Origin: Petroclostridium xylanilyticum
Lineage (GTDB): Bacteria > Bacillota > Clostridia > SK-Y3
Assembly: GCF_002252565.1 (NCBI RefSeq)
Contig: NZ_NPML01000013.1
Span: 1 to 64,000, forward strand
DNA length: 64,000 nt
Reading direction: 5' to 3'
Part shown: positions 1 to 64,000 of the stretch, in pieces
Position numbering within the stretch: the first letter of the stretch is position 1
Layout: every line of letters begins with the position of its first letter
The notes under the pieces: generated by a model
What the model was told of the DNA's origin: nothing
Database searches by the model: none
The model's input: the letters and a program-made list of their open reading frames with translations, nothing else
Made by a program: the position numbers and the translations under genes

Positions 1-203
1 TTTCCTTTGAAAATTATGGTGCCGTCATCGGGTTGATATATACCAGCCAGTATTTTCATTAATGTTGATTTACCGGCGCCATTCTCTCCCATTAATGCAT
101 GAACTGTCCCTTTTCGGATTTTTAACTGGACGTTGTCTAAAGCCTTAACACCGGGAAACGATTTGGAAATATTACTCATTTCTAAAATATATTCCTTAGT
201 CAT
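1..203 (-). CDS. Sugar ABC transporter ATP-binding protein (RbsA/MglA/inositol type), N-terminal part only
   Basis: The reverse strand from 203 reads [20 protein letters not shown], then continues to a Walker A motif GENGAGKST around residue 40 and [14 protein letters not shown]. This is the N-terminal ATPase domain of the double-domain sugar importers (RbsA, MglA, IatA). The gene runs off the window start, so only about 67 residues are visible. An ATG at 209 is in frame, but GAGGT at about 212-216 is only 2 bases from it and 8 bases from the ATG at 203, so 203 is preferred. It follows the binding-protein gene on the same strand and probably energises uptake of that ligand, likely inositol. 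Confidence 0.9.
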
Positions 204-247
204 AGGCATTACCTCATTTTCTAATTTTTAATCTTTTTTCATTTTCT

Positions 248-288
248 CATATAAAGGATACCTAATCTTATACGGTATCCTTTATATG
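248..288 (-). promoter_or_regulatory. Intercistronic stem-loop between binding protein and ATPase genes
   Basis: A 15-bp perfect stem (248-262 with 274-288) has an 11-base loop. It lies between the stop of the binding-protein gene (323) and the ATPase start (203), with no long T-run after it. Such hairpins commonly protect upstream binding-protein mRNA or partly terminate, giving more binding protein than transporter. That role here is inferred. Confidence 0.6.
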
Positions 289-322
289 ATTTTATTTCCA
301 AGTTAGTCAACAGTTTATTTAT

Positions 323-1342
323 TTACTTTTGCCATTTTTTGATATACTCATCACATTTTTCAGGTGTTACTAATTCATACGGGATCCATATTGTTTTGTC
401 AATTTTTTCACCTTTTGCTACTTTATAAGCTGCTTCTATTGCGCCTTTACCCTGTCCTGCCGCATCCTGGAACACAGTTACATTCAATTTGCCTTGTTTC
501 ATAAATTCCAGTGCGTCAGGAGTAGCGTCCACACCACCAACAAGAATTTTTCCTAACTTTCCAGCCTGCTCAATTGCCAGGATAGCTCCGATTGCCATTT
601 CATCATTGTTAGAGGCAACAGCATCAATTTGCATACCGGACTGCAGCCAGTTTTCCATTATTTGCATCCCTAATGGTCTCTGCCATTTTCCTGTTTGCTC
701 TGCAACAATTTTAATATCAGGATATTTTTCTTTTATAACTTTTTTAACTCCCTCAGTTCTCATTCTTGCTGCTTCGTGTGCCAGGTCGCCCTGGAGGATT
801 ACAATATTACCTTTTCCACCCATTTTTTCGGCTAAATATTCCATTTGCATGATACCGGCCTTAATAGAATCTGAACCTACATATGCTGTAGCCTCTTCCT
901 GATTCTTGAATATTCTGTTAACGCTTATAAGCGGAATGCCTGCATCCTTACACATCTTGGTATAAGGCTCTGTAGCATCCGTATCTACCGGGTTAATTAC
1001 AACTACATCAACTTTCTGAGCTATAAAGTTCTCCAACTGTGCCAACTGTTTTGCTGTATCAGCTTTCGCATCAACAAATATTACCTCTGCATCCGCTAAA
1101 GTATTAGAATAAGCTTTCATGGCATCTATCATATAAGACAGCCACTTATCATCAAAATCAGACATTGAAACACCGATTCTAACTTTTTTCTGTGTCTTAT
1201 CCTCTTGTTTTACTTCCTCCTTTTTAGGTTGCTGCTCACTTGACGAGTTATTAGGTGCCGTTTGTTTTTGGGCACATCCTGCAAATAAGCTTAGCACCAA
1301 CATAAAAATCAGTACCCCAGCCAAAAGTTTTTTGTTTTTCAT
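323..1342 (-). CDS. Inositol/rhizopine-type ABC substrate-binding lipoprotein
   Basis: This 339-residue type 1 periplasmic-binding-fold protein captures a sugar or cyclitol outside the membrane. The N-terminus MKNKKLLAGVLIFMLVLSLF ends in a lipobox with Cys at residue 23, followed by a low-complexity N/S/Q/E/K linker. The mature part begins at VRIGVSMSDFDDKW. The run HEAARMRTEGV, then GKWQRPLGMQIMENWL and DAVASNNDEMAIGA, is characteristic of the inositol/rhizopine subgroup (IbpA, MocB) rather than ribose or xylose binders. GAGGAGG precedes the ATG. The neighbouring iolG supports inositol or a derivative as ligand. Exact ligand is an inference. Confidence 0.85.
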   Translation of the reverse strand: MKNKKLLAGVLIFMLVLSLFAGCAQKQTAPNNSSSEQQPKKEEVKQEDKTQKKVRIGVSMSDFDDKWLSYMIDAMKAYSNTLADAEVIFVDAKADTAKQLAQLENFIAQKVDVVVINPVDTDATEPYTKMCKDAGIPLISVNRIFKNQEEATAYVGSDSIKAGIMQMEYLAEKMGGKGNIVILQGDLAHEAARMRTEGVKKVIKEKYPDIKIVAEQTGKWQRPLGMQIMENWLQSGMQIDAVASNNDEMAIGAILAIEQAGKLGKILVGGVDATPDALEFMKQGKLNVTVFQDAAGQGKGAIEAAYKVAKGEKIDKTIWIPYELVTPEKCDEYIKKWQK

Positions 1343-1797
1343 TAGACATCCTCCTCTAAAAATATAATATTTTTATATAATCTAAATCCTTATATATAAT
1401 AATAAGGACTTAGTTTATAACTATAGAAATTTTTTTAAGAACTTTAATTAAAAGCTGTGTTTTATATCAACTATTAAAGAATAATAAATCATAATCAAAT
1501 AACATTTTAAGGAAAATTATGAGCTGCAATAAATACTATCTATATATTCTGAATTGTCAAAAAGTCAAGATATTAGAGCCGTAAAATTAAGCATTGAAAA
1601 TTATTGCAATTAAATTGAATATTTATCAGAAAATTAATGATGATTATATAAAATAAGAACTACCTATATATAATGCGCTAAATATTTTGCATAACTAGTC
1701 AGTGCTTTTGTATAAAATATTTAATTCTATTTATATAGTTAAGTGTATTTCTAGTTTTTATACTTTTGTGCCCGAGCACGTGAAATGTAAAAAAAAA
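1343..1797. other. AT-rich intergenic region upstream of the binding-protein operon
   Basis: This 455-base gap between the LacI stop and the importer genes has very high AT content and no convincing coding potential. It contains one operator-like palindrome near the LacI gene end (1767-1780, listed separately). Nothing else is recognised. A promoter for the transporter operon must lie here, but no clear -35/-10 pair could be chosen. Confidence 0.5.
1767..1780. promoter_or_regulatory. LacI-type operator copy 1 (upstream of transporter operon)
   Basis: TGTGCCCGAGCACG is a near-perfect palindrome centred on CG. It matches 12 of 14 positions of the perfect site in front of iolG (CGTGCCCGGGCACG). 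It lies just beyond the LacI stop codon and upstream of the binding-protein gene. The adjacent LacI regulator is the likely binder. Confidence 0.7.
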
Positions 1798-2829
1798 TTA
1801 TATATCTATATTTTCTTTTGTTATTATTTCCATCTTAGTATATATTTGTTGACTATCAGGCAATTTATTGTAGAAAAAGTACTCAAACAGTATCCTGATT
1901 GGCAAATATCCTTGCATGAAAGGGTCTTGAGTTATAGTAAAATCTACTATTTTATCTTTTATTAACTCTATCGTTTCGGGAATTTTATCAAAACATACAA
2001 ATTTAATGTGTCGTTTGTTTAATTCTTGGATAGCCTTGCCAACTCCTCCGGTTCCTATTCCATTTGTTACATAAATAGCATTTAAAGAGTCCTGCCTTTT
2101 TAAAAATTCAACCGTCTTCAGATATGAAGATTGACTATCATGTATATTTTCTAAAACTTGAATGATATTTATATTTGGATATTCCTGCTCAATAATTTCT
2201 TTAAAACCGGCAAGTCTTTCTTGTAAAGCTTTAATTTTTCCAATTCCAGTTATTACTAGTACATTTCCTCCATTCGGAAGTAACTTGCCAATCAAGTCTC
2301 CAGCAACTCTTCCGCTCTTTTTCAAATCCTGACCTACAAAACACATTCGCTCTATACCGGTTATATCAGTATTGAAAGTTATAATTTTTATATTTTGAGT
2401 AGTAAGTTTTTTAAGTTCTTCTCTTATTATTTCTTCATCTAGTGGTGATAAAACCAATGCAGATATATTTTTATTATGTAACTCTCTAATAAACATTAAC
2501 TGTTCCTGCACATTGACACTGCTCATGACGCAGCATTCCACAGCAATACCAAATCCTTTTAGTTCATAAGAAGCTCTTTTTACACCTTCATAAACTTCCT
2601 GAAATAAAGGGTCATACTTGTTTAAAATGATAACGCCGATTCTTAATGGCTTTTTTTGAAAAGCTAACGCTTTGCCGGCAACATTTGGCTTATATCCCAT
2701 TTCTTCTGCTATCTTTTTTACCCTTTCTCTAACTTCTTGGCTTACACCCGGCCTATTATTTAAAACCTTATCAACAGTTCCCCTTGATACATTTGCTGCT
2801 TCAGCTATTGATCTTATAGTAACCCTCAT
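1798..2829 (-). CDS. LacI-family transcriptional regulator of the inositol genes
   Basis: This LacI/GalR repressor has about 343 residues. The N-terminal helix-turn-helix VTIRSIAEAANVSRGTVDKV is followed by the hinge and a periplasmic-binding-like effector domain that resembles sugar-binding proteins. The open frame extends upstream, but GGGAG at about 2836-2840 and the canonical N-terminus MRVTIRSIAEAA fix the start at the ATG at 2829. An operator copy lies just upstream at 2846-2859, which suggests autoregulation. The gene sits between the inositol-type transporter and iolG, and matching palindromes occur in front of both. The inducer is probably inositol or an early catabolite. That is inferred from context. 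Confidence 0.88.
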   Translation of the reverse strand: MRVTIRSIAEAANVSRGTVDKVLNNRPGVSQEVRERVKKIAEEMGYKPNVAGKALAFQKKPLRIGVIILNKYDPLFQEVYEGVKRASYELKGFGIAVECCVMSSVNVQEQLMFIRELHNKNISALVLSPLDEEIIREELKKLTTQNIKIITFNTDITGIERMCFVGQDLKKSGRVAGDLIGKLLPNGGNVLVITGIGKIKALQERLAGFKEIIEQEYPNINIIQVLENIHDSQSSYLKTVEFLKRQDSLNAIYVTNGIGTGGVGKAIQELNKRHIKFVCFDKIPETIELIKDKIVDFTITQDPFMQGYLPIRILFEYFFYNKLPDSQQIYTKMEIITKENIDI

Positions 2830-2845
2830 ATCTATCTCCCAACTA

Positions 2846-2859
2846 AGTGCTCGGACACG
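2846..2859. promoter_or_regulatory. LacI-type operator copy 2 (autoregulatory)
   Basis: AGTGCTCGGACACG matches 11 of 14 positions of the palindrome upstream of iolG. It lies 17 bases upstream of the LacI start, where repressor binding would block its own expression. Confidence 0.65.
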
Positions 2860-3000
2860 TTTGAGTTTATTATACATTACTTTAGTATATAAAGTCAATA
2901 TTTTAATAAAAATCTTTCAAAAATTTTTACAATTTTCACAATTCGACTGAATATCTTTATTGGTAAAATTTATCATTAATTCCAATACCAAAAAACTTAA

Positions 3001-3115
3001 AGTAATATATTAGAGTACATTCCAATGCATACCAACGTTCCGATGACATTAGAAGTATAATTGTATTACTTAACATATTTTAAGAAATATTTACATCTTA
3101 AGACTATATGCTACA
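3001..3115 (+). repeat. Long inverted repeat, left arm
   Basis: The reverse complement of 3001-3080 matches 5057-5136 almost perfectly, with two differences noticed by eye. Weaker similarity continues inward to about 3115/5025. Similarity stops abruptly at the outer edge, as expected of an element terminus. The two arms enclose iolG and its operator. Confidence 0.85.
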
Positions 3116-3307
3116 AATACAAGTGTAAAGTTTTCGGGAAACAAAAATTTATCAAGATGAAACTTATATACTAACTCCAGAATCATGTCAGGTATATATA
3201 ATATATCTATAAATAGTGGAAATCCTGCTGCAACATGCTTTACAATCTTATTTAATTCTCAAAGTCCTGATATGCCTTATCTTAAATTCTTTTGCGTAAG
3301 TTCAGTT

Positions 3308-3382
3308 ATTTTAGTTTTAGTTGATGAATATTATTCTGGTCTCCAAGCTTTTGTGCAATATTTCACCATAATATTCATCAAC
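3308..3382. repeat. Palindromic element, diverged member of the 15149-15250 MITE-like family
   Basis: The arms TTAGTTGATGAATATTAT and its complement surround a short centre (CTCCAAGCTTTTGTGCAATA). This resembles the centre of the 15149-15250 element (CTCTAAGCCTTTTCGCAACG) closely enough to indicate a common origin. The outer GGGG/CCCC ends are not conserved here. It follows the iolG stop and may fold as a hairpin in that transcript. Confidence 0.65.
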
Positions 3383-3437
3383 TAAAAATAATAGATATAT
3401 CCAGCACTCCAAATTTTAAATTTATTAATTTTTTAAA

Positions 3438-4457
3438 TCACCTTTCTTGCAAATTGTATAATGCAGGACGTTTTGGAATAGAAATTGGAACTATTTGACC
3501 TGTTTGCTGAGCTTTCACACAAGCATCAGCTGTCACTGCAGCAACATAACCATCCCAAGCTGAAGGACCATGGAACTGACCTTTTTTAACTGAATCAATC
3601 CACTCTTTAAGCTCAGTATCATAAGAATCACTAAAACGTTTTTTCCAATCTGTTAAAATTTCTACAGAACGTTGAGCACCACTACGCATGAGGACATTGG
3701 ACGGTTCTGGCAATCGTGCAGTCCCAGTCTCTCCTACAACTTCACACTGAATATCATACCCATACTGGCAATTTACAAATACTTCTACATCAATTCGTAC
3801 TCCACCTGCAGTTTGCAATAAAACAATTTGGGGATCTTGAAGATGATTTTCTGCATGACGGGTCTTCTTGGGCATAAGTATCTGAGCCGAAATAAAATCG
3901 TCATTGATTAACCATCGTAAGACATCGATTTCATGAATAACCGTATCAGTAATGGCCATATCAGTGGTATAACTGCTTGGCACCGATGGATTGCGGTGAG
4001 CACAGTGTGCCATTAATATCTCTCCAATCTTCCCATTTACAATTACATCTTTTAAAGCACGATAACCTTTGTCATACCGACGCATAAAACCTACTTGTAC
4101 CAATTGTTTGCCATGCGCAACTTCTGCTTTAACAATGTTCATACAGCCCTCTGCAGTGGTAGCTAATGGTTTTTCGCAAAATACCGGCTTACCTGCCGCA
4201 ATAGATGCCAAAACATATTCCTCATGAGTCGGTCCCCAAGAAGTAACAATAACTGCGTCCACATCAGCAGCTCTAATCACGTCTTGTCCGTTTTTTTCAA
4301 TCCTTACTCCCTCTAAGTTTTTAACAGCTGCTTTTGCTCGTCCTTCATCAATATCTGTAACTGCAACAATTCTAGCTCCTGATAAATTTTGAGATATTCT
4401 GCGAATATGATCCTGACCAATAGCTCCCGTACCAATAACCCCTAATTTTAAAGCCAT
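3438..4457 (-). CDS. iolG: Inositol 2-dehydrogenase (Gfo/Idh/MocA family)
   Basis: NAD-dependent oxidation of myo-inositol to scyllo-inosose, the first step of inositol catabolism, in the cytoplasm. The Rossmann motif [12 protein letters not shown] starts near residue 6. [13 protein letters not shown] near residue 93 carries the conserved EKP lysine. The region VGFMRRYD and the HEIDVLRWL segment are typical of Bacillus IolG, which is almost collinear with this protein in length (339 versus about 344) and motifs. An AGGAGG-like site precedes the ATG at 4457. A perfect 38-bp palindrome lies 25 bases upstream. No other iol genes are in the window, so later steps must be encoded elsewhere. Confidence 0.92.
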
Positions 4458-4481
4458 AGATTTAATTCCTCCTTTTAGATT

Positions 4482-4519
4482 TTATCTTGTCAACGTGCCC
4501 GGGCACGTTGACAAGATAA
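4482..4519. promoter_or_regulatory. Perfect 38-bp palindromic operator upstream of iolG (copy 3)
   Basis: Arms 4482-4500 and 4501-4519 are exact reverse complements over 19 bp with no loop, centred on CCC|GGG. The core CGTGCCCGGGCACG matches the sites at 1767 and 2846. It is best read as the primary operator of the adjacent LacI repressor. In RNA it could also form a strong cruciform-like hairpin in the iolG leader. Confidence 0.8.
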
Positions 4520-4579
4520 TTATATATCAATTTATTTATAAAGTCAACATTTTTAACAAAGCAAGTTTCGTATAAATGT

Positions 4580-4720
4580 AAACATTGATTCTCCTGCAAT
4601 AACTCAAAAATATAAAATCTTTTGAATAATTATACTGCTTTTAGGTCTTACAAAGGTGCATTCACTGTATATTTATAATCAGAACTTAATAAAAATGAGT
4701 TATTGCAGTAAAATCAACAT
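4580..4720. repeat. Short inverted repeat pair, possible element ends
   Basis: The arms at 4580-4605 and 4696-4720 share TTGATT and CTGCAATAACTCA in opposite orientation, around 90 bases apart. A related string (CTGCAACAACTCA) recurs near 24105-24117. The pattern fits termini of a lost or miniature insertion element. Confidence 0.45.
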
Positions 4721-4847
4721 TAAAAATGTAATATATTGGACACCATAATACAACAGTAGGTGAGAATTGTCCCCTGTAGCAAAATTATCTTGTTAAAGAT
4801 ACACTGGTAAAGCTTTCTGATATTCAAAGGATAACAGACTCATACTA

Positions 4848-4985
4848 AGGGTGGATAGCGGTTACGGTTCTGATGATAACATTCAGAAGATCCGTCATAG
4901 CGTTTTGTTTGTGCTTCCCCAAATAAGTGCTTTGACCCAAAAGTTTATGGAATGCATGCAGCCCATATCCTTCTTTCCAACATAG
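4848..4985 (+). pseudogene. Possible transposase relic
   Basis: One frame reads VDSGYGSDDNIQKIR and then loses family resemblance, ending at a TAG near 4983. The DSGYGSDDNI segment resembles the first catalytic Asp region of DDE transposases. There is no start, no domain continuity and neighbouring frames are interrupted. This is a weak call based on one short motif. Confidence 0.3.
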
Positions 4986-5024
4986 CAATTGGTATTAATT
5001 GTTATATTATGGAGTTTTCAAGGG

Positions 5025-5136
5025 TCACTATAACCTTAATCTGTAAATATTTATCAAAATATGTTAAGTAATACAATTATACTTCTAATGCCATCGGAAC
5101 GTTGGTATGTATTGGAATGTACTCTAATATATTACT
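5025..5136 (-). repeat. Long inverted repeat, right arm
   Basis: This is the partner of 3001-3115 in opposite orientation. The outer 80 bases are nearly identical, and the inner 30 are more diverged. See the left arm for details. Confidence 0.85.
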
Positions 5137-5188
5137 GGAAAACAATTTACAAATCGCACCTGAGTCATTTGTACAGAACTTGGGCAAC

Positions 5189-5236
5189 AAAAAAAATTAG
5201 AGTGCATTTAATATTTTTTATAATATCAAATGCACT
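5189..5236 (-). terminator. Rho-independent terminator of the polyphosphate operon
   Basis: Read on the minus strand, AGTGCATTTGATATT pairs with AATATTAAATGCACT around a short A-rich loop. It is followed within three bases by a run of eight T residues. It lies 26 bases beyond the last gene of the operon (stop at 5262). Confidence 0.8.
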
Positions 5237-5261
5237 GGTAAAATGGTACAGTTATTTTAGT

Positions 5262-6779
5262 TTATACAATATATAATTTTTTATTAAACAACTTCTCAAA
5301 ATTCTTCTCACTCTTCATAGCTGCCGCAATCTCCAGTTCAGGATAATTGCTGGACTTAAGCATAATTTGGATACTGTCGTCAGTAATATAACAGGCTATA
5401 TCTTCAACACTGCCATATTCATTTCTATCCAATTTTTCTGCTATCCTTAAAAATAAGCTTAGCTTTTTAATAGTTTCATAATCACTTTTATCAATCAGTG
5501 CATCATACTCTTTCCAGTCTTGTTTGAAATCTTCATTCTCATGCATTGCAACGATAAATGCACACATTACCAATTCCCTGGCAGTTAATCCATTGATCCT
5601 TGAATTTAATACCAGGTAGAATCCATGCTTGTGATGGTTGTAGTAGTCAACATACATCCCTATATCATGCAGTAAGGCCGCAGTGCTTAAAATCTTTCTC
5701 TCTGCTTCACCCAAGCCGTGTAATTCCTGCATCTGGTCAAAGAGAGACAGGGCTAACTTTTCTGTATGCTCACTGTGCCCGATATTGACATCATAATTTT
5801 TCAACGTATTTTCAATGCTATGGCGCAGGACATCGCTAACGATTTCATCTCCATTGTTACATACCTCAAGATATTTCTTAAAAAATACCCCTTCTCTCAG
5901 GCCGTTGCCGCTGATGATCAATGTGTCTGATTTAAGATAGTCCATTAAACATCTTACCGGTGCAAGTCCGGCTGCAATGATGTCCGCCCGTTCTTTACCC
6001 ACACCCGGAATGCTCTTCCTGTCCTCGAGGTTGCTTTTTGTTACTCTGTCATAGGCATAGGTTACTGCATTATAGGACATCTGATAATTATGTAAGCTTT
6101 CAAGAGGAAAACCGGCCTTCTTTTTATCTATCTTTGCCAGTGTTCTTATTGACCCTCCCAGCCCAACAATAGGCAGCCCTTTCGCCTCTTTTAACCACTT
6201 TATATCTTCCAACTGTTTGTACATAAATTCTTGCAGCTTTTCAAGGCTATCCGACGTAATAACATCTTTTAATAAAAACTTTTCTGTTAATACCACAGCT
6301 CCATAAGGCAAGCTTACAGCATTTTTGACTCTCCTGTTTTCAACCCGGACCAGCTCGGTACTTGCTCCTCCTGTATCTATGATTACACAATCCTTTATTT
6401 GTATTGTATTGATTACTCCCAGATAGCCATAATAGCCTTCATCTTCACCGGATATTACCTGGAAATCGAAGCCTGTCTCAAATTTAACCTTATCAAGGAA
6501 AAAACGCTGATTGACGGCATTGCGTACAGCTGCTGTAGCAATGGTAAAGACTTCATCTACTTTATGTACCTCTATCAATTTCTTAAAAAGCTTTAATGTA
6601 TACAAGGTTCTCTTTATTGCCATGGGTTTAAGCGTATTTTCTTCACCCATCCCTTCGCTGAGCCTTACCATTTCCTTAGCCTGGTCTATCATCTTATACG
6701 AGCCATCTTCATACACCTTCATGATAATCATACGGACTGAGTTAGAGCCTAAATCTATGATGGCAAATTTTTTATTCAA
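5262..6779 (-). CDS. Ppx/GppA exopolyphosphatase-type protein with C-terminal HD domain (downstream copy)
   Basis: This 505-residue protein probably hydrolyses inorganic polyphosphate and/or pppGpp. The N-terminal actin-like fold starts IDLGSNSVRMII (phosphate loop 1). VIIDTGGASTELV near residue 152 is the second signature and GLGGSIRTLAK the third. The C-terminal part has an HD motif ALLHDIGMYVDYYNHHKHGF near residue 370, as in longer Ppx proteins. It is the last gene of a three-gene minus-strand operon, 22 bases after ppk. It is not identical to the first gene of the operon, so two diverged Ppx paralogues flank the kinase. Substrate preference of each cannot be read from sequence. Confidence 0.88.
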   Translation of the reverse strand: MNKKFAIIDLGSNSVRMIIMKVYEDGSYKMIDQAKEMVRLSEGMGEENTLKPMAIKRTLYTLKLFKKLIEVHKVDEVFTIATAAVRNAVNQRFFLDKVKFETGFDFQVISGEDEGYYGYLGVINTIQIKDCVIIDTGGASTELVRVENRRVKNAVSLPYGAVVLTEKFLLKDVITSDSLEKLQEFMYKQLEDIKWLKEAKGLPIVGLGGSIRTLAKIDKKKAGFPLESLHNYQMSYNAVTYAYDRVTKSNLEDRKSIPGVGKERADIIAAGLAPVRCLMDYLKSDTLIISGNGLREGVFFKKYLEVCNNGDEIVSDVLRHSIENTLKNYDVNIGHSEHTEKLALSLFDQMQELHGLGEAERKILSTAALLHDIGMYVDYYNHHKHGFYLVLNSRINGLTARELVMCAFIVAMHENEDFKQDWKEYDALIDKSDYETIKKLSLFLRIAEKLDRNEYGSVEDIACYITDDSIQIMLKSSNYPELEIAAAMKSEKNFEKLFNKKLYIV

Positions 6780-6801
6780 TATCTTCCACCTTCTATTTTA
6801 A

Positions 6802-8946
6802 TTATTCTTCATCTTTATTAAACACACCGTCTGAAGTAATTGGCTCAAAAACCGGCGTAATCCGTTCTCTATTATACCGCTTTACTTGTTCATATGCAAG
6901 GTGGCAAAAATACTCCTGGGAATTCAAAGGTTTTTTCCCCCTTTTATCAACTTTTTTATATTTCCCTTCAGAATTTAATATTCTCGCTTTCACAGTATCT
7001 TCCAATGTGATATCAAGAATGCCCAGTACCCGTTCTTTTAATACCCTATCCTCAATGGGGAAAAGTAATTCTACCCTTCTGTCCAGGTTTCTGGGCATCC
7101 AGTCGGCACTGGATAAAAAGATATCCTCTCTGCCGTCATTATAAAAATAATAAATTCTACTATGTTCCAAGAACCTTCCTACAATGCTCCGTACTGTAAT
7201 ATTTTCACTGATACCCTGCATACCCGGCCTTACACAGCAAATCCCTCTTACAATAAGGTCTATCTTTACTCCTGCCGATGAAGCTTTGTAAAGAGCCGTA
7301 GCAATTTCAATATCTACTAAAGAATTCATCTTGGCTATAATTCGAGCCTTTTTACCGACTAAAGCATTATGCATTTCGTTTTCTATAAGCTCTATAAATT
7401 TAGTTCTTAGCCCCAGAGGCGCCACTTCTAACTTATATAATTCCGGCGGCTCGGAGTACCCAGACAACATATTGAATACAGCAGACGCATCGGCCCCAAA
7501 GTATTCATTACTTGTAAACAACCCCAGGTCGGTATAGAACCTGGCAGTAACATCATTATAATTCCCTGTACCCAGGTGAATATATCTTTTAATTCCCTTT
7601 TCTTCTCTTCTCACAACAAGCGTAATTTTGCTGTGGGTTTTTAAGCCTACAAGTCCATAAATAACATGACATCCTGCCTTTTCCAATCTTTTTGCCCATT
7701 GAATATTATTTTCTTCATCGAATCTGGCCTTTACTTCCACCAACACTGTTACCTGTTTTCCCCGTTCTGCCGCTTCAGCCAAAGCTTTAACAATGGGAGA
7801 ATCACCGCTTACCCTGTAGAGCGTTTGCTTGATTGCCAGCACCTTTGGGTCCCGTGCGGCTTCCTGGACAAATTCCACCACAGGTTCGAAAGCCTCATAG
7901 GGGTGATGTAATAAAACATCTCCATTGTTGATTACTTCAAAGATATTATGCTCCTCCGGTAAGTCTTGAGGAGTTTGAGGATAATGTGGAAGATATTTTA
8001 AATGTTCATAACCTTCAAAGGAATATATTTTCATAAGAAATGTCAAGTCCAAAGGCCCGTTGATATAATAGATATCATCTTGATGGGTCTCCAATGCATC
8101 TTTTAAAATATGGACCAGTCTTTCATCCATGTCGCAACTCACTTCCAGCCTTATGGCCGCACCCCATTTTCTTTTCTTGAGAGATTTTTCAATCTCCAGC
8201 AGTAAATCTTCCGCTTCATCTTCCTCTATGCTTAAGTCTGCATTTCTGGTTATTCTATAAGGATAAGTACAGATGACATCGTGCCCTGCAAATAGGCAGC
8301 CTATATACATCGTAATGACTTCTTCCAGAAGAATAAAGTGTTTGCTGCCATACCCGGGACTGGGGAGTTCCACTATACGGGGTAGTACAGAGGGTACCTG
8401 TACAGTTGCAAATATATATTGGTTTTCTGTTTCTTTATCTTTAATCAGGACACCCAAGTTTAGACTTTTATTTAGAATAAGAGGAAAAGGCCTGCTGGAA
8501 TCTACTGCCATTGGCGTCAAAACAGGGTAAATTTCATTGGTAAAATATTCATCCAAAAAGTTTCTCTGCTCATCGGTCAAGTCTTCTTCATAAACCATAT
8601 GAATCCCGTTTTTCTTCAGTCTGGGAAGCAAAGCCCTGTTAAACATATTGTATTGTTCATCTACCATTTTATGAGTTCTTATTGAAATCTTTTTTAACTG
8701 TTGTTTAGGTGTAAGACCAGCCGGATCAGGCTTGTTAAACCCTACATTTACCTGATCCTTTAACGACGCAACTCTAATCATAAAAAATTCATCCAGATTG
8801 GAGCTCACAATAGATAAAAATTTTATCCTTTCTAATAGCGGATTACTTCTATCTTTTGCTTCCTCTAAAACCCTATCATTAAATTCCAACCAGCTTAATT
8901 CCCGGTTAATAAAATATTCCGGTTTGTTAAAGCTCATTTCATTCAT
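6802..8946 (-). CDS. ppk1: Polyphosphate kinase 1
   Basis: This 714-residue enzyme reversibly polymerises ATP gamma-phosphate into polyphosphate through a phosphohistidine. The N-terminus YFINRELSWLEFNDRVLEEA is the family hallmark. GVLIKDKE, HHPYEAFEPVVEFV and DPKVLAIKQTLYRVSGDSPI mark the head and catalytic parts. LKTHSKITLVVRRE carries the autophosphorylated His, and YIHLGTGNYND and SSADWMPRNLDRRVEL the second PLD-like motif with its His/Asn/Asp set. Length matches the family (about 690-720). The ATG at 8946 is preceded by GGAAG. It overlaps the upstream ppx gene by 8 bases, so the two are translationally coupled. Confidence 0.95.
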   Translation of the reverse strand: MNEMSFNKPEYFINRELSWLEFNDRVLEEAKDRSNPLLERIKFLSIVSSNLDEFFMIRVASLKDQVNVGFNKPDPAGLTPKQQLKKISIRTHKMVDEQYNMFNRALLPRLKKNGIHMVYEEDLTDEQRNFLDEYFTNEIYPVLTPMAVDSSRPFPLILNKSLNLGVLIKDKETENQYIFATVQVPSVLPRIVELPSPGYGSKHFILLEEVITMYIGCLFAGHDVICTYPYRITRNADLSIEEDEAEDLLLEIEKSLKKRKWGAAIRLEVSCDMDERLVHILKDALETHQDDIYYINGPLDLTFLMKIYSFEGYEHLKYLPHYPQTPQDLPEEHNIFEVINNGDVLLHHPYEAFEPVVEFVQEAARDPKVLAIKQTLYRVSGDSPIVKALAEAAERGKQVTVLVEVKARFDEENNIQWAKRLEKAGCHVIYGLVGLKTHSKITLVVRREEKGIKRYIHLGTGNYNDVTARFYTDLGLFTSNEYFGADASAVFNMLSGYSEPPELYKLEVAPLGLRTKFIELIENEMHNALVGKKARIIAKMNSLVDIEIATALYKASSAGVKIDLIVRGICCVRPGMQGISENITVRSIVGRFLEHSRIYYFYNDGREDIFLSSADWMPRNLDRRVELLFPIEDRVLKERVLGILDITLEDTVKARILNSEGKYKKVDKRGKKPLNSQEYFCHLAYEQVKRYNRERITPVFEPITSDGVFNKDEE

Positions 8947-10504
8947 ATCCTATCTTCCTTTTTATCTTTAGTATGGGTGTTACGCCAAAAACCTCTTGAA
9001 AAAATTCTGCTTTTGTTTCAAAAGTCCATTCTTCTAATAAGGCGTCCTCTACAGTTTCTACCTTTATGATTACTTCCTTTTCTTCAAGGTTAATCTTCAT
9101 TCCTCTGATTTTTTGCTTATGACTTCTATCCAGTGCATCAGCAAGTCTTATAATTGCAACCAGCTTGGCTACAATAACCCTGTTTTTTTCATCCAATTTG
9201 CGGAAGTTTTCATGACTGTATCCTGGTACCTCCCTGCTGTGGTATCTTGCTACATTTGCTATAATTTCCAGCTCTTCCTTCGAAATACCAATTAAATCGG
9301 AAGCCATAATAATTTCATAGGAATGTATATAATGCTCATTAAAATTAATATATTTTCCTATATCATGCAGTATGGCAGCCAGCTGAAGCAGCAATCTCTC
9401 CCGTCCTCCCAATCCGTGCAGCTTATAAAGTGCATCAAACAGGGCAAGAGACTTCTGCTCTACATCCTGTGCATGAGGTTGATCATACCGGTATCTCCGG
9501 GCTAAAAATCCAGCTGCAGAAATAATATCCTCCACAAAATCCTCTTGTCTTTGTGTATCAAAATTTCTGTCTATGATATCCGAGATAATCCCATCGGCTA
9601 GTGATATCTGCGGGGCATACATACCTTTAGCCTCTGTCATATCTAAAAACATTTTAAAAATCATCATAGAAGGCAGTAGAATATCCGCACTCTCATGAGG
9701 GACACCATAATCCTTTATAAGCGAATGGGCAGACTTGTACATAAGCTCTTTATAAACAGTCTCAAAATCTTCCCTTTTTATAAATCTCAGTTTTTCATGA
9801 TCATCGGTTTTATTGCATAACTTGCTGATAATTCTGATTTCTCCACTCAAAGCTATAAAATTTTTATAAGTATCCTGTGGTTGAAAAACTTTCAATCTGT
9901 CAATATTGCTAACGATGTATTCTTCCAGTATTTTCGGAAAATTCAGCGTCCTTCCCTCTATACTGGCAAGAATTTCTCTAATCCTTAGCGAACCAAGCTT
10001 GATATTCTGGCTAAATACAAGGGATTTATGATTATACGTTGATACTTGTATACTCCCTGAACCTATATCCAGTATCATTGTTCCCGCATTTCTTATTTCT
10101 CTATAATTCGGTATTTTTTCCCTCAGAGATTTATATGTTAAAAATCTTTCTTCAGAGTTACTTATTACATCTATGTCAAGTCCTGTTTTCAATTTAATCT
10201 GGTCGACAATATAATCCTTGTTCTGTGCTTCCCTGACAGCACTTGTTGCCACTGCCCTGTATGTCTTTATATGATAATCGGTCATTAACCGCTTAAAGCC
10301 TTTTAATATTTCACAAGTCTCGTCTACTGTTTCAAAACTTACTTTTCCCATGGCAAATGTATCACGGCCAAGAAATATAGGATGCCTCAGCATTTCCAAA
10401 GTCTTTATTTCCCCGTTTTCCCACACTTCAGCGATTTTCATTCTTAATGCATGAGAACCCACATCAATTCCGGCAATAATTTCACTTTTGTTTTTCCTGC
10501 TCAT
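8939..10504 (-). CDS. Ppx/GppA exopolyphosphatase-type protein with C-terminal HD domain (upstream copy)
   Basis: This protein of about 521 residues is first in the polyphosphate operon. Signatures are AGIDVGSHALRMKIAE at the N-terminus, AVATSAVREAQN near residue 85, MILDIGSGSIQVS near residue 145 and a C-terminal HD motif ILHDIGKYINFNEHYIHSYE. The frame is open further upstream, but GGGGGA at 10511-10516 sits the right distance from the ATG at 10504, and MSRKNKSE leads straight into the domain. It differs clearly from the second paralogue at 5262-6779, for example SHALRMK against SNSVRMI in loop 1. One may act on polyphosphate and the other on guanosine pentaphosphate, but this is speculation. 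Confidence 0.88.
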   Translation of the reverse strand: MSRKNKSEIIAGIDVGSHALRMKIAEVWENGEIKTLEMLRHPIFLGRDTFAMGKVSFETVDETCEILKGFKRLMTDYHIKTYRAVATSAVREAQNKDYIVDQIKLKTGLDIDVISNSEERFLTYKSLREKIPNYREIRNAGTMILDIGSGSIQVSTYNHKSLVFSQNIKLGSLRIREILASIEGRTLNFPKILEEYIVSNIDRLKVFQPQDTYKNFIALSGEIRIISKLCNKTDDHEKLRFIKREDFETVYKELMYKSAHSLIKDYGVPHESADILLPSMMIFKMFLDMTEAKGMYAPQISLADGIISDIIDRNFDTQRQEDFVEDIISAAGFLARRYRYDQPHAQDVEQKSLALFDALYKLHGLGGRERLLLQLAAILHDIGKYINFNEHYIHSYEIIMASDLIGISKEELEIIANVARYHSREVPGYSHENFRKLDEKNRVIVAKLVAIIRLADALDRSHKQKIRGMKINLEEKEVIIKVETVEDALLEEWTFETKAEFFQEVFGVTPILKIKRKIGYE

Positions 10505-10621
10505 ACAATTCCCCCATGGTGAATACAATATATATTTATTCTTTTAATTATAACATAAATTATTTATATTTTTGTTAAAGTTGTGTTAATTATTACCGTA
10601 GTATCAGTGTAATAGGATGTT

Positions 10622-11761
10622 TTATAGGGCATGATCAGATTTTACATTTTGTCCCGACCAAATTTTCTGAGAAGTCCATTCACTCGGTGCATCACTCCAG
10701 AATTCATCCTCAGGTGGAAGTCCAAGCGGCAGGAATGCTCCCATGCAAAGATAGAGACTGCCAGTTGATATGTATGTTTCCCCCATATCGGGCTGGCTAC
10801 CACAAAAGCCAATTTTAAGCCATCCATCCTGATCAAAAGTGCCGGGTACACTGAATATTCTATTAATCACTGCCGTCAACGCACATCTTACCTGGGATGG
10901 GGAAACTTCATCAGGTAAATTCTTCTGGAGTGCCATCTGTGCCAAGTGCTGGAAAGCCCCACACCGGTAGGCCATAGAACGACCAATTACCGGAAATGTC
11001 CCTTCTGGCGAAATCATACGCTCCTGAATTGCAGCATATCTCTGTGCCCTTTTTAATATGTTTCTTTTTAAAGCTTCCCATTCTTCATATTCATCACCCA
11101 CTGTAAGAATGATATCTACAAGCATGGGCTGTATTACAAAACTGTTATAGTAATCCCAGCGGAATTCAGGCCCATCACCATATACGCCATCTCCCAAGTA
11201 CCATTGTTCATGCTGCTTCAACGCATAGTCCACACGCATCCGGTCCCACGCTTCTCCTATTTTGAAGAAAGCGGTTTCAATCATTGCAGCAAATAATAGC
11301 CAATTATTATAGTACGGTTTGCGGGTTCTTGTAGCTTTAAGTGCCGTGACGAGATTTGTTTTAACACGGTCATCCAGTTTCAGCCATAGTTCATTCGGAG
11401 CCCTGAGAATAGCATGAGCTAGGAAAGCCGCATCTACGATAGGTTGATCCCCGAAGGTGAAATTGACACAGTCAGGCGAACCTGGATCGGTCGCGGCGTC
11501 AATCGCCTCCCTTGCCAGAACACTAAACTTTTGTCTGAGTTCTTCCTCCTCCCCATGAAGATTACAGCACTCAAGCCAGGGAGATACCCCTACAAGAGTT
11601 CTAGCCAATGCTTCAAGGTGTGAAAATTGTCTTCTATCATGCCTACCTTCCACAGGCATACTTATTTTAAGTCTTCTTTCAGCTAATGCTTCCAATACAG
11701 GTGTTGATATTTTAACAAGTATGTCTACCCAAAGTTTTCTATCATATATTTTTTCTGGCAT
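10622..11761 (-). CDS. DUF2264 domain protein (putative glycan-processing enzyme)
   Basis: About 379 residues, matching the DUF2264 family, whose members sit in polysaccharide-degradation loci and have an alpha/alpha-toroid-like make-up. Visible family features are DRKLWVDILVKISTPVLEAL at the N-terminus, MPVEGR, FSHLEALARTLVGVSPWLE, NNWLLFAAMIETAF, WYLGDGVYGDGPEFRWDYYN and GRSMAYRCGAFQHLA. The longer frame begins with a TTG at 11824 lacking a ribosome site, and residues before MPEKIYD look non-family, so the ATG at 11761 (AAGG about 10 bases upstream) is chosen. No signal peptide is present. It follows the GH88 gene on the same strand and probably acts on uronic-acid oligosaccharides. The reaction is not established. 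Confidence 0.75.
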   Translation of the reverse strand: MPEKIYDRKLWVDILVKISTPVLEALAERRLKISMPVEGRHDRRQFSHLEALARTLVGVSPWLECCNLHGEEEELRQKFSVLAREAIDAATDPGSPDCVNFTFGDQPIVDAAFLAHAILRAPNELWLKLDDRVKTNLVTALKATRTRKPYYNNWLLFAAMIETAFFKIGEAWDRMRVDYALKQHEQWYLGDGVYGDGPEFRWDYYNSFVIQPMLVDIILTVGDEYEEWEALKRNILKRAQRYAAIQERMISPEGTFPVIGRSMAYRCGAFQHLAQMALQKNLPDEVSPSQVRCALTAVINRIFSVPGTFDQDGWLKIGFCGSQPDMGETYISTGSLYLCMGAFLPLGLPPEDEFWSDAPSEWTSQKIWSGQNVKSDHAL

Positions 11762-11917
11762 TTGCCCACATCCTTTAAACTTTATTGATGCAAAAACATC
11801 ATCTGTCTTCACTTCAATTCTCAAATGTCAGCAGCGTAATAATAAAAATATGTATAGCCATATATTCCTTAAATATATGGCATACTTCATAAATTTTTTG
11901 AAACCGCCTCTTATAAG

Positions 11918-13105
11918 CTACCAATACAGCTTCCAGTCCTTTATGAGTCTCACCAGTGCCTCAAAATAATAATAATCACCCCATATATTGCACTCATCGA
12001 CCCCTTTTCTATGGGGCTTGCTGTAAACCGCATGGAGAAGTATCCCGTTGGATTGTGGACAGCTTGCAGTTGTATAATTCTCCGCAAGTGACTTGACAAT
12101 CATTAAAGCAGCGTTTTCATATATTCTTTTGTAAGGATCGCTAAGAGGCAAGTGCTTCGCAATTTCCAGCATACCACATGCCGCAATGGCAGCAGCTGAG
12201 CTGTCCCTCTCCTCTTGTCCGTCAGTAAAAATTAAATCCCAATAGCAAACGTAATCCTCGGGCAACCTGTTCAAGAAATAATTGGTGACCTTTTTTGCCA
12301 GCTCCATAAGCTCCCAATCACCCGAATATATATAACTCAAAGAAAAGCCGTATATGCCCCACGCCTGGCCCCTTGACCAGCAAGAGTCATCGGAATAGCC
12401 CTGTGCAGTCCTGCCATATTTCGGTTTTCCTGTCTCAACATCCATATAGAAGGTGTGATAACTTGAAGCATCTTCTCTAATGATATATTTCATCGCCTGG
12501 CTTACATGGCTGTACGCAATGTTATAATATTTTTTATCTCCGGTCACTTCACTGGCCCAATAGAGCAGCGGCAGATTCATACAACAGTCAATAATCATCC
12601 TTCCCCTTTGTCCAGGATCATTTAAGTCTCCCCATGCCTGTATTATCCCTGCTTTATCAAAGTATCGGGTTATTAACAGATCTGCAGCCATCAATGCAGT
12701 CCTTTTAACCTCCTCATTCCCGGTCAGCTTGTAGGCAGCCACACACGAAAGGCTATATAAAAATCCAAGGTCATGGGTATCAATGCATATTTTCTCATCA
12801 ATCCGCTTCTTAAAGCTGTCAAGTTGTATTTCCGCGACCCTGCGGTATTTCTCATCTCCTGTTACTTCATAGGCCAGCCACAGCATTCCTGTCCAGAAGC
12901 TTGACGTCCAATCGGTATTGTCAATGGCAGGATATACATTATTTACACTAGCCGGTGCTGGAAACCTATATGTAAATTTCTCAAGGTTTTCATCAATTTT
13001 CTTTAATATATATTTAATAGAACTCTCGCAAAATTCCTTAGTGACCCCTGGCAGCTTGTCATACCTATCAGGAAATCTGATCCCTTCATCTCTTATCTGT
13101 CTCAA
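11918..13105 (-). CDS. Glycoside hydrolase family 88 unsaturated uronyl hydrolase
   Basis: Removes the delta-4,5 unsaturated uronic acid that a polysaccharide lyase leaves at the non-reducing end, by hydrating the double bond. Motifs are DWTSSFWTGMLWLAYE, DTHDLGFLYS, IIDCCMNLPLLYWAS and DDSCWSRGQAWGIYGF. The two Asp residues of HDLGF and DCCMN are 61 residues apart, as are the catalytic pair Asp88/Asp149 of Bacillus UGL. No signal peptide, so it acts in the cytoplasm on imported oligosaccharides. The start is uncertain. GGAGGGAG lies 4 bases before a TTG at 13105, while upstream ATG (13120) and TTG (13144) lack a ribosome site. It is adjacent to a lyase and a beta-glucuronidase gene. Confidence 0.88.
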   Translation of the reverse strand: MRQIRDEGIRFPDRYDKLPGVTKEFCESSIKYILKKIDENLEKFTYRFPAPASVNNVYPAIDNTDWTSSFWTGMLWLAYEVTGDEKYRRVAEIQLDSFKKRIDEKICIDTHDLGFLYSLSCVAAYKLTGNEEVKRTALMAADLLITRYFDKAGIIQAWGDLNDPGQRGRMIIDCCMNLPLLYWASEVTGDKKYYNIAYSHVSQAMKYIIREDASSYHTFYMDVETGKPKYGRTAQGYSDDSCWSRGQAWGIYGFSLSYIYSGDWELMELAKKVTNYFLNRLPEDYVCYWDLIFTDGQEERDSSAAAIAACGMLEIAKHLPLSDPYKRIYENAALMIVKSLAENYTTASCPQSNGILLHAVYSKPHRKGVDECNIWGDYYYFEALVRLIKDWKLYW

Positions 13106-13191
13106 TTTTCTCCCTCCCATTCTGTTTAGAAATTTACCTGTCAAAAGTATATTTATTAAACATGCAGTCTTACAAAATATTAGAAATTATT

Positions 13192-15063
13192 CTATTTTAA
13201 CACACTAAAACAGACATGGAATAAAATATCCTCCCCTTCGTTCAATAGTGTCAGTACAATTCGAAAAGCAATTTTTTTCTCCCCAAAATGCCCGGAATAT
13301 TCATGTTCTTCTATGGCAGCGGAACATTTACCGCTATCGTATTGCATAAGAACGGCTACATCTTTTTCAGATATTTTAATTTGTCCTTCCTTGAGAACTT
13401 CCGGTTTATAATGGGTAATAAAAGCTTCTATCACATTATTACCGCCCCTATTGAATGTAAATCTATCCTGAATACTTAAAACAGCTATTTCTCCCATATT
13501 CTCATTCCAATTGTTTTTTATCAATTCAAACTTTCGTGTATAAAGGCTCAAGGAATCCACTGAATATGCATCTGTCAAGTCGAGCAAAAACTCGCTGCTG
13601 TTCTCTTCCGTTTTTATATGAATCACCTTGGCAGCCGATGAAATACCTGGCTTTTGGAGCTGTCCGTTAATCATCGGAACAGAATGGCCCAAAGAGGACG
13701 CATTAATAAAGCTGTATCGAGTCCCATCTCTAAAAAATTCTTTTGTGTATTCAGGACAGCCCAAATCCGGAAGTAAATTGAAACCTTTATAATGCAGGAT
13801 GAAATGTCCCAAATCGTTATGGTTGTGCGGTTCATCGTTATTGCCACCCTTTGCGGCAAAAGCAATTAAATCCCCGTTCAAGCTCTCATATTTTTCAATA
13901 AACCACTGTACATTCGGAAAATAATACTTCCCTTTTTTCAGCCTGCTTTTACTCTCTATGTTTGCACTAACCCCCCAAAAAAGGTCCCTTATGAGATAGG
14001 TCCATTTATTTGTATGATCTTCACCATATAACGAACATAAACTATAGTCGTACCCCATATCTCCAAAAATACTTTCAAGGCGTTGAAACAACCCAATATT
14101 GGGTTTGAAAATTTCTAAAGAATCTGAAAAATTCGTCGTTATACCATTTGAAAGCTGTAAAGCTGCCGGGAGTTCAGCAATCTTTCTCTTTTTATCTTGT
14201 TTAGACCCGGTATGGAATAAATCTATTTCCCCATTAGTCCTCTCCTTCAAAAGTTCTGCAAAAAACACATAAAAACTAAAGCCATATCGCCAGTACCCTA
14301 GACCCTCGGGAGTAGCGCCGTCATCCCCGAAGCCTTCAAGATAAGAATCAAGAATGCCAATAACACGCTGAAGTATTAATGTTAACCTTTCAATATTTTT
14401 AACCATATAAATGGCAGTGCAGCCGATGGATCCCGCACACACAGAAGCCCAGTTCATCCTGGCTGTTTCCCACCAAAACATATGCTCTCCCATGAAGGGC
14501 TTTAAAATCCTTCTTTCAAGTTCCCTCTGCACTCTGTCAACTACGATTGGATTTATTCTATCACCAATCAAATAATTGATTTCAGCAAGGGAAAATCCCG
14601 TTTCTGCAGCGAACAGGTCAATAAATTCTTCCGAAAGCCAAGGATTGTTTTTAATCCCCTCAAGACTGGTTGGAAGGTGCGCAGGAAGAGCCCATGTATA
14701 CTGGTCACAAAAATCCCAGAGCATATCTTCAATTTGGTTTATATATTGGTCCGTCTGGTCAATCAAAGTAACAGCTGCGAGAGAGAACAGGATTTTCCAA
14801 CGGGTAAAGTACTCTCTTTCATATATTATTCGATTTCCATCGATACTGAATTGGTGAAATAAGTGAAAGCTTAAATCTGGAAGCTTATTATAGCATATAC
14901 CTTCCGCGTATGTCTTAATCGCATTGTAATACTCTTTTAAAAAGGGATGGTTTTTAATTTTTAAGAAATTATCATTGTTTCTGGCTTCATTAAAAAGGCT
15001 ATACCCTTTCTGATTTCCATTATATAAACTGTTTTTTATCATACTGGAGCTGATAGTATCCAT
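13192..15063 (-). CDS. Heparinase II/III-like polysaccharide lyase (cytoplasmic)
   Basis: This 623-residue protein fits the heparinase II/III superfamily: an N-terminal alpha-helical toroid followed by a beta-sandwich domain. Visible features are WETARMNWASVCAGSIG, DDGATPEGLGYWRYG and the signature GGNNDEPHNHNDLGHFILHY near residue 410, which holds the conserved His/Asn cluster. GLNRF-type ends are replaced by a beta-rich tail. No signal peptide was found, so it should cleave short uronic-acid oligosaccharides after import rather than polymer outside the cell. GAGGAGAG precedes the ATG at 15063. Together with GH88 and GH2 glucuronidase it forms a complete intracellular route for uronate-containing oligosaccharides. 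Exact glycan (GAG, ulvan-like or bacterial) is unknown. Confidence 0.82.
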   Translation of the reverse strand: MDTISSSMIKNSLYNGNQKGYSLFNEARNNDNFLKIKNHPFLKEYYNAIKTYAEGICYNKLPDLSFHLFHQFSIDGNRIIYEREYFTRWKILFSLAAVTLIDQTDQYINQIEDMLWDFCDQYTWALPAHLPTSLEGIKNNPWLSEEFIDLFAAETGFSLAEINYLIGDRINPIVVDRVQRELERRILKPFMGEHMFWWETARMNWASVCAGSIGCTAIYMVKNIERLTLILQRVIGILDSYLEGFGDDGATPEGLGYWRYGFSFYVFFAELLKERTNGEIDLFHTGSKQDKKRKIAELPAALQLSNGITTNFSDSLEIFKPNIGLFQRLESIFGDMGYDYSLCSLYGEDHTNKWTYLIRDLFWGVSANIESKSRLKKGKYYFPNVQWFIEKYESLNGDLIAFAAKGGNNDEPHNHNDLGHFILHYKGFNLLPDLGCPEYTKEFFRDGTRYSFINASSLGHSVPMINGQLQKPGISSAAKVIHIKTEENSSEFLLDLTDAYSVDSLSLYTRKFELIKNNWNENMGEIAVLSIQDRFTFNRGGNNVIEAFITHYKPEVLKEGQIKISEKDVAVLMQYDSGKCSAAIEEHEYSGHFGEKKIAFRIVLTLLNEGEDILFHVCFSVLK

Positions 15064-15148
15064 GTTTCTCTCCTCTTTCGCTTATAAACTTATTCGTTAG
15101 CATCAAAATAAGCATGTGTACATTTTCTCTGCAATTGTGCTTGTAGTG

Positions 15149-15250
15149 GGGGCATTTAATATATTTGAAGAATATTATTAACAGGCTCTAAGCCTTTTCG
15201 CAACGTTCTTTCCATAATATTCTTCAAATATAAAATAAAATATACACCCC
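15149..15250. mobile_element. MITE-like palindromic element with 8-bp target duplication
   Basis: A 102-bp non-coding element starts GGGGGCATTTAAT and ends ATATACACCCC. Both ends run inward into TTTGAAGAATATTA and its complement around a 40-base centre. It is flanked on each side by the identical 8-mer TTGTAGTG (15141-15148 and 15251-15258), a clean target-site duplication. Relatives occur at about 3308, 30356 and 41723. No transposase of matching ends is seen in the window, so it would be mobilised in trans. Confidence 0.8.
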
Positions 15251-15335
15251 TTGTAGTGCATAAGCTTGATTCTCTCTACAGACTTTTCAAATCATCTGCT
15301 TTACCCGTTCTACCTCCACAACTTTACATTATATT

Positions 15336-17108
15336 CTATTTACTGGCGTAAAATTCCTGCATTACATAAAATGCCGGTTTTCTATACTTCTTGTCCGCTG
15401 AAAGTAGGCCCTTAGTATTATAGTAGTTCTGTGTAAAGTGCAATCTTCTCGGACATCTGAAGTCGTAAAGAATCCAGGGACTTGTTCCTTTAACATAAGG
15501 TATTCTTCCCAACACATCCACCTGTTTTTTGAAAATGTCAAGCTGGCAATCTTCCGTACCTTTTTCATCCACTGTACCTCTCTGCCTAGATTTTGCATCT
15601 GCGCCAAACTCTGATATTACTACAGGCTTACCTGGTTTACTGTTATCAAAAAGTTTGATGAGATTATTGAAATCGGTCTGATACCAGCCATAATACTGGT
15701 TTGCACCGATGATATCCAGATACTCCGCAAGCCTATCGTTTATAATATGATTTACATGGTCGAGCATACATGCAGCCGACACAAGTCTCGTAGAATCCAG
15801 TTCCTTTGCCTTTTTAACAAGTGAACTCATAAATTTTAGTCTGGGTTCTGTGTCTGCATTTTCGTTTCCAACAGACCATATGATAACACTTGCCCTATTT
15901 CTATCCCTCTTAATTAACTCTGTCAATTGATTTTCTGCATCCCTGTAGGTTTCTTCATTATTAAAGTCTATCGCCCAGTAAACAGGTATCTCTTCCCAAA
16001 GCATGATTCCCATTTCATCCGCCAGTCTGGCAGCCTTTTCGGTATGGGGGTAGTGCGCCAGCCTCATATAGTTGCAGTTCATTTCCTTTGCCAGTTTGAA
16101 ATTTTCACGGATTTCTTCTTCGGTCACCGCTTTTCCATTAACGACACTTTCTTCATGGGTACAGATGCCTTTTAGAAATATTTTCTTACCATTGAGGTAT
16201 ATATCTGTCCCTACCACCTTGATTTCACGAAATCCGATATTTTCATGTATAACATCTTTGCCGTATGAAAGTGATACATCATACAGCACCGGATTTTCAG
16301 GGCTCCACAGTTCCGGACTGGTATCTATAAAGGCAGAACCTTTACCATTGCTTATGCTGATCTCGCAATCAACGTTTAGCCGGTTGATTCTTAACCTGGC
16401 CGTACCTTCAGTAACAGGACCATCCACTGTTACTCCAGCCTGTATCTTGCTAAAATTGCTGCCGGGCATAAGCGTAATAGTGAAGTCCTTTATGAATGTT
16501 CCCGGAAGCCTTATTAACTCCACATCTCTGTACAATCCGCCATAATTAAACCAATCTGTGTTTTCACAAGGCACATTCGTTCTTTTGCGGGTATTGTTTA
16601 CCACCACGATGATCCTGTTAATCTCCTTCAAACAGCTGGTAACTTCAACATAGAAAGGTGTTGAACCTCCTTTATGATATCCAAGATATTCCTTATTTAA
16701 GAATACTTTTGCATCATAATTTGCAGCCCCGAATTTTATAAAAACTCTTTCTTCCCCTTTGTTGAAATACTTGAAAGTGCGTGTATATACGATACTTCCT
16801 TCATAAAGGAATAACTTCTCCTGATGCATGTTCCAGCAGGATGGGACGTATATCTTTTCCCAATCATCAAAGCTAAAATCGATCGGATTATATCTTCCCT
16901 CCTCGTCCTGGTATTTTTCCTCATACCATTTTGCTCTGAGACAGGTATCATACTGGTCTATTCCGAAATTCCACCATCCATTCAGCAGTTCTTTATCCCT
17001 TCCGCCGTCATAAATCATCGAATCACTGGTAATTTTCTTTGATAAATATTCATCTTCATAGTTTTCGTTATGAATGCAATTAACAAAATTATCTGCCTTG
17101 TTTGTCAT
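15336..17108 (-). CDS. uidA: Glycoside hydrolase family 2 beta-glucuronidase
   Basis: About 590 residues in the GH2 layout: jelly-roll, Ig-like sandwich, TIM barrel. ENTDWFNYGGLYRDVEL near residue 185 is typical of beta-glucuronidases. The acid/base Glu is in WSVGNEN (about 416) and the nucleophile in ISEFGAD (about 500). NYYNTKGL near the C-terminus holds the NxK motif that recognises the uronate carboxylate, which argues for glucuronidase over galactosidase. The GTG at 17117 directly abuts GAGG, while the ATG at 17108 is 8 bases away and is preferred. Cytoplasmic, no signal peptide. First enzyme gene after the importer genes, 26 bases from the permease stop. Confidence 0.9.
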   Translation of the reverse strand: MTNKADNFVNCIHNENYEDEYLSKKITSDSMIYDGGRDKELLNGWWNFGIDQYDTCLRAKWYEEKYQDEEGRYNPIDFSFDDWEKIYVPSCWNMHQEKLFLYEGSIVYTRTFKYFNKGEERVFIKFGAANYDAKVFLNKEYLGYHKGGSTPFYVEVTSCLKEINRIIVVVNNTRKRTNVPCENTDWFNYGGLYRDVELIRLPGTFIKDFTITLMPGSNFSKIQAGVTVDGPVTEGTARLRINRLNVDCEISISNGKGSAFIDTSPELWSPENPVLYDVSLSYGKDVIHENIGFREIKVVGTDIYLNGKKIFLKGICTHEESVVNGKAVTEEEIRENFKLAKEMNCNYMRLAHYPHTEKAARLADEMGIMLWEEIPVYWAIDFNNEETYRDAENQLTELIKRDRNRASVIIWSVGNENADTEPRLKFMSSLVKKAKELDSTRLVSAACMLDHVNHIINDRLAEYLDIIGANQYYGWYQTDFNNLIKLFDNSKPGKPVVISEFGADAKSRQRGTVDEKGTEDCQLDIFKKQVDVLGRIPYVKGTSPWILYDFRCPRRLHFTQNYYNTKGLLSADKKYRKPAFYVMQEFYASK

Positions 17109-17133
17109 TTCATTCACCTCAATTTCAAATAGA

Positions 17134-18021
17134 TTATCCTTTTAGTCCTGACATTGCAATACCTTCTACAAAGAACTTCTGTGCGCTTATAAATATAATG
17201 ATTACAGGAAGCAACGAACAAACCGAAGCTGCCATAATCAGGGAATATTCAGCTGAGTACTGCGAAATGAACATTCGAATCCCCAATTGGATAGTTTTCT
17301 TTGCATTAGAGTTAATATAAATTAAAGGCCCCAGAAAATCATTCCATACAAATACAAATGTAAAAATACCTAAACTGGCCAGCGCCGGCTTTGCCAGTGG
17401 CAGCATTACCTTCAAATATATCCCAAACTCACTAAGGCCATCTATTCTTGCAGCTTCTGATAATTCATTAGGGATATTCAAATAAAATTGCCTCATAAGA
17501 AACACTCCAAACGGACTAAAAGCTTGCAACAATATAAGGGCCATATGGGTATCCGTTAAATTCAGATACTTCATTATAATGAATTGTGGAATCATAACCA
17601 CCTGGAACGGCACCATCATAGTAGCAATATAACCTAAAAACAAAAGATTGCGTTCGGGAAATTCAATTTTCGCAAAGGCATAAGCCGCCAAACTGCAAGT
17701 TACAAGCTGTAACGTTGTAATGATAAACGTTAATTTAATGGTATTAAAGTAAAACAGCAACAGATCAATCTTCTGCCATATGACTATGTAATTTGACCAC
17801 ACAGGGTTCTCTGGAATCCAATTTATCGGAAAATCAAAAACATTCATCTCTGTTTTCAAAGAAGCAGAAAGCATCCATAAAAAAGGCAAGATCATGGTAA
17901 TGGATGAAAAAACAATAATAGCGTAAAGGAAAGTTTTACCCGCAATATGATATAACTTCATTTTTGTAATACGTGACAATGTTGACGGTTTTATCGGATT
18001 TACATGAATGTTTGTTGTCAT
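17134..18021 (-). CDS. Carbohydrate ABC transporter permease, MalG/UgpE type (uronate island)
   Basis: This 295-residue inner permease has six predicted membrane segments, starting FLYAIIVFSSITMILPFLWM. The cytoplasmic EAA loop EAARIDGLSEFGIYLKVMLP contacts the ATPase, and the C-terminus FVEGIAMSGLKG is typical of MalG-type partners. AGGAGGG precedes the ATG at 18021. It follows the MalF-type gene by 26 bases. No ATPase gene is in this operon, so a shared MsmX/UgpC-like ATPase encoded elsewhere is expected. Presumably it imports oligosaccharides for the lyase, GH88 and glucuronidase downstream. Confidence 0.9.
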   Translation of the reverse strand: MTTNIHVNPIKPSTLSRITKMKLYHIAGKTFLYAIIVFSSITMILPFLWMLSASLKTEMNVFDFPINWIPENPVWSNYIVIWQKIDLLLFYFNTIKLTFIITTLQLVTCSLAAYAFAKIEFPERNLLFLGYIATMMVPFQVVMIPQFIIMKYLNLTDTHMALILLQAFSPFGVFLMRQFYLNIPNELSEAARIDGLSEFGIYLKVMLPLAKPALASLGIFTFVFVWNDFLGPLIYINSNAKKTIQLGIRMFISQYSAEYSLIMAASVCSLLPVIIIFISAQKFFVEGIAMSGLKG

Positions 18022-18047
18022 AGCCTAATCCCTCCTGACAATTTAAA

Positions 18048-18962
18048 TTAATTGGTATAATTGACCCACTTTTCCTGAAAACGAAACTGAATAAACGTAA
18101 TAATAAATATAATCAAAAAAAGAATAAGTGCCATTGCAGAAGCATAGCCAAATTTAAAGTTAATAAATGCCTGAGAATATATTTGATAAACTAAAACAGA
18201 AGTAGCTCTACCAGGTCCCCCTTCTGTCATGATGTAAATCTGGTCAAATACCTTAAAGGAATTGATTAAGCACATAATGACAACAAAAAACATTGTAGGA
18301 CTCAGCATAGGAAGCGTAATACTCCAAAATTTCTCCCATGCATTTGCCCCATCGATAGTGGCAGCCTCATAGAGCTGATTTGAAATAGATTTTAAACCTG
18401 ATAAGAACATCACCATGTAATATCCGGCCGATTTCCATACGCTCATGATAATTACGGCCGGCATAGCCCATTGAACCGAGGCCGTCCACCGCGGAGGATC
18501 ATTGATTCCCATGGTTTTTAAGAACATGTTGATGGGTCCGAAATCTGCATTATATAAAAATTGCCACACCACCGAAATAGCTACTATAGAAGCAACATGC
18601 GGAAAAAAATGAATGGCACGAAAAACTGTAATCCCTTTCACTCCGTTGTTCAGGGCAACTGCTAATGCAAGTGCTACAATAATGGTTAAAGGTACCGTGG
18701 TGAAAGTATAACAAATAGTGTTCCAAAAGGAAATAATAAAGCTACTGTCCTTAAACATGAGTTCAAAATTTTTCAGTCCTATAAATTTTGCAGGATTGGC
18801 ACTATCCCATTGCATAAAGCTTAAAACAAAAGCTGCCAATACAGGAATAAAAGTAAAGATAAAAAAACCAATAAAATTTGGAAGAAGAAAGCAGTATGCA
18901 GTAATTCTATTTCGTTGTATGATTGCTTTTCCTTTTTTAGATTTTGACTTTTTTTCTGTCAT
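18048..18962 (-). CDS. Carbohydrate ABC transporter permease, MalF/UgpA type (uronate island)
   Basis: This 304-residue protein starts with a basic MTEKKSKSKKGK tail followed by the first membrane segment FLLPNFIGFFIFTFIPVLAA. The EAA loop EAATIDGANAWEKFWSITLP lies near residue 210. It is followed by ATSVLVYQIYSQAF and a last membrane helix. AAAGGAG precedes the ATG at 18962. It pairs with the MalG-type gene downstream and receives substrate from the lipoprotein gene upstream, from which it is separated by a hairpin. Confidence 0.9.
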   Translation of the reverse strand: MTEKKSKSKKGKAIIQRNRITAYCFLLPNFIGFFIFTFIPVLAAFVLSFMQWDSANPAKFIGLKNFELMFKDSSFIISFWNTICYTFTTVPLTIIVALALAVALNNGVKGITVFRAIHFFPHVASIVAISVVWQFLYNADFGPINMFLKTMGINDPPRWTASVQWAMPAVIIMSVWKSAGYYMVMFLSGLKSISNQLYEAATIDGANAWEKFWSITLPMLSPTMFFVVIMCLINSFKVFDQIYIMTEGGPGRATSVLVYQIYSQAFINFKFGYASAMALILFLIIFIITFIQFRFQEKWVNYTN

Positions 18963-18988
18963 TTTGATTCTCCTTTATCCCCAATATA

Positions 18989-19026
18989 TTCTCAATGCCC
19001 TGCAGCAAAACGCAGGACATTGAGAA
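18989..19026 (-). promoter_or_regulatory. Intercistronic stem-loop between binding protein and permease genes
   Basis: TTCTCAATG plus CCTGC pairs with GCAGG plus CATTGAGAA with one mismatch, around an 8-base loop. There is no T-run. Its position between lipoprotein (stop 19038) and permease (start 18962) suggests partial termination or mRNA protection favouring the lipoprotein. Confidence 0.65.
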
Positions 19027-19037
19027 GCCATAAACTT

Positions 19038-20369
19038 TTATTTATTTTGCTCCATAATTTCTTTTCTTCTCTTTTCCATATCGGCTATCGCAGCATCAAC
19101 CGTTTTATTTCCAGTTGCTACCATTTGAATTTCTTCATCTACCATTTTTCCTAATAGCCCACTAAGTTTATGTGCAGGCCACTCTAAATATATATTATTT
19201 GTTTTTAATGCATCCTGACCCTCTTTCGGAAAATCGGGGTTTTCATTGAATATTTTCATAACTTCTTCATCCATGTATCCAGGAATCAAAAGATTTTTCG
19301 CAAGTATTTTTGCCCCTTCTTTACCTCCTATAAATTTCGCAAGTTTCCAGGCTGCATCTTTATGCTTGGTTTTGGAATTAATTACAACAGGAGTGGTTAA
19401 ACCAATAGTAGCGTCATTACTCCCTTCCCAAACTGGCATTTGAACTATGCCCCAATTTATATTGTGCTTACCATCTTGTTTATCTTTTACCAGTGCATTG
19501 ATAAACCATGTGCCCATGTATAGCATACCAACGTTGCCTTTCTCAAAAATTCCTCTATAGTGAGCCCCCATAGATTTGTTGGTTGCATAGTCAGCAGCAG
19601 ATTTATCTTTTAATTGTATATCACAAAGCAGCTCCAGACCATCCTTCAACATACTGTAACTGCCTTCCACCATGTTGCCCGCCCCTTTTTGTAAGCCCAT
19701 CAAAAAGTACGCGCTAGCCCAGGTCTGAATATATGAACCATAAATCTTATTGTTTCCTTCACCTGAAGTCAATTTTTTAGATGTTTCTTTAAAATCATTC
19801 CAAGTCCAGTCATTAGTCGGATAAGCAATTTTTGCCTGGTCAAATAAGTCTTTATTATAGAATAACAGCCAATAATCACTCCGATATGGTAATCCGTAAA
19901 GTTTACCATCAATTTTAAGTTTCTCCATCATACTGCCATATGGCTCTAAGTTCAAATTATCCTTTGCAACTAGTTCATCGATAGGCATTATCTGATTTTT
20001 CAGAACCATACCGGCAAAACTTGAAGGGTCCTTTGCATAGAATACATCAATAGCTTCCCCTCCGGCTAGCATGACGGTTAATTTATCTGCATATTCTTTT
20101 GCAGCAATATCCAACACTTCAATACCTATATCTGGATTCATCTTCTTAAAAGTCTCAATAATCTCCTTGTCATACCCTGATGTTTCATAGTCCCAACAAG
20201 AAAATTTTAGTTTTACCTGTTCTTTCTCCTCTGGTTGTGCTTTAGATTCTTTTTTTTCTGTGTTCGCCGCAGACTGCGTCTGTTCTACTTTTTTTCCACA
20301 TCCTGCAAAGAATGTGACAACCATTAAGAACGTGAGTAATAATGCTATACGTTTTTTTGCATTTTCCAT
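19038..20369 (-). CDS. Extracellular solute-binding lipoprotein, family 1 (uronate island)
   Basis: This 443-residue type 2 binding protein of the maltose/multiple-sugar kind has the signal MENAKKRIALLLTFLMVVTF and lipobox FAGC (Cys about 24). A Q/E/K linker leads to VKLKFSCWDYETSGYDKEII. ADKLTVMLAGGEAIDVFYAKD, GLPYRSDYWLLFYNKDLFD and TPVVINSKTKHKDAAWKLAKF are typical of ABC sugar binders. AGGAGG precedes the ATG. It begins the import operon whose products feed the uronic-acid enzymes. The two-component system immediately upstream probably controls it. Ligand is probably a uronic-acid oligosaccharide, by context only. Confidence 0.9.
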   Translation of the reverse strand: MENAKKRIALLLTFLMVVTFFAGCGKKVEQTQSAANTEKKESKAQPEEKEQVKLKFSCWDYETSGYDKEIIETFKKMNPDIGIEVLDIAAKEYADKLTVMLAGGEAIDVFYAKDPSSFAGMVLKNQIMPIDELVAKDNLNLEPYGSMMEKLKIDGKLYGLPYRSDYWLLFYNKDLFDQAKIAYPTNDWTWNDFKETSKKLTSGEGNNKIYGSYIQTWASAYFLMGLQKGAGNMVEGSYSMLKDGLELLCDIQLKDKSAADYATNKSMGAHYRGIFEKGNVGMLYMGTWFINALVKDKQDGKHNINWGIVQMPVWEGSNDATIGLTTPVVINSKTKHKDAAWKLAKFIGGKEGAKILAKNLLIPGYMDEEVMKIFNENPDFPKEGQDALKTNNIYLEWPAHKLSGLLGKMVDEEIQMVATGNKTVDAAIADMEKRRKEIMEQNK

Positions 20370-20555
20370 ATTTATTCCTCCTACACATTAATTTGTTCTA
20401 CATTTTTATGATAGCTTTTTTTTAATGGGTTTAAAATGGAGGATTATTGTATTTGTTGCATTTCCATTGGTAAATTTGCATCGTTATTTAGCTATAATTA
20501 TTGTTGAAATTAATCGTAAATGAAAATTATAAATATTATTGTATTATCCCCAGAT

Positions 20556-22178
20556 TTATTGCATTTTTACTGAATTCTTAAATTCCCCTGGACTCATTCC
20601 GGTTATTTTTTTGAAAATTCTATTAAAATAGTATGTATTCTCATATCCCACCTTCAAGCCAACTTCATATACTTTATATTGAGTTGTCTGTAGCAGTACT
20701 TTGGCCTTTTCAATTCTCATTTGAGTAAGATATTCCGAATAGCTTTTACCGATGTACTGTTTAAGCAATGTGCTAAAATAGGAAGGGTTTAAATTGACCT
20801 CATTTGCTACCTCTTTAAGTGAAATATCTTCATTATAGTGTTCTTCAATATATTTTTTCGCCTTTACAATAATACGTGGATAGTCCATTTCCTCCTCTTT
20901 TTTTATATAACATATCAAATCCTCCATCACCATACGGATCCATTCTTTAGCCTCTTTAATACTTTTTATGTATAAAAGTTGATGGTAAGAACGGTAGCTT
21001 CTGTTCATTATATCCATAATATTTAGTTGGTTTGTTTCACAAAACTCTGATATCATGTAAAGAAGTTCCAGCATTACATTAAAAACAGACTGCGGACTTA
21101 AAGGCAATGTAAAAATATCTTTAAGAATTCTTGCAGATAATTCTTCTATCTCATCTTTACTATAAAAAGCTAATGCTCTGTGCAATCTCTCCTTCATATT
21201 CAATATAGAAATTTCGTCTTTTTGGAATCCACATTCCTTTACATCGTTCCATAGAATAATCCCCTTATCTCCCTTGAAAAACCGGTATTTTACGGCATCT
21301 GTTGCCTGATAATAGGCCTCGCGTATTCCCTTTATTGTTCTTTCACCTTCACCCACCCCAAATACCGCAGTTATATCCAAATACTGTTTCAACATTTCAA
21401 TTAGCCGCTGTGCTACTGTCATAATAAGCTTCTCACTAATTTCTACGTTACCATTTTTTGAAGAAACAAGAATATAGAACTCACTGGGTTTTCCTTCAAA
21501 ACAGTATCCATTTAGGGAATCGTTCACGATTTCTTCGGTGATGTTTATGATTGAACAATTCAATACATGTAATTCATCATCCGATACTTCTTCAAACCGG
21601 TGCATTTCTCCAATCTTCATCATCATACAATAAACATGTTGCGCATTTAATTGAATATTCAAGAATTCCATGGATTGCCTTAATTCTTCTTCATCTGTAT
21701 AAAAACCGCTTAAAATATCTCTTAAAAAGTTCCTTCGCATTACATGCAGGTTTTTCCTTACATGACGGTCAAAACTCATCTTTTTATCTTCATTTTCATT
21801 TTCTTCTTTAATCCTGGCACGTACTTTTTCCAATATCCTGATCAGATGTTCAGGCTCCATTTCCAGCTTAAGTATATAGTCCTCTGCTCCCAGCTTCATA
21901 GCTTCCTTTACCAGCTGAAAATCATCATAACTGCTTAAAGCAATTACCTTGGGACTTTTGGTCAACAGCATAATCTGCCTCATCAGCTCTATTCCATCCA
22001 TGACCGGCATTCTGATATCTGTAATGACAATGTCAGGGTGGGTGTCATAAATTATTTCCAATGCCTTTTTGCCGTCGCTTGCTTCCCCGATAAGCTCAAA
22101 TCCATTTTCTTCCCAATTAATCATAGATTTAAGACCAACCCGTACAACTGCTTCATCATCAACAATCAATATTTTCAA
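20556..22178 (-). CDS. YesN-type response regulator with AraC DNA-binding domain (uronate island)
   Basis: About 540 residues. The receiver domain begins LKILIVDDEAVVRVGLKSMI, with the phosphoacceptor Asp in PDIVITDIRMPVMDG and the Lys in DYILKLEMEP. The last 100 residues form an AraC double helix-turn-helix (ISLKEVANEVNLNPSYFSTL, then VGYENTYYFNRIFKKITGMS). The frame allows GTG (22199) and ATG (22187). GTGAGG abuts the ATG but is 9 bases from a TTG at 22178, which is the preferred start. It overlaps the end of the kinase gene. It presumably activates the adjacent importer and hydrolase genes when its sugar signal is present. Confidence 0.88.
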   Translation of the reverse strand: MKILIVDDEAVVRVGLKSMINWEENGFELIGEASDGKKALEIIYDTHPDIVITDIRMPVMDGIELMRQIMLLTKSPKVIALSSYDDFQLVKEAMKLGAEDYILKLEMEPEHLIRILEKVRARIKEENENEDKKMSFDRHVRKNLHVMRRNFLRDILSGFYTDEEELRQSMEFLNIQLNAQHVYCMMMKIGEMHRFEEVSDDELHVLNCSIINITEEIVNDSLNGYCFEGKPSEFYILVSSKNGNVEISEKLIMTVAQRLIEMLKQYLDITAVFGVGEGERTIKGIREAYYQATDAVKYRFFKGDKGIILWNDVKECGFQKDEISILNMKERLHRALAFYSKDEIEELSARILKDIFTLPLSPQSVFNVMLELLYMISEFCETNQLNIMDIMNRSYRSYHQLLYIKSIKEAKEWIRMVMEDLICYIKKEEEMDYPRIIVKAKKYIEEHYNEDISLKEVANEVNLNPSYFSTLLKQYIGKSYSEYLTQMRIEKAKVLLQTTQYKVYEVGLKVGYENTYYFNRIFKKITGMSPGEFKNSVKMQ

Positions 22179-23988
22179 TGTTGTCATCCTCACTTTCACA
22201 AAATACTACTGGCAATCTTACAGTTACTTTTGTATACTTATCTTCTATACTCTCGAAAAGCAGACCATATTGCTCTCCATACATCAGTTTTATACGTTGA
22301 TGAATATTACTTAGTCCTATACCTTTAATACCTCTGCCACTTCCACTGTCATTGTCTTTTTCCAAAATAGACGTTATTTTTTCTTTACTGATCCCCACAC
22401 CGTCGTCCCATATTTCCAACTTAAGATCTCCGCCGTCTTTTTGGACTGATAGCAGTATATTACCGGTTCCATTCTTAGGTTCAATTCCATGAAATATTGA
22501 ATTTTCTACAATTGGCTGTAAAATAAATTTTGGCACTAAACATCTTTGTAAATTCTCGTCCTGTAACTTTTTTTCAAAATTAACCTTGCCTTTGTAACGA
22601 ATTTTCTGGATATGTATATAATCTTCTAGAATATCTAATTCCTCACTAAGAGTAATTTTTTCATTCATATCCCCCAAAACAGCTTTGAGAAGCCTTCCCA
22701 AGCAACCCACCATTTTTTTTATTCCTTGTGCCCCCTGCATTGCAGCCATCCATTTTATAGAATTTAACGTATTATACAAAAAGTGTGGATTTATCTGGTT
22801 TTGAAGCATTTTTATTTCGACTTCTCGCTTTTCCTTTTCTTTTCGAAGGCTTTGATGAATAAGATTTTGTATATCTGTCGCCATCTTGGTAATACTTTTG
22901 CCTAACTCACTTATTTCATTACTACTATTTAAAGTGATTGAATAATTAAAATTTCCTTTGGCAATCTCATTGACCTGTCTTACCAGAATCTGGATTGGTC
23001 TTGTGAAATTACCGGACAAGTAAAATGAAAGAAATCCACTTATCAGCATTGTGCCCACAATAAGCAGGATAGTTGTATTTGCAACAATTCTTAGCTGCTC
23101 TTCAATCTGAAACATAGGAACAACTTCTATAATTCTCCAACCTGTCTTGTAAGATATTTTATGTACGATAAGACTCTTCTTTCCATCAGTATCTATTTCA
23201 AAAAAATATGAATTATCCTTTAACATTTTAGCAAACATTTCAGTATTTTTTATATTACTAGCAACCAAGTTTATCTGATTACTAAACAGAACATTGCCCT
23301 CCTCGTCAATCAAATAAAATTTTTCTCCATTTTCTAGAGGTATTCCTTTATAACAGTCCTCAAAAAATTTCTGCCTAAAAAACAAAATAGAACATCCGAG
23401 ATTCTTGCCACTATTTATATCTAAAATTTGTCGGTATAAAAGAATGACATATTTATTATCCGAAATATTTGTATAGTTCTTAAAGATACCACCCCATACA
23501 ACCTTACCGTTGGCCTGTTCTCCTTTTCTAAACCACTCCTCCTGTTTCAAATCGTTTATATCAATCAAGTAGGCATCAAGACCATTTCTTAAGTCAAGTG
23601 AATTATTCCCAAGAATAAAAAATGAAGAAATATAACTTGTAACCGGAAGATACTTGAATTGTTTTTCTATACTTTCAATCACTTGCTTCTTTTCTTGATC
23701 ATAATTATCTACTTCTGTAGGATTTCTTTTAAGTAATTTCATAATATCCTTATCTACATATATCCAATCTGTCAATTGATTGGCTTGTTCAACATGATTC
23801 TCAATATTGTTCATGATTTGAGAAATAATCTTATAGTGGCTATCACCCACACTTTTTTTCACTGCACTCTTTGAAGTAATATAATAATAGATGCTAATTA
23901 TACTGGTAGGTATAAAAGCGATTAAAATAAAATATATTAAAAGTTGGTCTTTTAACGATAATCCGGGTCTTAAATGTATTTTTTTCAT
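22159..23988 (-). CDS. YesM-type sensor histidine kinase (uronate island)
   Basis: About 610 residues. A membrane helix near the N-terminus (DQLLIYFILIAFIPTSIISI) precedes an extracellular sensor domain. A second helix (TTILLIVGTMLISGFLSFYL) leads to HAMP (FTRPIQILVRQVNEIAKGNF) and a His_kinase domain with QNQINPHFLYNTLNSIKWMA, where His is the phosphorylation site. The ATPase domain has VENSIFHGIEPK and WDDGVGI. The ATG at 23988 has GGGG 9 bases upstream and is preferred over 24003. It overlaps the response regulator by about 20 bases, so the two are coupled. It probably senses uronic sugars or a liganded binding protein. Confidence 0.9.
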   Translation of the reverse strand: MKKIHLRPGLSLKDQLLIYFILIAFIPTSIISIYYYITSKSAVKKSVGDSHYKIISQIMNNIENHVEQANQLTDWIYVDKDIMKLLKRNPTEVDNYDQEKKQVIESIEKQFKYLPVTSYISSFFILGNNSLDLRNGLDAYLIDINDLKQEEWFRKGEQANGKVVWGGIFKNYTNISDNKYVILLYRQILDINSGKNLGCSILFFRQKFFEDCYKGIPLENGEKFYLIDEEGNVLFSNQINLVASNIKNTEMFAKMLKDNSYFFEIDTDGKKSLIVHKISYKTGWRIIEVVPMFQIEEQLRIVANTTILLIVGTMLISGFLSFYLSGNFTRPIQILVRQVNEIAKGNFNYSITLNSSNEISELGKSITKMATDIQNLIHQSLRKEKEKREVEIKMLQNQINPHFLYNTLNSIKWMAAMQGAQGIKKMVGCLGRLLKAVLGDMNEKITLSEELDILEDYIHIQKIRYKGKVNFEKKLQDENLQRCLVPKFILQPIVENSIFHGIEPKNGTGNILLSVQKDGGDLKLEIWDDGVGISKEKITSILEKDNDSGSGRGIKGIGLSNIHQRIKLMYGEQYGLLFESIEDKYTKVTVRLPVVFCESEDDNIENIDC

Positions 23989-24003
23989 ACTGCTGCACCC
24001 CAT

Positions 24004-24309
24004 AAATTAAGAATAAAAGCACTGCGCTTTTATGATTGTTACCTTTATATTTATATAAAACAAAGGAATTTTACACTTCTATTATACTCTGTACTTGGTT
24101 TTGCTGCAACAACTCAATATCAGCGGCTCAAAAACTATAAAATTTATTCTGCTGTTAAAAACACCGTTAACACCTTCTTTGGGTTAGATGATGCTGCGCA
24201 ATAAACTTGTAAACTGGTATTTACTTTTTTAACTTTTATGATTATTTATACTTGCTCTGGGTATAAATAATACCGAAATAAAATTTCATTACTGAATGGA
24301 GGCATAATT
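24004..24309. other. Intergenic region between divergent kinase and peroxiredoxin genes
   Basis: About 300 bases. It contains CTGCAACAACTCA near 24105, similar to the inverted repeat at 4580-4720, and a short open frame ending at 24204 that resembles no family with confidence. A palindrome (24241-24271) precedes the peroxiredoxin gene and is listed separately. Confidence 0.5.
24241..24271. promoter_or_regulatory. Perfect inverted repeat upstream of peroxiredoxin
   Basis: ATTATTTATAC and GTATAAATAAT are exact complements separated by 9 bases, ending 38 bases before the start codon. It could be an operator (a PerR box is shorter and closer spaced) or an mRNA hairpin in the leader. The function is not decided. 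Confidence 0.5.
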
Positions 24310-24846
24310 ATGGAAAGATTAGTCGGAAAAGCAGCTCCCGATTTTTCAATGAAAACCGCTTTGGGAGATGGACAGGGATTTGGAGAGGTAAGCTTGCAAA
24401 GCTATAAGGGGAAATGGCTTGTAATGTTTTTCTATCCATTAGACTTTACCTTTGTCTGCCCGACGGAGATTACCGGATACAGTAAAAGATACAATGATTT
24501 TAAAAATGCCGGTGCCGATGTATTAGCTGTAAGTACTGACAGCCAGTATTCCCATCAGGCATGGATTAACCTGGATCCAAGTAAAGGCGGGCTTGGCAAA
24601 TTGAACTTCCCAATTGCATCCGACCTTACAAAATCCGTTTCAAAAGACTATGGCGTTTTGATTGAAGAAGAAGGAATTGCTTTAAGAGGATTATTTATCA
24701 TTGACCCTCAAGGAATTTTAAGGTATTCGGTGATTCATGACCTTAATGTTGGAAGAAGTGTAGATGAAACGCTTCGCGTGCTGCATGCACTCCAGACTGG
24801 TGGATTATGTCCGGTCGACTGGAAACCGGGAGAAAAAACACTATAA
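24310..24846 (+). CDS. 2-Cys peroxiredoxin (AhpC/Prx type)
   Basis: This 178-residue protein reduces hydrogen peroxide and organic peroxides in the cytoplasm. The peroxidatic Cys is in DFTFVCPTEI near residue 50, with the supporting Thr two residues before it in the usual PxxxTxxC-like context. The resolving Cys is in GGLCPVDWKPG near the C-terminus, so it is a typical 2-Cys type. DPQGILRYSVIHDLNVGR is a conserved Prx stretch. GGAGG precedes the ATG. It stands alone on the plus strand between convergent and divergent sugar operons. No reductase (AhpF or a thioredoxin pair) is adjacent. A hairpin at 24860-24886 follows the stop. Confidence 0.95.
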   Translation: MERLVGKAAPDFSMKTALGDGQGFGEVSLQSYKGKWLVMFFYPLDFTFVCPTEITGYSKRYNDFKNAGADVLAVSTDSQYSHQAWINLDPSKGGLGKLNFPIASDLTKSVSKDYGVLIEEEGIALRGLFIIDPQGILRYSVIHDLNVGRSVDETLRVLHALQTGGLCPVDWKPGEKTL

Positions 24847-24859
24847 AAATACACAAACA

Positions 24860-24886
24860 TAGGGCGGATACGCAGATCCGCCCCTA
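24860..24886. repeat. REP-like hairpin, GGGCGG family (copy 1)
   Basis: TAGGGCGGAT pairs with ATCCGCCCCTA around a 6-base loop, with one extra C. It closely resembles 35645-35671 and the REP type seen in many bacterial genomes. It lies between convergent gene ends and may also act as a bidirectional terminator. Confidence 0.7.
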
Positions 24887-24931
24887 TTAAATATTATTAA
24901 ATGTATCGTACAGGATGAGTAGTATCATGTA

Positions 24932-27121
24932 TTAGTCACTAATTTTGAATCTCCATACAACACTTTGAAAATCACCTTTTAATTCAGGAATATTGAGTCC
25001 AATAAACATAAGTTCATCTCCACCATAAATTTTATCGGTATCCATTAACCTGTAATTTATAACAGGATTTAATCCTTTCAACCGTAACTTTTTCATCGGT
25101 GGATTTGGTTGAGCCAGTATATTAAAGTAAGCAACCAAAGCCTCCGTTTGATCTTCCGAGACAAACATCCATGCCGCTTCATTTCCTTCAAAAGGACTTA
25201 TAAGACGATAAAATTCACCAAACTGGACAAGGTGTCTGATATCTTTATAGTAAGCAACCTGTTTTTTCACAATTCCTTTTTCTTCTTCGGTTAACTTTGT
25301 AAGGTCAAGTTCATAACCAAAATTTCCTGACATCGCTACATTTCCACGCATCTCCAGAGAAGTATTACGGTGCACCTGATGGTTGGGAACAGCGGAAACA
25401 TGGGCACCCATGGTACTAACAGGGTAAACGATACTGGTACCATACTGGATATACAGCCTGGATACCGCATCAGTATTATCGCTGGTCCACGTCTGCGGCA
25501 TATAATATAAGATGCCGGGATCAAACCTTCCTCCTCCGCCGGAGCAACTTTCAAATAAGATGTGTGGAAAGGCCCTGGTAATCTCGTCCATAATCCTGTA
25601 AAGCCCCAAGACATATCTGTGGGCTGTTTCCCTCTGTTTTTCAGCCGGCAGACTGGCCGAACCTATTTCTGTCAAATGCCGGTTCATATCCCATTTTACA
25701 TAAGTAATCGGGGCACTCGAAAGAATATCGGAAACCATTTTGATGATGGCGTCGCATACTTCCTTACGCGACAGGTCCAGGACCAATTGGTTCCTTCCTT
25801 CGGAACAGGGCCTATTGGGGACATGCAGGCACCAATCCGGATGTGCCCGATACAAATCACTATCTGCTGAAATCATCTCTGGTTCAAACCACAAGCCAAA
25901 CTGCATCCCCATATCATTTACCTTTTTTACGATATCTTCCAATCCCTCCGGGAACTTTTTCCTGTTAACAAACCAATCGCCCAATGAACAGTTATCACGA
26001 TCCCTTTTACCAAACCATCCATCATCCAGAACAAAAAGTTCTATGCCCAATTCCTTTGCACTCTTTGCGATACTTTCAATTTTTTCGGCATTAAAATCAA
26101 AATATGTCGCTTCCCAGTTATTGATAAGGATAGGTCTTACCCTGTCCCTGTATTGTCCACGGCAGAGCCTGGTCCTGTATAGTTTATGATAGGTCCTGGA
26201 CATCTTTCCTATACCGCTGTCCGAATAAACAAGTACAACTTCCGGTGTCTGAAATTCTTCACCCGGTCCCAGTATCCATGTAAAATCAAACGGATTAATA
26301 CCTATTGAAACACGCGTATTATCATACTGGTCAACTTCAGCCTGAGCAAGAAAATTCCCGCTATAGACCAGATTGAAACCATAAGCCTCTCCATAGTCCT
26401 CATTGGTATCTCTGCGTAAAAGTGCTATAAAAGGATTTTGTTGATGACTGCTGGTCCCCCTGCGGCTTTCAACCGATTGGCTGCCCGATACCAGTGGACG
26501 CCTTTTAATATGCCTTTCCCTGGCCCATGCTCCTGAAAGCTGCATGAAATCAAAATTCGCATCTGAAAAATCAACACTCATGCTTAAAGCACGAAGGATT
26601 TTTAATGGTTGGTTTCCTTTGTTCATAAAAAGTACTGATCTGGTAATTGCATTAAATTGTTCATAAACTGTATAGGATAGTATCACCTCCAGGCCGGTTA
26701 CCGTATCAACCAATTCCAACTGCAATGTTTCCGCTTCATCCTCACTTTCAATATAAGTAGCCGGAAGACCCTTTAATTGCGGTTTGCCTTTTAAAATTTT
26801 ATGGGATTTGTACCTTAAATCCGAAATTGTAGAGCCATTCTCAAGTTGTATCTGGTATGCGGGACTACGGAAATCCGTATTCCCATATGCCGGATATTCC
26901 TGCGGAAGGGTATCCAAAGACAAGCTGAGGTCGTATGGATACGGATTAGGAGAAAAAGCCCTCTCTTTAAATTGTAATAGATGAGACAAATTGGATGTTT
27001 TTACCTTTTTCCCCCAATAAAGGTGAGCAACATAGCCCCGTTCCAAGACCTGCAAAACATAACTTGTATCTTTGGCCTGTAAATGAAAGATTCTATTCGA
27101 CTCATTATAAATAATGCTCAT
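24932..27121 (-). CDS. Alpha-galactosidase, glycoside hydrolase family 36
   Basis: 729 residues, the usual size of bacterial GH36 enzymes. Hydrolyses terminal alpha-1,6-galactose from raffinose-family oligosaccharides or galactomannan fragments in the cytoplasm. Motifs are RPILINNWEATYFDF, ELFVLDDGWFGKRD, YVKWDMNRHLTE (nucleophile Asp), LFESCSGGGGRFDPGILYY and TSDNTDAVSRL (acid/base Asp). No signal peptide. AGGAGGAG precedes the ATG at 27121. It follows the second binding-protein gene, from which it is separated by a hairpin, and is the only hydrolase in this island. It therefore identifies the island as an alpha-galactoside uptake and use system. Confidence 0.95.
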   Translation of the reverse strand: MSIIYNESNRIFHLQAKDTSYVLQVLERGYVAHLYWGKKVKTSNLSHLLQFKERAFSPNPYPYDLSLSLDTLPQEYPAYGNTDFRSPAYQIQLENGSTISDLRYKSHKILKGKPQLKGLPATYIESEDEAETLQLELVDTVTGLEVILSYTVYEQFNAITRSVLFMNKGNQPLKILRALSMSVDFSDANFDFMQLSGAWARERHIKRRPLVSGSQSVESRRGTSSHQQNPFIALLRRDTNEDYGEAYGFNLVYSGNFLAQAEVDQYDNTRVSIGINPFDFTWILGPGEEFQTPEVVLVYSDSGIGKMSRTYHKLYRTRLCRGQYRDRVRPILINNWEATYFDFNAEKIESIAKSAKELGIELFVLDDGWFGKRDRDNCSLGDWFVNRKKFPEGLEDIVKKVNDMGMQFGLWFEPEMISADSDLYRAHPDWCLHVPNRPCSEGRNQLVLDLSRKEVCDAIIKMVSDILSSAPITYVKWDMNRHLTEIGSASLPAEKQRETAHRYVLGLYRIMDEITRAFPHILFESCSGGGGRFDPGILYYMPQTWTSDNTDAVSRLYIQYGTSIVYPVSTMGAHVSAVPNHQVHRNTSLEMRGNVAMSGNFGYELDLTKLTEEEKGIVKKQVAYYKDIRHLVQFGEFYRLISPFEGNEAAWMFVSEDQTEALVAYFNILAQPNPPMKKLRLKGLNPVINYRLMDTDKIYGGDELMFIGLNIPELKGDFQSVVWRFKISD

Positions 27122-27163
27122 AATCTCCTCCTGTTTTAAGTATTGATTTTACTTTTTCATATT

Positions 27164-27196
27164 ATAATTGCCCAGGACAACCTCCCAGGCAATTAT
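27164..27196 (-). promoter_or_regulatory. Intercistronic stem-loop before the GH36 gene
   Basis: ATAATTGCC pairs with GGCAATTAT (9 bp) around a 15-base loop. It lies between the second binding-protein stop (27203) and the GH36 start (27121). No T-run follows. It probably modulates relative expression. Confidence 0.55.
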
Positions 27197-27202
27197 TTGA
27201 GA

Positions 27203-28489
27203 CTATTTATTTTGCGCTCTCAACCGGTCAAATTCTTTTTTCATATTTTGAGAATATTGTTGCGGTGTGATTGCACCGGCGAGCAAATCCTGGCCGTTTT
27301 TGCACATAACATCCCACATGCCGCTGGGAAGATATGCACGGTCAAAATACGGGAAAATACGTAAATTACGATATTTCTCATAATAAGGGGTTAATTCACC
27401 TAGATCTTCATTTGCACCCGTAAGGCCGGCAGGAACTCGGTTAACTTCGGCAACTTTTCTGATATTCTCGGGCCGCGCCAGAAAAGCAACATATTTTTTG
27501 GCAACTTCTATATTGGGAGAATCTTTCCATACTCCAAATGTTGTCCTCTCTCCTCCCACAAAGGTCGGCTCATCTCCTTCCACCATAGCCGGAATGGGCA
27601 TGATGCCGGCCTTCAGATCCGGATTGATTTTCTTTGCCTCACCGATGATGGTAGGATTGCTGACACCTGCAAATGCAACTTTGCCTGCCGCAAATGCTGC
27701 GATTGCATCGGAACTTCTCGCCGTTAACACATCCTTATTAATTAGTCCTTTGTTTTTAAGTTCCAAAAGTTTTTCAGATAATAAGTCATATTTAGACCAG
27801 TCAAACGTACCATCCAGAATTTCCTGCGCATAATTATTTTCCGGGCTGATTAAAAGAGGAGTCGAATACAAATCATAAAAGTTGCCAATCCCGCCGGGAT
27901 TCCCTCCATCAATATACATTGGAATAATTGTCCCGTTGCTTTTTTCTTTGATTGCTTCACAAGCGGCAATCAATTGGTCAAACGTAGCCGGTACTTTTAT
28001 TCCGTATTTTTCCAAAATTTCTACGTTGAAGATTGGGCCTGTCCTATCCTCATCCATGGGCAAGACATACAATTTTCCGTTTTTATCCGTTACAATGGGC
28101 CTAATGGAGTCTTTAACCCTCGGCGCCCATTCTTCGTGGCTCAAGTCGGCTAAAAATGCCCCGTAACGCCTGACTGCCCATCCGTGCGTCCCAAATACGT
28201 CAGGCATATCGCGGGATGCCATTTTTATTTTCATGATATTTTCATATTCCGTCGTGCTTGCATTGAAATCTACTATAATATCGGGATTCTCGTTTTTAAA
28301 ATTCGCGGTAATTTCTTCTATAACACCTTCTACAGTCATCCCTTTTGGATAATAAATACTGATTCTTACTCCCGAATCTTTTTTGGCTTCTTCCACATGT
28401 TTTAATTGTACATTGCCATTACAACCGGTAAGCATTATGCCAGACACAAGCAGGGCGCCTAAAACTGCCAGCTTTTTATGATTTCTCAT
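27203..28489 (-). CDS. Extracellular solute-binding lipoprotein, second one of the alpha-galactoside operon
   Basis: About 428 residues. The signal RNHKKLAVLGALLVSGIMLT is followed by lipobox Cys (TGC) and a VQLKHVEEAKKD linker. The domain shows VRISIYYPKGMTVEGVIEEI, MASRDMPDVFGTHGWAVRRY, AAFAAGKVAFAGVSNPTI and ARPENIRKVAEVNRVPAGL. GGGGGAG is 9 bases before the ATG at 28489. A TTG at 28498 abuts it and is rejected. It lies downstream of the two permease genes, whereas the first binding protein (30622-31962) is upstream. The two proteins are clearly different in sequence, so they probably bring different oligosaccharides to the same pore. Confidence 0.88.
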   Translation of the reverse strand: MRNHKKLAVLGALLVSGIMLTGCNGNVQLKHVEEAKKDSGVRISIYYPKGMTVEGVIEEITANFKNENPDIIVDFNASTTEYENIMKIKMASRDMPDVFGTHGWAVRRYGAFLADLSHEEWAPRVKDSIRPIVTDKNGKLYVLPMDEDRTGPIFNVEILEKYGIKVPATFDQLIAACEAIKEKSNGTIIPMYIDGGNPGGIGNFYDLYSTPLLISPENNYAQEILDGTFDWSKYDLLSEKLLELKNKGLINKDVLTARSSDAIAAFAAGKVAFAGVSNPTIIGEAKKINPDLKAGIMPIPAMVEGDEPTFVGGERTTFGVWKDSPNIEVAKKYVAFLARPENIRKVAEVNRVPAGLTGANEDLGELTPYYEKYRNLRIFPYFDRAYLPSGMWDVMCKNGQDLLAGAITPQQYSQNMKKEFDRLRAQNK

Positions 28490-28531
28490 CGAAATCAACT
28501 CCCCCGGGATTATTTTATTTTTTATATTACA

Positions 28532-29359
28532 TTACGCTTTTGTCCCTGTCAAGGCAATTCCCTGCACAAATTGTTTCTGGAAAATAACAAACACTAAAAT
28601 CATTGGCCATATGGCAATAACGGAACCTGCCATGAGGACCGGGTAATCGGTAGAGTACTGGCCCACAAGGGAAGCCAATCCTGAAGCCAGTGTCATTTTT
28701 TGCATGGAAATATTGACAATCAAAGGCCACATAAGGTCTTTCCATGCAAATAGTGCAGTAAAAATTCCAAGAGCAACTAATCCAGACTTGGCAAGGGGAA
28801 GCATTACATTCCAGTAAATTCGCCAGTGGTTGCATCCGTCGATCACCGCCGCCTCCTCCAGGTCATTGGGTATGCCCATAAAAAACTGCCTTAAAAGAAA
28901 AGTTCCGAAAGCACTTACAATACCGGGTGCGATTAAAGCCTTGACGGTGTTTAGCCAGCCCAACTTTGCCATTAACATATATTGGGGAACAATAAATATT
29001 TGTCCCGGTACCATAAGCTGCATTAAAACCAATATAAAAAGCAAATTTTTACCGGGAAACCGAATCCTGGCAAAAGCATAGGCCGCCATAGTACTAAACA
29101 AGGACACTCCCAGTACCCTTACCCCTATCATTACAATGGTATTGTAGTAGAAGGCAGCGAAAGGCAATATTGCCACTGCTTTTGAATAATTTTGCCATAC
29201 GGGTACTTTAGGAAAAATTATTGGAGGAATAACCGTAGCTTCACCAAAAGATTTAATAGAAGTAAGCACCATCCATATAAAGGGTGTAACCATCAATACC
29301 GAAAATATGATTAAAACTGTATGAATAATTCCTATATTGATTTTAGCGTTTCTTTGCAC
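28532..29359 (-). CDS. Carbohydrate ABC transporter permease, MalG/UgpE type (alpha-galactoside island)
   Basis: This 275-residue membrane protein has first helix GIIHTVLIIFSVLMVTPFIW, EAA loop EAAVIDGCNHWRIYWNVMLP near residue 183 and C-terminus FVQGIALTGTKA. It begins with a GTG at 29359, supported by AGGAGG six bases upstream (GTG start). It follows the MalF-type gene by 19 bases. No ATPase is encoded nearby, so it shares a general sugar ATPase. Confidence 0.9.
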   Translation of the reverse strand: MQRNAKINIGIIHTVLIIFSVLMVTPFIWMVLTSIKSFGEATVIPPIIFPKVPVWQNYSKAVAILPFAAFYYNTIVMIGVRVLGVSLFSTMAAYAFARIRFPGKNLLFILVLMQLMVPGQIFIVPQYMLMAKLGWLNTVKALIAPGIVSAFGTFLLRQFFMGIPNDLEEAAVIDGCNHWRIYWNVMLPLAKSGLVALGIFTALFAWKDLMWPLIVNISMQKMTLASGLASLVGQYSTDYPVLMAGSVIAIWPMILVFVIFQKQFVQGIALTGTKA

Positions 29360-29378
29360 AAAACCACCTCCTGTATCA

Positions 29379-30326
29379 TCACTGGTAATGGACCCATTTC
29401 TTCTGCATCTTTAGCTGTATCGCTGTAATTAACAAGATAATTACAAGAAGCACCACTACAATTGCTGAGGCATAACCCTTTTCGTTCATTTGAAATCCGT
29501 ACTTGTAAAACAGGTATGCCATGGATTGCACGTCTTCCAGCACAGGACTTTTCTTTTCAAACATCATGAAAATGGTATCAAATACCTGCAGTGAAGATGT
29601 CAAGGACAATACTACAACAAAAAACAGGGTTGGCGATACAAGTGGAATGGTAATCCTGAAAAATTTATAGAGAGGTCCGGCTCCGTCAATATCCGCTGCT
29701 TCATAGAAGGTTTTTGGTATTTCTTGAAGTCCTGATAGCAAAATAACCATATAATAGCCTGCCATGCTCCAAATACCCACAATAATAACAGAAATAATTG
29801 CAAATTTAGGACTTGTCAGCCACTGAATTTTATTTATTCCTACAAGAGATAATACGTAATTTAACAATCCGTAGTCGGTAATAAACAGCATTTTCCAAAC
29901 CATGGCAATGGCTGCCGGTGTAGAAACCACAGGAAGAAAGTAAATAGTCCTGTAAATAGTCTTTCCCTTTATATTGGCATTTAGCAAGACTGCCAGCACC
30001 AAAGAAAGAAATACGCCAAAAGGCACAACACCTATGGTATAGACGAATGTGTTGTACATTGACTTGAGGAAAACTGTGTCATGAAATAATTTTACGTAAT
30101 TTCCCATTCCAATCCATTTCGTCCTTCCAAAGTCGCCATATTTGGTGAAACTGAGATAAATAGTCTGGAAAATGGGCCAAATATTCAGGATAATAAGTCC
30201 CGCCATTGTGGGAAAAACCATAAAATAAGCCCAGGCGTAGTCGTTGAGCTTTTTTTTCATCATGGCACTGCTTTTTTTCTGTTGTTGAATAACTGCCGTA
30301 CTTGTATTGATTTGCTGATTTACCAT
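29379..30326 (-). CDS. Carbohydrate ABC transporter permease, MalF/UgpA type (alpha-galactoside island)
   Basis: This 315-residue protein has a long Gln/Thr/Lys-rich cytoplasmic N-tail before the first helix YFMVFPTMAGLIILNIWPIF. The EAA loop is EAADIDGAGPLYKFFRITIP near residue 220. The C-terminal helix ends QLKMQKKWVHYQ. GAGG precedes the ATG at 30326. Between it and the upstream lipoprotein gene lies a 250-bp repeat element (30356-30607), which would be in the transcript if the genes are co-transcribed. Confidence 0.9.
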   Translation of the reverse strand: MVNQQINTSTAVIQQQKKSSAMMKKKLNDYAWAYFMVFPTMAGLIILNIWPIFQTIYLSFTKYGDFGRTKWIGMGNYVKLFHDTVFLKSMYNTFVYTIGVVPFGVFLSLVLAVLLNANIKGKTIYRTIYFLPVVSTPAAIAMVWKMLFITDYGLLNYVLSLVGINKIQWLTSPKFAIISVIIVGIWSMAGYYMVILLSGLQEIPKTFYEAADIDGAGPLYKFFRITIPLVSPTLFFVVVLSLTSSLQVFDTIFMMFEKKSPVLEDVQSMAYLFYKYGFQMNEKGYASAIVVVLLVIILLITAIQLKMQKKWVHYQ

Positions 30327-30355
30327 ACCTACACCTCACATAAAATTGAAAATAT

Positions 30356-30607
30356 GGGATGCATTTAATTTAGTTGAAAATATATTTTGCCTAGGTGAGC
30401 AGCAACATGTATTCCATGTTTTGCCATCAGCTTATATTATTATTCATGCGGACAAAGGCGCATTGTTTCACCCGCAGAGTTTCGAGGTAAAGAACGGGTT
30501 TCACAATTGCGCACCTTTGTCTACGGCTCTTTGCGCAAGCTTTAAATTCCGCCTCTTAGGATTCAAACTATTTTCACATTATTCTTCAACTAAAAAATAT
30601 ACACCCC
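30356..30607. repeat. Large palindromic repeat element related to the MITE family
   Basis: The ends GGGATGCATTTAAT plus TTAGTTGAA and, inverted, TTCTTCAACTAAA plus AATATACACCCC match those of the 15149-15250 element. The interior is about 170 bases and contains its own long imperfect stem (GACAAAGGCGCA near 30449 with TGCGCACCTTTGTC near 30508). No target duplication was found. It lies between a lipoprotein gene and its permease genes. Confidence 0.65.
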
Positions 30608-30621
30608 TTTTCGACAAATTC

Positions 30622-31962
30622 CTACTCTTCTGCCAGATATTCGTCCATCTTTTGAGCAAGCTGTTTGCCGCCTTCTTCAGCAGACAGTTCCTTTGTCCAA
30701 ACTTTTTTCAGTATGTCATTTTCTGCTTCCTGCCACTTCGGTCTAGTCTTTGAGTTGGGGTAAATTACACCATACTCAAGCTGGTCAACATAAATCTTCA
30801 AGTTAAAGTCTTTGTTAAACTCTATCCATGGCTGCTGGGTGCCCTTAAATGCCGGAATAGCAGACCCGTGCTGTGCTTGGATGAGGTTTGCCTCCTTTGT
30901 AGCCAAGAAACTTAGGAATTTCCATACTGCTTCCGGATTTTTGGTATTTGCAGCACCGGCATTTCCAAGACCGTTATATATGGTTGCCCGCTGTTTTCCT
31001 TTGGGAAGAACGGTTACATCACAATTTTTTCTTACATATTCGGTATTTTTCATGTCGGTTACCATCCATGAGCCCATCTGGATCATAGCCAGTTTACCAG
31101 ATTTGAACATATCTGTTGCTCCGGTATCGGCAAACTGCTCTAGTGTAGGAGATACTTTGTGTACATGAATTAAATCTGTCCACCACTTGATTGCTTCTAT
31201 GGTTTCAGGCTTGTCATATCCTGATTTTTTCTTATCCTTTGAGATAACTTCTCCGCCGTTCTGATAAACTGCGTTATAGAAGCCTTCCTGGTTGTTATCA
31301 GGCTGTGTTGCAGCAAATCCGTAGATGCCTTTTGCAGGGTCGGTCAATTTCTTTGCCGCTTCCAAAAGCTTATCCCAATCCCAGGTTTCATCCGGATACG
31401 GTATTTTGGCATTATCAAACATTGTTTTGTTGTACCAGAGGCCGATGGTGTCGAAATCTTTTGGAATGGCCAACAACTCTCCATCGTATTCGTATGTCTT
31501 AACAAGGTCTTCGGGGAAGTTTTCCAGTTTTACTTCCGAGCTGGATTTTATTTTGTCACTGAGAGGCATCAGCATTTTAGCATCTGCATATTTCTTGAAT
31601 TGTGCGACATGCATCCAGAATACGTCAGGCAGTGCACCACCGGTTGCTGCCGCCTCAAGCTTTGTCCAGTACTGATCCCATGGGGTAACTTCAACTTTTA
31701 CCTTGATACCAGGGTTCAGTTCTTCAAATTTGTCTGCCATTGCCCTCATGCCGGGTTCCTGGTTCTTATCCCATATTGCATAGGTAATGGTTGTTACTTT
31801 TCCTGAATCTTTTTGGGCAGAATCGTTTTTTGTTTCGGCAGCACCCTGGTTTTGCCCGTCCTGAGCGTTTTCACTGCTGCTCTTACCACATCCTGCCAAA
31901 CTCATCACAATTAAAAGTGTACACATCAATACTGCAATTATTCTTTTGGTTTTTTTCCTCAT
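30622..31962 (-). CDS. Extracellular solute-binding lipoprotein, first of the alpha-galactoside operon
   Basis: 446 residues. The signal RKKTKRIIAVLMCTLLIVMS has lipobox LAGC near residue 26, and a long S/N/Q/D/K linker follows. The mature domain shows VTTITYAIWDKNQEPGMRAM, AAATGGALPDVFWMHVAQF, IPKDFDTIGLWYNKTMFDNA and FKSGKLAMIQMGSWMV, all typical of family 1 sugar binders. AGGAGG precedes the ATG. It is the first gene of the operon, divergent from the YesM/YesN pair at 32.4-35.6 kb. Ligand is probably an alpha-galactoside oligosaccharide, by context. Confidence 0.9.
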   Translation of the reverse strand: MRKKTKRIIAVLMCTLLIVMSLAGCGKSSSENAQDGQNQGAAETKNDSAQKDSGKVTTITYAIWDKNQEPGMRAMADKFEELNPGIKVKVEVTPWDQYWTKLEAAATGGALPDVFWMHVAQFKKYADAKMLMPLSDKIKSSSEVKLENFPEDLVKTYEYDGELLAIPKDFDTIGLWYNKTMFDNAKIPYPDETWDWDKLLEAAKKLTDPAKGIYGFAATQPDNNQEGFYNAVYQNGGEVISKDKKKSGYDKPETIEAIKWWTDLIHVHKVSPTLEQFADTGATDMFKSGKLAMIQMGSWMVTDMKNTEYVRKNCDVTVLPKGKQRATIYNGLGNAGAANTKNPEAVWKFLSFLATKEANLIQAQHGSAIPAFKGTQQPWIEFNKDFNLKIYVDQLEYGVIYPNSKTRPKWQEAENDILKKVWTKELSAEEGGKQLAQKMDEYLAEE

Positions 31963-32103
31963 TTGAAATTTGCCTCCTTGACTTTTATTATTTTATTTGC
32001 AGCTATATTTGAATTATAACATGGACTCCGGCATGTTCATATGACACAAAACTATAATAGCAGCGCTCATTTCTATACAAAGTGCATAAAATTTTTACAC
32101 CAC

Positions 32104-32132
32104 TTGTCGTTTTTCTGTTAACTTGTTATAAT
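32104..32132 (+). promoter_or_regulatory. Sigma-A-type promoter for the YesM/YesN pair
   Basis: TTGTCG, a 17-base spacer, then TATAAT. It would start transcription around 32140, giving a leader of nearly 250 bases that contains the heptad-repeat hairpin before the kinase start at 32388. Confidence 0.65.
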
Positions 32133-32243
32133 ACTTATTAAATTTATATTAACTTTTGTATTTTGAACGTGTATAGAAATTATAACAAAGTTTATTATGG
32201 AATATATATAAATAACACTAAGTATGTTACATTATTGTTATTT

Positions 32244-32328
32244 AGTTCACGGTTCACAGTTCTCAGTTCACAGAAATTAGCCAAGAAAATACTGTGAACC
32301 GTGAACCGTGAACTGTGAACCGTGAACT
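32244..32328. repeat. Heptad repeat arrays in inverted orientation (hairpin)
   Basis: The left array reads AGTTCAC, GGTTCAC, AGTTCTC, AGTTCAC with exact 7-base spacing (32244-32273). The right array reads GTGAACC, GTGAACC, GTGAACT, GTGAACC, GTGAACT (32294-32328). The arrays are near reverse complements separated by about 20 bases, so the RNA can form a long stem. Confidence 0.85.
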
Positions 32329-32387
32329 AAAATAAGTACTTAGTAATACTTATATAGAATTCTATTTCAGTGGGTGTGAAGTATTTT

Positions 32388-34127
32388 ATGAGGTTTATTT
32401 ATTCATTACGTTTTAAATTAATTGTTCTTTTTCTGCTGAGTATTGTGATACCTGTTTTAACGCTTTCCTTCGCCATGCCTTTTTATTATCAAAATTTAAT
32501 GGAGAGGGAAACCAAAATACTGACAGCCAGTACGCTGACGGCAATGGCCCAAAACATCTCAACTTATCTGGATGATTTGGAAAGATTGACCATAATGCCT
32601 TATTTAAATGACGACATTTTATTTGCCGTCAAGTTGAAAGCCAGGGGGGAATATGAACACTCGGACGAGTATGCCCGGCTGATTGCTGACAGGGCTCTCA
32701 ATAGTACTTTGCCTAATTTTTTGCAAAATACCAGAAAAGATATTTTAGGCTTTATTCTTTTCACCTATGATAATTCGTTGTTTGCTGCATGGAAACACGA
32801 CTACACACAGATAATTAAAGATTATCCTGTTTCCGGGCAGGAATGGTATAGAGAAGCGGTGAAAGCAGACGGGAAGGTCGCATTTATCGGATTGCATACA
32901 TCGGACTATTTTTCCCCGCCGAATGTAACTGAAGTTTTTTCGGTAGCACGCCTGATTAAAGACCCCAACACACACGAACCGCTGGGTGTAATCATGGCAG
33001 ATGCAGATACTTCGATATTTGGAAAAATGGTGAGCAGGATTAAATTCAATGTAAATTCCATTGTGTCCATCCTGGACCACAATGGACGCTTATTATACTC
33101 TAATCAGCCTTTGTCAGCTGATATCCGGAGTCAGATACAAAAAAATGCTCCCATTATAAAAGGTGAACAGGACTCTTATACATTAGTTGCAAAAAACATT
33201 GAACCTGCTGATTGGAAAATCGTTGTCCTGCTCTCTTACTCCGAAATTGCATCACGGGTAAGATGGATGTATACCATTGGCGTTTTATTTGCAATAGGCG
33301 GTTTGTTTGTTACATTTTTACTATTCTCCGGGCTTTCACACGGGATCATTACTCCTTTTAAAAAAATGATAGAAGTGATGAAAAAGGTTGAACAGGGAAA
33401 TTTAAAAATTCAATTCCAGACACGGGGGAATGATGAGATAGCACAATTAGGAAATGCATTAAATAACATGATATTTAAATTAAATGAACTCATTGACCGG
33501 GAGTACCGAGCCATACTCAACCAGCGCAATGCTGAATATCATGCACTGCAAGCCCAGATTCAGCCGCATTTTTTATATAATACCCTGAACGGATTTATTG
33601 GACTCAACCGGTTAGGCGACCGTAAAATGTTGGAAAAAGCGATTTTATCCTTAACAGGCATGCTTCGCTATATTCTAGAACATGATGATTGGACATCGAT
33701 TGCGGAAGAATTTCTCTTTTTGCAAAGATATTGTGGACTTCAAAAACTTCGGTTTGACGACCGTATGAAAGTAAATATTCAATTTGATGATAAAATAGGA
33801 AGTTATAAAATTCCAAAGCTGCTTTTACAGCCAATTGTTGAAAATGCCATTATACATGGCATCGAACCGCTGGACCGAACATGCCTTATAGATATTTGGG
33901 CAGGATTAGAGCAAAAAAATGATCAATCCCTATTGAAAATTTCTGTAAAGGATGATGGAGCAGGCTTTGATAAAAGTTCTCAATATATCAAGCCCAATAT
34001 AGGTCTTTCCAATGTCCAGGAGCGGTTAAAGATGGCATATCAAGATGCCATCTTTGAAATTGAAAGCCAAATAGGTTCGGGGACACACGTTGTGATTACA
34101 ATTCCAGAAAAGGAAGTGAAAAGATGA
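32388..34127 (+). CDS. YesM-type sensor histidine kinase (alpha-galactoside island)
   Basis: About 579 residues. The first membrane helix SLRFKLIVLFLLSIVIPVLT precedes an extracellular Cache-like domain (NTRKDILGFILFTYDNSLF, PVSGQEWYREAVKADGKVAF). A second helix VRWMYTIGVLFAIGGLFVTF is followed by HAMP and the kinase core ALQAQIQPHFLYNTLNGFIG with the phospho-His. VENAIIHGIEPL and VKDDGAGFD are N and G boxes. A GTG at 32370 is also in frame, but neither start has a strong ribosome site. The ATG before RFIYSLRF is preferred. It overlaps the response regulator by four bases (ATGA). Confidence 0.9.
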   Translation: MRFIYSLRFKLIVLFLLSIVIPVLTLSFAMPFYYQNLMERETKILTASTLTAMAQNISTYLDDLERLTIMPYLNDDILFAVKLKARGEYEHSDEYARLIADRALNSTLPNFLQNTRKDILGFILFTYDNSLFAAWKHDYTQIIKDYPVSGQEWYREAVKADGKVAFIGLHTSDYFSPPNVTEVFSVARLIKDPNTHEPLGVIMADADTSIFGKMVSRIKFNVNSIVSILDHNGRLLYSNQPLSADIRSQIQKNAPIIKGEQDSYTLVAKNIEPADWKIVVLLSYSEIASRVRWMYTIGVLFAIGGLFVTFLLFSGLSHGIITPFKKMIEVMKKVEQGNLKIQFQTRGNDEIAQLGNALNNMIFKLNELIDREYRAILNQRNAEYHALQAQIQPHFLYNTLNGFIGLNRLGDRKMLEKAILSLTGMLRYILEHDDWTSIAEEFLFLQRYCGLQKLRFDDRMKVNIQFDDKIGSYKIPKLLLQPIVENAIIHGIEPLDRTCLIDIWAGLEQKNDQSLLKISVKDDGAGFDKSSQYIKPNIGLSNVQERLKMAYQDAIFEIESQIGSGTHVVITIPEKEVKR

Positions 34128-35638
34128 AAATATTGATAGCTGACGATGAAAAAATGGTCAGGATAAGTCTTAAAAGCATGTTGATGGATATGAATTTACC
34201 ATTGGAAATTGTCGGTGAGGCAAAAAATGGGGAAGAATTTGTGAATATGTTAGAAACATTTACTCCTGATATCGCTTTTGTGGATATAAAAATGCCTAAG
34301 CTCAATGGGTTAGAGGCAATCAAAATTGGGAAAACCGTTTCACCCCATACCCAGTGGGTTATTCTTACAGGATTTTCACAGTTTGATTATGCTCAGGAAG
34401 CCATTAGACTTGGTGCCTCCAACTATTTGCTAAAACCGGTAAGCCCTGAAGAATTGGAAGAAACACTTAAAATATTAATAAAACAAAATAAAGAATATCA
34501 GATAACCTTGAATAAAAAATTTGAGAGAGATATTATCTCTTTGTACTACGATATAGATTTTATACAGGAAAAAGATGCTGAACATATTATTTTAAAATCA
34601 AAACTTATGGGAGCGGTTTTTTGCATAGACAGTTCCTTAAATGAGAATTGCAAAGCAGAACGCCAGCGGAAATTTTTTTACGCGCTGCGTTCAATTATCG
34701 ACAGTTTATTGGTTAATGATATAAAAATTGCATTATTTAATCTATCCAACGGAGATCTGGCTACAGTTTGTGCCTGGAATTTCATACAAGAAAATGAATG
34801 TAAGCAGCTGATTAACAGTTATTTTGAAAAAGTTGTGCACCTTGTTAATCAATTAAACGATTCTCAATTTTCCATAACAGTTTTACAAACCGATGAGTTT
34901 TCTCATTATAAATCATTCTATGAACAACTTTATCAAATTCAAAAACTAGCTCCTCTTCGGGTAATGCTGGGAATAGGGATAAAATGGACGATACAGGACC
35001 TTATTCTAAACGAAAAGGATCCGGCCAAACTTAGGCTTAGTACCTTACTCATTAATTTATGCGAGTATTATAATGAAAACATGTACCTGCATTATGGAAA
35101 AGTTTTAAAAGAGTTGAAATCACTGATGTTAGATTTTAAATGCATCAATAATTCAAAAGTCAAAAAAGCTATATCCGGATTTTTATTTTGTTCAATGAAT
35201 TGTAAGCTTGAAATAAACCAAGATATGAATTCATGGATTAACACGCTGGATAAGTATGGAGAACACTTACTGGTTCAAAATAAAACAGAAAAAATAAGCC
35301 AACCGGACCTGGTAAGCCAGGTTATTTCCTTTATAGACCAGAACTATATGTATGATATTGGCATCGGTCCTATTGCAGAAAAATTAAATATTACGCCAAA
35401 CTACTTAAGCAGCTTGTTCCATAAAAAAACCGGTATGAAATTTATAGATTACTTAACAGAAGTCCGTATATTAAATGCAAAAAAAATGCTTACAGACAAT
35501 CCTCAAATGCAGGTAAAACAAGTTGCAAAGGAAGTTGGATATTATAGCACTCGTCATTTCACAAAAGTATTTGTAAAATTTGTTGGCTGCTATCCTTCTG
35601 AGTACCAAAAAAATTTTAACAACAAGAGAGCTGAATAA
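34124..35638 (+). CDS. YesN-type response regulator with AraC DNA-binding domain (alpha-galactoside island)
   Basis: 504 residues. The receiver starts MKILIADDEKMVRISLKSML, with phospho-Asp in PDIAFVDIKMPKLNG and a conserved Lys in NYLLKPVSPEE. The C-terminal AraC domain has IGPIAEKLNITPNYLSSLFH and VAKEVGYYSTRHFTKVFVKF. AAGGAAG precedes the ATG, which overlaps the kinase stop. It probably activates the divergent operon encoding two binding proteins, two permeases and the GH36 enzyme. Confidence 0.92.
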   Translation: MKILIADDEKMVRISLKSMLMDMNLPLEIVGEAKNGEEFVNMLETFTPDIAFVDIKMPKLNGLEAIKIGKTVSPHTQWVILTGFSQFDYAQEAIRLGASNYLLKPVSPEELEETLKILIKQNKEYQITLNKKFERDIISLYYDIDFIQEKDAEHIILKSKLMGAVFCIDSSLNENCKAERQRKFFYALRSIIDSLLVNDIKIALFNLSNGDLATVCAWNFIQENECKQLINSYFEKVVHLVNQLNDSQFSITVLQTDEFSHYKSFYEQLYQIQKLAPLRVMLGIGIKWTIQDLILNEKDPAKLRLSTLLINLCEYYNENMYLHYGKVLKELKSLMLDFKCINNSKVKKAISGFLFCSMNCKLEINQDMNSWINTLDKYGEHLLVQNKTEKISQPDLVSQVISFIDQNYMYDIGIGPIAEKLNITPNYLSSLFHKKTGMKFIDYLTEVRILNAKKMLTDNPQMQVKQVAKEVGYYSTRHFTKVFVKFVGCYPSEYQKNFNNKRAE

Positions 35639-35644
35639 GTACTA

Positions 35645-35671
35645 TAGGGCGGACACATAGGCCCGCCCCTA
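35645..35671. repeat. REP-like hairpin, GGGCGG family (copy 2)
   Basis: TAGGGCGGAC faces GCCCGCCCCTA around a short loop. It is a close relative of 24860-24886. It lies 7 bases after the response-regulator stop and before the convergent kinase gene end, so it may serve as a terminator for both. Confidence 0.7.
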
Positions 35672-35702
35672 CAAAATAAATATATATGGTATACTGTAAA
35701 AC

Positions 35703-37181
35703 TCAGCCTACAATTTTCTTAAACTTTTCATAGGCCTCATTCCATGCATTTACATCCTGAGGTTCATATATCGTTGTAGGGAAGGATTTCTTTACAATCT
35801 GCCTTACTTCCCTTAAAGTCTTTACTTCACCCAGCGCCATTGCCTGTACCATAAGATTTCCTATGGAAGTTGCTTCTACCGGCCCTGCCATTACTTCTTT
35901 CCCTGTGGCATTTGCCGTAAACTGGCACAGCATGGTATCTTTTATACCGCCGCCCACCATATGAATGACGGACAATTCTTTGCCTAGAATATCCTGCAGG
36001 CTTTCTACCGTTTTTCTATACTTTAAGGCAAGGCTTTGTGCAATACAACGTACTACCTCGCCTTTACTTTCCGGAACCGGTTGATTTGTATTTTTACAGA
36101 ATTCCCTGATTTTATTCGGCATATCTCCTGGGGTAATAAAAGATTCATGATCAGGATCTACAAAAGATACAAAGGGTTTTGCCTCTCTCGCCATTGCTTC
36201 CAATTCTGCAAAACTTGTCTTATCTCCCTCCCTGTCCCACTGTCTCTTACATTCCTGTACAAGCCACAGTCCCATAATATTTTTGAGGAATCTTATCTTA
36301 TTATTTACACCGCCTTCATTAGTAAAGGATAGTAAACTGCTTTTATTATTAATAACCGGTTGGTCAATTTCAACACCCATCAATGACCATGTCCCGCAGC
36401 TTATATAAACATAGTCTTCATCTATGGCAGGAACCGAAGCTACTGCTGATGCAGTATCATGGGATGCAGTGGCTATAACTGATATTTCTCCGGTACCTAA
36501 TTCATGTACAATGTCTTTGGACAATGAACTTATGACAGTTCCTGAAGGCACAATACTGGTAAATAAGTGTTTTGGCAATCCCAGCCGTTCCAGTATTTCT
36601 GCTGACCATTCCCTTTTTTCCGGATCTAACAGCTGAGTTGTACTTGCAATACTGTATTCCGTTGATTTTACCCCAGTTAAGAAATAGTTAAACAAGTCGG
36701 GCGTTAACAATAAGGTCTTTGCTTCTCTCAATAAAGGTGAATTGTAATATTTCATAGAAAACAATTGAAAGATAGTGTTCAATTTCATGAATTGTATTCC
36801 AGTCTTGGAATATAATTCATCCCTGGGAATAATCTTAAAAACTTCCTCCATCATTCCATCGGTCCGGGTATCCCTGTAGTGATAGGGATTTCCTAAAAGA
36901 TTTCCCTTTTCATCCAGTAAACCAAAATCTACACCCCAGGTGTCAACGGCCATAGAAGCGATGTCTTTATGTCCGCTGTTCACGCATTTTAATATTCCCT
37001 GCTTGATTTCATAAAACAGCCTCAATGTATCCCAGTAAAGGCTGCCTCTAATATTTACCGGATCATTGGAAAATCTATGCATTTCTTCAGTAGTTAACTT
37101 TTCTCCGTCAAAAGTACCCAGAATTGCCCTACCACTGCTTGCCCCAAAATCAAATGCCAGCATTTTTAATGGTTTTTTCAT
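35703..37181 (-). CDS. Rhamnulokinase-type sugar kinase, copy next to fucI
   Basis: About 492 residues, FGGY family. It phosphorylates a ketose at C1 with ATP. MLAFDFGASSGRAILGTFDG, MHRFSNDPVNIRGSLYWD, DTWGVDFGLLD and the C-terminal GGGIKDTMLCQFTANATGKEV are RhaB-type rather than typical FucK. The frame extends upstream, but GGGAGG is six bases before the ATG at 37181. It is downstream of fucI, overlapping none, so its likely substrate is L-fuculose. RhaB-like kinases acting on fuculose would be consistent with this placement but are not proven. A second, very similar kinase is at 59251-60741. Confidence 0.88.
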   Translation of the reverse strand: MKKPLKMLAFDFGASSGRAILGTFDGEKLTTEEMHRFSNDPVNIRGSLYWDTLRLFYEIKQGILKCVNSGHKDIASMAVDTWGVDFGLLDEKGNLLGNPYHYRDTRTDGMMEEVFKIIPRDELYSKTGIQFMKLNTIFQLFSMKYYNSPLLREAKTLLLTPDLFNYFLTGVKSTEYSIASTTQLLDPEKREWSAEILERLGLPKHLFTSIVPSGTVISSLSKDIVHELGTGEISVIATASHDTASAVASVPAIDEDYVYISCGTWSLMGVEIDQPVINNKSSLLSFTNEGGVNNKIRFLKNIMGLWLVQECKRQWDREGDKTSFAELEAMAREAKPFVSFVDPDHESFITPGDMPNKIREFCKNTNQPVPESKGEVVRCIAQSLALKYRKTVESLQDILGKELSVIHMVGGGIKDTMLCQFTANATGKEVMAGPVEATSIGNLMVQAMALGEVKTLREVRQIVKKSFPTTIYEPQDVNAWNEAYEKFKKIVG

Positions 37182-37197
37182 TGTGCCCTCCCTATCT

Positions 37198-39018
37198 TTA
37201 TCTCTTACCGTATAATGGTCCAAAGTTAGCGCAAGCCCTATAATCAGCACCTTCTAAGTCTTTTGTACCAAAAGCAGCCCATGCGCTTGGTCTGTAAATT
37301 CTATCCTCAGATACGTTATGCATGCATACCGGAATTCTCAGCATGGATGCAAGGGTAATTAAATCTCCTCCAATATGTCCATAGCTGAATGCACCGTGAT
37401 TTGCACCCCAGTTTGCCATTACAGAGTAAACATCCTTGAATGCACCTTCACCAGTTAAGATTGGCGCAAACCATGTGGTTGGCCATGTTGGATTAGTACG
37501 TTTATCCAGGATATCATGAACTTCTTCCGGTAACTCTACCGTATATCCTTCAGCAATTTGAAGTACAGGACCAATTCCCTTAATAATATTAATTCTTGAC
37601 ATGGTTACAGGCATTCCGCCTTTTGTCAGAAAATCGGATGAGTAACCACCACCCCTGAAATATCCCATATCGGCCGGTCTCCATAATGTAGCATCAAGGC
37701 ATTTGCCGGCTTCTTCAGGAGTAATTTCCCAGAAAGGCTTCATAGCCGGTTTCCCGTCGATGGATTGTTCTCCACATCCATCCAACGCAGCAGGACCGGA
37801 GTTGATAAGGTGAATAAGCCCATTTGCTGCCAAACCGGTTAATTCATAACCTGTAACCCGTTTTACTGCTTCCGGACTCCAGTAAGTTCTAACATCAGCA
37901 AATACCTGGGCTGTATTGGTTAATAAGTGTCCAAACAGCATAGCAACACCATTTAAGCTGTCATTTTCCGTCGCAACAATGAAAGGTTCTCTGATACCGT
38001 TCCAGTCAAAGGATGAATTAAGGATTGCTTCCATAAAGTCACCATTTGGAAAATGGTCGGTCCACTGTCTCTGTCCCTGGAAGCCAGCAGCAATTGCATT
38101 ATGGCCCAATGCTTCTTCTCCAAAACCAAGTTCTGCAAGTTTTGGATTACCAACCATAAGGTCTCTTGCGATCATTGTCATTTTTATAACGGTTTCCCAA
38201 TCCTTATCCTTTTTTTCTCTGGAAGTCTGAAGTTCAGGAGCATTATCATCGGGACCTTCTTTGCAATTTTCCTTTACCCATTTCAATGCTTTTTCAAATT
38301 CTTCTTTGTCATAAATTTCTTCATCCATTCTTCTAACAAATTCAGACATGTCAACGTATTCATTTCTCATACCGAGATAGTTCTGAAAGAACTCTTCATT
38401 GACAATAGACCCGGCAATACCCATAGAAACTGACCCCATGGATAAATAGGATTTGCCACGCATGGTCGCTACAGCTAAACCGGCCTTAGCAAATTGAAGG
38501 AGCTTTGCTTTTACATCTTCCGGTATAGTAGTATCCCCGGCATCCTGAACGTCCTTTCCGTAGATGCTAAACGCAGGCAGTCCTTTCTGGTTATGTCCTG
38601 CAAGCGCTGCTGCAAGATAAACGGCACCAGGACGCTCAGTACCGTTAAATCCCCAGATTGCTTTTGGAATCATAGGGTCCATATCAATCGTTTCAGTACC
38701 GTAACACCAGCATGGAGTTACAGTGATAGATACACCAACTCCCTCTCTGGCAAATTTCTCAGCGCATTGTGCAGCTTCAGCAACACCGCCGATACAGGTA
38801 TCGGCGATTACACACTCTACCGGCATACCATTTGAATGTCTTAGGTTTTCTTCAAGAAATTTTGCAGCGGCTTTTGCCATGTTCATGGTCTGTTCTTCAA
38901 GCGATTCCCTTACCCCTCTTCTTCGTCCATCAATGGTAGGACGGATACCTATTTTAGGAAGAGATCCGCGCAACCTGTTTTGTGGTTCATTCACTTTTAA
39001 ATCTTTAATGTTCGCCAT
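37198..39018 (-). CDS. fucI: L-fucose isomerase
   Basis: 606 residues. Converts L-fucose to L-fuculose (and D-arabinose to D-ribulose) with Mn2+. It is nearly collinear with E. coli Fuc[98 protein letters not shown] (metal-binding Glu and Asp) and [26 protein letters not shown] precedes the ATG. It starts a two-gene unit with the downstream kinase. An operator-like site overlaps the end of the LacI gene 45 bases upstream. The product feeds the aldolase encoded in the BMC operon. Confidence 0.96.
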
Positions 39019-39062
39019 AGTTTTATCCTCCCTTAATGTATTAAAAATATGTTTTATACTTT

Positions 39063-40107
<1,045 letters not shown>

Positions 40108-40109
40108 CT

Positions 40110-40124
40110 ATGCATACGATTACA
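40110..40124. promoter_or_regulatory. Operator or cre-like site upstream of the fucose LacI gene
   Basis: ATGCATACGATTACA; on the minus strand TGTAATCGTATGCA, centred on CG. It is the partner of the site at 39063-39077 and lies 27 bases upstream of the start codon. Confidence 0.6.
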
Positions 40125-40211
40125 CGCTATAATAAATATATTCTACATAAATTAAAAAATTCCTTCTTTCTACTAAAAAAAGTTCGCAATTTACAAGTAG
40201 CAATTTTTAGC

Positions 40212-40261
40212 AAAGACAAGGGGAAAGGCAAGAAGGACAGAAAAACCGTCCCCTTGTCTTT
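40212..40261. repeat. REP-like hairpin, GGGGA family (copy 1)
   Basis: AAAGACAAGGGGA pairs with TCCCCTTGTCTTT (13 bp) around a 24-base interior that includes ACCG next to TCCCC. It lies just after the stop of the DeoR gene, the last gene of the BMC operon, and could act as a terminator or mRNA end protector. Confidence 0.7.
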
Positions 40262-40267
40262 GTTTTC

Positions 40268-41035
40268 CTACGATGCCATGATAATTTCTACTTTCTTCTT
40301 CTTTAACTCATCCTGCCATTCTTTATCCATTTCAACATCCGTGACAAAATAATCTATCTCATCCAAGGATGCCAGTATGGGAAAGCCCAGCTTGCCAAAT
40401 TTGCTATGGTCGCATAGAAAGACTACACTGTCTGAACATTCCATCATTGCCTTTTTTATTTCTGCTTCCTGTTCATTGGAGTCAGTTAAGCCCCTATTTA
40501 GCGTTACACCCCGGCAGGAAAGGAAAGTCTTATTGGCATAATAATTATTTAATATGGTATTTTCAGCTACTCTGCCCACATAGGATAAGCTGTTTTTTCT
40601 TAACACCCCGCCGATGCAGATAACATTAATTCCATCACTTTTAGATAATTCCGCTACAACCTTTTCTGCATTGGTTATGACAGTAATTCCTTTACGGTCT
40701 TTTATATGCCGTGCCACATGAAGTGATGAAGTACTTGCATCTAAAAAGATGGTTTCACCTTCCTTGATGAGCTTAGCGGCTGTTCTTCCAATAATATCTT
40801 TTCCCTCATAGTTAATGGTCTGCCTTTCTTCTACCGGTATCTCATTGACAGATTCATCAGGCAGTGTAGCCCCGCCATAGGTCCTAACCAGTACACCCTG
40901 CTGTTCCAATTTTTCAAGGTCGCGCCGTATGGTTTCTTCGGTAACCGCAAACAATTTACTGAGCTCCGGTACTAATACACTCTTTTTTTGATGAATTAAT
41001 TCTATTATTTTTTTTCTTCTTTCTACAGCTAGCAT
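40268..41035 (-). CDS. DeoR/GlpR-family transcriptional regulator of the BMC operon
   Basis: About 255 residues. N-terminal winged HTH RRKKIIELIHQKKSVLVPEL, then FAVTEETIRRDLEKLEQQGV, with the family signature VRTYGGA. The C-terminal sugar-phosphate sensor domain has IFLDASTSSLHVARHI and FLSCRGV. The frame is open upstream into heptad repeats, but GGAG eight bases before the ATG at 41035 fixes the start at MLAVERRKK. It is the last gene of the BMC cluster and is the best candidate to control the promoter at 55512-55540. DeoR proteins usually sense phosphorylated sugars, here perhaps fuculose- or rhamnulose-1-phosphate (inference). Confidence 0.88.
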   Translation of the reverse strand: MLAVERRKKIIELIHQKKSVLVPELSKLFAVTEETIRRDLEKLEQQGVLVRTYGGATLPDESVNEIPVEERQTINYEGKDIIGRTAAKLIKEGETIFLDASTSSLHVARHIKDRKGITVITNAEKVVAELSKSDGINVICIGGVLRKNSLSYVGRVAENTILNNYYANKTFLSCRGVTLNRGLTDSNEQEAEIKKAMMECSDSVVFLCDHSKFGKLGFPILASLDEIDYFVTDVEMDKEWQDELKKKKVEIIMAS

Positions 41036-41056
41036 ACCGTCACTCCATCCTATAAT

Positions 41057-41086
41057 AGTTCGGAGTTTGGAGTCCGGAGTTCGGAG
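41057..41086. repeat. Heptad repeat array (AGTTCGG unit)
   Basis: AGTTCGG, AGTTTGG, AGTCCGG, AGTTCGG, AG in exact 7-base register, between the PduT and DeoR genes. Confidence 0.85.
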
Positions 41087-41134
41087 AATTTTCATTTTGA
41101 ACTCCCCCTATAAATCCGCCTTTCCATCTCCTGG

Positions 41135-41683
41135 TTAGATAATTTTTTCCCATAAATCTTTATGGGGATTTGCAATTACTATTTTATTCACAAGTAGTCC
41201 TTGTTCTTCCACTTTCTTAGCTCCTGCTTCTACTGCTGCTGTAACATCTGCCACGCCTCCTGTCATAAGTGCAATGCATTTTCCTCCCATGCCCCTTGCA
41301 AGTCGAATTTCTATCAGGTCTACTACAGCTGCTTTTACTGCCAGGTCTGCCCCTTCTATTGCTGAAGCTACTGTAAATGTTTCAATGATACCTAATGCAT
41401 TTTTATTTCTAATTTCGGTGGTAGCTGTCAGGGCAGGGAAAACTTGCTGACTCACATTGCCAATTACAAAACTGTCTATAATATTATCTGCAACTACCTG
41501 CTTTGCATAGTCTACAGCACTGTTGACCGCTGATAGTTCTCCTCCTATGAGGACAACATACTTTCCAGGACAAAACGGAGTAGCCTGGAGCAGTTCGATT
41601 CCTGCGCTCTTCATCATGCCGTCAGCAGTTTCTATACCTTTTGATATACTTTTGAATTCTACTAATCCTATTGAATTTCTCAT
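41135..41683 (-). CDS. pduT: BMC-T shell protein, PduT type with Fe-S cysteine
   Basis: About 182 residues with two tandem BMC domains (MRNSIGLVEFKSISKGIETA and NALGIIETFTVASAIEGADL). It forms trimeric shell tiles. FCPGK places a Cys at residue 38, the position that coordinates the central 4Fe-4S cluster in PduT, so electron passage through the shell is likely. GGKCIALMTGGVADVTAAV matches the second repeat. The start is the ATG at 41683, five bases from GGGTGG. A GTG three codons earlier lacks spacing. It follows pduS, its redox partner. It is the only BMC-T in the cluster. Confidence 0.93.
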   Translation of the reverse strand: MRNSIGLVEFKSISKGIETADGMMKSAGIELLQATPFCPGKYVVLIGGELSAVNSAVDYAKQVVADNIIDSFVIGNVSQQVFPALTATTEIRNKNALGIIETFTVASAIEGADLAVKAAVVDLIEIRLARGMGGKCIALMTGGVADVTAAVEAGAKKVEEQGLLVNKIVIANPHKDLWEKII

Positions 41684-41702
41684 TAAAACCACCCGTCATA
41701 AT

Positions 41703-41789
41703 GAATTGAGAATTATAATTTTCTATAATATTCATCACCTAAAAAATATACATCCCCGCCTTACATACAATTCTCAATTCTTAATTATT
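41703..41789. repeat. Heptad arrays (AATTCTC/AATTGAG units) and a MITE-family right end
   Basis: AATTGAG, AATTATA at 41703 and AATTCTC, AATTCTT, AATTATT at 41769-41789 face each other. Between them 41723-41757 reads CTATAATATTCATCACC, then AAAAAATATACATCCCC, the right end of the MITE-like family at 15149-15250. The pduS stop codon (41774-41776) lies inside the second array. Confidence 0.65.
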
Positions 41790-43105
41790 ATTATCTCTTT
41801 ATCATTTATCTCATAAACCATTCCATTAATGCTTGAGTGTATATTAGCACCCAAATCTTCGTATGCAACCTGCGCTATCAGTTGTCCCTGCTTTACCTGT
41901 TCGCCCACCTTTACAACCGGGGTAGCTGGTTTACCTATATGTTGTTTTAGAGGTATACGGACTTCTGGGACCACCAGCGGCATCTCAACAGTCTTTGATT
42001 CTATATCATATTTTTTTAGTCCGCATCTTTCAATAATCCTTTGTGAAGGAAGCAACCGATATTGTCTTTCATTACGCACCTTTTGAGGAGCTTTACCATT
42101 AGTATATCTCAAATTATTCTTAATCATCTGATTTTTAACTTCTGAACATATTGTTCTAGGGATTATATCCTGGGTACAGGCGATATAGTCGCATACACCG
42201 CAGGCTGAACACAAATGTGATTGCAAATAGGGTGCTGCATCGGTAGTTATTTCATTTGCAACTGACCTTACAGTTTTATGCACCTCTATTGAATAACCTA
42301 AAAGATAGCGAGGGCACATATCTGTACACATCCTGCATTGACAGCATGCCGAAGATGCTCTTTTATAAGCCACGCTTGCCTTAATTTTTTTCTTTTGAAT
42401 AAGTGGATGATTAGCCGGTAATACGATAATCCCTTTGGTAGTCTTGGTAACTACTTCCTTTTGGGGATCACAAATGGATCCCATAAGCGGTCCACCCATA
42501 ACCACTGTATATCCAATAGTATCATAAAATCCTGCAAAGGCCAATAGTTTTTTTACAGGTGTCCCCACAGGAACACAAAGAGTAACAGGCTCATCCACTT
42601 CTCCGGTAACAGTAACATATTTGTATGTTACAGGACTGCCATTTAAAGCCTTGTATATATTAAATAAAGTCTCGATATTTATTACCATTACCCCTACCGA
42701 TAAAGGAATATTTCCTTCGGGAACAATTTTTCCTGTCACCTCATAAGTTAAGACCACTTCATCCCCGGCAGGGTATATATCCGGTATTTCTTTTATCTCG
42801 ACCTTACTTGTTTTCAAACTCAATTCATCTATATTCTTCAGATACTTGATATTCTTTGACTTCAAAGCAATGTAAGCTTTGCCGGCATTTAGTGCATCTA
42901 TTAGTATTTTTAAAGCTTGGACAGCTTCATTTAAATATTCAACAACAAGATGGCGGTCTACTTTTAGCAGCGGCTCACATTCTACCGCATTTACAATAAT
43001 TGTTTCCACCTTTTCACTTATTTTTTTGTGTGTAGGAAACCCAGCCCCTCCCGCACCTACAATTCCTGCATTATATATGATTTGTTGCAACTCGTTTATA
43101 TTCAT
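41774..43105 (-). CDS. pduS: PduS-type cobalamin/electron-transfer flavoprotein (RnfC-like)
   Basis: 443 residues. Reduces cob(III/II)alamin for adenosylation and may pass electrons with PduT, inside the BMC. The RnfC-like N-terminus IVGAGGAGFPTHKKI binds NADH/FMN. Two ferredoxin-type clusters are visible: CxxCxxCxxxCP near 255-265 and CxxCxxCxxxxC at 299-310. A C-terminal lipoyl-like barrel (VVPEVRIPLKQHIGKPA, VGEQVKQGQLIAQVA) follows. The last residues IIIIKN and the stop codon are provided by a heptad repeat array. It lies between pduN and pduT. Confidence 0.92.
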   Translation of the reverse strand: MNINELQQIIYNAGIVGAGGAGFPTHKKISEKVETIIVNAVECEPLLKVDRHLVVEYLNEAVQALKILIDALNAGKAYIALKSKNIKYLKNIDELSLKTSKVEIKEIPDIYPAGDEVVLTYEVTGKIVPEGNIPLSVGVMVINIETLFNIYKALNGSPVTYKYVTVTGEVDEPVTLCVPVGTPVKKLLAFAGFYDTIGYTVVMGGPLMGSICDPQKEVVTKTTKGIIVLPANHPLIQKKKIKASVAYKRASSACCQCRMCTDMCPRYLLGYSIEVHKTVRSVANEITTDAAPYLQSHLCSACGVCDYIACTQDIIPRTICSEVKNQMIKNNLRYTNGKAPQKVRNERQYRLLPSQRIIERCGLKKYDIESKTVEMPLVVPEVRIPLKQHIGKPATPVVKVGEQVKQGQLIAQVAYEDLGANIHSSINGMVYEINDKEIIIIKN

Positions 43106-43186
43106 TTACATCACCAAAATCCACCATATTTAAAATTAACCTATAAAAAACATAGCAATAAATCCTTAACAATTCTTAATTGTTAA

Positions 43187-43435
43187 CTAATCCACAATTC
43201 CCACTATCGTTGCATCTACCGGAGCATCCTTTTTATCTAATGCCAATCTGGCTGCACTGCCTGTAGCGACAAGGACAGTTTCTCCTATTCCTGCGCCTGC
43301 ACTATCTACTGCAACAATATATTTTTCAACCAACTCGTTATTCTCAATATATTGGACCAGCATAAACTTAGAGCCGATAAGTAATTCGTTTTTTCTGGTA
43401 CTGACAACCGTACCTATTACTTTACCAAGTATCAT
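43187..43435 (-). CDS. pduN: BMC-P pentameric vertex protein (PduN/EutN/CcmL family)
   Basis: 82 residues. Forms pentamers that close the vertices of the icosahedral shell. MILGKVIGTVVSTRKNELLI, VAVDSAGAGIGETVLVATGS and AARLALDKKDAPVDATIVGI are diagnostic of EutN/CcmL. AAGGATG precedes the ATG. It is the only vertex protein in the cluster. It lies 13 bases after pduL. Confidence 0.95.
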   Translation of the reverse strand: MILGKVIGTVVSTRKNELLIGSKFMLVQYIENNELVEKYIVAVDSAGAGIGETVLVATGSAARLALDKKDAPVDATIVGIVD

Positions 43436-43447
43436 GTTTACACATCC

Positions 43448-44161
43448 TTATACATTTTCAGACAGTCTTATTCCACATCTATTTTTTGAAGACTTGCCTA
43501 AAATTTTAATAATATCACCGGTTTTAATTCCTACAGCATTTCCATCATCGGTATCTATATGCATCTCAGTGTTAAATTTCTCATGAACCCTTACCTGAAC
43601 TCCACAAAAAAGAGCCGGTCTGCAGCTTCGTGTTTCAACATCCACATAATCGTTATCCTTTAATCCATATCTTTGAGCATCAGCGGGTGTCATGTGAATA
43701 TGACGATTTGCAATAATGCAACCTTCCTTAATGTGTACAACCCCTCTCGGTCCTACTATTACAATTCTTTCAGAACCGGCAATTTCTCCCGAAGGCCGGA
43801 CAGGAGGATTTACTCCAAGACGTATTGCATCAGTTTTCGCAATCTCAACCTGCGTATTTTTTCTAACCGGTCCTAATACCCTTACATTTTCTATACTTCT
43901 AAGGCTTGGCCCGACAAGGGTAACCTGTTCTTTTGCCGCAAATTCATCCCCCATAAGTTCTTTAAATTTTGTTAATTGATACCCTTTTCCAAATAAGGTT
44001 TCCAGGTCTTCCTGAGATAGGTGCACATGACGGGCAGAAATCCCAACCTTGATACCTTCTAATTCTTCTTTTTCTCTTTTATTTACTTTAATACTTTCTT
44101 TTTGCTTCAATTCTTTTACAACCTCTGAAACAATAAGAGATACTAATTCTTTTTGGTCCAT
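43448..44161 (-). CDS. pduL: Phosphate propanoyltransferase PduL
   Basis: About 237 residues. Converts propionyl-CoA and phosphate to propionyl-phosphate, recycling CoA inside the BMC. VGISARHVHLSQEDLETLFG and IIANRHIHMTPADAQRYGLK carry the two zinc-binding His sets of the two PduL barrels. The N-terminus MDQKELVSLIVSEVVKELKQ is an amphipathic encapsulation-peptide-like helix. The frame is open for another 55 codons upstream, but those residues read through a REP hairpin. GGTGG seven bases before the ATG at 44161 gives the real start. No PduW-type kinase follows, so propionate kinase must be elsewhere. Confidence 0.93.
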   Translation of the reverse strand: MDQKELVSLIVSEVVKELKQKESIKVNKREKEELEGIKVGISARHVHLSQEDLETLFGKGYQLTKFKELMGDEFAAKEQVTLVGPSLRSIENVRVLGPVRKNTQVEIAKTDAIRLGVNPPVRPSGEIAGSERIVIVGPRGVVHIKEGCIIANRHIHMTPADAQRYGLKDNDYVDVETRSCRPALFCGVQVRVHEKFNTEMHIDTDDGNAVGIKTGDIIKILGKSSKNRCGIRLSENV

Positions 44162-44258
44162 TATAACACCACCCTTGAACACTATTGTCATATTAACTGC
44201 CACGCCGGGCACGCCCGTCACAAATAACGATGAAAATAGCGCTGACTGGTCAGGGCTT

Positions 44259-44323
44259 CGACTTGGGGACGGTTCCTCAGTCGCATGAAAATCACATGCA
44301 ACAGACGAACCGTCCCCAAGTCG
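44259..44323. repeat. REP-like hairpin, GGGGACGG family (copy 2)
   Basis: CGACTTGGGGACGGTTC and its perfect complement (17 bp) enclose a 31-base interior. The 3-prime flank GCTAAATTTGACTTTTTAG resembles the flank GCTAAATCGGACTTTTTCAG of the copy at 59134-59223. It lies between a BMC-H gene and pduL. Confidence 0.8.
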
Positions 44324-44364
44324 CATCCCTTCTACCTGCTAAATTTGACTTTTTAGCGGCTTTT

Positions 44365-44389
44365 AACTCCGAGCTCCAAGCTCCGAGCT
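44365..44389. repeat. Heptad repeat array (AGCTCCG unit)
   Basis: AACTCCG, AGCTCCA, AGCTCCG, AGCT in exact 7-base register, just after the stop of the BMC-H gene at 44399. Confidence 0.85.
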
Positions 44390-44398
44390 ATTTTCATA

Positions 44399-44902
44399 TT
44401 ACTTGATTGATGGAAGTATCTTTTCAATGTCCCCATGTGGTCTTGGTATTACATGCACAGCGATTACTTCGCCCAGCCTGCTTGCGGATGCAGCACCTGC
44501 TTCTGTTGCAGCTTTCACTGCTCCTACGTCTCCTCTTACCATAACGGTTACAAGTCCTGAACCTATTTTTTCTGTTCCTACAAGCACTACATTTGCTGCT
44601 TTTACCATGGCATCTGCTGCCTCTATTGCAGCTACCAATCCTCTTGTTTCTACCATTCCTAAAGCTTCATTATTCATTGATTTGACCTCCTTAATTTTTT
44701 CATTTTCATTATCTTTTTCCTGCTTTGGAGCTTCTTGCTTCTCTTCAAGCTGTAATGCCTTTTTAGCAGTTTCTTTCCTTTTTGATTGAATAGGTTTTTC
44801 CGTTGTCTTTTTTTGTTCTGCCTGCCCTTGAGTTTTTTGAGCAATATCTTGCTCTACCTGTTTTGTAATTTCTTTTATGTCTACTTCCGGGATTTGTGCC
44901 AT
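44399..44902 (-). CDS. BMC-H shell protein of PduA/PduJ type with 75-residue N-terminal extension and internal start
   Basis: The 167-residue frame has a standard PduA/J domain from residue 76 ([20 protein letters not shown] to [13 protein letters not shown]). Before it is a charged K/E/Q-rich extension starting [24 protein letters not shown] precedes the outer ATG at 44902 by 7 bases. A consensus AAGGAGGTC at 44684-44692 stands 7 bases before the inner ATG at 44677, so a 92-residue plain BMC-H should also be made. This is like PduB/PduB', where the N-terminal extension links shell to cargo. The extension's leading helix resembles an encapsulation peptide. A function in tethering is inferred. 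Confidence 0.9.
44684..44692 (-). promoter_or_regulatory. Internal consensus ribosome binding site inside the extended BMC-H gene
   Basis: AAGGAGGTC on the minus strand, 6 bases from the inner ATG at 44675-44677. It encodes Lys-Glu-Val in the long product. It is among the strongest ribosome sites in the whole cluster. Confidence 0.85.
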
Positions 44903-44922
44903 TTTCGCACCTCATCCTTTCA

Positions 44923-45192
44923 TTAATTAAAAAACTTCATTATTTCCGGGTGTGGTCTGGCGATAACTTCTGAAGCTACTACCCTGCCAACCCTATTTGC
45001 GGCTGCAGTCCCTGCCTCCAAAGCTGCCGTAACTGCGGAAACACTGCCGCGAATAACGACTGTTACCAGTCTTCCGCCTAATCGTCTTTCTGTAGCAATA
45101 AGCTCCACATCTGCAGCTTTTAACATGGCATCCAATCCTTCAATTGCAGCTACAAGGCTTTGAACTTCCATTAACGCGATTGAATAATCCAT
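44923..45192 (-). CDS. BMC-H shell protein, diverged type
   Basis: 89 residues, one BMC domain: MDYSIALMEVQSLVAAIEGL, DVELIATERRLGGRLVTVVI, RGSVSAVTAALEAGTAAANR and VVASEVIARPHPEIMKFF. It forms hexameric shell tiles. Compared with the PduA/J-like neighbours, the pore-side segment is different (RRLGGR in place of EKIGSG), so its pore should differ in charge, being more basic. GGAGG five to six bases before the ATG at 45192 is preferred over an upstream start. It lies between two PduA/J-like genes. Confidence 0.93.
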   Translation of the reverse strand: MDYSIALMEVQSLVAAIEGLDAMLKAADVELIATERRLGGRLVTVVIRGSVSAVTAALEAGTAAANRVGRVVASEVIARPHPEIMKFFN

Positions 45193-45261
45193 ATTGACCT
45201 CCAAGTTTGAGATAAAGATATTGATGAAAATAGATTTGCCAGGCTTATTTTCATACTATCA

Positions 45262-45534
45262 TTATTTAATAGTTGGCAATATCTTTTCGATATCACTATG
45301 TGGTCTTGGGATTACGTGTACTGCTACAAGCTCGCCAAGTCTCTTTGCTGCTGCAGCACCTGCTTCTGTTGCGGCTTTCACTGCTCCTACGTCTCCTCTT
45401 ACCATAACGGTTACAAGTCCTGAGCCTATTTTTTCTGTTCCTACCAATACTACATTTGCTGCTTTTGCCATAGCATCTGCTGCCTCTATTGATGCGGTTA
45501 ATCCTCTTGTTTCTACCATTCCTAAAGCTTCCAT
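45262..45534 (-). CDS. BMC-H shell protein, PduA/PduJ type
   Basis: 90 residues: [60 protein letters not shown] and [20 protein letters not shown]. Typical major shell hexamer with the GSG pore motif as in Salmonella PduA/J. It shares long identical stretches, including at DNA level, with the domain at 44399-44677, so one arose from the other by duplication. GGAG lies upstream of the ATG at 45534 with long spacing. An upstream ATG (45555) lacks a ribosome site. Confidence 0.93.
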
Positions 45535-45585
45535 GTTAATTAATTCTCCTCTCATTTAATATTTATTTATAATATTTTGATTTAA

Positions 45586-45630
45586 AGCTCGGAGTTAATA
45601 ACTCTCCACTCCTCACTGTTTACTCCCCAC
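45586..45630. repeat. Heptad repeat array overlapping a gene end (CTCCCCA unit)
   Basis: CTCTCCA, CTCCTCA, CTGTTTA, CTCCCCA in register at 45602-45629, preceded by AGCTCGG, AGTTA at 45586. It overlaps the last codons and TGA stop (45613-45615) of the BMC-H gene that ends there. Confidence 0.8.
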
Positions 45631-45957
45631 TTTTCTTAACTTGTCTTTTCCTACATTTGAAATGGTTACGAGCTTTTGTGTTTCATCATCCGGTCGTGCG
45701 ATTACATGATGTGCTATTACACCGGATGCCCTTTTTGCAGCTTCTACTCCTGCAGCTACAGCGGCCTGGACTGCTGAAACACTTCCTTCAAGCTTTACAA
45801 GCATCACCAATGGGACCTCTGCTGCGTCTCCGGCTGCCGGCTTTGTGGAGTCAAGCGCTACAATTCTGACATCTGCTGCTTTCGCAGCTGCATCCGCTGC
45901 TTTAATTGCTGTAACATAGCCGAATACTTCAATAAAACCTATTGCTTGATTCCCCAT
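45613..45957 (-). CDS. BMC-H shell protein with short insertion and C-terminal tail
   Basis: 114 residues. BMC domain MGNQAIGFIEVFGYVTAIKA, with an A/P/G-rich insertion STKPAAGDAAEVPLVMLVKL between strands, then GSVSAVQAAVAAGVEAAKRA and HHVIARPDDETQKLV. The tail ends VGKDKLRKVGSKQ; its last codons and the stop lie in a heptad repeat array, so the original C-terminus may have been longer or different. It is the first shell gene after the dehydrogenase, only 3 bases apart. The inserted segment near the pore would change gating or binding. Confidence 0.9.
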   Translation of the reverse strand: MGNQAIGFIEVFGYVTAIKAADAAAKAADVRIVALDSTKPAAGDAAEVPLVMLVKLEGSVSAVQAAVAAGVEAAKRASGVIAHHVIARPDDETQKLVTISNVGKDKLRKVGSKQ

Positions 45958-45960
45958 ACA

Positions 45961-47166
45961 CTATATCTCCTTATTCACATAGGCTACTTTTATACCTTTC
46001 AATGCTATATTTGTTTCCATTGCCTCATTAAGTTCATATAGTCCATACCTATGTGTAATTAATTCTTCCAAAGGAAGACCGATTTCTTTGGCCCTCTTCA
46101 TAAAAGCAATTGTGACCGGATATTCCTTAGGTGAATATACCCATGAACCTACAACAGTGATTTCTTTATTACATATATCATAATGAGGATTAATCTTACT
46201 GTCACCGTTGTCTACAAAGAAGCCTACTTCACAAAGTCCTCCGCCTCTTCTGATATACTTCCATATTTCTGAAGAAGCTGCTGGAACCCCAGTGCACTGG
46301 AATGCAAAATCCACACCCAACCCTGCTGTTTTGTCCTTAACGAATGCAATTCTATCATCCAATGTATTGATTTCTTTAAAGTTTATAGTATCTAATGCGC
46401 CTAATTTTCTAGTCATCGCTAATCTCTGGTTATCTCCGTCAATAGCAATGATATGTCTTACTCCCAGGGTTTTTAATACAGCGATCACCATTTGCCCTAC
46501 CGGACCGCAGCCCTGTACCAGTGCTTTGCTGTTGAAGTTTAAAATTCCTGTTGTCTTAGCTCTTTCTACTGCATGTACTGCTACCGCAGCCAATTCAATC
46601 AACATTCTCTGCTCGAGGCTCATATCTGAAACTTTATAGAAGGTTGAGCCTTTTCGTATCACAAGATGTGTTGCAAACCAACCATTTAAATGATATTCCT
46701 CACTGTCGGGAATCAAACCATAAACTCCTTGATTCTCACAAAGGTTTGGTTTATCAGGATGATGTAAACACATGTTGCATTTTCCACAGACTGAAACCGA
46801 AGTTACGATTTTGTCGCCAACTTTTACAGGGTTTCCCACAGTATCTTGTGTAACATTCTTGCCCAGGGCTATGATTTCACCAGTGCCTTCATGTCCTAAT
46901 ACCACCGGTATTAATCCAAACGGGTCACCTTTCCACTCGTGCACGTCAGTTCCGCAAACACCGCAACCCTCCACTTTAACAAGAATTTCATCATCTTTTA
47001 TTTGAGGAATCGGGAATTCTTTTACTTCTATTTTTTTCAATCCGGTTAAAACTGCTGCTTTTGCCATATTTGATTTGCTGCCGGCAAAAGACTTAACAGT
47101 ACTTCCACTTAACTCTTCCAGCACTGCCTTTACTAAAGATTCTATATCTTTTTCATTAATCGACAT
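45961..47166 (-). CDS. Zinc-dependent medium-chain alcohol dehydrogenase with encapsulation peptide
   Basis: About 401 residues. The MDR fold begins near residue 35. CGVCGTDVHEWKG and GHEGTGEIIALG carry the catalytic Zn ligands, CGKCNMCLHHPDKPNLC the structural Zn cysteines, and VQGCGPVGQMVIAVLKTLG the NAD site. An N-terminal helix MSINEKDIESLVKAVLEELS, then a linker, matches BMC encapsulation peptides, so it should be inside the shell. Probable roles are reducing propionaldehyde to propanol and possibly lactaldehyde to propanediol. It replaces the iron-type PduQ. GGGGGG precedes the ATG at 47166. Confidence 0.9.
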   Translation of the reverse strand: MSINEKDIESLVKAVLEELSGSTVKSFAGSKSNMAKAAVLTGLKKIEVKEFPIPQIKDDEILVKVEGCGVCGTDVHEWKGDPFGLIPVVLGHEGTGEIIALGKNVTQDTVGNPVKVGDKIVTSVSVCGKCNMCLHHPDKPNLCENQGVYGLIPDSEEYHLNGWFATHLVIRKGSTFYKVSDMSLEQRMLIELAAVAVHAVERAKTTGILNFNSKALVQGCGPVGQMVIAVLKTLGVRHIIAIDGDNQRLAMTRKLGALDTINFKEINTLDDRIAFVKDKTAGLGVDFAFQCTGVPAASSEIWKYIRRGGGLCEVGFFVDNGDSKINPHYDICNKEITVVGSWVYSPKEYPVTIAFMKRAKEIGLPLEELITHRYGLYELNEAMETNIALKGIKVAYVNKEI

Positions 47167-47230
47167 TACTATTCCCCCCATCTTTTCTTATAATGTTCTA
47201 TATTAGTTCTTTATTTCATGTAGATCTTAT

Positions 47231-47286
47231 AGCTCGCAGTTCACAGTAGTAAACGATTTAATATCTTTTACTGTGAACCGTGAACT
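47231..47286. repeat. Heptad repeat pair in inverted orientation
   Basis: AGCTCGC, AGTTCAC, AGTA at 47231-47248 and TACTGTGAACCGTGAACT at 47269-47286 can pair as a hairpin. Units are the same as at 32244-32328. It lies between pduP and the dehydrogenase gene. Confidence 0.75.
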
Positions 47287-47339
47287 TATTGACTTTATCT
47301 GCCATGTAAAATTACTTTCAGTAAATGTATAGTAATTAT

Positions 47340-48782
47340 TCAAATAATCGACAACGAATCAACCAGTACGCATCTTCTTTCTCTTGTAAATGTCTTGGTT
47401 GAGGTGAGGCCTTCACCCGTTGGTCCGGCAATGGTAAACGTAGCATATCCTTCGCTTCCTACACCAATTCCGGCATAGGATGGTGCATTCTTTACAAAGA
47501 TTGTAGTTCCGATTGCTTTTGCAAACTTTGTAAGATTGTCTATATTTTTTGAGTGCATATGTGCTGTATGTCTGTTGCCATGTTCTGCTTTTACTGCTAA
47601 ACGAATAGCTTCATCCACATTATTTACTCTCACGATGGGCAGAATAGGCATCATCAACTCTTCCACCACAAAAGGATGATCTGCACCGGTTTCACAAATG
47701 ATGCAGCGAATATCATCTTCAACATAGATACCCAACTCCTTCAAAATCAACTTTGCATCTTTTCCTACCCATTTTTTATTAATCATTAATTCTCTCTTAG
47801 GCCTATCGGTACATCCCTTACCCTGAAGTTCTTCTTTTTCAGTTAGCACTATTTTTACCAGTTGTTCAATCTCTTCTCCTTTAATAAGGTATGCTCCGTT
47901 TTGCTGCATATAGTAAACCAGTTCATCAGCAATATTTTCTAATGCAAATACCTCTTTTTCTGCAATGCAGGGAAGGTTGTTGTCAAAGGTTGCTCCATCT
48001 ATAATATCTTTAGCTGCTTTCTTAATATCAGCGGTATCATCCACAATTACCGGAGGATTTCCCGCTCCGGCCCCAATGGCTTTCTTACCCGAGGAGAGCA
48101 GGGCACGTACAACCCCCGGACCCCCTGTAGCAACAAGAAGTTTCACAGCTGGGTGTTTCATCATAATATCCGCCGATTGCAGTGTTGGCTTATATACGGA
48201 ACAGACCAGGTTCTTCGGTCCCCCTGCATACATTACTGCTTTATTTACCAAATCTACTGCAAAATTTGATACATTGACTGCATTAGGGTGAGGATTGAAT
48301 ACCACTGCATTTCCCGCTGCAATCATTCCAATACTGTTACAGATTACTGTTTCACTTGGATTGGTACTGGGTGTAATGGCTCCAATCACACCATAGGGTG
48401 CTCTTTCTACCAGGGTTAGCCCCCTGTCCCCCGACCATGCTGTAGTGTTTAAGTCTTCAGTTCCCGGGGTCTTGTTTGCTACCAGTTGGTGTTTTAATAT
48501 CTTATGATCCACCCTTCCCATCCCGGTTTCTTCCACACCCATTTTTGCCATTATTTCTGCATTCTCTAAAGTCAACTTTCTGATTGCAGATATCATTTGC
48601 TCTCTTTGCTCAATAGAATACTCCCTTAAGCTGTTATAAGCTTTTTCTGCTGCTTCAAGCGCATCTTCCATCGATTCAAACACACCTAATAGCTTTTTAT
48701 TTTCTGTTTCTCTTATATTACCAGCTGCTATATTCTTAAGCACCTTTTCTACTATCAGGTTGATTTGTTTTTCATCTATCAT
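47340..48782 (-). CDS. pduP: CoA-acylating propionaldehyde dehydrogenase
   Basis: 480 residues. Oxidises propionaldehyde to propionyl-CoA with NAD+ in the BMC lumen. The N-terminal helix MIDEKQINLIVEKVLKNIAA plus linker is a typical encapsulation peptide. MGVEETGMGRVDHKILKHQL, PYGVIGAITPSTNPSETVIC and GAGNPPVIVDDTADIKKAA are PduP/EutE hallmarks. The catalytic Cys is in FDNNLPCIAEKEV near residue 270. GGGGG precedes the ATG. It overlaps pduO by four bases. Confidence 0.95.
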   Translation of the reverse strand: MIDEKQINLIVEKVLKNIAAGNIRETENKKLLGVFESMEDALEAAEKAYNSLREYSIEQREQMISAIRKLTLENAEIMAKMGVEETGMGRVDHKILKHQLVANKTPGTEDLNTTAWSGDRGLTLVERAPYGVIGAITPSTNPSETVICNSIGMIAAGNAVVFNPHPNAVNVSNFAVDLVNKAVMYAGGPKNLVCSVYKPTLQSADIMMKHPAVKLLVATGGPGVVRALLSSGKKAIGAGAGNPPVIVDDTADIKKAAKDIIDGATFDNNLPCIAEKEVFALENIADELVYYMQQNGAYLIKGEEIEQLVKIVLTEKEELQGKGCTDRPKRELMINKKWVGKDAKLILKELGIYVEDDIRCIICETGADHPFVVEELMMPILPIVRVNNVDEAIRLAVKAEHGNRHTAHMHSKNIDNLTKFAKAIGTTIFVKNAPSYAGIGVGSEGYATFTIAGPTGEGLTSTKTFTRERRCVLVDSLSII

Positions 48783-49798
48783 TGGTTTCGACCCCCTTTT
48801 TCAAATATTTGAGCACCAAATTCAGCAAGCTCTATATCCTGTTCAGCTGTTCCGCCACTTACACCTAACCCACCTACAACTTTATCTGCCTGCTTTAGCG
48901 GAACACCACCACCAAAAATGACAATCCTGCCGCTGTTGGTAAACTGCAATCCATACAAAGGACTTCCCGGCTGTGACAAGTTTCCAACTGTTTCAGTAGA
49001 CATTTTTAATGCTGCCGATGTATAGGCTTTATTAACTGCAATATCAATACTGGCAATAAAGGCGTCATCCATCCTGTGTAGCAGTATTAAATTACCACCT
49101 TCATCGGCAATAGCAATTACAACTTTCATGCCTTTCTCTATCGCCTTTTTCTCAATTTCCAACGATAATTGCTTCGCAGCTTGGAGTGTTAACTTACCAA
49201 AATCACCTTCATTCTTTGCAGCGAAGAGTCCATCATGTTTTAACTCCTCACTCCCCACCGTCCACTCCCCTCTTTCCTTAACAACTTTTTTTACAATCTC
49301 TTTAACTTTCTCCTTAAGTTCTATATATCGCGCCATCACATATATTAAGTCGGAAAGCCTGTTTAAATAGATCAGTCCAAATTCGTTTATTTCTCTTTTT
49401 TCCTTTAACCCGACAGCAATTCTTTCAGCCCGGCGTACAATCGTTCTTGCCATATCCAATGCTGCTGTGGAATGGAACGCTCCTGGAAGTATAAAACCTT
49501 TAAAGCTTCCAACTTGCTGCTGGTATTTATCTATGAGTTTTTCAATAAATTCAATCTTCTCCTGGGTGATAACATATTTCCCACCAACGACCTGTGCATT
49601 AAAGGCTATAATATCTCTTTGAACATATATCAAATCTTTCAGTACATTTTCATCGTCCAAGAATGACCGGGCCAACCCCAGGGCAGAAGTAAATTCATCC
49701 ATTGTACCGATCAAATGGATTGACAGGTCATTTTTTGATACTCTCTTTTTGCTTAAAGTGTCCGTCATTCCTTCATCACCGGTTTTGGTATATATCAT
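48779..49798 (-). CDS. pduO: ATP:cob(I)alamin adenosyltransferase PduO, two-domain
   Basis: 339 residues. Makes adenosylcobalamin for the diol dehydratase. The N-terminal domain (1 to about 175) starts MIYTKTGDEGMTDTLSKKRV and contains FILPGAFHSTAALDMARTIV and RRAERI. The C-terminal domain (about 200-339, HbpS/GlcG-like) has KLTLQAAKQLSLEIEKKAIE and VVGGLGVSGGTAEQDIELAE. The linker around residues 175-190 (RGEWTVGSEELKHDG) is encoded by an in-frame heptad repeat array. The ATG at 49798 sits right after GAGG. A GGAG from the upstream heptad array is better spaced and probably supplies the ribosome site. Confidence 0.94.
   Translation of the reverse strand: MIYTKTGDEGMTDTLSKKRVSKNDLSIHLIGTMDEFTSALGLARSFLDDENVLKDLIYVQRDIIAFNAQVVGGKYVITQEKIEFIEKLIDKYQQQVGSFKGFILPGAFHSTAALDMARTIVRRAERIAVGLKEKREINEFGLIYLNRLSDLIYVMARYIELKEKVKEIVKKVVKERGEWTVGSEELKHDGLFAAKNEGDFGKLTLQAAKQLSLEIEKKAIEKGMKVVIAIADEGGNLILLHRMDDAFIASIDIAVNKAYTSAALKMSTETVGNLSQPGSPLYGLQFTNSGRIVIFGGGVPLKQADKVVGGLGVSGGTAEQDIELAEFGAQIFEKGGRNQ
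49243..49277. repeat. Heptad repeat array inside the pduO coding region
   Basis: ACTCCTC, ACTCCCC, ACCGTCC, ACTCCCC, TCTTTCC in 7-base register. Because 7 is not a multiple of 3, all three frames of the unit are read, giving the linker GEWTVGSEEL between the two PduO domains. The frame is kept. Confidence 0.85.
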
Positions 49799-49804
49799 CC
49801 TCTA

Positions 49805-49839
49805 ATTCTCCATTCTCAATTGTCAATTCTCAATTCCAT
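49805..49839. repeat. Heptad repeat array (ATTCTCA unit)
   Basis: ATTCTCC, ATTCTCA, ATTGTCA, ATTCTCA, ATTCCAT in exact register, filling most of the 44 bases between pduG and pduO. On the minus strand it supplies GGAG, a likely ribosome site for pduO. Confidence 0.85.
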
Positions 49840-49842
49840 GAA

Positions 49843-51666
49843 TTACTCACTTAACACCAAACCAGTAGCAACGGCATTTCTTGGTCCTTCGGTGCCCCGT
49901 ATATTTCCCCTTCCTGCTACAATCCGGTATTGAGACAACTCATTCGAAATCATTTCAGGAATTTCAAAGTCTAATGCTGACCCTCCTACCATTACCACAA
50001 ATCCTATATTTCTGATATTTCCTTCCGGAGCCACTGCCGTTAGTGCTCTTAACGCATTGGTAATAAATACCTTCCTTTTGGCTTCCCGTCTTACGAACTG
50101 AATCTTTTCCATCGTATACTGCTTGCTTGATTTTATTGGAATCAAAAATTCATCGGTTACTACCACTACCCTGGCATACAGTTCAGGGTCCAGCGGTGTC
50201 TCTGAGAATTGAACTGAACCATCTTCAAACCGCAAATGCAGTAAGCTCTCTACTTTCGCTAAAGGAAATTTCTTTATTGATTCAGCCAGTTCTTTATCTT
50301 CTAGTGCCAATTCAGAATTAATAAGCATTGTAACCATGTCTCCGGCTCCGGCCAGGTGAATACTTTTGATACTGCCGTTACCACCAATAAGGGCTGCATC
50401 AGTAGAACCTCCCCCCATATCCAGTACGGCCAACGGCTTTTCTGTTCCCGGCGTCGTTAATGCTCCCAGTAATGCCATATTTGCTTCCGCACCGGCTATT
50501 TTTACATACACCCCTGTCCTTTTGCTGAGTTCCCGGGCTATGCTCTCCATTGGCAGCCTGTTAGTCCTTACCATTGCAGCCAAAAGAACTGCATTTTCCA
50601 GCGCATATTCCCCGGCCAGCCCCCCCGCTACCTTCACCGGTATAAAGGTATCTACCGCCAATATATCCCTGATATTCAGGTCTTCAATAGGCTGCCGGGT
50701 AAGCTGTGCCATTATTCCTTTGACCCTGGCCATCATACCTCCAACATTTGTACCCGCTTCTCCTGCGATATCTTCTACATTTCCTACACTGCTAAGTGCC
50801 GCCATAATTTTGTGGGCGCCATCCATGACATCTATCCGGCTTGAAGCCCGGTCACCCCTTATGGTAAGTTTCCCGGCAGGTATTTTTCTATTTTTCACAT
50901 CTCCTCCCGGTGTCTTGATAACTACTGCCGAACGGTTTCCTATCAAACTACGGGATATTGGAATTATATTTTTTGTTTCTGCCGGCGACAGATTAAATAT
51001 AGATGCCAGACCATAGGGGTTGGGCAGTACCTTTATAGTTTCTCCATTGCCTGCTACTTCCACTGCTGCAAGTTTTTCAAGAGGTACCTTGTGTATTAAT
51101 GTTACTTCATCCACAATGGGAATTTTAGCAATAAGCCGGTTCGAAATTAGTACTGCATCGTCTTTTTGCACAATTGCTCCTCTTACATATATTCCTTGTT
51201 GTACTGCCTGGTTAATGATTCTGGCAGCATCTTCATAGTCCCAGTCTTCAGGGATTACTACAATCAGCTCTTCACCCTTCTTGCTTGATAGAAGCTTGCT
51301 AATTTCTCGGGTAATACCGGTTGCTATACCTCTTCCACCTGGCGTTGAAGGGTTATGTCCGATCATTGAAGACTCTACAATTACTGTCTCTGAAATTGTT
51401 TCCATTGCTGTTTCACTTATTACAGGGGTAGCCTCATTAATCTTGATCACAGCCAGGTCCTGTATCCTTATTCCTGCTTTTTGTACCGCTTCTTCCAATG
51501 CAGTGATGATACCGCTGATATTATCCAGCGTACCTTTTATTCCTGTTGTCTTGGTTAATCCTGTGGATAAAAACTTTAAAGTCCCTATATCGTCCTTGGC
51601 TGCAATACAAACTTCGGTAGTAGAGTTCCCTATATCAACGCCGGCAATTAACTTAAACAATTTCAA
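49843..51666 (-). CDS. pduG: Diol dehydratase reactivase large subunit
   Basis: 607 residues (DdrA). An ATP-dependent chaperone-like factor that releases damaged cobalamin from the dehydratase. KLIAGVDIGNSTTEVCIAAK is the actin/Hsp70-like phosphate loop, PLAVLDMGGGSTDAALIGGN the second, and GFVVMVGGSALDFEIPEMIS the third. VAGRGNIRGTEGPRNAVATG ends the protein. The start codon is TTG (51666), close behind GAGG; a second TTG two codons later is also possible. Normally it pairs with a small subunit (PduH/DdrB), but no such gene follows: only 44 bases separate it from pduO. Confidence 0.94.
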   Translation of the reverse strand: MKLFKLIAGVDIGNSTTEVCIAAKDDIGTLKFLSTGLTKTTGIKGTLDNISGIITALEEAVQKAGIRIQDLAVIKINEATPVISETAMETISETVIVESSMIGHNPSTPGGRGIATGITREISKLLSSKKGEELIVVIPEDWDYEDAARIINQAVQQGIYVRGAIVQKDDAVLISNRLIAKIPIVDEVTLIHKVPLEKLAAVEVAGNGETIKVLPNPYGLASIFNLSPAETKNIIPISRSLIGNRSAVVIKTPGGDVKNRKIPAGKLTIRGDRASSRIDVMDGAHKIMAALSSVGNVEDIAGEAGTNVGGMMARVKGIMAQLTRQPIEDLNIRDILAVDTFIPVKVAGGLAGEYALENAVLLAAMVRTNRLPMESIARELSKRTGVYVKIAGAEANMALLGALTTPGTEKPLAVLDMGGGSTDAALIGGNGSIKSIHLAGAGDMVTMLINSELALEDKELAESIKKFPLAKVESLLHLRFEDGSVQFSETPLDPELYARVVVVTDEFLIPIKSSKQYTMEKIQFVRREAKRKVFITNALRALTAVAPEGNIRNIGFVVMVGGSALDFEIPEMISNELSQYRIVAGRGNIRGTEGPRNAVATGLVLSE

Positions 51667-51690
51667 AACCTCTTTCTCTCTCCTACATTT

Positions 51691-52206
51691 CTATCTTAGT
51701 ATCTTTCTTGTTTCATATACTTCCGCTGCTTCCCTGATTAGTTTCGCCGTGATTTTGGCCTGATATTTGGTTTCCAGCTCCTGTGCAGCATCCAGTAACT
51801 GCTGTTTTGTGGCTCTTCTGGGTCTTAAGAGTTCATATATTTCCAGTACTTTTTCATCTGGAATTCTTGTTAATTCAGCAGCCCTTCTTAAATTATGGGC
51901 AAACTGCTTTTTACCATTTGCCTCTGCTACCTGTGCCTGCAGCTCCAATACTTCAGCACTGATTCGAATATCCTCCGGCTTCACTTCTTCATCTACTACT
52001 TTTTCCAGCGTTATATCATTCAACGTTTTCCCCGTATAACTCTTAATCAATTCCGGCCTTTTCTGTGCCAGCGGATAATCACTTAGCGTTAGCTTAGAAG
52101 TGTTATTTGCAGAGTTCAGAGATTTTACTCCCCACTCCTCACTCCCCACTCCTAACTGTGTTTCCGCTATCCTCTTTACCAGCTGCTCTATTCTATTCTC
52201 TTCCAT
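51691..52206 (-). CDS. pduE: Propanediol dehydratase small subunit
   Basis: 171 residues. The gamma subunit of the B12 diol dehydratase. The N-terminal helix MEENRIEQLVKRIAETQL is encapsulation-peptide-like. The body starts DYPLAQKRPELIKSYTGKTL and continues with DITLEKVVDEEVKPEDIRIS and ANGKKQFAHNLRRAAELTRI. Residues about 17-28 (LGVGSEEWGVKS) are encoded by an in-frame heptad array between helix and body. The ATG immediately follows the pduD stop codon, so the genes are coupled. Confidence 0.95.
   Translation of the reverse strand: MEENRIEQLVKRIAETQLGVGSEEWGVKSLNSANNTSKLTLSDYPLAQKRPELIKSYTGKTLNDITLEKVVDEEVKPEDIRISAEVLELQAQVAEANGKKQFAHNLRRAAELTRIPDEKVLEIYELLRPRRATKQQLLDAAQELETKYQAKITAKLIREAAEVYETRKILR
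52127..52158. repeat. Heptad repeat array inside the pduE coding region
   Basis: ACTCCCC, ACTCCTC, ACTCCCC, ACTCCTA, ACTG in exact register. It encodes VGSEEWGVK in the linker between the N-terminal helix and the catalytic-body part. Unit sequence nearly identical to that in pduO. Confidence 0.85.
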
Positions 52207-52884
52207 CTACACCACCTGCTTTCCAAAAGAAACCTCTAACGCTACAGGTTTTGCATCATCTTTAACCTTTTCAGTTTCTTTTATATGAAGTAAAGCGGCC
52301 TTTGCCTGGAATTTAGGTCTTACCATGCAGTCATTCTGGACAGTAATTGGTGTTGGCGATAATCCCTTGGCATATCTGGCAGCATTTTTTCCTATTTTTC
52401 TATATATTTCCTTAGTAATCAATGGTGCCTGTGGAAACAACTCCAGGTTTGTAAGGGGAAATAAGTCTTTCTGGTGGATTACAGCAGTGCCTTTGGATTG
52501 CAACCCTATTCCTATTCCGGACCCGCTGAGTTTTGCCGCTGTTAACGCAATAAACGACACATCGGAAGTATTATAGACTTTTACAAATCTGTACCTTAGT
52601 CCTTCTTCTTCAATCCCGGCAGCAATTTCTCTCAATACATCATAATGAGATAGTCCATTGATGGTTTCAGTCTGTGATTCTCCAAAAGCGGGAGCAACTC
52701 CTATCACCACTTCGTCATTGTATAATCCAACAGCTGCTTCCCCTGTTTCTCTAATAAATAGCTTCTGCTCATTGCTATCAGCTTTAACGCTGGTTGTATT
52801 ATCTATATTAAAGTTTTGACTTTGTTTTAACCGTTCTAATACTTTAGCAGTAATAAGTTTGACAAGTTGTTCATTGTATTCCAT
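52207..52884 (-). CDS. pduD: Propanediol dehydratase medium subunit
   Basis: 225 residues. The beta subunit, contributing to adenosylcobalamin binding. The N-terminal helix MEYNEQLVKLITAKVLERLK plus a linker is the encapsulation peptide known to target the whole dehydratase to the lumen in Salmonella. The body shows VVIGVAPAFGESQTETINGL, DVSFIALTAAKLSGSGIGIG, LQSKGTAVIHQKDLFPLTNL and ELFPQAPLITKEIYRKIGKN. AAGGGTG precedes the ATG. It lies 90 bases after pduC, with a heptad array in the gap. Confidence 0.96.
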   Translation of the reverse strand: MEYNEQLVKLITAKVLERLKQSQNFNIDNTTSVKADSNEQKLFIRETGEAAVGLYNDEVVIGVAPAFGESQTETINGLSHYDVLREIAAGIEEEGLRYRFVKVYNTSDVSFIALTAAKLSGSGIGIGLQSKGTAVIHQKDLFPLTNLELFPQAPLITKEIYRKIGKNAARYAKGLSPTPITVQNDCMVRPKFQAKAALLHIKETEKVKDDAKPVALEVSFGKQVV

Positions 52885-52903
52885 ATTGAATCACCCTTCT
52901 ATC

Positions 52904-52975
52904 AGCTAGGAGTTCGGATCTTGGAGTAATCCACGGCTTTGGATTTTCATTTCTCCGGGCTCCAGGCTGCAAATC
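52904..52975. repeat. Heptad repeat array (AGTTCGG unit) between pduC and pduD
   Basis: AGCTAGG, AGTTCGG, ATCTTGG, AGTAATC at 52904-52931, and in the opposite sense TTTCTCC, GGGCTCC, AGGCTGC at 52950-52970. The two can pair partly. It ends at the pduC stop codon. Confidence 0.75.
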
Positions 52976-54638
52976 ATATCTTCTCCGGATCAATCGCCAT
53001 ACTTATATTTTTAATCTCTTCCCAGCGTTTGCCGTCTACCCTATACCCTGTACCCGGGCCCATATAATCGTTAGGTGCATTGACAGCACTTATTACATTG
53101 AATTGGTCATCTAGTATCGAGGAGGTCTGGAGGTAGTCTCCCGATATTCTCTGCTTCAACATATTCAGTACAGCACTGGCCAAATCTTCAAATCCACTGT
53201 TATATAAGGCTTTTACAACATCCAAACCTGTTAGCTCTCCGTCAAGCAACTTTTGTGCTGCTCTCAAATCTTCTGTTATATTTCTATCCGGCATGTCCTT
53301 GCTGCCGTGAGCATACGTAGCAGCTTCTACCTCTTCATCAGTAATGGGAGGGAATCCAAGTTCTCTGAATACAGCCTGCAAAGCCCGTGCCGCTTTGTTT
53401 CTCGCCTGAACTACAGCATGCTCTGTTACCGGCTTTAAGCCTCCGTCAATCTTTAAATCCCGTTGAAGCACATTGTAATCATCAAAGTCTTCTGCATCAA
53501 AGTTTGATCCGGCAAACATATTATCGTAGTTAGGTGTTGCGCTATATCCTGAAAATATAAAGTCTGTTCCAGGAAGCATTTGCATTAGCATTCTCGCAGT
53601 CCTTCTGATATCTGAATGGGAGAAGGTCTGGTCATTTCCCGATGCAACCTCTAGTCCAAGCATGGCAGCAATAAGGTTCTCCGCCAGAACTGCCCTAATT
53701 CCGGAAGGCACAGCCCCCGCGATACCTATACAGCTGATAGCACCGTTCTGGGTTCCCTGGACACCGGCACCTTTAATAACTAGAAGGCAACGCGCTTCCA
53801 GGTAGAGCATGGATTTTCCTTCTGCATTTCCCATCAATACTTCTGATCCTGTGCCTGAGGTGCATCGCATTTTCATGCCTCTCGAAGCATAAGCTGATGC
53901 CAAAAATGCCTTTGAATAGGGTGTATCATCACCATCTATAAAAACTCTTTCAGTTCCATATACTGAAATGGTTTCAGCATAACAGGTAAGTCCCTTCATA
54001 CCCATTTTCAACTCAACTGCTTCTTCTACTGCACACTGGGTAAGAATCCCCCGTCTGCCCGATTGGGATCCGATAAGCAGCGCTAAAGCATTTAAAGGGG
54101 CGTATCTGGCTATTCCCACCGTGGTTTCTTCTTCATCAAACCCTCTTACAGCAGCTTCAGCTGCATCTGCAGCAATCTGAACCGGATGGTCTTTTAAATT
54201 TGTAACATGGCACTGGTTGGAAGGAATCTTTCTTTCCCTCATTTTCTGCATTGCCATCATCATCTCAACTACATTCAGGTACTTCATGATTTCCACCAGC
54301 TTGGCCGGGGTGAAACCATTTGCCAGCCGCGCAATATCCTTTTTACTGGTATTAATATCCACCAGCATTCTCGCTACTTTTAGTGAATCGGTATTCATTG
54401 CTTCCTGTGCAATTTCTATATCAATAGCATAATCAGCAATAAATCTATCTATAAAATCAAATTCATTTCTTGGTTTTCCGTCCATCTCTACAATAATTCC
54501 GTTTTGAATTTTAATAGAAGGCCGTGGGTCCGAATCACTCTCCATAGCGATAAAACCAACCTTAGGCCATTCCTTTACAAAACCGTCATTATGCACGGGA
54601 CGTTGACTAAGCACTTGGAATCTTTTGGATTTATGCAT
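52974..54638 (-). CDS. pduC: Propanediol dehydratase large subunit
   Basis: 554 residues, matching the family length. Catalytic alpha subunit that turns 1,2-propanediol into propionaldehyde with adenosylcobalamin and K+ or Ca2+. RFQVLSQRPVHNDGFVKEWP is the conserved start; VEMMMAMQKMRERKIPSNQC, GLTCYAETISVYGTERVFID, GTGSEVLMGNAEGKSMLYLE, GSKDMPDRNITEDLRAAQKL and GPGTGYRVDGKRWEEI follow. Presence of this enzyme rather than a glycyl-radical dehydratase makes the BMC B12-dependent. It is second in the operon after the aldolase, 17 bases apart. Confidence 0.97.
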   Translation of the reverse strand: MHKSKRFQVLSQRPVHNDGFVKEWPKVGFIAMESDSDPRPSIKIQNGIIVEMDGKPRNEFDFIDRFIADYAIDIEIAQEAMNTDSLKVARMLVDINTSKKDIARLANGFTPAKLVEIMKYLNVVEMMMAMQKMRERKIPSNQCHVTNLKDHPVQIAADAAEAAVRGFDEEETTVGIARYAPLNALALLIGSQSGRRGILTQCAVEEAVELKMGMKGLTCYAETISVYGTERVFIDGDDTPYSKAFLASAYASRGMKMRCTSGTGSEVLMGNAEGKSMLYLEARCLLVIKGAGVQGTQNGAISCIGIAGAVPSGIRAVLAENLIAAMLGLEVASGNDQTFSHSDIRRTARMLMQMLPGTDFIFSGYSATPNYDNMFAGSNFDAEDFDDYNVLQRDLKIDGGLKPVTEHAVVQARNKAARALQAVFRELGFPPITDEEVEAATYAHGSKDMPDRNITEDLRAAQKLLDGELTGLDVVKALYNSGFEDLASAVLNMLKQRISGDYLQTSSILDDQFNVISAVNAPNDYMGPGTGYRVDGKRWEEIKNISMAIDPEKI

Positions 54639-54654
54639 GTTTGTTCACCATCCG

Positions 54655-55452
54655 CTAACCCTTGCATTGAGCCAGTACCCGTTTTGTAACTTCAGCCACA
54701 ATTGCTGTAAGCTCTTTTTCGTCAAAACCTGATTCATTAGTTTTAAGTTCTTGTTTAACCGGCTCGCCCACTCCTTCAATGTTGCAGCTTGGGCACCCAG
54801 GATGTTTACCGGGAACATTGAATTTTCTTCTAATATCCATTAATTTTCCGATTTGTTCGCATGAAAGTTCTCTTTCTCCACCCAGCAATCTTGCGGTTAG
54901 ACTGATTTTCGCATAGAATTCTAATGTTTCCATCTTGAAATAAGCTGTCATCAGATCCTTACCAACTGTTAATGCTCCGTGATTTTCTAATAGAAATGCA
55001 TCATAACTTTGAAGATACTTGCTAAGTGCATCTGGAATCTCATCGGTAGATGGAGTACCATATTCAGCAATAGGTACGCTTCCCAAGAAGATAATTGCTT
55101 CCGGCATTGTATATTTATCTAGTGGAACACCTGCAATGGCAAATCCGGTAGCTGTTGGCGGATGGGCATGAACAACAGCACCTACGTCCGGCCTTTCCTT
55201 ATAAACTCTGAGGTGCATTTTTAATTCGGAAGAAGGCTTCCATGTACCTTCCAATACTCTTCCTTCTGCGTCGACTTTGATAAGCATATCGGGAGTCATA
55301 AATCCTTTACTTACCCCTGTAGGAGTTGCCCAGAATTCATTATCACTTACCTTAACAGTAATATTACCATCGTTTGCAGCAACAAAGCCTTTGTTATAAA
55401 TTCTTCTGCCGATTTCGCATATTTCTCTTTTTATCTCAAAATCAGACCTCAT
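54655..55452 (-). CDS. Class II sugar-phosphate aldolase with C-terminal encapsulation peptide
   Basis: 265 residues. Cleaves L-fuculose-1-phosphate and probably L-rhamnulose-1-phosphate to DHAP and L-lactaldehyde. Motifs are NKGFVAANDGNITVKVSDNE, PSSELKMHLRVYKERPDVGA (catalytic Glu), VVHAHPPTATGFAIAG (zinc His pair) and LLENHGALTVGKDL (third His). Usual FucA has about 215 residues. Here a linker with GKHPGCPSCNIEGVG leads to a C-terminal helix FDEKELTAIVAEVTKRVLAQ, an encapsulation peptide. It is first in the BMC operon behind promoter 55512-55540. One aldolase for both sugars is inferred from its being the only one here. Confidence 0.92.
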   Translation of the reverse strand: MRSDFEIKREICEIGRRIYNKGFVAANDGNITVKVSDNEFWATPTGVSKGFMTPDMLIKVDAEGRVLEGTWKPSSELKMHLRVYKERPDVGAVVHAHPPTATGFAIAGVPLDKYTMPEAIIFLGSVPIAEYGTPSTDEIPDALSKYLQSYDAFLLENHGALTVGKDLMTAYFKMETLEFYAKISLTARLLGGERELSCEQIGKLMDIRRKFNVPGKHPGCPSCNIEGVGEPVKQELKTNESGFDEKELTAIVAEVTKRVLAQCKG

Positions 55453-55479
55453 AATTCAACCCCCTATTTTTATTTATTA

Positions 55480-55565
55480 TTTTTTGTTTATGTTGTTTTT
55501 TCTTTGTTTATATTATACACCTTTTATTTATCCATGTAAAGTTATTTTTTGTTTTTGTGTATAAA
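55480..55565. promoter_or_regulatory. Repeated TTTGTTTAT motifs around the BMC promoter (candidate DeoR operators)
   Basis: TTTTTTGTTTATG (55480-55492), CTTTGTTTATA (55502-55512) and TTTTTTGTTTTTGTGTATAA (55545-55564) flank the promoter at 55512-55540. DeoR repressors often bind direct repeats of this T/A-rich kind. The BMC-linked DeoR protein is the best candidate. Confidence 0.5.
55512..55540 (-). promoter_or_regulatory. Strong sigma-A-type promoter of the BMC operon
   Basis: On the minus strand TTTACA (55535-55540), a 17-base spacer and a consensus TATAAT (55512-55517). The aldolase start is about 55 bases downstream. Confidence 0.8.
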
Positions 55566-55753
55566 TTCTTAAAGCAGTACAAATAATATATAGGTTTAGG
55601 ATCAATTATACAAAAACAAAAAAGGAACCACGTTATTTTAACGTTGTTCCTTTAGTTCTCATTCTGCTGTTTTGCTTTTTTTATCTAGCAAACCCAATAA
55701 GTTATTATTAAATTCACACTCATATTTTTGTATATTATTTTTTCTTCAACCTA
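55566..55753. other. Intergenic region between MFS gene and BMC promoter
   Basis: Contains the terminator at 55621-55653 (see there). Otherwise AT-rich with no further recognised signal. Confidence 0.5.
55621..55653 (-). terminator. Rho-independent terminator of the MFS gene
   Basis: AAAGGAAC and ACGTTA pair with TAACGT and GTTCCTTT, with one mismatch and a 3-base loop. On the minus strand the stem is followed by TTTTTTGTTTTTG. It separates the MFS gene from the BMC promoter. Confidence 0.85.
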
Positions 55754-57091
55754 CTAGATTATAGGACTATCTACTTGAGAGGGATCATTCAATTTGGGTA
55801 AAAGGTGCACAAACAACGAACAAGCACCTAACACCAAACCGGATAATGCAAAAATAATCTGCATATTTGAGACAGAAAACGCAACAATGCTAAAACGATA
55901 TTCTTCCAGGATCCTTAAAATTGCAGAACCTGCAAGCGTACTTACAAAACCGACAAGCCCTCCGACGGCTGCATTAGAGGCAAGGTACATGGTTCTTCCT
56001 TCACGTGGTGCAAAAACAAACTGGATATTAAATAAAGAGATATTAATCCCTGCCCACGCAATACCTCCAAGGATATGTACAACAGGAATCATCAACCATG
56101 CAGTACGACTATTCACAAAAAACCACATAAAATGGGTAATGGCTAGAATACCAACGGAAGCTTTGGTAGAAAAAAACCAGGACTTTTGGTCCGCCAGCTT
56201 TCCCCAATAAGGTGCCAAAATCACTCTGATAACCGAAGAAATTACTCCCATAGCCATAATGTACGTATAGCTGATTTTTAAACCCGTTACCATATAAACG
56301 GCAAAAAAAGGTCCAGCTACCTGAAGCCCGGCATTCCAGAGGATAAAAAGAACTATAATTTTTCTAAACCTGATGTTTTTAAGCGGAATTAGTAAAACAT
56401 CTTTCAATCTAACCGGAGTTCCATTTTTAACGGGTATAGGTTCTTTGGCTGAAGATAAACAGTAAAAATTAATGATTGCAAGTAGAAACACTACTATTCC
56501 AATAACTACAAATCCACCATATTCATTACCGTTTTGCCGGAAAATATCCAGGACCCTGCCCATCAAAATGGTAATAATGGTAAGAAAAGCAAGAGAATAA
56601 GCATCTTTTTGCGCAAGGTATTTTCCACGTATATATTCAGGGGTTAAATCCACTATCCAGTTAGATGCCGGCGGAATGATAAATGAAGCAATCAAATAAG
56701 CAACTCCATAACCCCCACCCAGCAACAGTAATCTCGTAGTTGCGTCAGTTGCTATAAGCGGAATAAACATTATCAATCCGAGCATCGAACGAAAAAACAA
56801 ACACAAAATTGAAATTAAAAATTTCCGCTGTTCTATTTTTTCAAATACAAAAGATGAAAGTATCTGAACCACGCCGGCAAGTACCGGAATAGCTGCAATG
56901 ATGCCATTAAATTCATCATTTGCCCCCATATAATTTGCAAAACCAACCAGGAACGCACCACTGGTTAAAGCAAATATACCCATCGCAGAACTTCCTTCAA
57001 ATAAGAAAAAACGCCTGCTTATTTCATAATCCTCAGGTTTTAACGGTGTCTTGCTAAAATAAATGTTTTGTATAAAAGAGCGAAAGGTCAT
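55754..57091 (-). CDS. Major facilitator superfamily transporter
   Basis: About 445 residues with roughly 12 membrane helices. The N-terminus RRFFLFEGSSAMGIFALTSG, then AGVVQILSSFVFEKIEQRKF, YLIASFIIPPASNWIVDLTP, RGKYLAQKDAYSLAFLTIIT and GGIAWAGINISLFNIQFVFA are typical of an MFS subgroup common in clostridia with no fixed substrate. It is not a FucP or RhaT orthologue by eye. The open frame starts with a TTG at 57115, but the ATG at 57091 follows GGGGG and is preferred. Its place between the rhamnose operon and the BMC operon suggests uptake of fucose or rhamnose, or export of propanediol or propanol (inference). Confidence 0.82.
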   Translation of the reverse strand: MTFRSFIQNIYFSKTPLKPEDYEISRRFFLFEGSSAMGIFALTSGAFLVGFANYMGANDEFNGIIAAIPVLAGVVQILSSFVFEKIEQRKFLISILCLFFRSMLGLIMFIPLIATDATTRLLLLGGGYGVAYLIASFIIPPASNWIVDLTPEYIRGKYLAQKDAYSLAFLTIITILMGRVLDIFRQNGNEYGGFVVIGIVVFLLAIINFYCLSSAKEPIPVKNGTPVRLKDVLLIPLKNIRFRKIIVLFILWNAGLQVAGPFFAVYMVTGLKISYTYIMAMGVISSVIRVILAPYWGKLADQKSWFFSTKASVGILAITHFMWFFVNSRTAWLMIPVVHILGGIAWAGINISLFNIQFVFAPREGRTMYLASNAAVGGLVGFVSTLAGSAILRILEEYRFSIVAFSVSNMQIIFALSGLVLGACSLFVHLLPKLNDPSQVDSPII

Positions 57092-57221
57092 GTGATTGCA
57101 GCCCCCAAATTTCAAATATCTAGAACATTGCAGTATTATATATTAATGTAGTATTATAAATCAATCATATTTATTACTAAAGTTTTCCTTGCTTTATTGA
57201 CAATTATGTATATAAAAAAGA

Positions 57222-57270
57222 GAGACTGTAAAATGTTTCTTTGGGAAATTCCCAGATATTTTACAGTCTC
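57222..57270 (-). terminator. Rho-independent terminator of the rhamnose operon
   Basis: GAGACTGTAAAAT pairs perfectly with ATTTTACAGTCTC (13 bp) around an inner GGGAA/TTCCC stem. On the minus strand it is followed by TCTTTTTTATA. It lies 53 bases after the rhaA stop. Confidence 0.88.
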
Positions 57271-57322
57271 ATTTATGTTTTTCATGTTCATTTCCAGGAT
57301 TGGTTTGGTTTATCAAGTATTG

Positions 57323-58594
57323 TTATTCTCTTTTACTTAATACCTCTTTTTCATACTGTTTCACTTCATCTAACCATGCTTCCTTCACAGGAACATTTTG
57401 CTTCAAACAATAATAATCCCAGATTGCTCCAAAAGGATAGGATTTGAATTCTTCCAATAATGCAAGTCTTGATGTAAAGTCCCCTTCCAACTCATACTGT
57501 TTTAGCTTTTCAACAGGTTCCAGCATGGCTTTTAAAAGTGCTTTAATTGCATTTCTTGTACCTATCACCCATGCTGCAATTCGGTTGATGCTTGCATCAA
57601 AAAAGTCCAGTGCAATATGGGTCCTATTTAAGAAATCACCTCTTACAATTTCCTGCATAATAGCCTGTAACTCGTCGTCAAAAATGACAACATGGTCACT
57701 GTCCCATCTTACCGGCCTGCTTACATGCAGGAGTATTTCATCTAAAAAGTTCATCATTGCGGAAATCTTATTAGAAATCACTTCCGTTGGATGGAAATGT
57801 CCTGCATCCAGACAAAGTAAAGTATTATTTTTTACCGCATAGCCCATGTAGAATTCATGAGAACCTACTACATAGCTTTCTGAACCAATACCAAATAATT
57901 TACTTTCAACTGCATCAAGGTTGTATTCCGGAGAAATCTTCTCTTGAAGTATTTCATCCAATGCCTCTTTTAGTCTTTGCCTTGGGCCAAAACGGTCCAC
58001 AGGAATATCTTTATATCCGTCAGGAATCCAGATATTTGTTACACAGGGTGTCCCAAGTTCTTTTCCAAAATATTCTCCAATCTTTCTGCATGCTTTGCCA
58101 TGCTCAATCCAGAATTTTTGAATCTCTTTATTTGAATGGCTTAATGTAAACCCGTCATCACTGAGTGGGTGAGAAAAGAATGTTGGGTTAAAATCCAATC
58201 CCAATCCCTGTGCTTTTGCCCATTCTACCCAATTTTTAAAATGCTTTGGCTGCAACTCGTTTCGTTCTACCTTTTCTCCATCGGTCTCTGCATAAATGGC
58301 GTGTAAATTGAGACGATGTTTACCCGGAATTAGAGAAAGCGCTTTTTCAATGTCCGCTCTCAATTCCTGCGGTGTCTTTGCTTTACCGGGATAATTACCG
58401 GTTACCTGAATACCCCCCGTCAAGTCTTCGGAAACACGTTCAAAACCAGCCACATCATCCCCCTGCCAGCAATGCAGAGAAATCGAAACCCTTTCCAATT
58501 TTTCCAATATTTCATCGGTATCAATTCCCCATTCCGCATAGGCTTCCTTGGCTCTCAGATAGTTTTCTTCAATTCTTTTTTGTACTTCACTCAT
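57323..58594 (-). CDS. rhaA: L-rhamnose isomerase
   Basis: About 423 residues. Converts L-rhamnose to L-rhamnulose using Mn2+/Zn2+. [100 protein letters not shown] and [20 protein letters not shown] are RhaA hallmarks and include the metal-binding His/Asp/Glu residues. AAGGGG seven bases before the ATG at 58594 excludes the longer frame, which would begin in a heptad array. It is the last gene of the operon LacI - kinase - ASRT - rhaA. Confidence 0.96.
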
Positions 58595-58626
58595 ACTGTT
58601 TCCCCTTTCATTATGTTTCAACTCGA

Positions 58627-58651
58627 AGCTTGGAGTTCGGAGCTCGGAGTA
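58627..58651. repeat. Heptad repeat array (AGCTCGG unit)
   Basis: AGCTTGG, AGTTCGG, AGCTCGG, AGTA in exact register, between the ASRT gene and rhaA. Confidence 0.85.
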
Positions 58652-58711
58652 TAAAATTTTAACGTGGTGTTATTGTTTTTTGATAAAATAAATATTATCT
58701 AAGCTCTTAGC

Positions 58712-59086
58712 TTAACCAACCGGGTAGGCCATGGTTGTCATTAATGTCATTTCAGCCTGTGTCGTGTCCATCCTGCTGTGCTGTACAACGATTGGCTGGT
58801 CGCTTTCCACTTTCAATGCATAAGGTACTCCAACGGGTATCTTTTGACCATCTGCATCTTCAATCTTATCCAGACGGATATGATTGGTTCTTTTAGCACC
58901 ACATACCGCTGTAAATCTTTCCATAGGCTCCCTGTCTTCAAAATACACAGTAATGTTAATATGTGCATCCTTTTCACCAGTGTTCAAAACACATACAGCT
59001 TCATGGCTGACAAAATCCCCGTTACTTTTCTCCGGGAGAAAACCGTCAGGAATAACCCATATTTTTTTCCCAACTGCATCCGACAT
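58712..59086 (-). CDS. ASRT-family protein (sensory rhodopsin transducer-like, Pfam ASRT)
   Basis: 124 residues, small all-beta protein. GKKIWVIPDGFLPEKSNGDF, VSHEAVCVLNTGEKDAHINI, TVYFEDREPMERFTAVCGAK and VPYALKVESDQPIVVQHSRM, then DTTQAEMTLMTTMAYPVG, match the family named for the Anabaena sensory rhodopsin transducer. Most members are not linked to rhodopsin and sit near sugar genes. AAAGGAG precedes the ATG. It lies between the kinase and rhaA in the rhamnose operon. Role is unknown: perhaps a sugar-binding accessory or regulator. The family call is confident; any function is not. Confidence 0.85.
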   Translation of the reverse strand: MSDAVGKKIWVIPDGFLPEKSNGDFVSHEAVCVLNTGEKDAHINITVYFEDREPMERFTAVCGAKRTNHIRLDKIEDADGQKIPVGVPYALKVESDQPIVVQHSRMDTTQAEMTLMTTMAYPVG

Positions 59087-59133
59087 ACTTGATACTCCTT
59101 TCTTTTTCTACTATCAGGATAGGAAGAAACCAC

Positions 59134-59223
59134 TGAAAAAGTACCTCTACAGCCAGGGGCAACACACGGGGACAGATCCTCTGTCTTGCCCCTTCTTCTT
59201 GCTAAATCGGACTTTTTCAGTAG
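59134..59223. repeat. REP-like hairpin, GGGGACAG variant (copy 3)
   Basis: Outer arms ACTGAAAAAGT / ACTTTTTCAGT and inner arms GGGGCAA, GGACAG / CTGTC, TTGCCCC. The 3-prime part resembles the copy at 44259-44323 with its flank. Lies between the rhamnose kinase and ASRT genes. Confidence 0.75.
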
Positions 59224-59250
59224 TTTCGGATTAGGAACATTCTCAATTTA

Positions 59251-60741
59251 TTACTTCTCTGCACTAATCAGCTTCACAAATTTACTATATGCTTCGTCCC
59301 ATTCACTTATATTTTCCGGCTGATATACTGTGGTTGGGAACGAGTTTTTAACAATCTGCCTCGCTTCTCTTAAATTTCCTATCTCTTTTAACGCCATTGC
59401 CTGGACAATGATATTTCCTATAGAAGTAGCTTCTACCGGTCCTGCCACCACTTCCCTGCCTGTAGCATTGGCAGTAAGCTGGCACAACATTTTATCCTTT
59501 ATGCCTCCGCCTATCATATGGATGACGTTAAGCTTCTTACCTAAAATCTCCTCAAGACATTCCACAGTATAACGGTATTTTAAAGCCAGGCTTTGAGCAA
59601 CACAGCGTATTATTTCACCTTTACTTTCAGGTACAGGTTGGTTGGTATTTTTACAGAAATCTCTAATCCTTTGCGGCATATTCCCCGGAGTTGCAAAGGA
59701 ATGGTGGTCAGGGTCAACAAAGGACACAAATGGCTTTGCATTCCATGCCATCTGTTCCAACTCCGCAAAGCTTAATTTCTCCCCTTCTCTATCCCATTGT
59801 CTCTTGCATTCTTGAACCAGCCATAATCCCATAATGTTTTTGAGGAACCTTATGGTGTTATTGACTCCGCCTTCATTTGTAAAGTTTAGGCCAAAGCTTT
59901 TTTCATTGATAATCGGTTTATTTGCTTCAACACCCATCAGCGACCATGTTCCGCAGCTGATATATATATAGTCTTCCTCATCTATCACCGGAACTGCAGC
60001 AACCGCCGAACCAGTATCATGGGAAGCTACCGATACCACAGGTATATCCCCTACTCCTAATTCTTTTGAAATGTCTGGTGAAAGCGAACCGATGATTGTT
60101 CCCGCATGGACGATATCTGTAAATATTTCTGCCGGTATCCCCAGACACCTCATTAATTCCTTAGCCCAGGTGCCTTTTGTAGGATTAAACAGCTGTGTTG
60201 TAGTTGCATTGGTGAACTCTGTTGATTTTACCCCGGTTAAAAAGTAATTAAACAAATCCGGCATTAACAGAAGTGTCTTTGCTTTTTCCAGCATAGGTGA
60301 ATTATTTATCTTCATAGATAACAATTGGTATATGGTATTAAACCATATAATCTGGATACCAGTCTCACCATATATCTCTTCCTTTGGTACCAGCTTAAAA
60401 GCTTCTTCCATCATACCTTCGGTTCTCGTGTCCCTGTAATGGTATGGATTCCCTAACAGATTGCCCTGCCCATCCAGCAAACCAAAGTCAACACCCCAGG
60501 TATCAATTCCAATGGAAGCAATATCCTTATGTCCGCCATTTGCACATTTCAAAATGCCCTGCTTGATTTCATAAAATAGCCTTAGCACATCCCAATAAAG
60601 ACTGCCCCGGACATTTACCGGGTCATTTGAAAACCTGTGCATTTCCTCCAAACTAAGCTTTTCCCCATCAAAATTAGCCAGCATTGCCCTTCCGCTACTT
60701 GCACCAAAGTCAAAAGCCAGCATTTTTACATTGTTTTGCAT
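59251..60741 (-). CDS. rhaB: Rhamnulokinase
   Basis: About 496 residues, FGGY family, converts L-rhamnulose to its 1-phosphate. MLAFDFGASSGRAMLANFDG, MHRFSNDPVNVRGSLYWDVL, DTWGVDFGLLDGQGNLLGNP, SHDTGSAVAAVPVIDEEDYI and GGGIKDKMLCQLTANATGRE are RhaB-type. It shares long identical blocks with the kinase at 35703-37181, evidence for a rather recent duplication. The frame extends 36 codons upstream, but GGGAGGG is 5-6 bases before the ATG at 60741. It follows its LacI regulator and precedes ASRT and rhaA. Confidence 0.93.
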   Translation of the reverse strand: MQNNVKMLAFDFGASSGRAMLANFDGEKLSLEEMHRFSNDPVNVRGSLYWDVLRLFYEIKQGILKCANGGHKDIASIGIDTWGVDFGLLDGQGNLLGNPYHYRDTRTEGMMEEAFKLVPKEEIYGETGIQIIWFNTIYQLLSMKINNSPMLEKAKTLLLMPDLFNYFLTGVKSTEFTNATTTQLFNPTKGTWAKELMRCLGIPAEIFTDIVHAGTIIGSLSPDISKELGVGDIPVVSVASHDTGSAVAAVPVIDEEDYIYISCGTWSLMGVEANKPIINEKSFGLNFTNEGGVNNTIRFLKNIMGLWLVQECKRQWDREGEKLSFAELEQMAWNAKPFVSFVDPDHHSFATPGNMPQRIRDFCKNTNQPVPESKGEIIRCVAQSLALKYRYTVECLEEILGKKLNVIHMIGGGIKDKMLCQLTANATGREVVAGPVEATSIGNIIVQAMALKEIGNLREARQIVKNSFPTTVYQPENISEWDEAYSKFVKLISAEK

Positions 60742-60761
60742 CTTATCCCTCCCTGTTACCG

Positions 60762-60780
60762 ATTTCATGTTATCGTTTTC
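60762..60780. promoter_or_regulatory. Operator or cre site upstream of rhaB
   Basis: On the minus strand it reads GAAAACGATAACATGAAAT, identical over 19 bases to 61912-61930 in front of the LacI gene. With its 5-prime flank (ATGAAAACGATAACA) it fits the CcpA cre consensus fully, so it may serve the LacI protein, CcpA or both. Confidence 0.7.
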
Positions 60781-60860
60781 ATAAATAGTAAAAATACATT
60801 CTTGTATTGAACGCACTAAAGATTTTACATTAGCTTCTGTACTTTGCATGTGAGCAGCAA

Positions 60861-61892
60861 TTACAGTAGCGTTTCTACTTCTTGCTTTTTTATATCTGTA
60901 GACCTTCTTATAATGAGTTCTCCCTTCAAGGCAATTTGCCTGTTTTTTGCACTAGGGTGATTTAATTTATGGATAAATAGTCCGACAGCTTCTGCGGCTA
61001 TTTTTTCTATAGGTTGCCTATAGGTTGTAAGTGGAGGTGTTATAATCCTGCTCATGTAGATATCATCAAATCCTGCAATTGCAATATCTTGCGGAATTTC
61101 AAGTCCCTGGGATTTTATATAATTCATTGCCCCTATCGCCATCAAATCGGTTGCTGATACAATTGCCGTCGGTCGAACCTCCACCTGGGTCAAAAAATAT
61201 TTTCCGGCATCATACCCGCTTTGAATATGGTAGTTTCCCTCATATACCAATTCCTGTTTGAATATTAACCCTGCCTCTTTAACAGCATCTACATATCCTT
61301 CATAACGGTCATTTGCTACTTTATATCTTGCCAAGGGCTTGATAAAAGCAATTTCTTTATGTCCCATATCAATCAAGTGCCCGGTTATTGTCTTGACGCC
61401 CTCGTATCCGTCTGTATAGACCGCATTTACCGGTTTGTTTACCTGGAGGTTATCCATAAAAATAACAGGCAGTTTTTTGGATGAATCCAGAAGGTATTCT
61501 ATTGTTTCTTCGGCTCCCCTGTAAGAACATACGATAATACCATCTATATTCCTGTTGATGAGGTCATTGATATAACTGATCTCATCAGAGGCCTCTTCCC
61601 CGGTAGAGGCAATAATTACATGGTACCCTTCCCTTCTTGCTGCATCTTCCAGGTATTTAAACAATTCATGATAAAAAGGGTTTATATAATCCGGAATGAT
61701 AACCCCTACCGTCTTGGATTTTTTTGTTCGCATCCCCTGCGCTATAATACTTGGTGTGTAATTTAGTTCCTCAATTGCCTTCATTATTTTTTCTCTTGTC
61801 GCTTCGTTGACAGGTGCTGTATTGTTGAGTACCCTGGATACTGTGGTAACAGATACACCTGCGCGCTTTGCTACATCTTTTATGGTTGCCAT
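60861..61892 (-). CDS. LacI-family regulator of the rhamnose genes
   Basis: About 343 residues. HTH ATIKDVAKRAGVSVTTVSRV, hinge TPSIIAQGMRTKKSKTVGVI, effector domain with DYINPFYHELFKYLEDAARR and IIVCSYRGAEETIEYLL. GGGG eight bases before the ATG at 61892 supports that start over an upstream ATG. It heads the rhamnose operon. An identical 19-base site lies before both its own gene and rhaB, consistent with autoregulation and control of the operon. Inducer is probably rhamnose or rhamnulose (inference). Confidence 0.9.
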   Translation of the reverse strand: MATIKDVAKRAGVSVTTVSRVLNNTAPVNEATREKIMKAIEELNYTPSIIAQGMRTKKSKTVGVIIPDYINPFYHELFKYLEDAARREGYHVIIASTGEEASDEISYINDLINRNIDGIIVCSYRGAEETIEYLLDSSKKLPVIFMDNLQVNKPVNAVYTDGYEGVKTITGHLIDMGHKEIAFIKPLARYKVANDRYEGYVDAVKEAGLIFKQELVYEGNYHIQSGYDAGKYFLTQVEVRPTAIVSATDLMAIGAMNYIKSQGLEIPQDIAIAGFDDIYMSRIITPPLTTYRQPIEKIAAEAVGLFIHKLNHPSAKNRQIALKGELIIRRSTDIKKQEVETLL

Positions 61893-61911
61893 TGTAATAC
61901 CCCGATCCATG

Positions 61912-61930
61912 GAAAACGATAACATGAAAT
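61912..61930. promoter_or_regulatory. Operator upstream of the rhamnose LacI gene
   Basis: GAAAACGATAACATGAAAT, identical to the complement of 60762-60780. It lies 20 bases upstream of the start codon. It has one mismatch to the cre consensus. Confidence 0.7.
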
Positions 61931-62091
61931 TATTTTCTATAATAATTATATTCTACTTCAAAATAAAAATTCCTGCAAGACGGAAAAGAAAATTAATGTT
62001 TTATTTTGCTATCTACAAATAAAAAGAGGATTTAATAAAAATTTGTCGAAATAAATAAAGAGACTATCAGTGAGATAAGGAGTTTAATACT

Positions 62092-64000
62092 ATGAAGTCA
62101 AAGGATAGTAATGTAATGAACTCTAATGACTTAATCTTTGCTCTTGACATAGGAACCAGGACGGTTGTAGGAATTGCCGGTGTCCAGGAAAAAGACAAGT
62201 TTAAAGTGCTTGCGGCAGAAATTATAGAGCATAAAAGCAGGGCCATGCTGGATGGCCAGGTTCATGATATAGAAAAAGTTGCTGATGTAGTAAGGGAAGT
62301 TAAAGGTATTTTAGAAAAAAAAACAGGCATTAAACTCAATAAGGCTGCTATTGCCGCCGCCGGTAGAGTTCTTAAGACAAAACAGGTAAACATTCAGAAA
62401 GACATAAACCCTGTAAAAGAAATTGATAGAGAATTAATAAAAAGTCTGGAAATGGAAGGCATTCAGCTTGCGCAGCTTCAACTGGATGAAGAACTGTTCA
62501 ACGAAGAGAAGGTGCCGTATTATTGCGTGGGCTATGACGTTATTAATTACTATTTAAACAATTATGTCATATCATCGCTGGTGGGCCATAAAGGTAAGAC
62601 AATTGGTGCCGATATCCTTGCCACTTTCCTCCCTCATACAGTGGTAGACAGCTTGTATACGGTAATGAACAGGGTGGGCCTCGAAGTTGAAAGCCTTACC
62701 CTCGAACCTATTGCAGCAATAAATGTTGCTATTCCCAAGAATTTGAGGCTTTTAAACCTTGCGCTTGTAGACATCGGTGCAGGCACTTCTGATATTGCAA
62801 TCACAAAAAATGGTTCGGTAGTGGCTTATGCTATGGTGCCGGTAGCAGGTGATGAAATTACAGAGCTTATTTGCCAGCACTATTTAATTGACTTTAATAC
62901 CGGTGAAAAAATCAAGACAGCCCTGTCTTCTTCTTCAGGCAGCATCAGTTTTGTAGATATCATGGGTAATAAACAGACTAAAAAGATTGATGAAATAAAG
63001 GCGCTGATACAGCCGGCTATAGAGCATCTGGCTGACACCATTACACAAAAAATATTAGAATATAATCAAAAGGCCCCTAATGCAGTATTCCTGGTAGGAG
63101 GAGGAAGTCAGATTGGCGGACTTCCGCAGCTCATCGCCAGCCGTTTAAATCTGCCTCCTGAAAGGGTTGCTGTAAGAGGAAGAGATGTTATTCAAAATGT
63201 AAAAATAAGCGGCAAGAAACTTTCCGGGCCCGAAGCTATAACACCAATCGGTATTGCTGTGACCGCCCAAATACAGAAAGGTCATGATTTCCTGTATGTT
63301 ACGGTAAACGGAAAGAAAATAAGGCTTTTCAACTCAAGAAAGTTAATTGTGGCAGATGCTCTGATACTTGTCGGCTTCAACCCCGGAGACCTGATTGGTA
63401 AGACCGGTAAGCCGCTCAACTTTGAACTTAATGGAGAAAAGAAAACACTGAGGGGCGAGTATGGAAATTCTGCAGAAATCTATGTAAATGGTAAAATCGC
63501 AAATCTTGAGACGGCAATAATCACAGGCGACAACATTACTATAAAACCTGCAGAAGCGGGAAGGCCGGCCCAACTCAGTGTAAAAGAAATAATGGACTAC
63601 TATGCTGATGCTGACAGCGTTATAACAGTAAACGGACAGGTTGTGCCTGAAGATTATATGGTTCAGGACGGAGATAAAATTGAATTTGTAAAAAAAGTCC
63701 ATGAAGAAATGATTGAACCTCAACAAAAAACTGATGTGAATCAAGGCGTAGATAAAAATAAGGACCAAGATTTTTCTGTGTCAATAAACCAATTTTCATT
63801 TGTTCCAAACCAGTTAAAAGTAATGGTAAATGGCAGGGAAGTTATCATCAACGGAAATAAACAGGAATATATGTTTGTGGATATTTTTAATTTTATAGAT
63901 TTTGACCTGTCCAAGCCTCAGGGTAGTATAGTACTCAAGTTAAATGGAAAGCAGGCTGCATTTACCGATATTATTAAGCCTGGTGATGAGATTGAGATTG
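62092..64000 (+). CDS. FtsA-like actin-family protein with C-terminal ubiquitin-like/MoaD-like modules (partial)
   Basis: The frame opens at ATG 62092 after AAGGAG and is still open at the window end (over 630 residues). LIFALDIGTRTVVGIAGVQE is the actin-type phosphate-1 loop, NLALVDIGAGTSDIAITKNG phosphate-2, and NAVFLVGGGSQIGGLPQLIA the adenosine loop. A 1C-like domain with HDIEKVADVVREVKGILEKK resembles FtsA/PilM. After residue 400 come repeated beta-grasp-like stretches (DFLYVTVNGKKIRLFNSRKL, DSVITVNGQVVPEDYMVQDG, LKVMVNGREVIINGN). Ordinary FtsA is about 410 residues, so this is a longer clostridial paralogue, with role in division or envelope unknown. Confidence 0.85.
   Translation, partial: MKSKDSNVMNSNDLIFALDIGTRTVVGIAGVQEKDKFKVLAAEIIEHKSRAMLDGQVHDIEKVADVVREVKGILEKKTGIKLNKAAIAAAGRVLKTKQVNIQKDINPVKEIDRELIKSLEMEGIQLAQLQLDEELFNEEKVPYYCVGYDVINYYLNNYVISSLVGHKGKTIGADILATFLPHTVVDSLYTVMNRVGLEVESLTLEPIAAINVAIPKNLRLLNLALVDIGAGTSDIAITKNGSVVAYAMVPVAGDEITELICQHYLIDFNTGEKIKTALSSSSGSISFVDIMGNKQTKKIDEIKALIQPAIEHLADTITQKILEYNQKAPNAVFLVGGGSQIGGLPQLIASRLNLPPERVAVRGRDVIQNVKISGKKLSGPEAITPIGIAVTAQIQKGHDFLYVTVNGKKIRLFNSRKLIVADALILVGFNPGDLIGKTGKPLNFELNGEKKTLRGEYGNSAEIYVNGKIANLETAIITGDNITIKPAEAGRPAQLSVKEIMDYYADADSVITVNGQVVPEDYMVQDGDKIEFVKKVHEEMIEPQQKTDVNQGVDKNKDQDFSVSINQFSFVPNQLKVMVNGREVIINGNKQEYMFVDIFNFIDFDLSKPQGSIVLKLNGKQAAFTDIIKPGDEIEI

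Follow-up and report, generated by a model that had tools for sequence, protein, structure and literature searches.

The inter-domain linker of PduO in Petroclostridium xylanilyticum contains a peptide, GEWTVGSEEL, that is coded by an array of 7-bp repeats, and this array is likely one copy of a non-autonomous heptad repeat, dispersed through the genome, that arrived in the linker by copying and was kept in an open frame. The array belongs to a repeat family of this genome, occupies an open frame and lies between two intact domains. The PduO orthologues compared are free of the peptide, and the linker is longer here than in most of them. The pduO locus was analyzed in a 64,000-nt stretch of the genome (the window), where its features are as follows.

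48779..49798, minus strand: pduO, intact gene for a two-domain cob(I)alamin adenosyltransferase of 339 aa (ORF; Pfam PF01923, 2.9e-46, and PF03928, 9.2e-38)
49322..49795, minus strand: PduO adenosyltransferase domain (Cob_adeno_trans), residues 2-159 (Pfam; PDB 1wy1, 1rty, 2nt8)
49193..49321, minus strand: PduO inter-domain linker, residues 160-202 (alignment of 29 orthologues)
49243..49270, minus strand: pduO array, four heptads, GGGGAGT GGACGGT GGGGAGT GAGGAGT (sequence, frame count, family match)
48812..49192, minus strand: PduO HbpS-like C-terminal domain, residues 203-329 (Pfam; PDB 2a2l, 5cx7)

The adenosyltransferase and HbpS-like domains were both complete by Pfam and PDB matches, with solved structures aligning to residues 2-168 and 202-332. 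The forward letters of 49243-49270 are ACTCCTC ACTCCCC ACCGTCC ACTCCCC, and the array is in frame within an otherwise intact gene, whose minus-strand ORF (49798..48779) contains ...KERGEWTVGSEELKHDG.... Translation of this ORF bears out the first-pass annotation, made from the sequence alone, in its reading that the array codes GEWTVGSEEL in PduO; on the minus strand, the peptide forms residues 177-186 of the 339-aa protein. That annotation had drawn the array as 49243-49277. Four units extend to 49270, and the remaining letters, 49271-49277 (TCTTTCC), are at best a decayed fifth unit. It had also placed the array exactly between the domains. The array does lie between residues 2-159 and 203-329, but somewhat inside the linker of ~43-44 residues and not at a domain edge.

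A second gene in the same operon, 2.9 kb from the pduO array, also carries an in-gene array, and further heptads occur in the window.

51691..52206, minus strand: pduE-like gene for a diol dehydratase small subunit of 171 aa (Pfam PF02287, 1.7e-57, residues 40-171)
52127..52157, minus strand: second in-gene array, ACTCCCC-type, coding the PduE peptide LGVGSEEWGV (repeat scan, similarity search)
45601..45628, minus strand: ACTCCCC-type array across the stop codon of a 114-aa ORF (45613-45957), giving the tail KVGSKQ followed by the stop
49804..49836, no strand assigned: AATTCTC heptad array immediately upstream of pduO, in the intergenic gap (TRF)

Beyond pduO, the ACTCCCC-type arrays of the window are thus one inside pduE (52127-52157) and one over a gene end (45601-45628). 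The same class of DNA had been said to occur in nearby non-coding gaps. The nearest gaps instead hold AATTCTC (49804-49836), CTCCGAG (44367) and AGTTCGG (41057) heptads, although wholly intergenic ACTCCCC arrays are plentiful elsewhere in the genome. Further heptad types in the window, at 32244-32329, 41057-41086, 44367-44389, 49804-49836 and 58622-58650, comprise an AGTTCAC inverted pair, AGTTCGG, CTCCGAG and AATTCTC. The formula A-N-T-NNNN describes most heptad types of the P. xylanilyticum genome.

The pattern ACTCCCCACTNYCCACTCCCC was searched over the 3.86-Mb genome of the organism, giving 56 matches at ≤1 mismatch and 146 at ≤3, whereas the reversed pattern, used as a control, had 0 matches there; the array is thus not explained by chance. 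Arrays were then counted in a 1.26-Mb sample, chosen to cover most ACTCCCC sites plus contig C13 as a whole, with genes called by a simple codon model rather than a published annotator (75% coding). Period-7 arrays were the commonest short-period class, with 105 in this sample, which was partly picked for ACTCCCC sites; there were 34 arrays of period 6 and 1-7 for periods 4, 5 and 8-11. Contig C13, taken whole (420 kb), contained 35 period-7 arrays, and loci of other Bacillota, 233 kb in total, had none. The 1.26 Mb held 113 ACTCCCC-type arrays, nearly all outside genes. The closest copy of the pduO array is intergenic and on another contig (C22:45635), with 27/28 identical bases and an equal order of units, and the ACCGTCC unit was present only in these two arrays among the matches listed. 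The pduO array shares the traits of the family, namely several tandem copies of a 7-bp unit and many copies in the genome, mainly outside genes. It had been proposed that the DNA pattern, and not the peptide, is what recurs; the 113 arrays and the intergenic best match agree with this.

For the pduO and pduE arrays, similarity search found nothing shared past the heptads and an AAA at their edge. Of the 113 arrays, 41 have AAAA directly behind them (background, 1.4%); this edge is exact at the pduE array and comes after one extra T at the pduO array. Unit number is not constant among the copies of one dispersed repeat element, where an identical GGTTTT flank is followed by 3, 4 or 6 units; this fits slippage.

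Many ACTCCCC-type arrays lie in longer dispersed elements, for which Rfam returned no known RNA. One type has the leader TAATATGAAAATAGT and the tail AAAACCGAAACCAC..., and another is a palindrome that carries two arrays separated by 46 bp. At 27/27 bases, the pduE array is identical to sequence in the arms of this palindrome. Because the pduO and pduE arrays match different copies (C22:45635 and the palindrome arms, respectively), they look like separate arrivals. We also considered pduO and pduE as sites of a whole decayed element, and dropped this when the similarity search matched heptads alone.

Several further observations concern these elements. Near-identical palindromes occur at C13:109885-109958, C29:201674-201747, C19:572104-572177 and C13:313687-313760; they have two outward heptad arrays around TTTTTTGAACTTGATCGGTAATTT and a MITE-like look. 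Elements of the form TAATATGAAAATAGT-heptads-AAAACCGAAACCACAGAAAAAGTCCGGTTTAGC... lie at C7:157942, C19:383579, C13:152304, C29:170779 and other sites, and some copies of the TAATATGAAAATAGT element hold a nested palindrome, GGGGACGGTTC...GAACCGTCCCC. Heptad arrays are also found in a stretch repeated four times (C19:285871-286195, C19:507612-508097, C4:167686-168010 and C11:84606-84930), to which rRNA operons are possibly adjacent.

Coding DNA makes up 75% of the sample, yet a strict scan placed 90 of the 105 period-7 arrays in intergenic DNA, 13 over gene ends and 2 inside genes. One internal array was that of pduE, and the other, of ACTCCGA type, lay at C13:170081; the pduO array is too diverged for the strict period scan and hence is not counted among the 105. 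Those of pduO and pduE are the only certain internal arrays among the 113 of ACTCCCC type. Position depended strongly on orientation across the genome. Of the 69 arrays with GGGGAGT on the coding strand, 46 lay ≤50 bp behind a stop codon (median, 8 bp), versus 4 of 43 arrays ≤50 bp from a stop codon in the opposite orientation (median, 208 bp). Placement directly 3' of stop codons is a rule that characterizes the family as a whole and does not describe the pduO copy. The element itself often supplies the stop codon, as its leader provides a stop in each frame (TAA, TGA and TAG). The G strand was the coding strand in all eight in-gene ACTCCCC-type arrays (8/8), most of which form C-terminal tails, such as ...SGEWGVGSEE followed by a stop. 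Examples of one-orientation arrays behind or over stop codons are window positions 45601-45628, C19:554380, C22:36364 and C13:397445. Two in-gene matches, C7:449234 and L348, were set aside as they probably reflect wrong start codons.

According to the code table, a pure GGGGAGT array is translated into GEWGVGS, repeated without stops and identical in each of the three frames, since 7 = 2 × 3 + 1; three units make seven codons. Stops come from variant units (AGTGAGG, ATAGT) and from flanks, and 45 of the 113 arrays had no open coding-strand frame when short flanks were included. For each of the pduO and pduE arrays with flanks, exactly one of three coding-strand frames is open, and the gene uses that frame. 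The usual junction, ...GGAGTAAAAC, reads ...GGAGTTAAAAC in pduO, where the single extra T before AAAA avoids the TAA stop and gives Leu-Lys in its place.

The first-pass annotation had predicted a gap of about 10-15 residues in PduO orthologues. The alignment covered 29 two-domain PduO orthologues, drawn from genomes of Bacillota and from plasmid records. Linkers were 22-35 residues long in 25 of the 29, with a median of 29 versus 44 in this PduO, and were 27 residues long in both the best-scoring orthologue (L220) and the sole orthologue from the same family (L010). The resulting excess over most orthologues, 15-17 residues, is near the predicted value. The GEWTVGSEEL peptide occurred in 0/29 orthologues; the observation named beforehand as refuting an insertion, the same linker peptide in genomes free of heptads, was thus not made among these 29. 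Equally long linkers without heptads occur in four orthologues (L217, 44 residues; L241, 43; L229, 47; L242, 51), and the natural range among orthologues is 22-51 residues. The highest identity of any orthologue found was ≤48%, so that the polarity of the change, an insertion, is inferred rather than displayed by an empty site.

In PduE, the array separates the N-terminal helix from the core domain, and its peptide was absent from the PduE orthologues compared. The PduE linker is not lengthened (29 residues versus about 27 in orthologues). A claim of insertion from length was therefore dropped for PduE, and the array may have replaced sequence rather than adding it.

Under the reading that we favor, the pduO linker would have received a copy of a GGGGAGT array (coding strand) from another place in the genome, and the copy would have been retained because it landed in the sole open frame, in a linker without folded structure to break. 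The change in pduO would be an insertion rather than a replacement and near neutral, and the family would spread by the copying of short arrays, with slippage then shifting unit number. The suggestion of a repeat that spread into a permissive linker is supported by family membership, extra linker length and the peptide-free orthologues. Counted against it are that no transposase or target duplication is tied to the pduO array and that PduE has the repeat without excess length. The array could instead have arisen in place, if replication slippage amplified a heptad that was present by chance in a linker of already great length. Heptad number does vary between copies of one element, and heptads are usually proposed to arise through slippage (PMC4692102), but the pduO units are those of the genome family, shared variants included, and pduE also has the flanking AAAA. 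Growth in place would not reproduce the 27/28 (pduO) and 27/27 (pduE) matches to other copies, and we regard it as unlikely.

It is quite unlikely that the array is a remnant of the longer mobile element TAATATGAAAATAG...CTATTTTCAT, which bears heptads elsewhere, domesticated as a linker with loss of its stops. The pduO flanks (AAGGAAAGAGGGG / TTAAAAC...CGCTGC) roughly resemble the leader and tail of the element; this likeness was judged by eye, however, and only heptads were matched by similarity search. Selection on the peptide itself, for example as a spacer or a microcompartment-related tag in the pdu operon, with the repeat DNA incidental, would account for the presence of two of very few in-gene arrays in one operon, where the chance of a second internal array within 3 kb, given one, is about 0.5% by our estimate from the counts. 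It would also account for the alike peptides, GEWTVGSEEL and LGVGSEEWGV. Any GGGGAGT array yields such a peptide, however, and it appears as a C-terminal tail on the unrelated TsaE, acetolactate synthase small subunit and CBS regulator, and inside unrelated cyanobacterial proteins, while being absent from the PduO and PduE orthologues compared. Such selection is thus very unlikely to explain the array, and copying of a dispersed repeat into the linker remains the preferred explanation.

The heptad repeats of heterocystous cyanobacteria are known as STRRs. The matches listed for the strict pattern in the genome collection came mainly from cyanobacteria, Nostoc among them, and also from Petroclostridium sp. 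X23. Distribution was patchy in Bacillota, with the pattern in 4 of 398 genomes. The reversed control pattern matched repeatedly in five Bacillota genomes (G074, G180, G253, G376 and G442), suggesting other heptad types there. The strand rule also held in a genome of the same family (G003; median, 5 bp) and at 62 cyanobacterial loci (median, 4 bp). In-gene arrays of cyanobacteria code GSGEWGVGSGE or TPHSPLP and were found in pyruvate:ferredoxin oxidoreductase (POR), nitrite reductase, an ABC transporter, ValRS, CysRS and MutL. In one Nostoc species, the linker of the ABC transporter (L360-L364) contains four GGGGAGT units; two other Nostoc orthologues, 96% identical overall, have AATTGAT-type heptads there, and in more distant orthologues the heptads are decayed or missing (the set spans 84-96% identity). 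These close Nostoc relatives show that heptads come, go and change type within a protein linker, a parallel that favors the reading proposed for pduO. The clostridial and cyanobacterial repeats are alike in unit and placement, but their distribution is patchy and short units allow convergence. One can imagine a single unrecognized copying process, through transfer or a shared host enzyme, that spreads one kind of heptad in Petroclostridium relatives and heterocystous cyanobacteria, places it by strand at gene ends, switches its type and occasionally gives a protein, PduO or PduE for example, a stereotyped GEWGVGS peptide; we give this a small but real chance of being correct.

The pduO array is a tidy example of an established event, short repetitive DNA becoming protein, and its mechanism is not new. 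Few bacterial repeats are known to have become protein sequence, and this array provides a clostridial one. The heptad suits coding, as three units equal seven codons and are stop-free in every frame, with stops supplied by the usual flanks. Strand-specific placement is common to clostridia, cyanobacteria and, from published work, Xanthomonas, which makes the spreading process testable across close strains.

In-frame insertion of repeats into proteins is established for the Rickettsia palindromic elements (Ogata et al. 2000; reviewed in PMC10969869). As there, repeat DNA is found here in frame within unrelated proteins at tolerated places; the Rickettsia elements, however, are palindromes of ~100-150 bp, whereas the pduO array is a 28-bp direct repeat with no inverted partner at the site. 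In-frame protein additions are likewise established for the Coxiella QMITEs, including, as here, C-terminal tails ended by a stop beside the element (PMC5896051). QMITEs are MITEs with terminal inverted repeats, whereas no such repeats were found at the pduO array, whose flanks had no match beyond the heptads. TAACTGA heptads of Beggiatoaceae, cyanobacteria and Bacteroidetes are similar in that one heptad is patchy across distant phyla, and differ in their unit and in lying mostly upstream of start codons (PMC4679880). At one site in the cyanobacterial tRNA-Leu intron, both class 1 and class 2 heptad types occur (PMC3488679).

The closest parallels are the Nostoc GGGGA(C/T)T and Xanthomonas GGGAATC heptads, which have a 3' sense-strand placement, are 68% intergenic in Nostoc and form G-quadruplexes in vitro, with no known function (PMC4692102). 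Like these, the repeats described here have mostly 3-5 copies and are dispersed and mostly extragenic, with some in genes, and their G-rich strand is the coding strand, <50 bp after stop codons (PMC4692102). Unlike STRRs, the GGGGAGT unit here resides in a clostridial family (relative, Petroclostridium sp. X23), and its in-gene arrays always have the G strand as the coding strand, where under-representation has been reported for the published heptads (PMC4692102).

Follow-up and report, generated by a model that had tools for sequence, protein, structure and literature searches.

The DNA analysed here (the window) comprises bases 1-64000 of contig C13 of genome G000 (3.86 Mb, 41 contigs), and its minus strand carries a propanediol-utilisation operon. 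The genes pduC (52974-54638), pduD (52207-52884) and pduE (51691-52206) adjoin one another on this strand and were assigned with Pfam. The 171-residue product of pduE contains a Dehydratase_SU domain (Pfam, E 1.7e-57, residues 40-171), which together with its two neighbours identifies it as the small subunit of diol dehydratase. The same strand also carries pduO (48779-49798), coding for a 339-residue protein with an adenosyltransferase and an HbpS-like domain (Pfam domains at residues 2-159 and 203-329), as well as genes that we take to be pduG-like (49843-51666) and pduP-like (47340-48782). Several small genes of this operon presumably encode shell proteins.

Within pduE, a 31-bp heptad array is present at 52127-52157 on the minus strand. 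On the plus strand it has the form (ACTNNNN)4ACT, the successive units being ACTCCCC, ACTCCTC, ACTCCCC and ACTCCTA with a terminal ACT. Tandem Repeats Finder (TRF) reports it both as 52127-52152 with period 7 (score 45) and as 52127-52157 with period 14 (score 55). The array codes for PduE residues 17-27, its translation reading LGVGSEEWGV. In the predicted structure of PduE (from a 31-sequence alignment, mean pLDDT 81.2), a helix spans residues 2-19, residues 17-35 have pLDDT values below 50, and confidence is high from about residue 40 onward, so that the array is placed between the predicted helix and the start of the Dehydratase_SU domain. TRF, ORF translation, Pfam and the predicted structure hence all agree with the initial annotation, which had located the array within the pduE coding DNA, after an N-terminal helix and before the catalytic body. 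Neither terminal inverted repeats nor a target duplication could be seen by eye around 52127-52157, and the array does not qualify as a MITE on this ground. An Rfam search of the window gave zero matches.

The window contains further arrays of this kind. A related array had been proposed for PduO, and it is indeed found at 49238-49270 (minus strand), where sequence and frames give GEWTVGSEEL, located in the region that separates the adenosyltransferase domain from the HbpS-like one. The pduG-pduO junction is largely filled by an AATTCTC-type array (49804-49836, minus strand, TRF score 52), which is not present in the pduG-pduO junction of L041, a 'Eubacterium sp.' locus with the same gene order C-D-E-G-O-P and a pduC that is 83% identical. 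An ACTCCCC-type array (45601-45631, minus strand) lies over the 3' end of the ORF 45613-45957 and supplies its last residues VGSKQ and the stop codon, and a CTCCGAG-type array (44367-44389, minus strand, TRF score 39) lies upstream of a pduL-like gene. A CTCGGAG-type array detected by TRF (58622-58650) adjoins the start of the ORF 57323-58621, whose product we presume to be similar to rhamnose isomerase. Two inverted GTTCAC-type arrays stand 20 bp apart at 32245-32327, with a near-identical pair at C13:214561-214629. Such inverted pairs recur in this genome and would form hairpins.

The repeat is common to the whole genome. Exact copies of its core 12-mer ACTCCCCACTCC number 42 in the 3.86 Mb, and the reversed control has none. 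In a census of two 400-kb stretches (array score of at least 12), period-7 arrays were found 55 times in 0.8 Mb, compared with 0-11 for each of the remaining periods between 4 and 18 and none in a first-order Markov copy. This strong over-representation of period 7 over the other periods marks the arrays as heptameric repeats of the intergenic kind. Their unit families include GTTCACG/GTTCACA (25 arrays), AATTCTC (5), ACCCACT (4), ACTCCCC (3) and others. The genome being a draft of 41 contigs might speak for chance or an assembly artefact, but the contrast with the controls in both counts, together with the occurrence of related arrays in G003, a single-contig genome of the same bacterial family, makes this explanation negligible.

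The distribution of the arrays relative to genes is very uneven. At a score of at least 10, the 0.8 Mb contain 66 intergenic arrays, 20 arrays at gene edges and two interior ones (within a gene by more than 60 bp). Gene interior makes up 611,205 of the 800,000 bases, and the density of arrays per kilobase is about 200-fold higher in intergenic DNA than in gene interiors; the arrays are dispersed and biased to non-coding DNA. The genes were called with a custom ORF and hexamer script that gives approximate starts, and the PduE array, being 54 bp from its gene start, was scored as gene edge. Similarly, the 36 distinct contexts of the 12-mer that were classified comprise 27 intergenic, 5 edge and 4 interior cases, the last being PduE twice, a PMT-like gene and a gene for a Wzy_C-domain membrane protein (Pfam). 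In several cases an array lies on a gene end and provides the final residues and the stop codon. The genic arrays, in PduE, PduO, a HAD-family protein, PyrD, the PMT-like protein and the Wzy_C protein, are all found in linkers, loops or protein ends. The earlier view of a genome-wide repeat that enters coding linkers of more than one operon gene and is filtered for survival therefore stands, except for the PduE case as an insertion (see below), and the phenomenon is wider than first described, since it extends to unrelated genes outside the operon and to other genera of the bacterial family.

How a 7-bp unit can be read as protein is clear from its length. Since 7 is coprime to 3, a pure GGGGAGT repeat encodes one cyclic heptapeptide, GEWGVGS, in each of its three frames; the opposite strand gives TPHSPLP, with zero stops. 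That the PduE and PduO copies are read in the same phase, as had been emphasised in the initial annotation, is thus uninformative, since the pure unit yields the same peptide whichever frame is used. The actual arrays have mutated units, and one of the three forward frames of the PduE array is open. Consensus units free of stop codons on both strands occur in 8 of the 55 arrays of the census. All three coding arrays of the census (PduE, the HAD gene and PyrD) fall among these eight, an outcome reached by chance in 56 of 26,235 draws; an array counted as coding here if coding sequence flanked it on both sides or if it lay at an N-terminus that had been verified, and arrays that merely touch a gene end were excluded. 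A length coprime to 3, with one peptide in all frames, is thus a route by which a non-triplet tandem repeat can enter a protein, and the units found within genes are those that are stop-free on both strands. The regular expression used for the arrays fixes the ACT phase by construction, and no claim on phase is drawn from it.

No lengthening of the PduE linker by the array was found, contrary to what had been expected. The stretch separating the helix motif and the conserved YPL was 35 residues long in the window PduE and had a median of 33 (range 25-54) in 65 of 80 homologues, the 15 without a recognised helix motif being left out. In the best PDB match, 1dio_G, residue 33 aligns to residue 32 of the window PduE, and the N-terminal part is therefore of similar length. 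A simple array insertion is unlikely in PduE: the array length, 28 or 31 bp, is no multiple of three and would by itself shift the frame. As no close relative with an empty pduE site was found either, the simple in-frame insertion proposed earlier could not be confirmed. Heptad arrays are missing from the corresponding places of L041, whose PduO has 329 residues compared with 339 in the window, and the PduE of G001 is without the N-terminal helix entirely. An ordinary linker length, as well as the lack of a visible empty site or target duplication, would suit a local birth, in which native linker codons of PduE were expanded by polymerase slippage with no DNA from elsewhere; slippage in steps of 7 bp is indeed visible between copies of an interspersed element (see below). 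We nevertheless regard a local origin as unlikely, since the PduE unit is common to dozens of other sites, including the coding array in PduO, which independent slippage would not produce.

The similarity of VGSEEWGV in PduE to GEWTVGSEE in PduO, both in one operon, could also suggest a peptide selected as a microcompartment linker or interaction motif. Yet VGSEE, EEWG, GSEE and GVGS were found in none of the 80 PduE homologues, and the 0.93 Mb of DNA from the 80 PduE loci of other organisms contain no period-7 array of score 12 or above; a peptide conserved in PduE of repeat-free species, which would have spoken against an origin from the repeat, was accordingly not encountered. Peptides of this type also occur in unrelated proteins and C-terminal tails, the unit yields the peptide in any frame, and the segment is predicted to be disordered. 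A selected function is therefore very improbable, and we have rejected it on the absence of the peptide from 80 of 80 homologues.

The N-terminal helix itself had been likened to an encapsulation peptide. In PMC12108088, the N-terminal extension of Salmonella PduE is described as needed for activity and as being no targeting signal, and residues 1-16 of this PduE failed to target GFP. By analogy with this counterpart, a targeting role for the helix in the window would not be supported. PMC12339742 describes encapsulation peptides as being joined to their cargo through poorly conserved, disordered linkers, and a tolerated change in the PduE linker fits both of these descriptions.

A composite interspersed repeat is also present in this genome (for example at L004, L008, L011 and L025), with GGGGACGGTTC...GAACCGTCCCC palindromes and a CACGCCGGGC hairpin. 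It has 54 matches to a 123-base consensus and often terminates in ACTCCCC heptads, its copies carrying arrays of 17, 24, 31 or 45 bp between constant flanks, that is, arrays differing in 7-bp length steps. In the PMT-like mannosyltransferase gene (C13:303197-305797, Pfam), a segment derived from this element, TPHSPLFTPHYFH, is read as protein; the stretch was identified by matching it to element copies that lie between genes of this genome. Such an element, about 120 bp long and ending in GGTTTT-(ACTNNNN)n-ACT-ATTTTCAT, might have been inserted into pduE and then mostly deleted, leaving the array as a remnant. The TTTT directly before the PduE array, the identical array length of 31 bp, and the PMT-like gene, in which the matches to the element extend on both sides of the array, all agree with this possibility, but no further element sequence remains in pduE and many arrays stand alone, so that we consider it no likelier than local slippage.

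The comparison of orthologous sites gives the strongest result of this analysis. In the HAD-family gene at C13:169316-170428 (L267), one loop contains GGAGTTC-type heptads. The same loop contains four AATGGAC units in G003 (L268) and AATGGTC-type heptads in G004 (L269), and heptads are missing there in G002, G005 and 15 more distant orthologues (17 of the 20 aligned). At the infB-rbfA junction, G000 carries GAATTGA-type heptads and G003 GTTCACA-type heptads, and the other four genomes carry none. Among the six genomes, the in-frame array at the N-terminus of PyrD is found in G000 only, as are the inverted AATTCTC arrays at the ecfA junction. At the end of rpsD, an array in G000 corresponds to a degenerate similar stretch in G001. 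Between these two genomes, one common array differs by exactly 7 bp (48 and 41 bp between matches), and one junction has different heptads. Arrays thus change by whole units, and orthologous sites gain, lose or switch arrays, a given site having an array, none, or one of another unit. In the Wzy_C protein, the loop length is kept in three of four aligned relatives, and a similar peptide, SGKW, is present at this place in G003; the heptad of this gene may therefore be of old age or in part a coincidence. For the PMT-like gene, the bacterial family offers no usable orthologue.

In a class-wide sample of 391 genomes, the pattern GGGGAGTGNGGAGTGNGGAGT was found in two, G000 (7 sites) and G003 (9 sites), both of one bacterial family. 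Period-7 arrays of score 12 or above number 12 in 200 kb of G003 and two in 66 kb of G001, with none in 71 kb of G002, 20 kb of G004, 15 kb of G006, 49 kb of G007 and 60 kb of G009. One contig of G001 (C11, L327) is 99.6-100% identical to C13:155-158 kb of G000, compared with about 80% elsewhere, and is misbinned or recently transferred.

Taken together, these data indicate that the PduE array is probably one copy of the genome-wide degenerate 7-bp repeats, lying in a disordered linker and persisting there as a tolerated passenger. Most likely it is a neutral passenger filtered by purifying selection, its peptide presumably having no selected function. Degenerate heptads of this bacterial family, residing mostly in intergenic gaps, would have spread by copying or insertion followed by slippage of units, and one copy would have reached the PduE linker, its arrival accompanied by loss or change of the native linker. 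It could then persist by virtue of a unit that is stop-free on both strands, an open frame and a linker unconstrained in sequence.

Heptad repeats are an old, unexplained trait of some bacterial genomes. The Beggiatoaceae TAACTGA arrays (PMC4679880) are likewise built of a 7-bp unit and form many dispersed, mostly intergenic arrays, some of which extend over stop codons or are located inside ORFs, chiefly at protein ends; they have one unit sequence, whereas here several degenerate unit families occur and one orthologous site can have different units across genera. Those of Xanthomonas and Nostoc (PMC4692102), GGGAATC and GGGGA(C/T)T, share with ours a G-rich 7-bp unit, dispersion, a non-coding bias with under-representation in ORFs, and extensive variation in length among related genomes. 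The unit here is GGGGAGT, however, and the G-rich strand of the PduE array has two G-tracts of at least three and not the four or more that a quadruplex needs. Like the Rickettsia palindromic elements (PMC10969869), the heptads are repeat DNA read in frame within host genes, but those elements are palindromes of about 150 bp with an ORF of their own, and the 31-bp tandem array of PduE, which has no palindrome, is not of that type. The tandem repeats of Borgs (PMC9879509) similarly create disordered segments in genes; their in-ORF units are all divisible by three, unlike the 7-bp unit found by TRF in PduE. The BrickBuilt minisatellite MITE of Porphyromonas gingivalis (PMC4596501) is, like the array of the ACTCCCC-ended element above, a tandem repeat within an interspersed element, but differs in its 23-bp unit and in being always intergenic. 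A survey of prokaryote satellites (PMC6749651) mentions heptamer-derived families. The arrays described here represent a variant of the heptamer type in which one genome has several kinds of unit and one orthologous loop has different units. In the literature as covered by title and abstract, which leaves out most subscription journals, we recognised no report of heptads in this bacterial family, which offers a natural experiment in that heptads are present, absent or different at one orthologous junction or loop.

The heptad units also show signs of a common register. When compared without the G001 contig C11, which remains within that genome's count of 7 arrays, the 14 distinct consensus heptads have 3.78 bits, compared with 3.30 ± 0.19 after shuffling, a value that 1 of 150 shuffles reached; with so few units, possibly of common ancestry, this is suggestive only. 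A bolder and rather doubtful proposal is that a family-specific process keeps writing (AYT-NNNN)n arrays at permissive junctions and loops, overwriting older ones, with the A-Y-T register anchoring a telomerase-like, repeat-copying polymerase and PduE being one site that is read as protein. Such rewriting, if true, would be the reason why heptads at orthologous sites differ between genera. As to candidate polymerases, PF00078 matches number 14 in G000, 9 in G003, two in G001, one in G005 and none in G002 or G004, and those proteins that could be read seemed to resemble group II intron maturases. We claim no link between the heptads and a telomerase-like or defence reverse transcriptase, because G004 carries heptads in its HAD gene with zero reverse transcriptase matches. 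Intron-type reverse transcriptases are present in several near-identical copies on contigs C3, C11, C19, C27 and C29 of G000.
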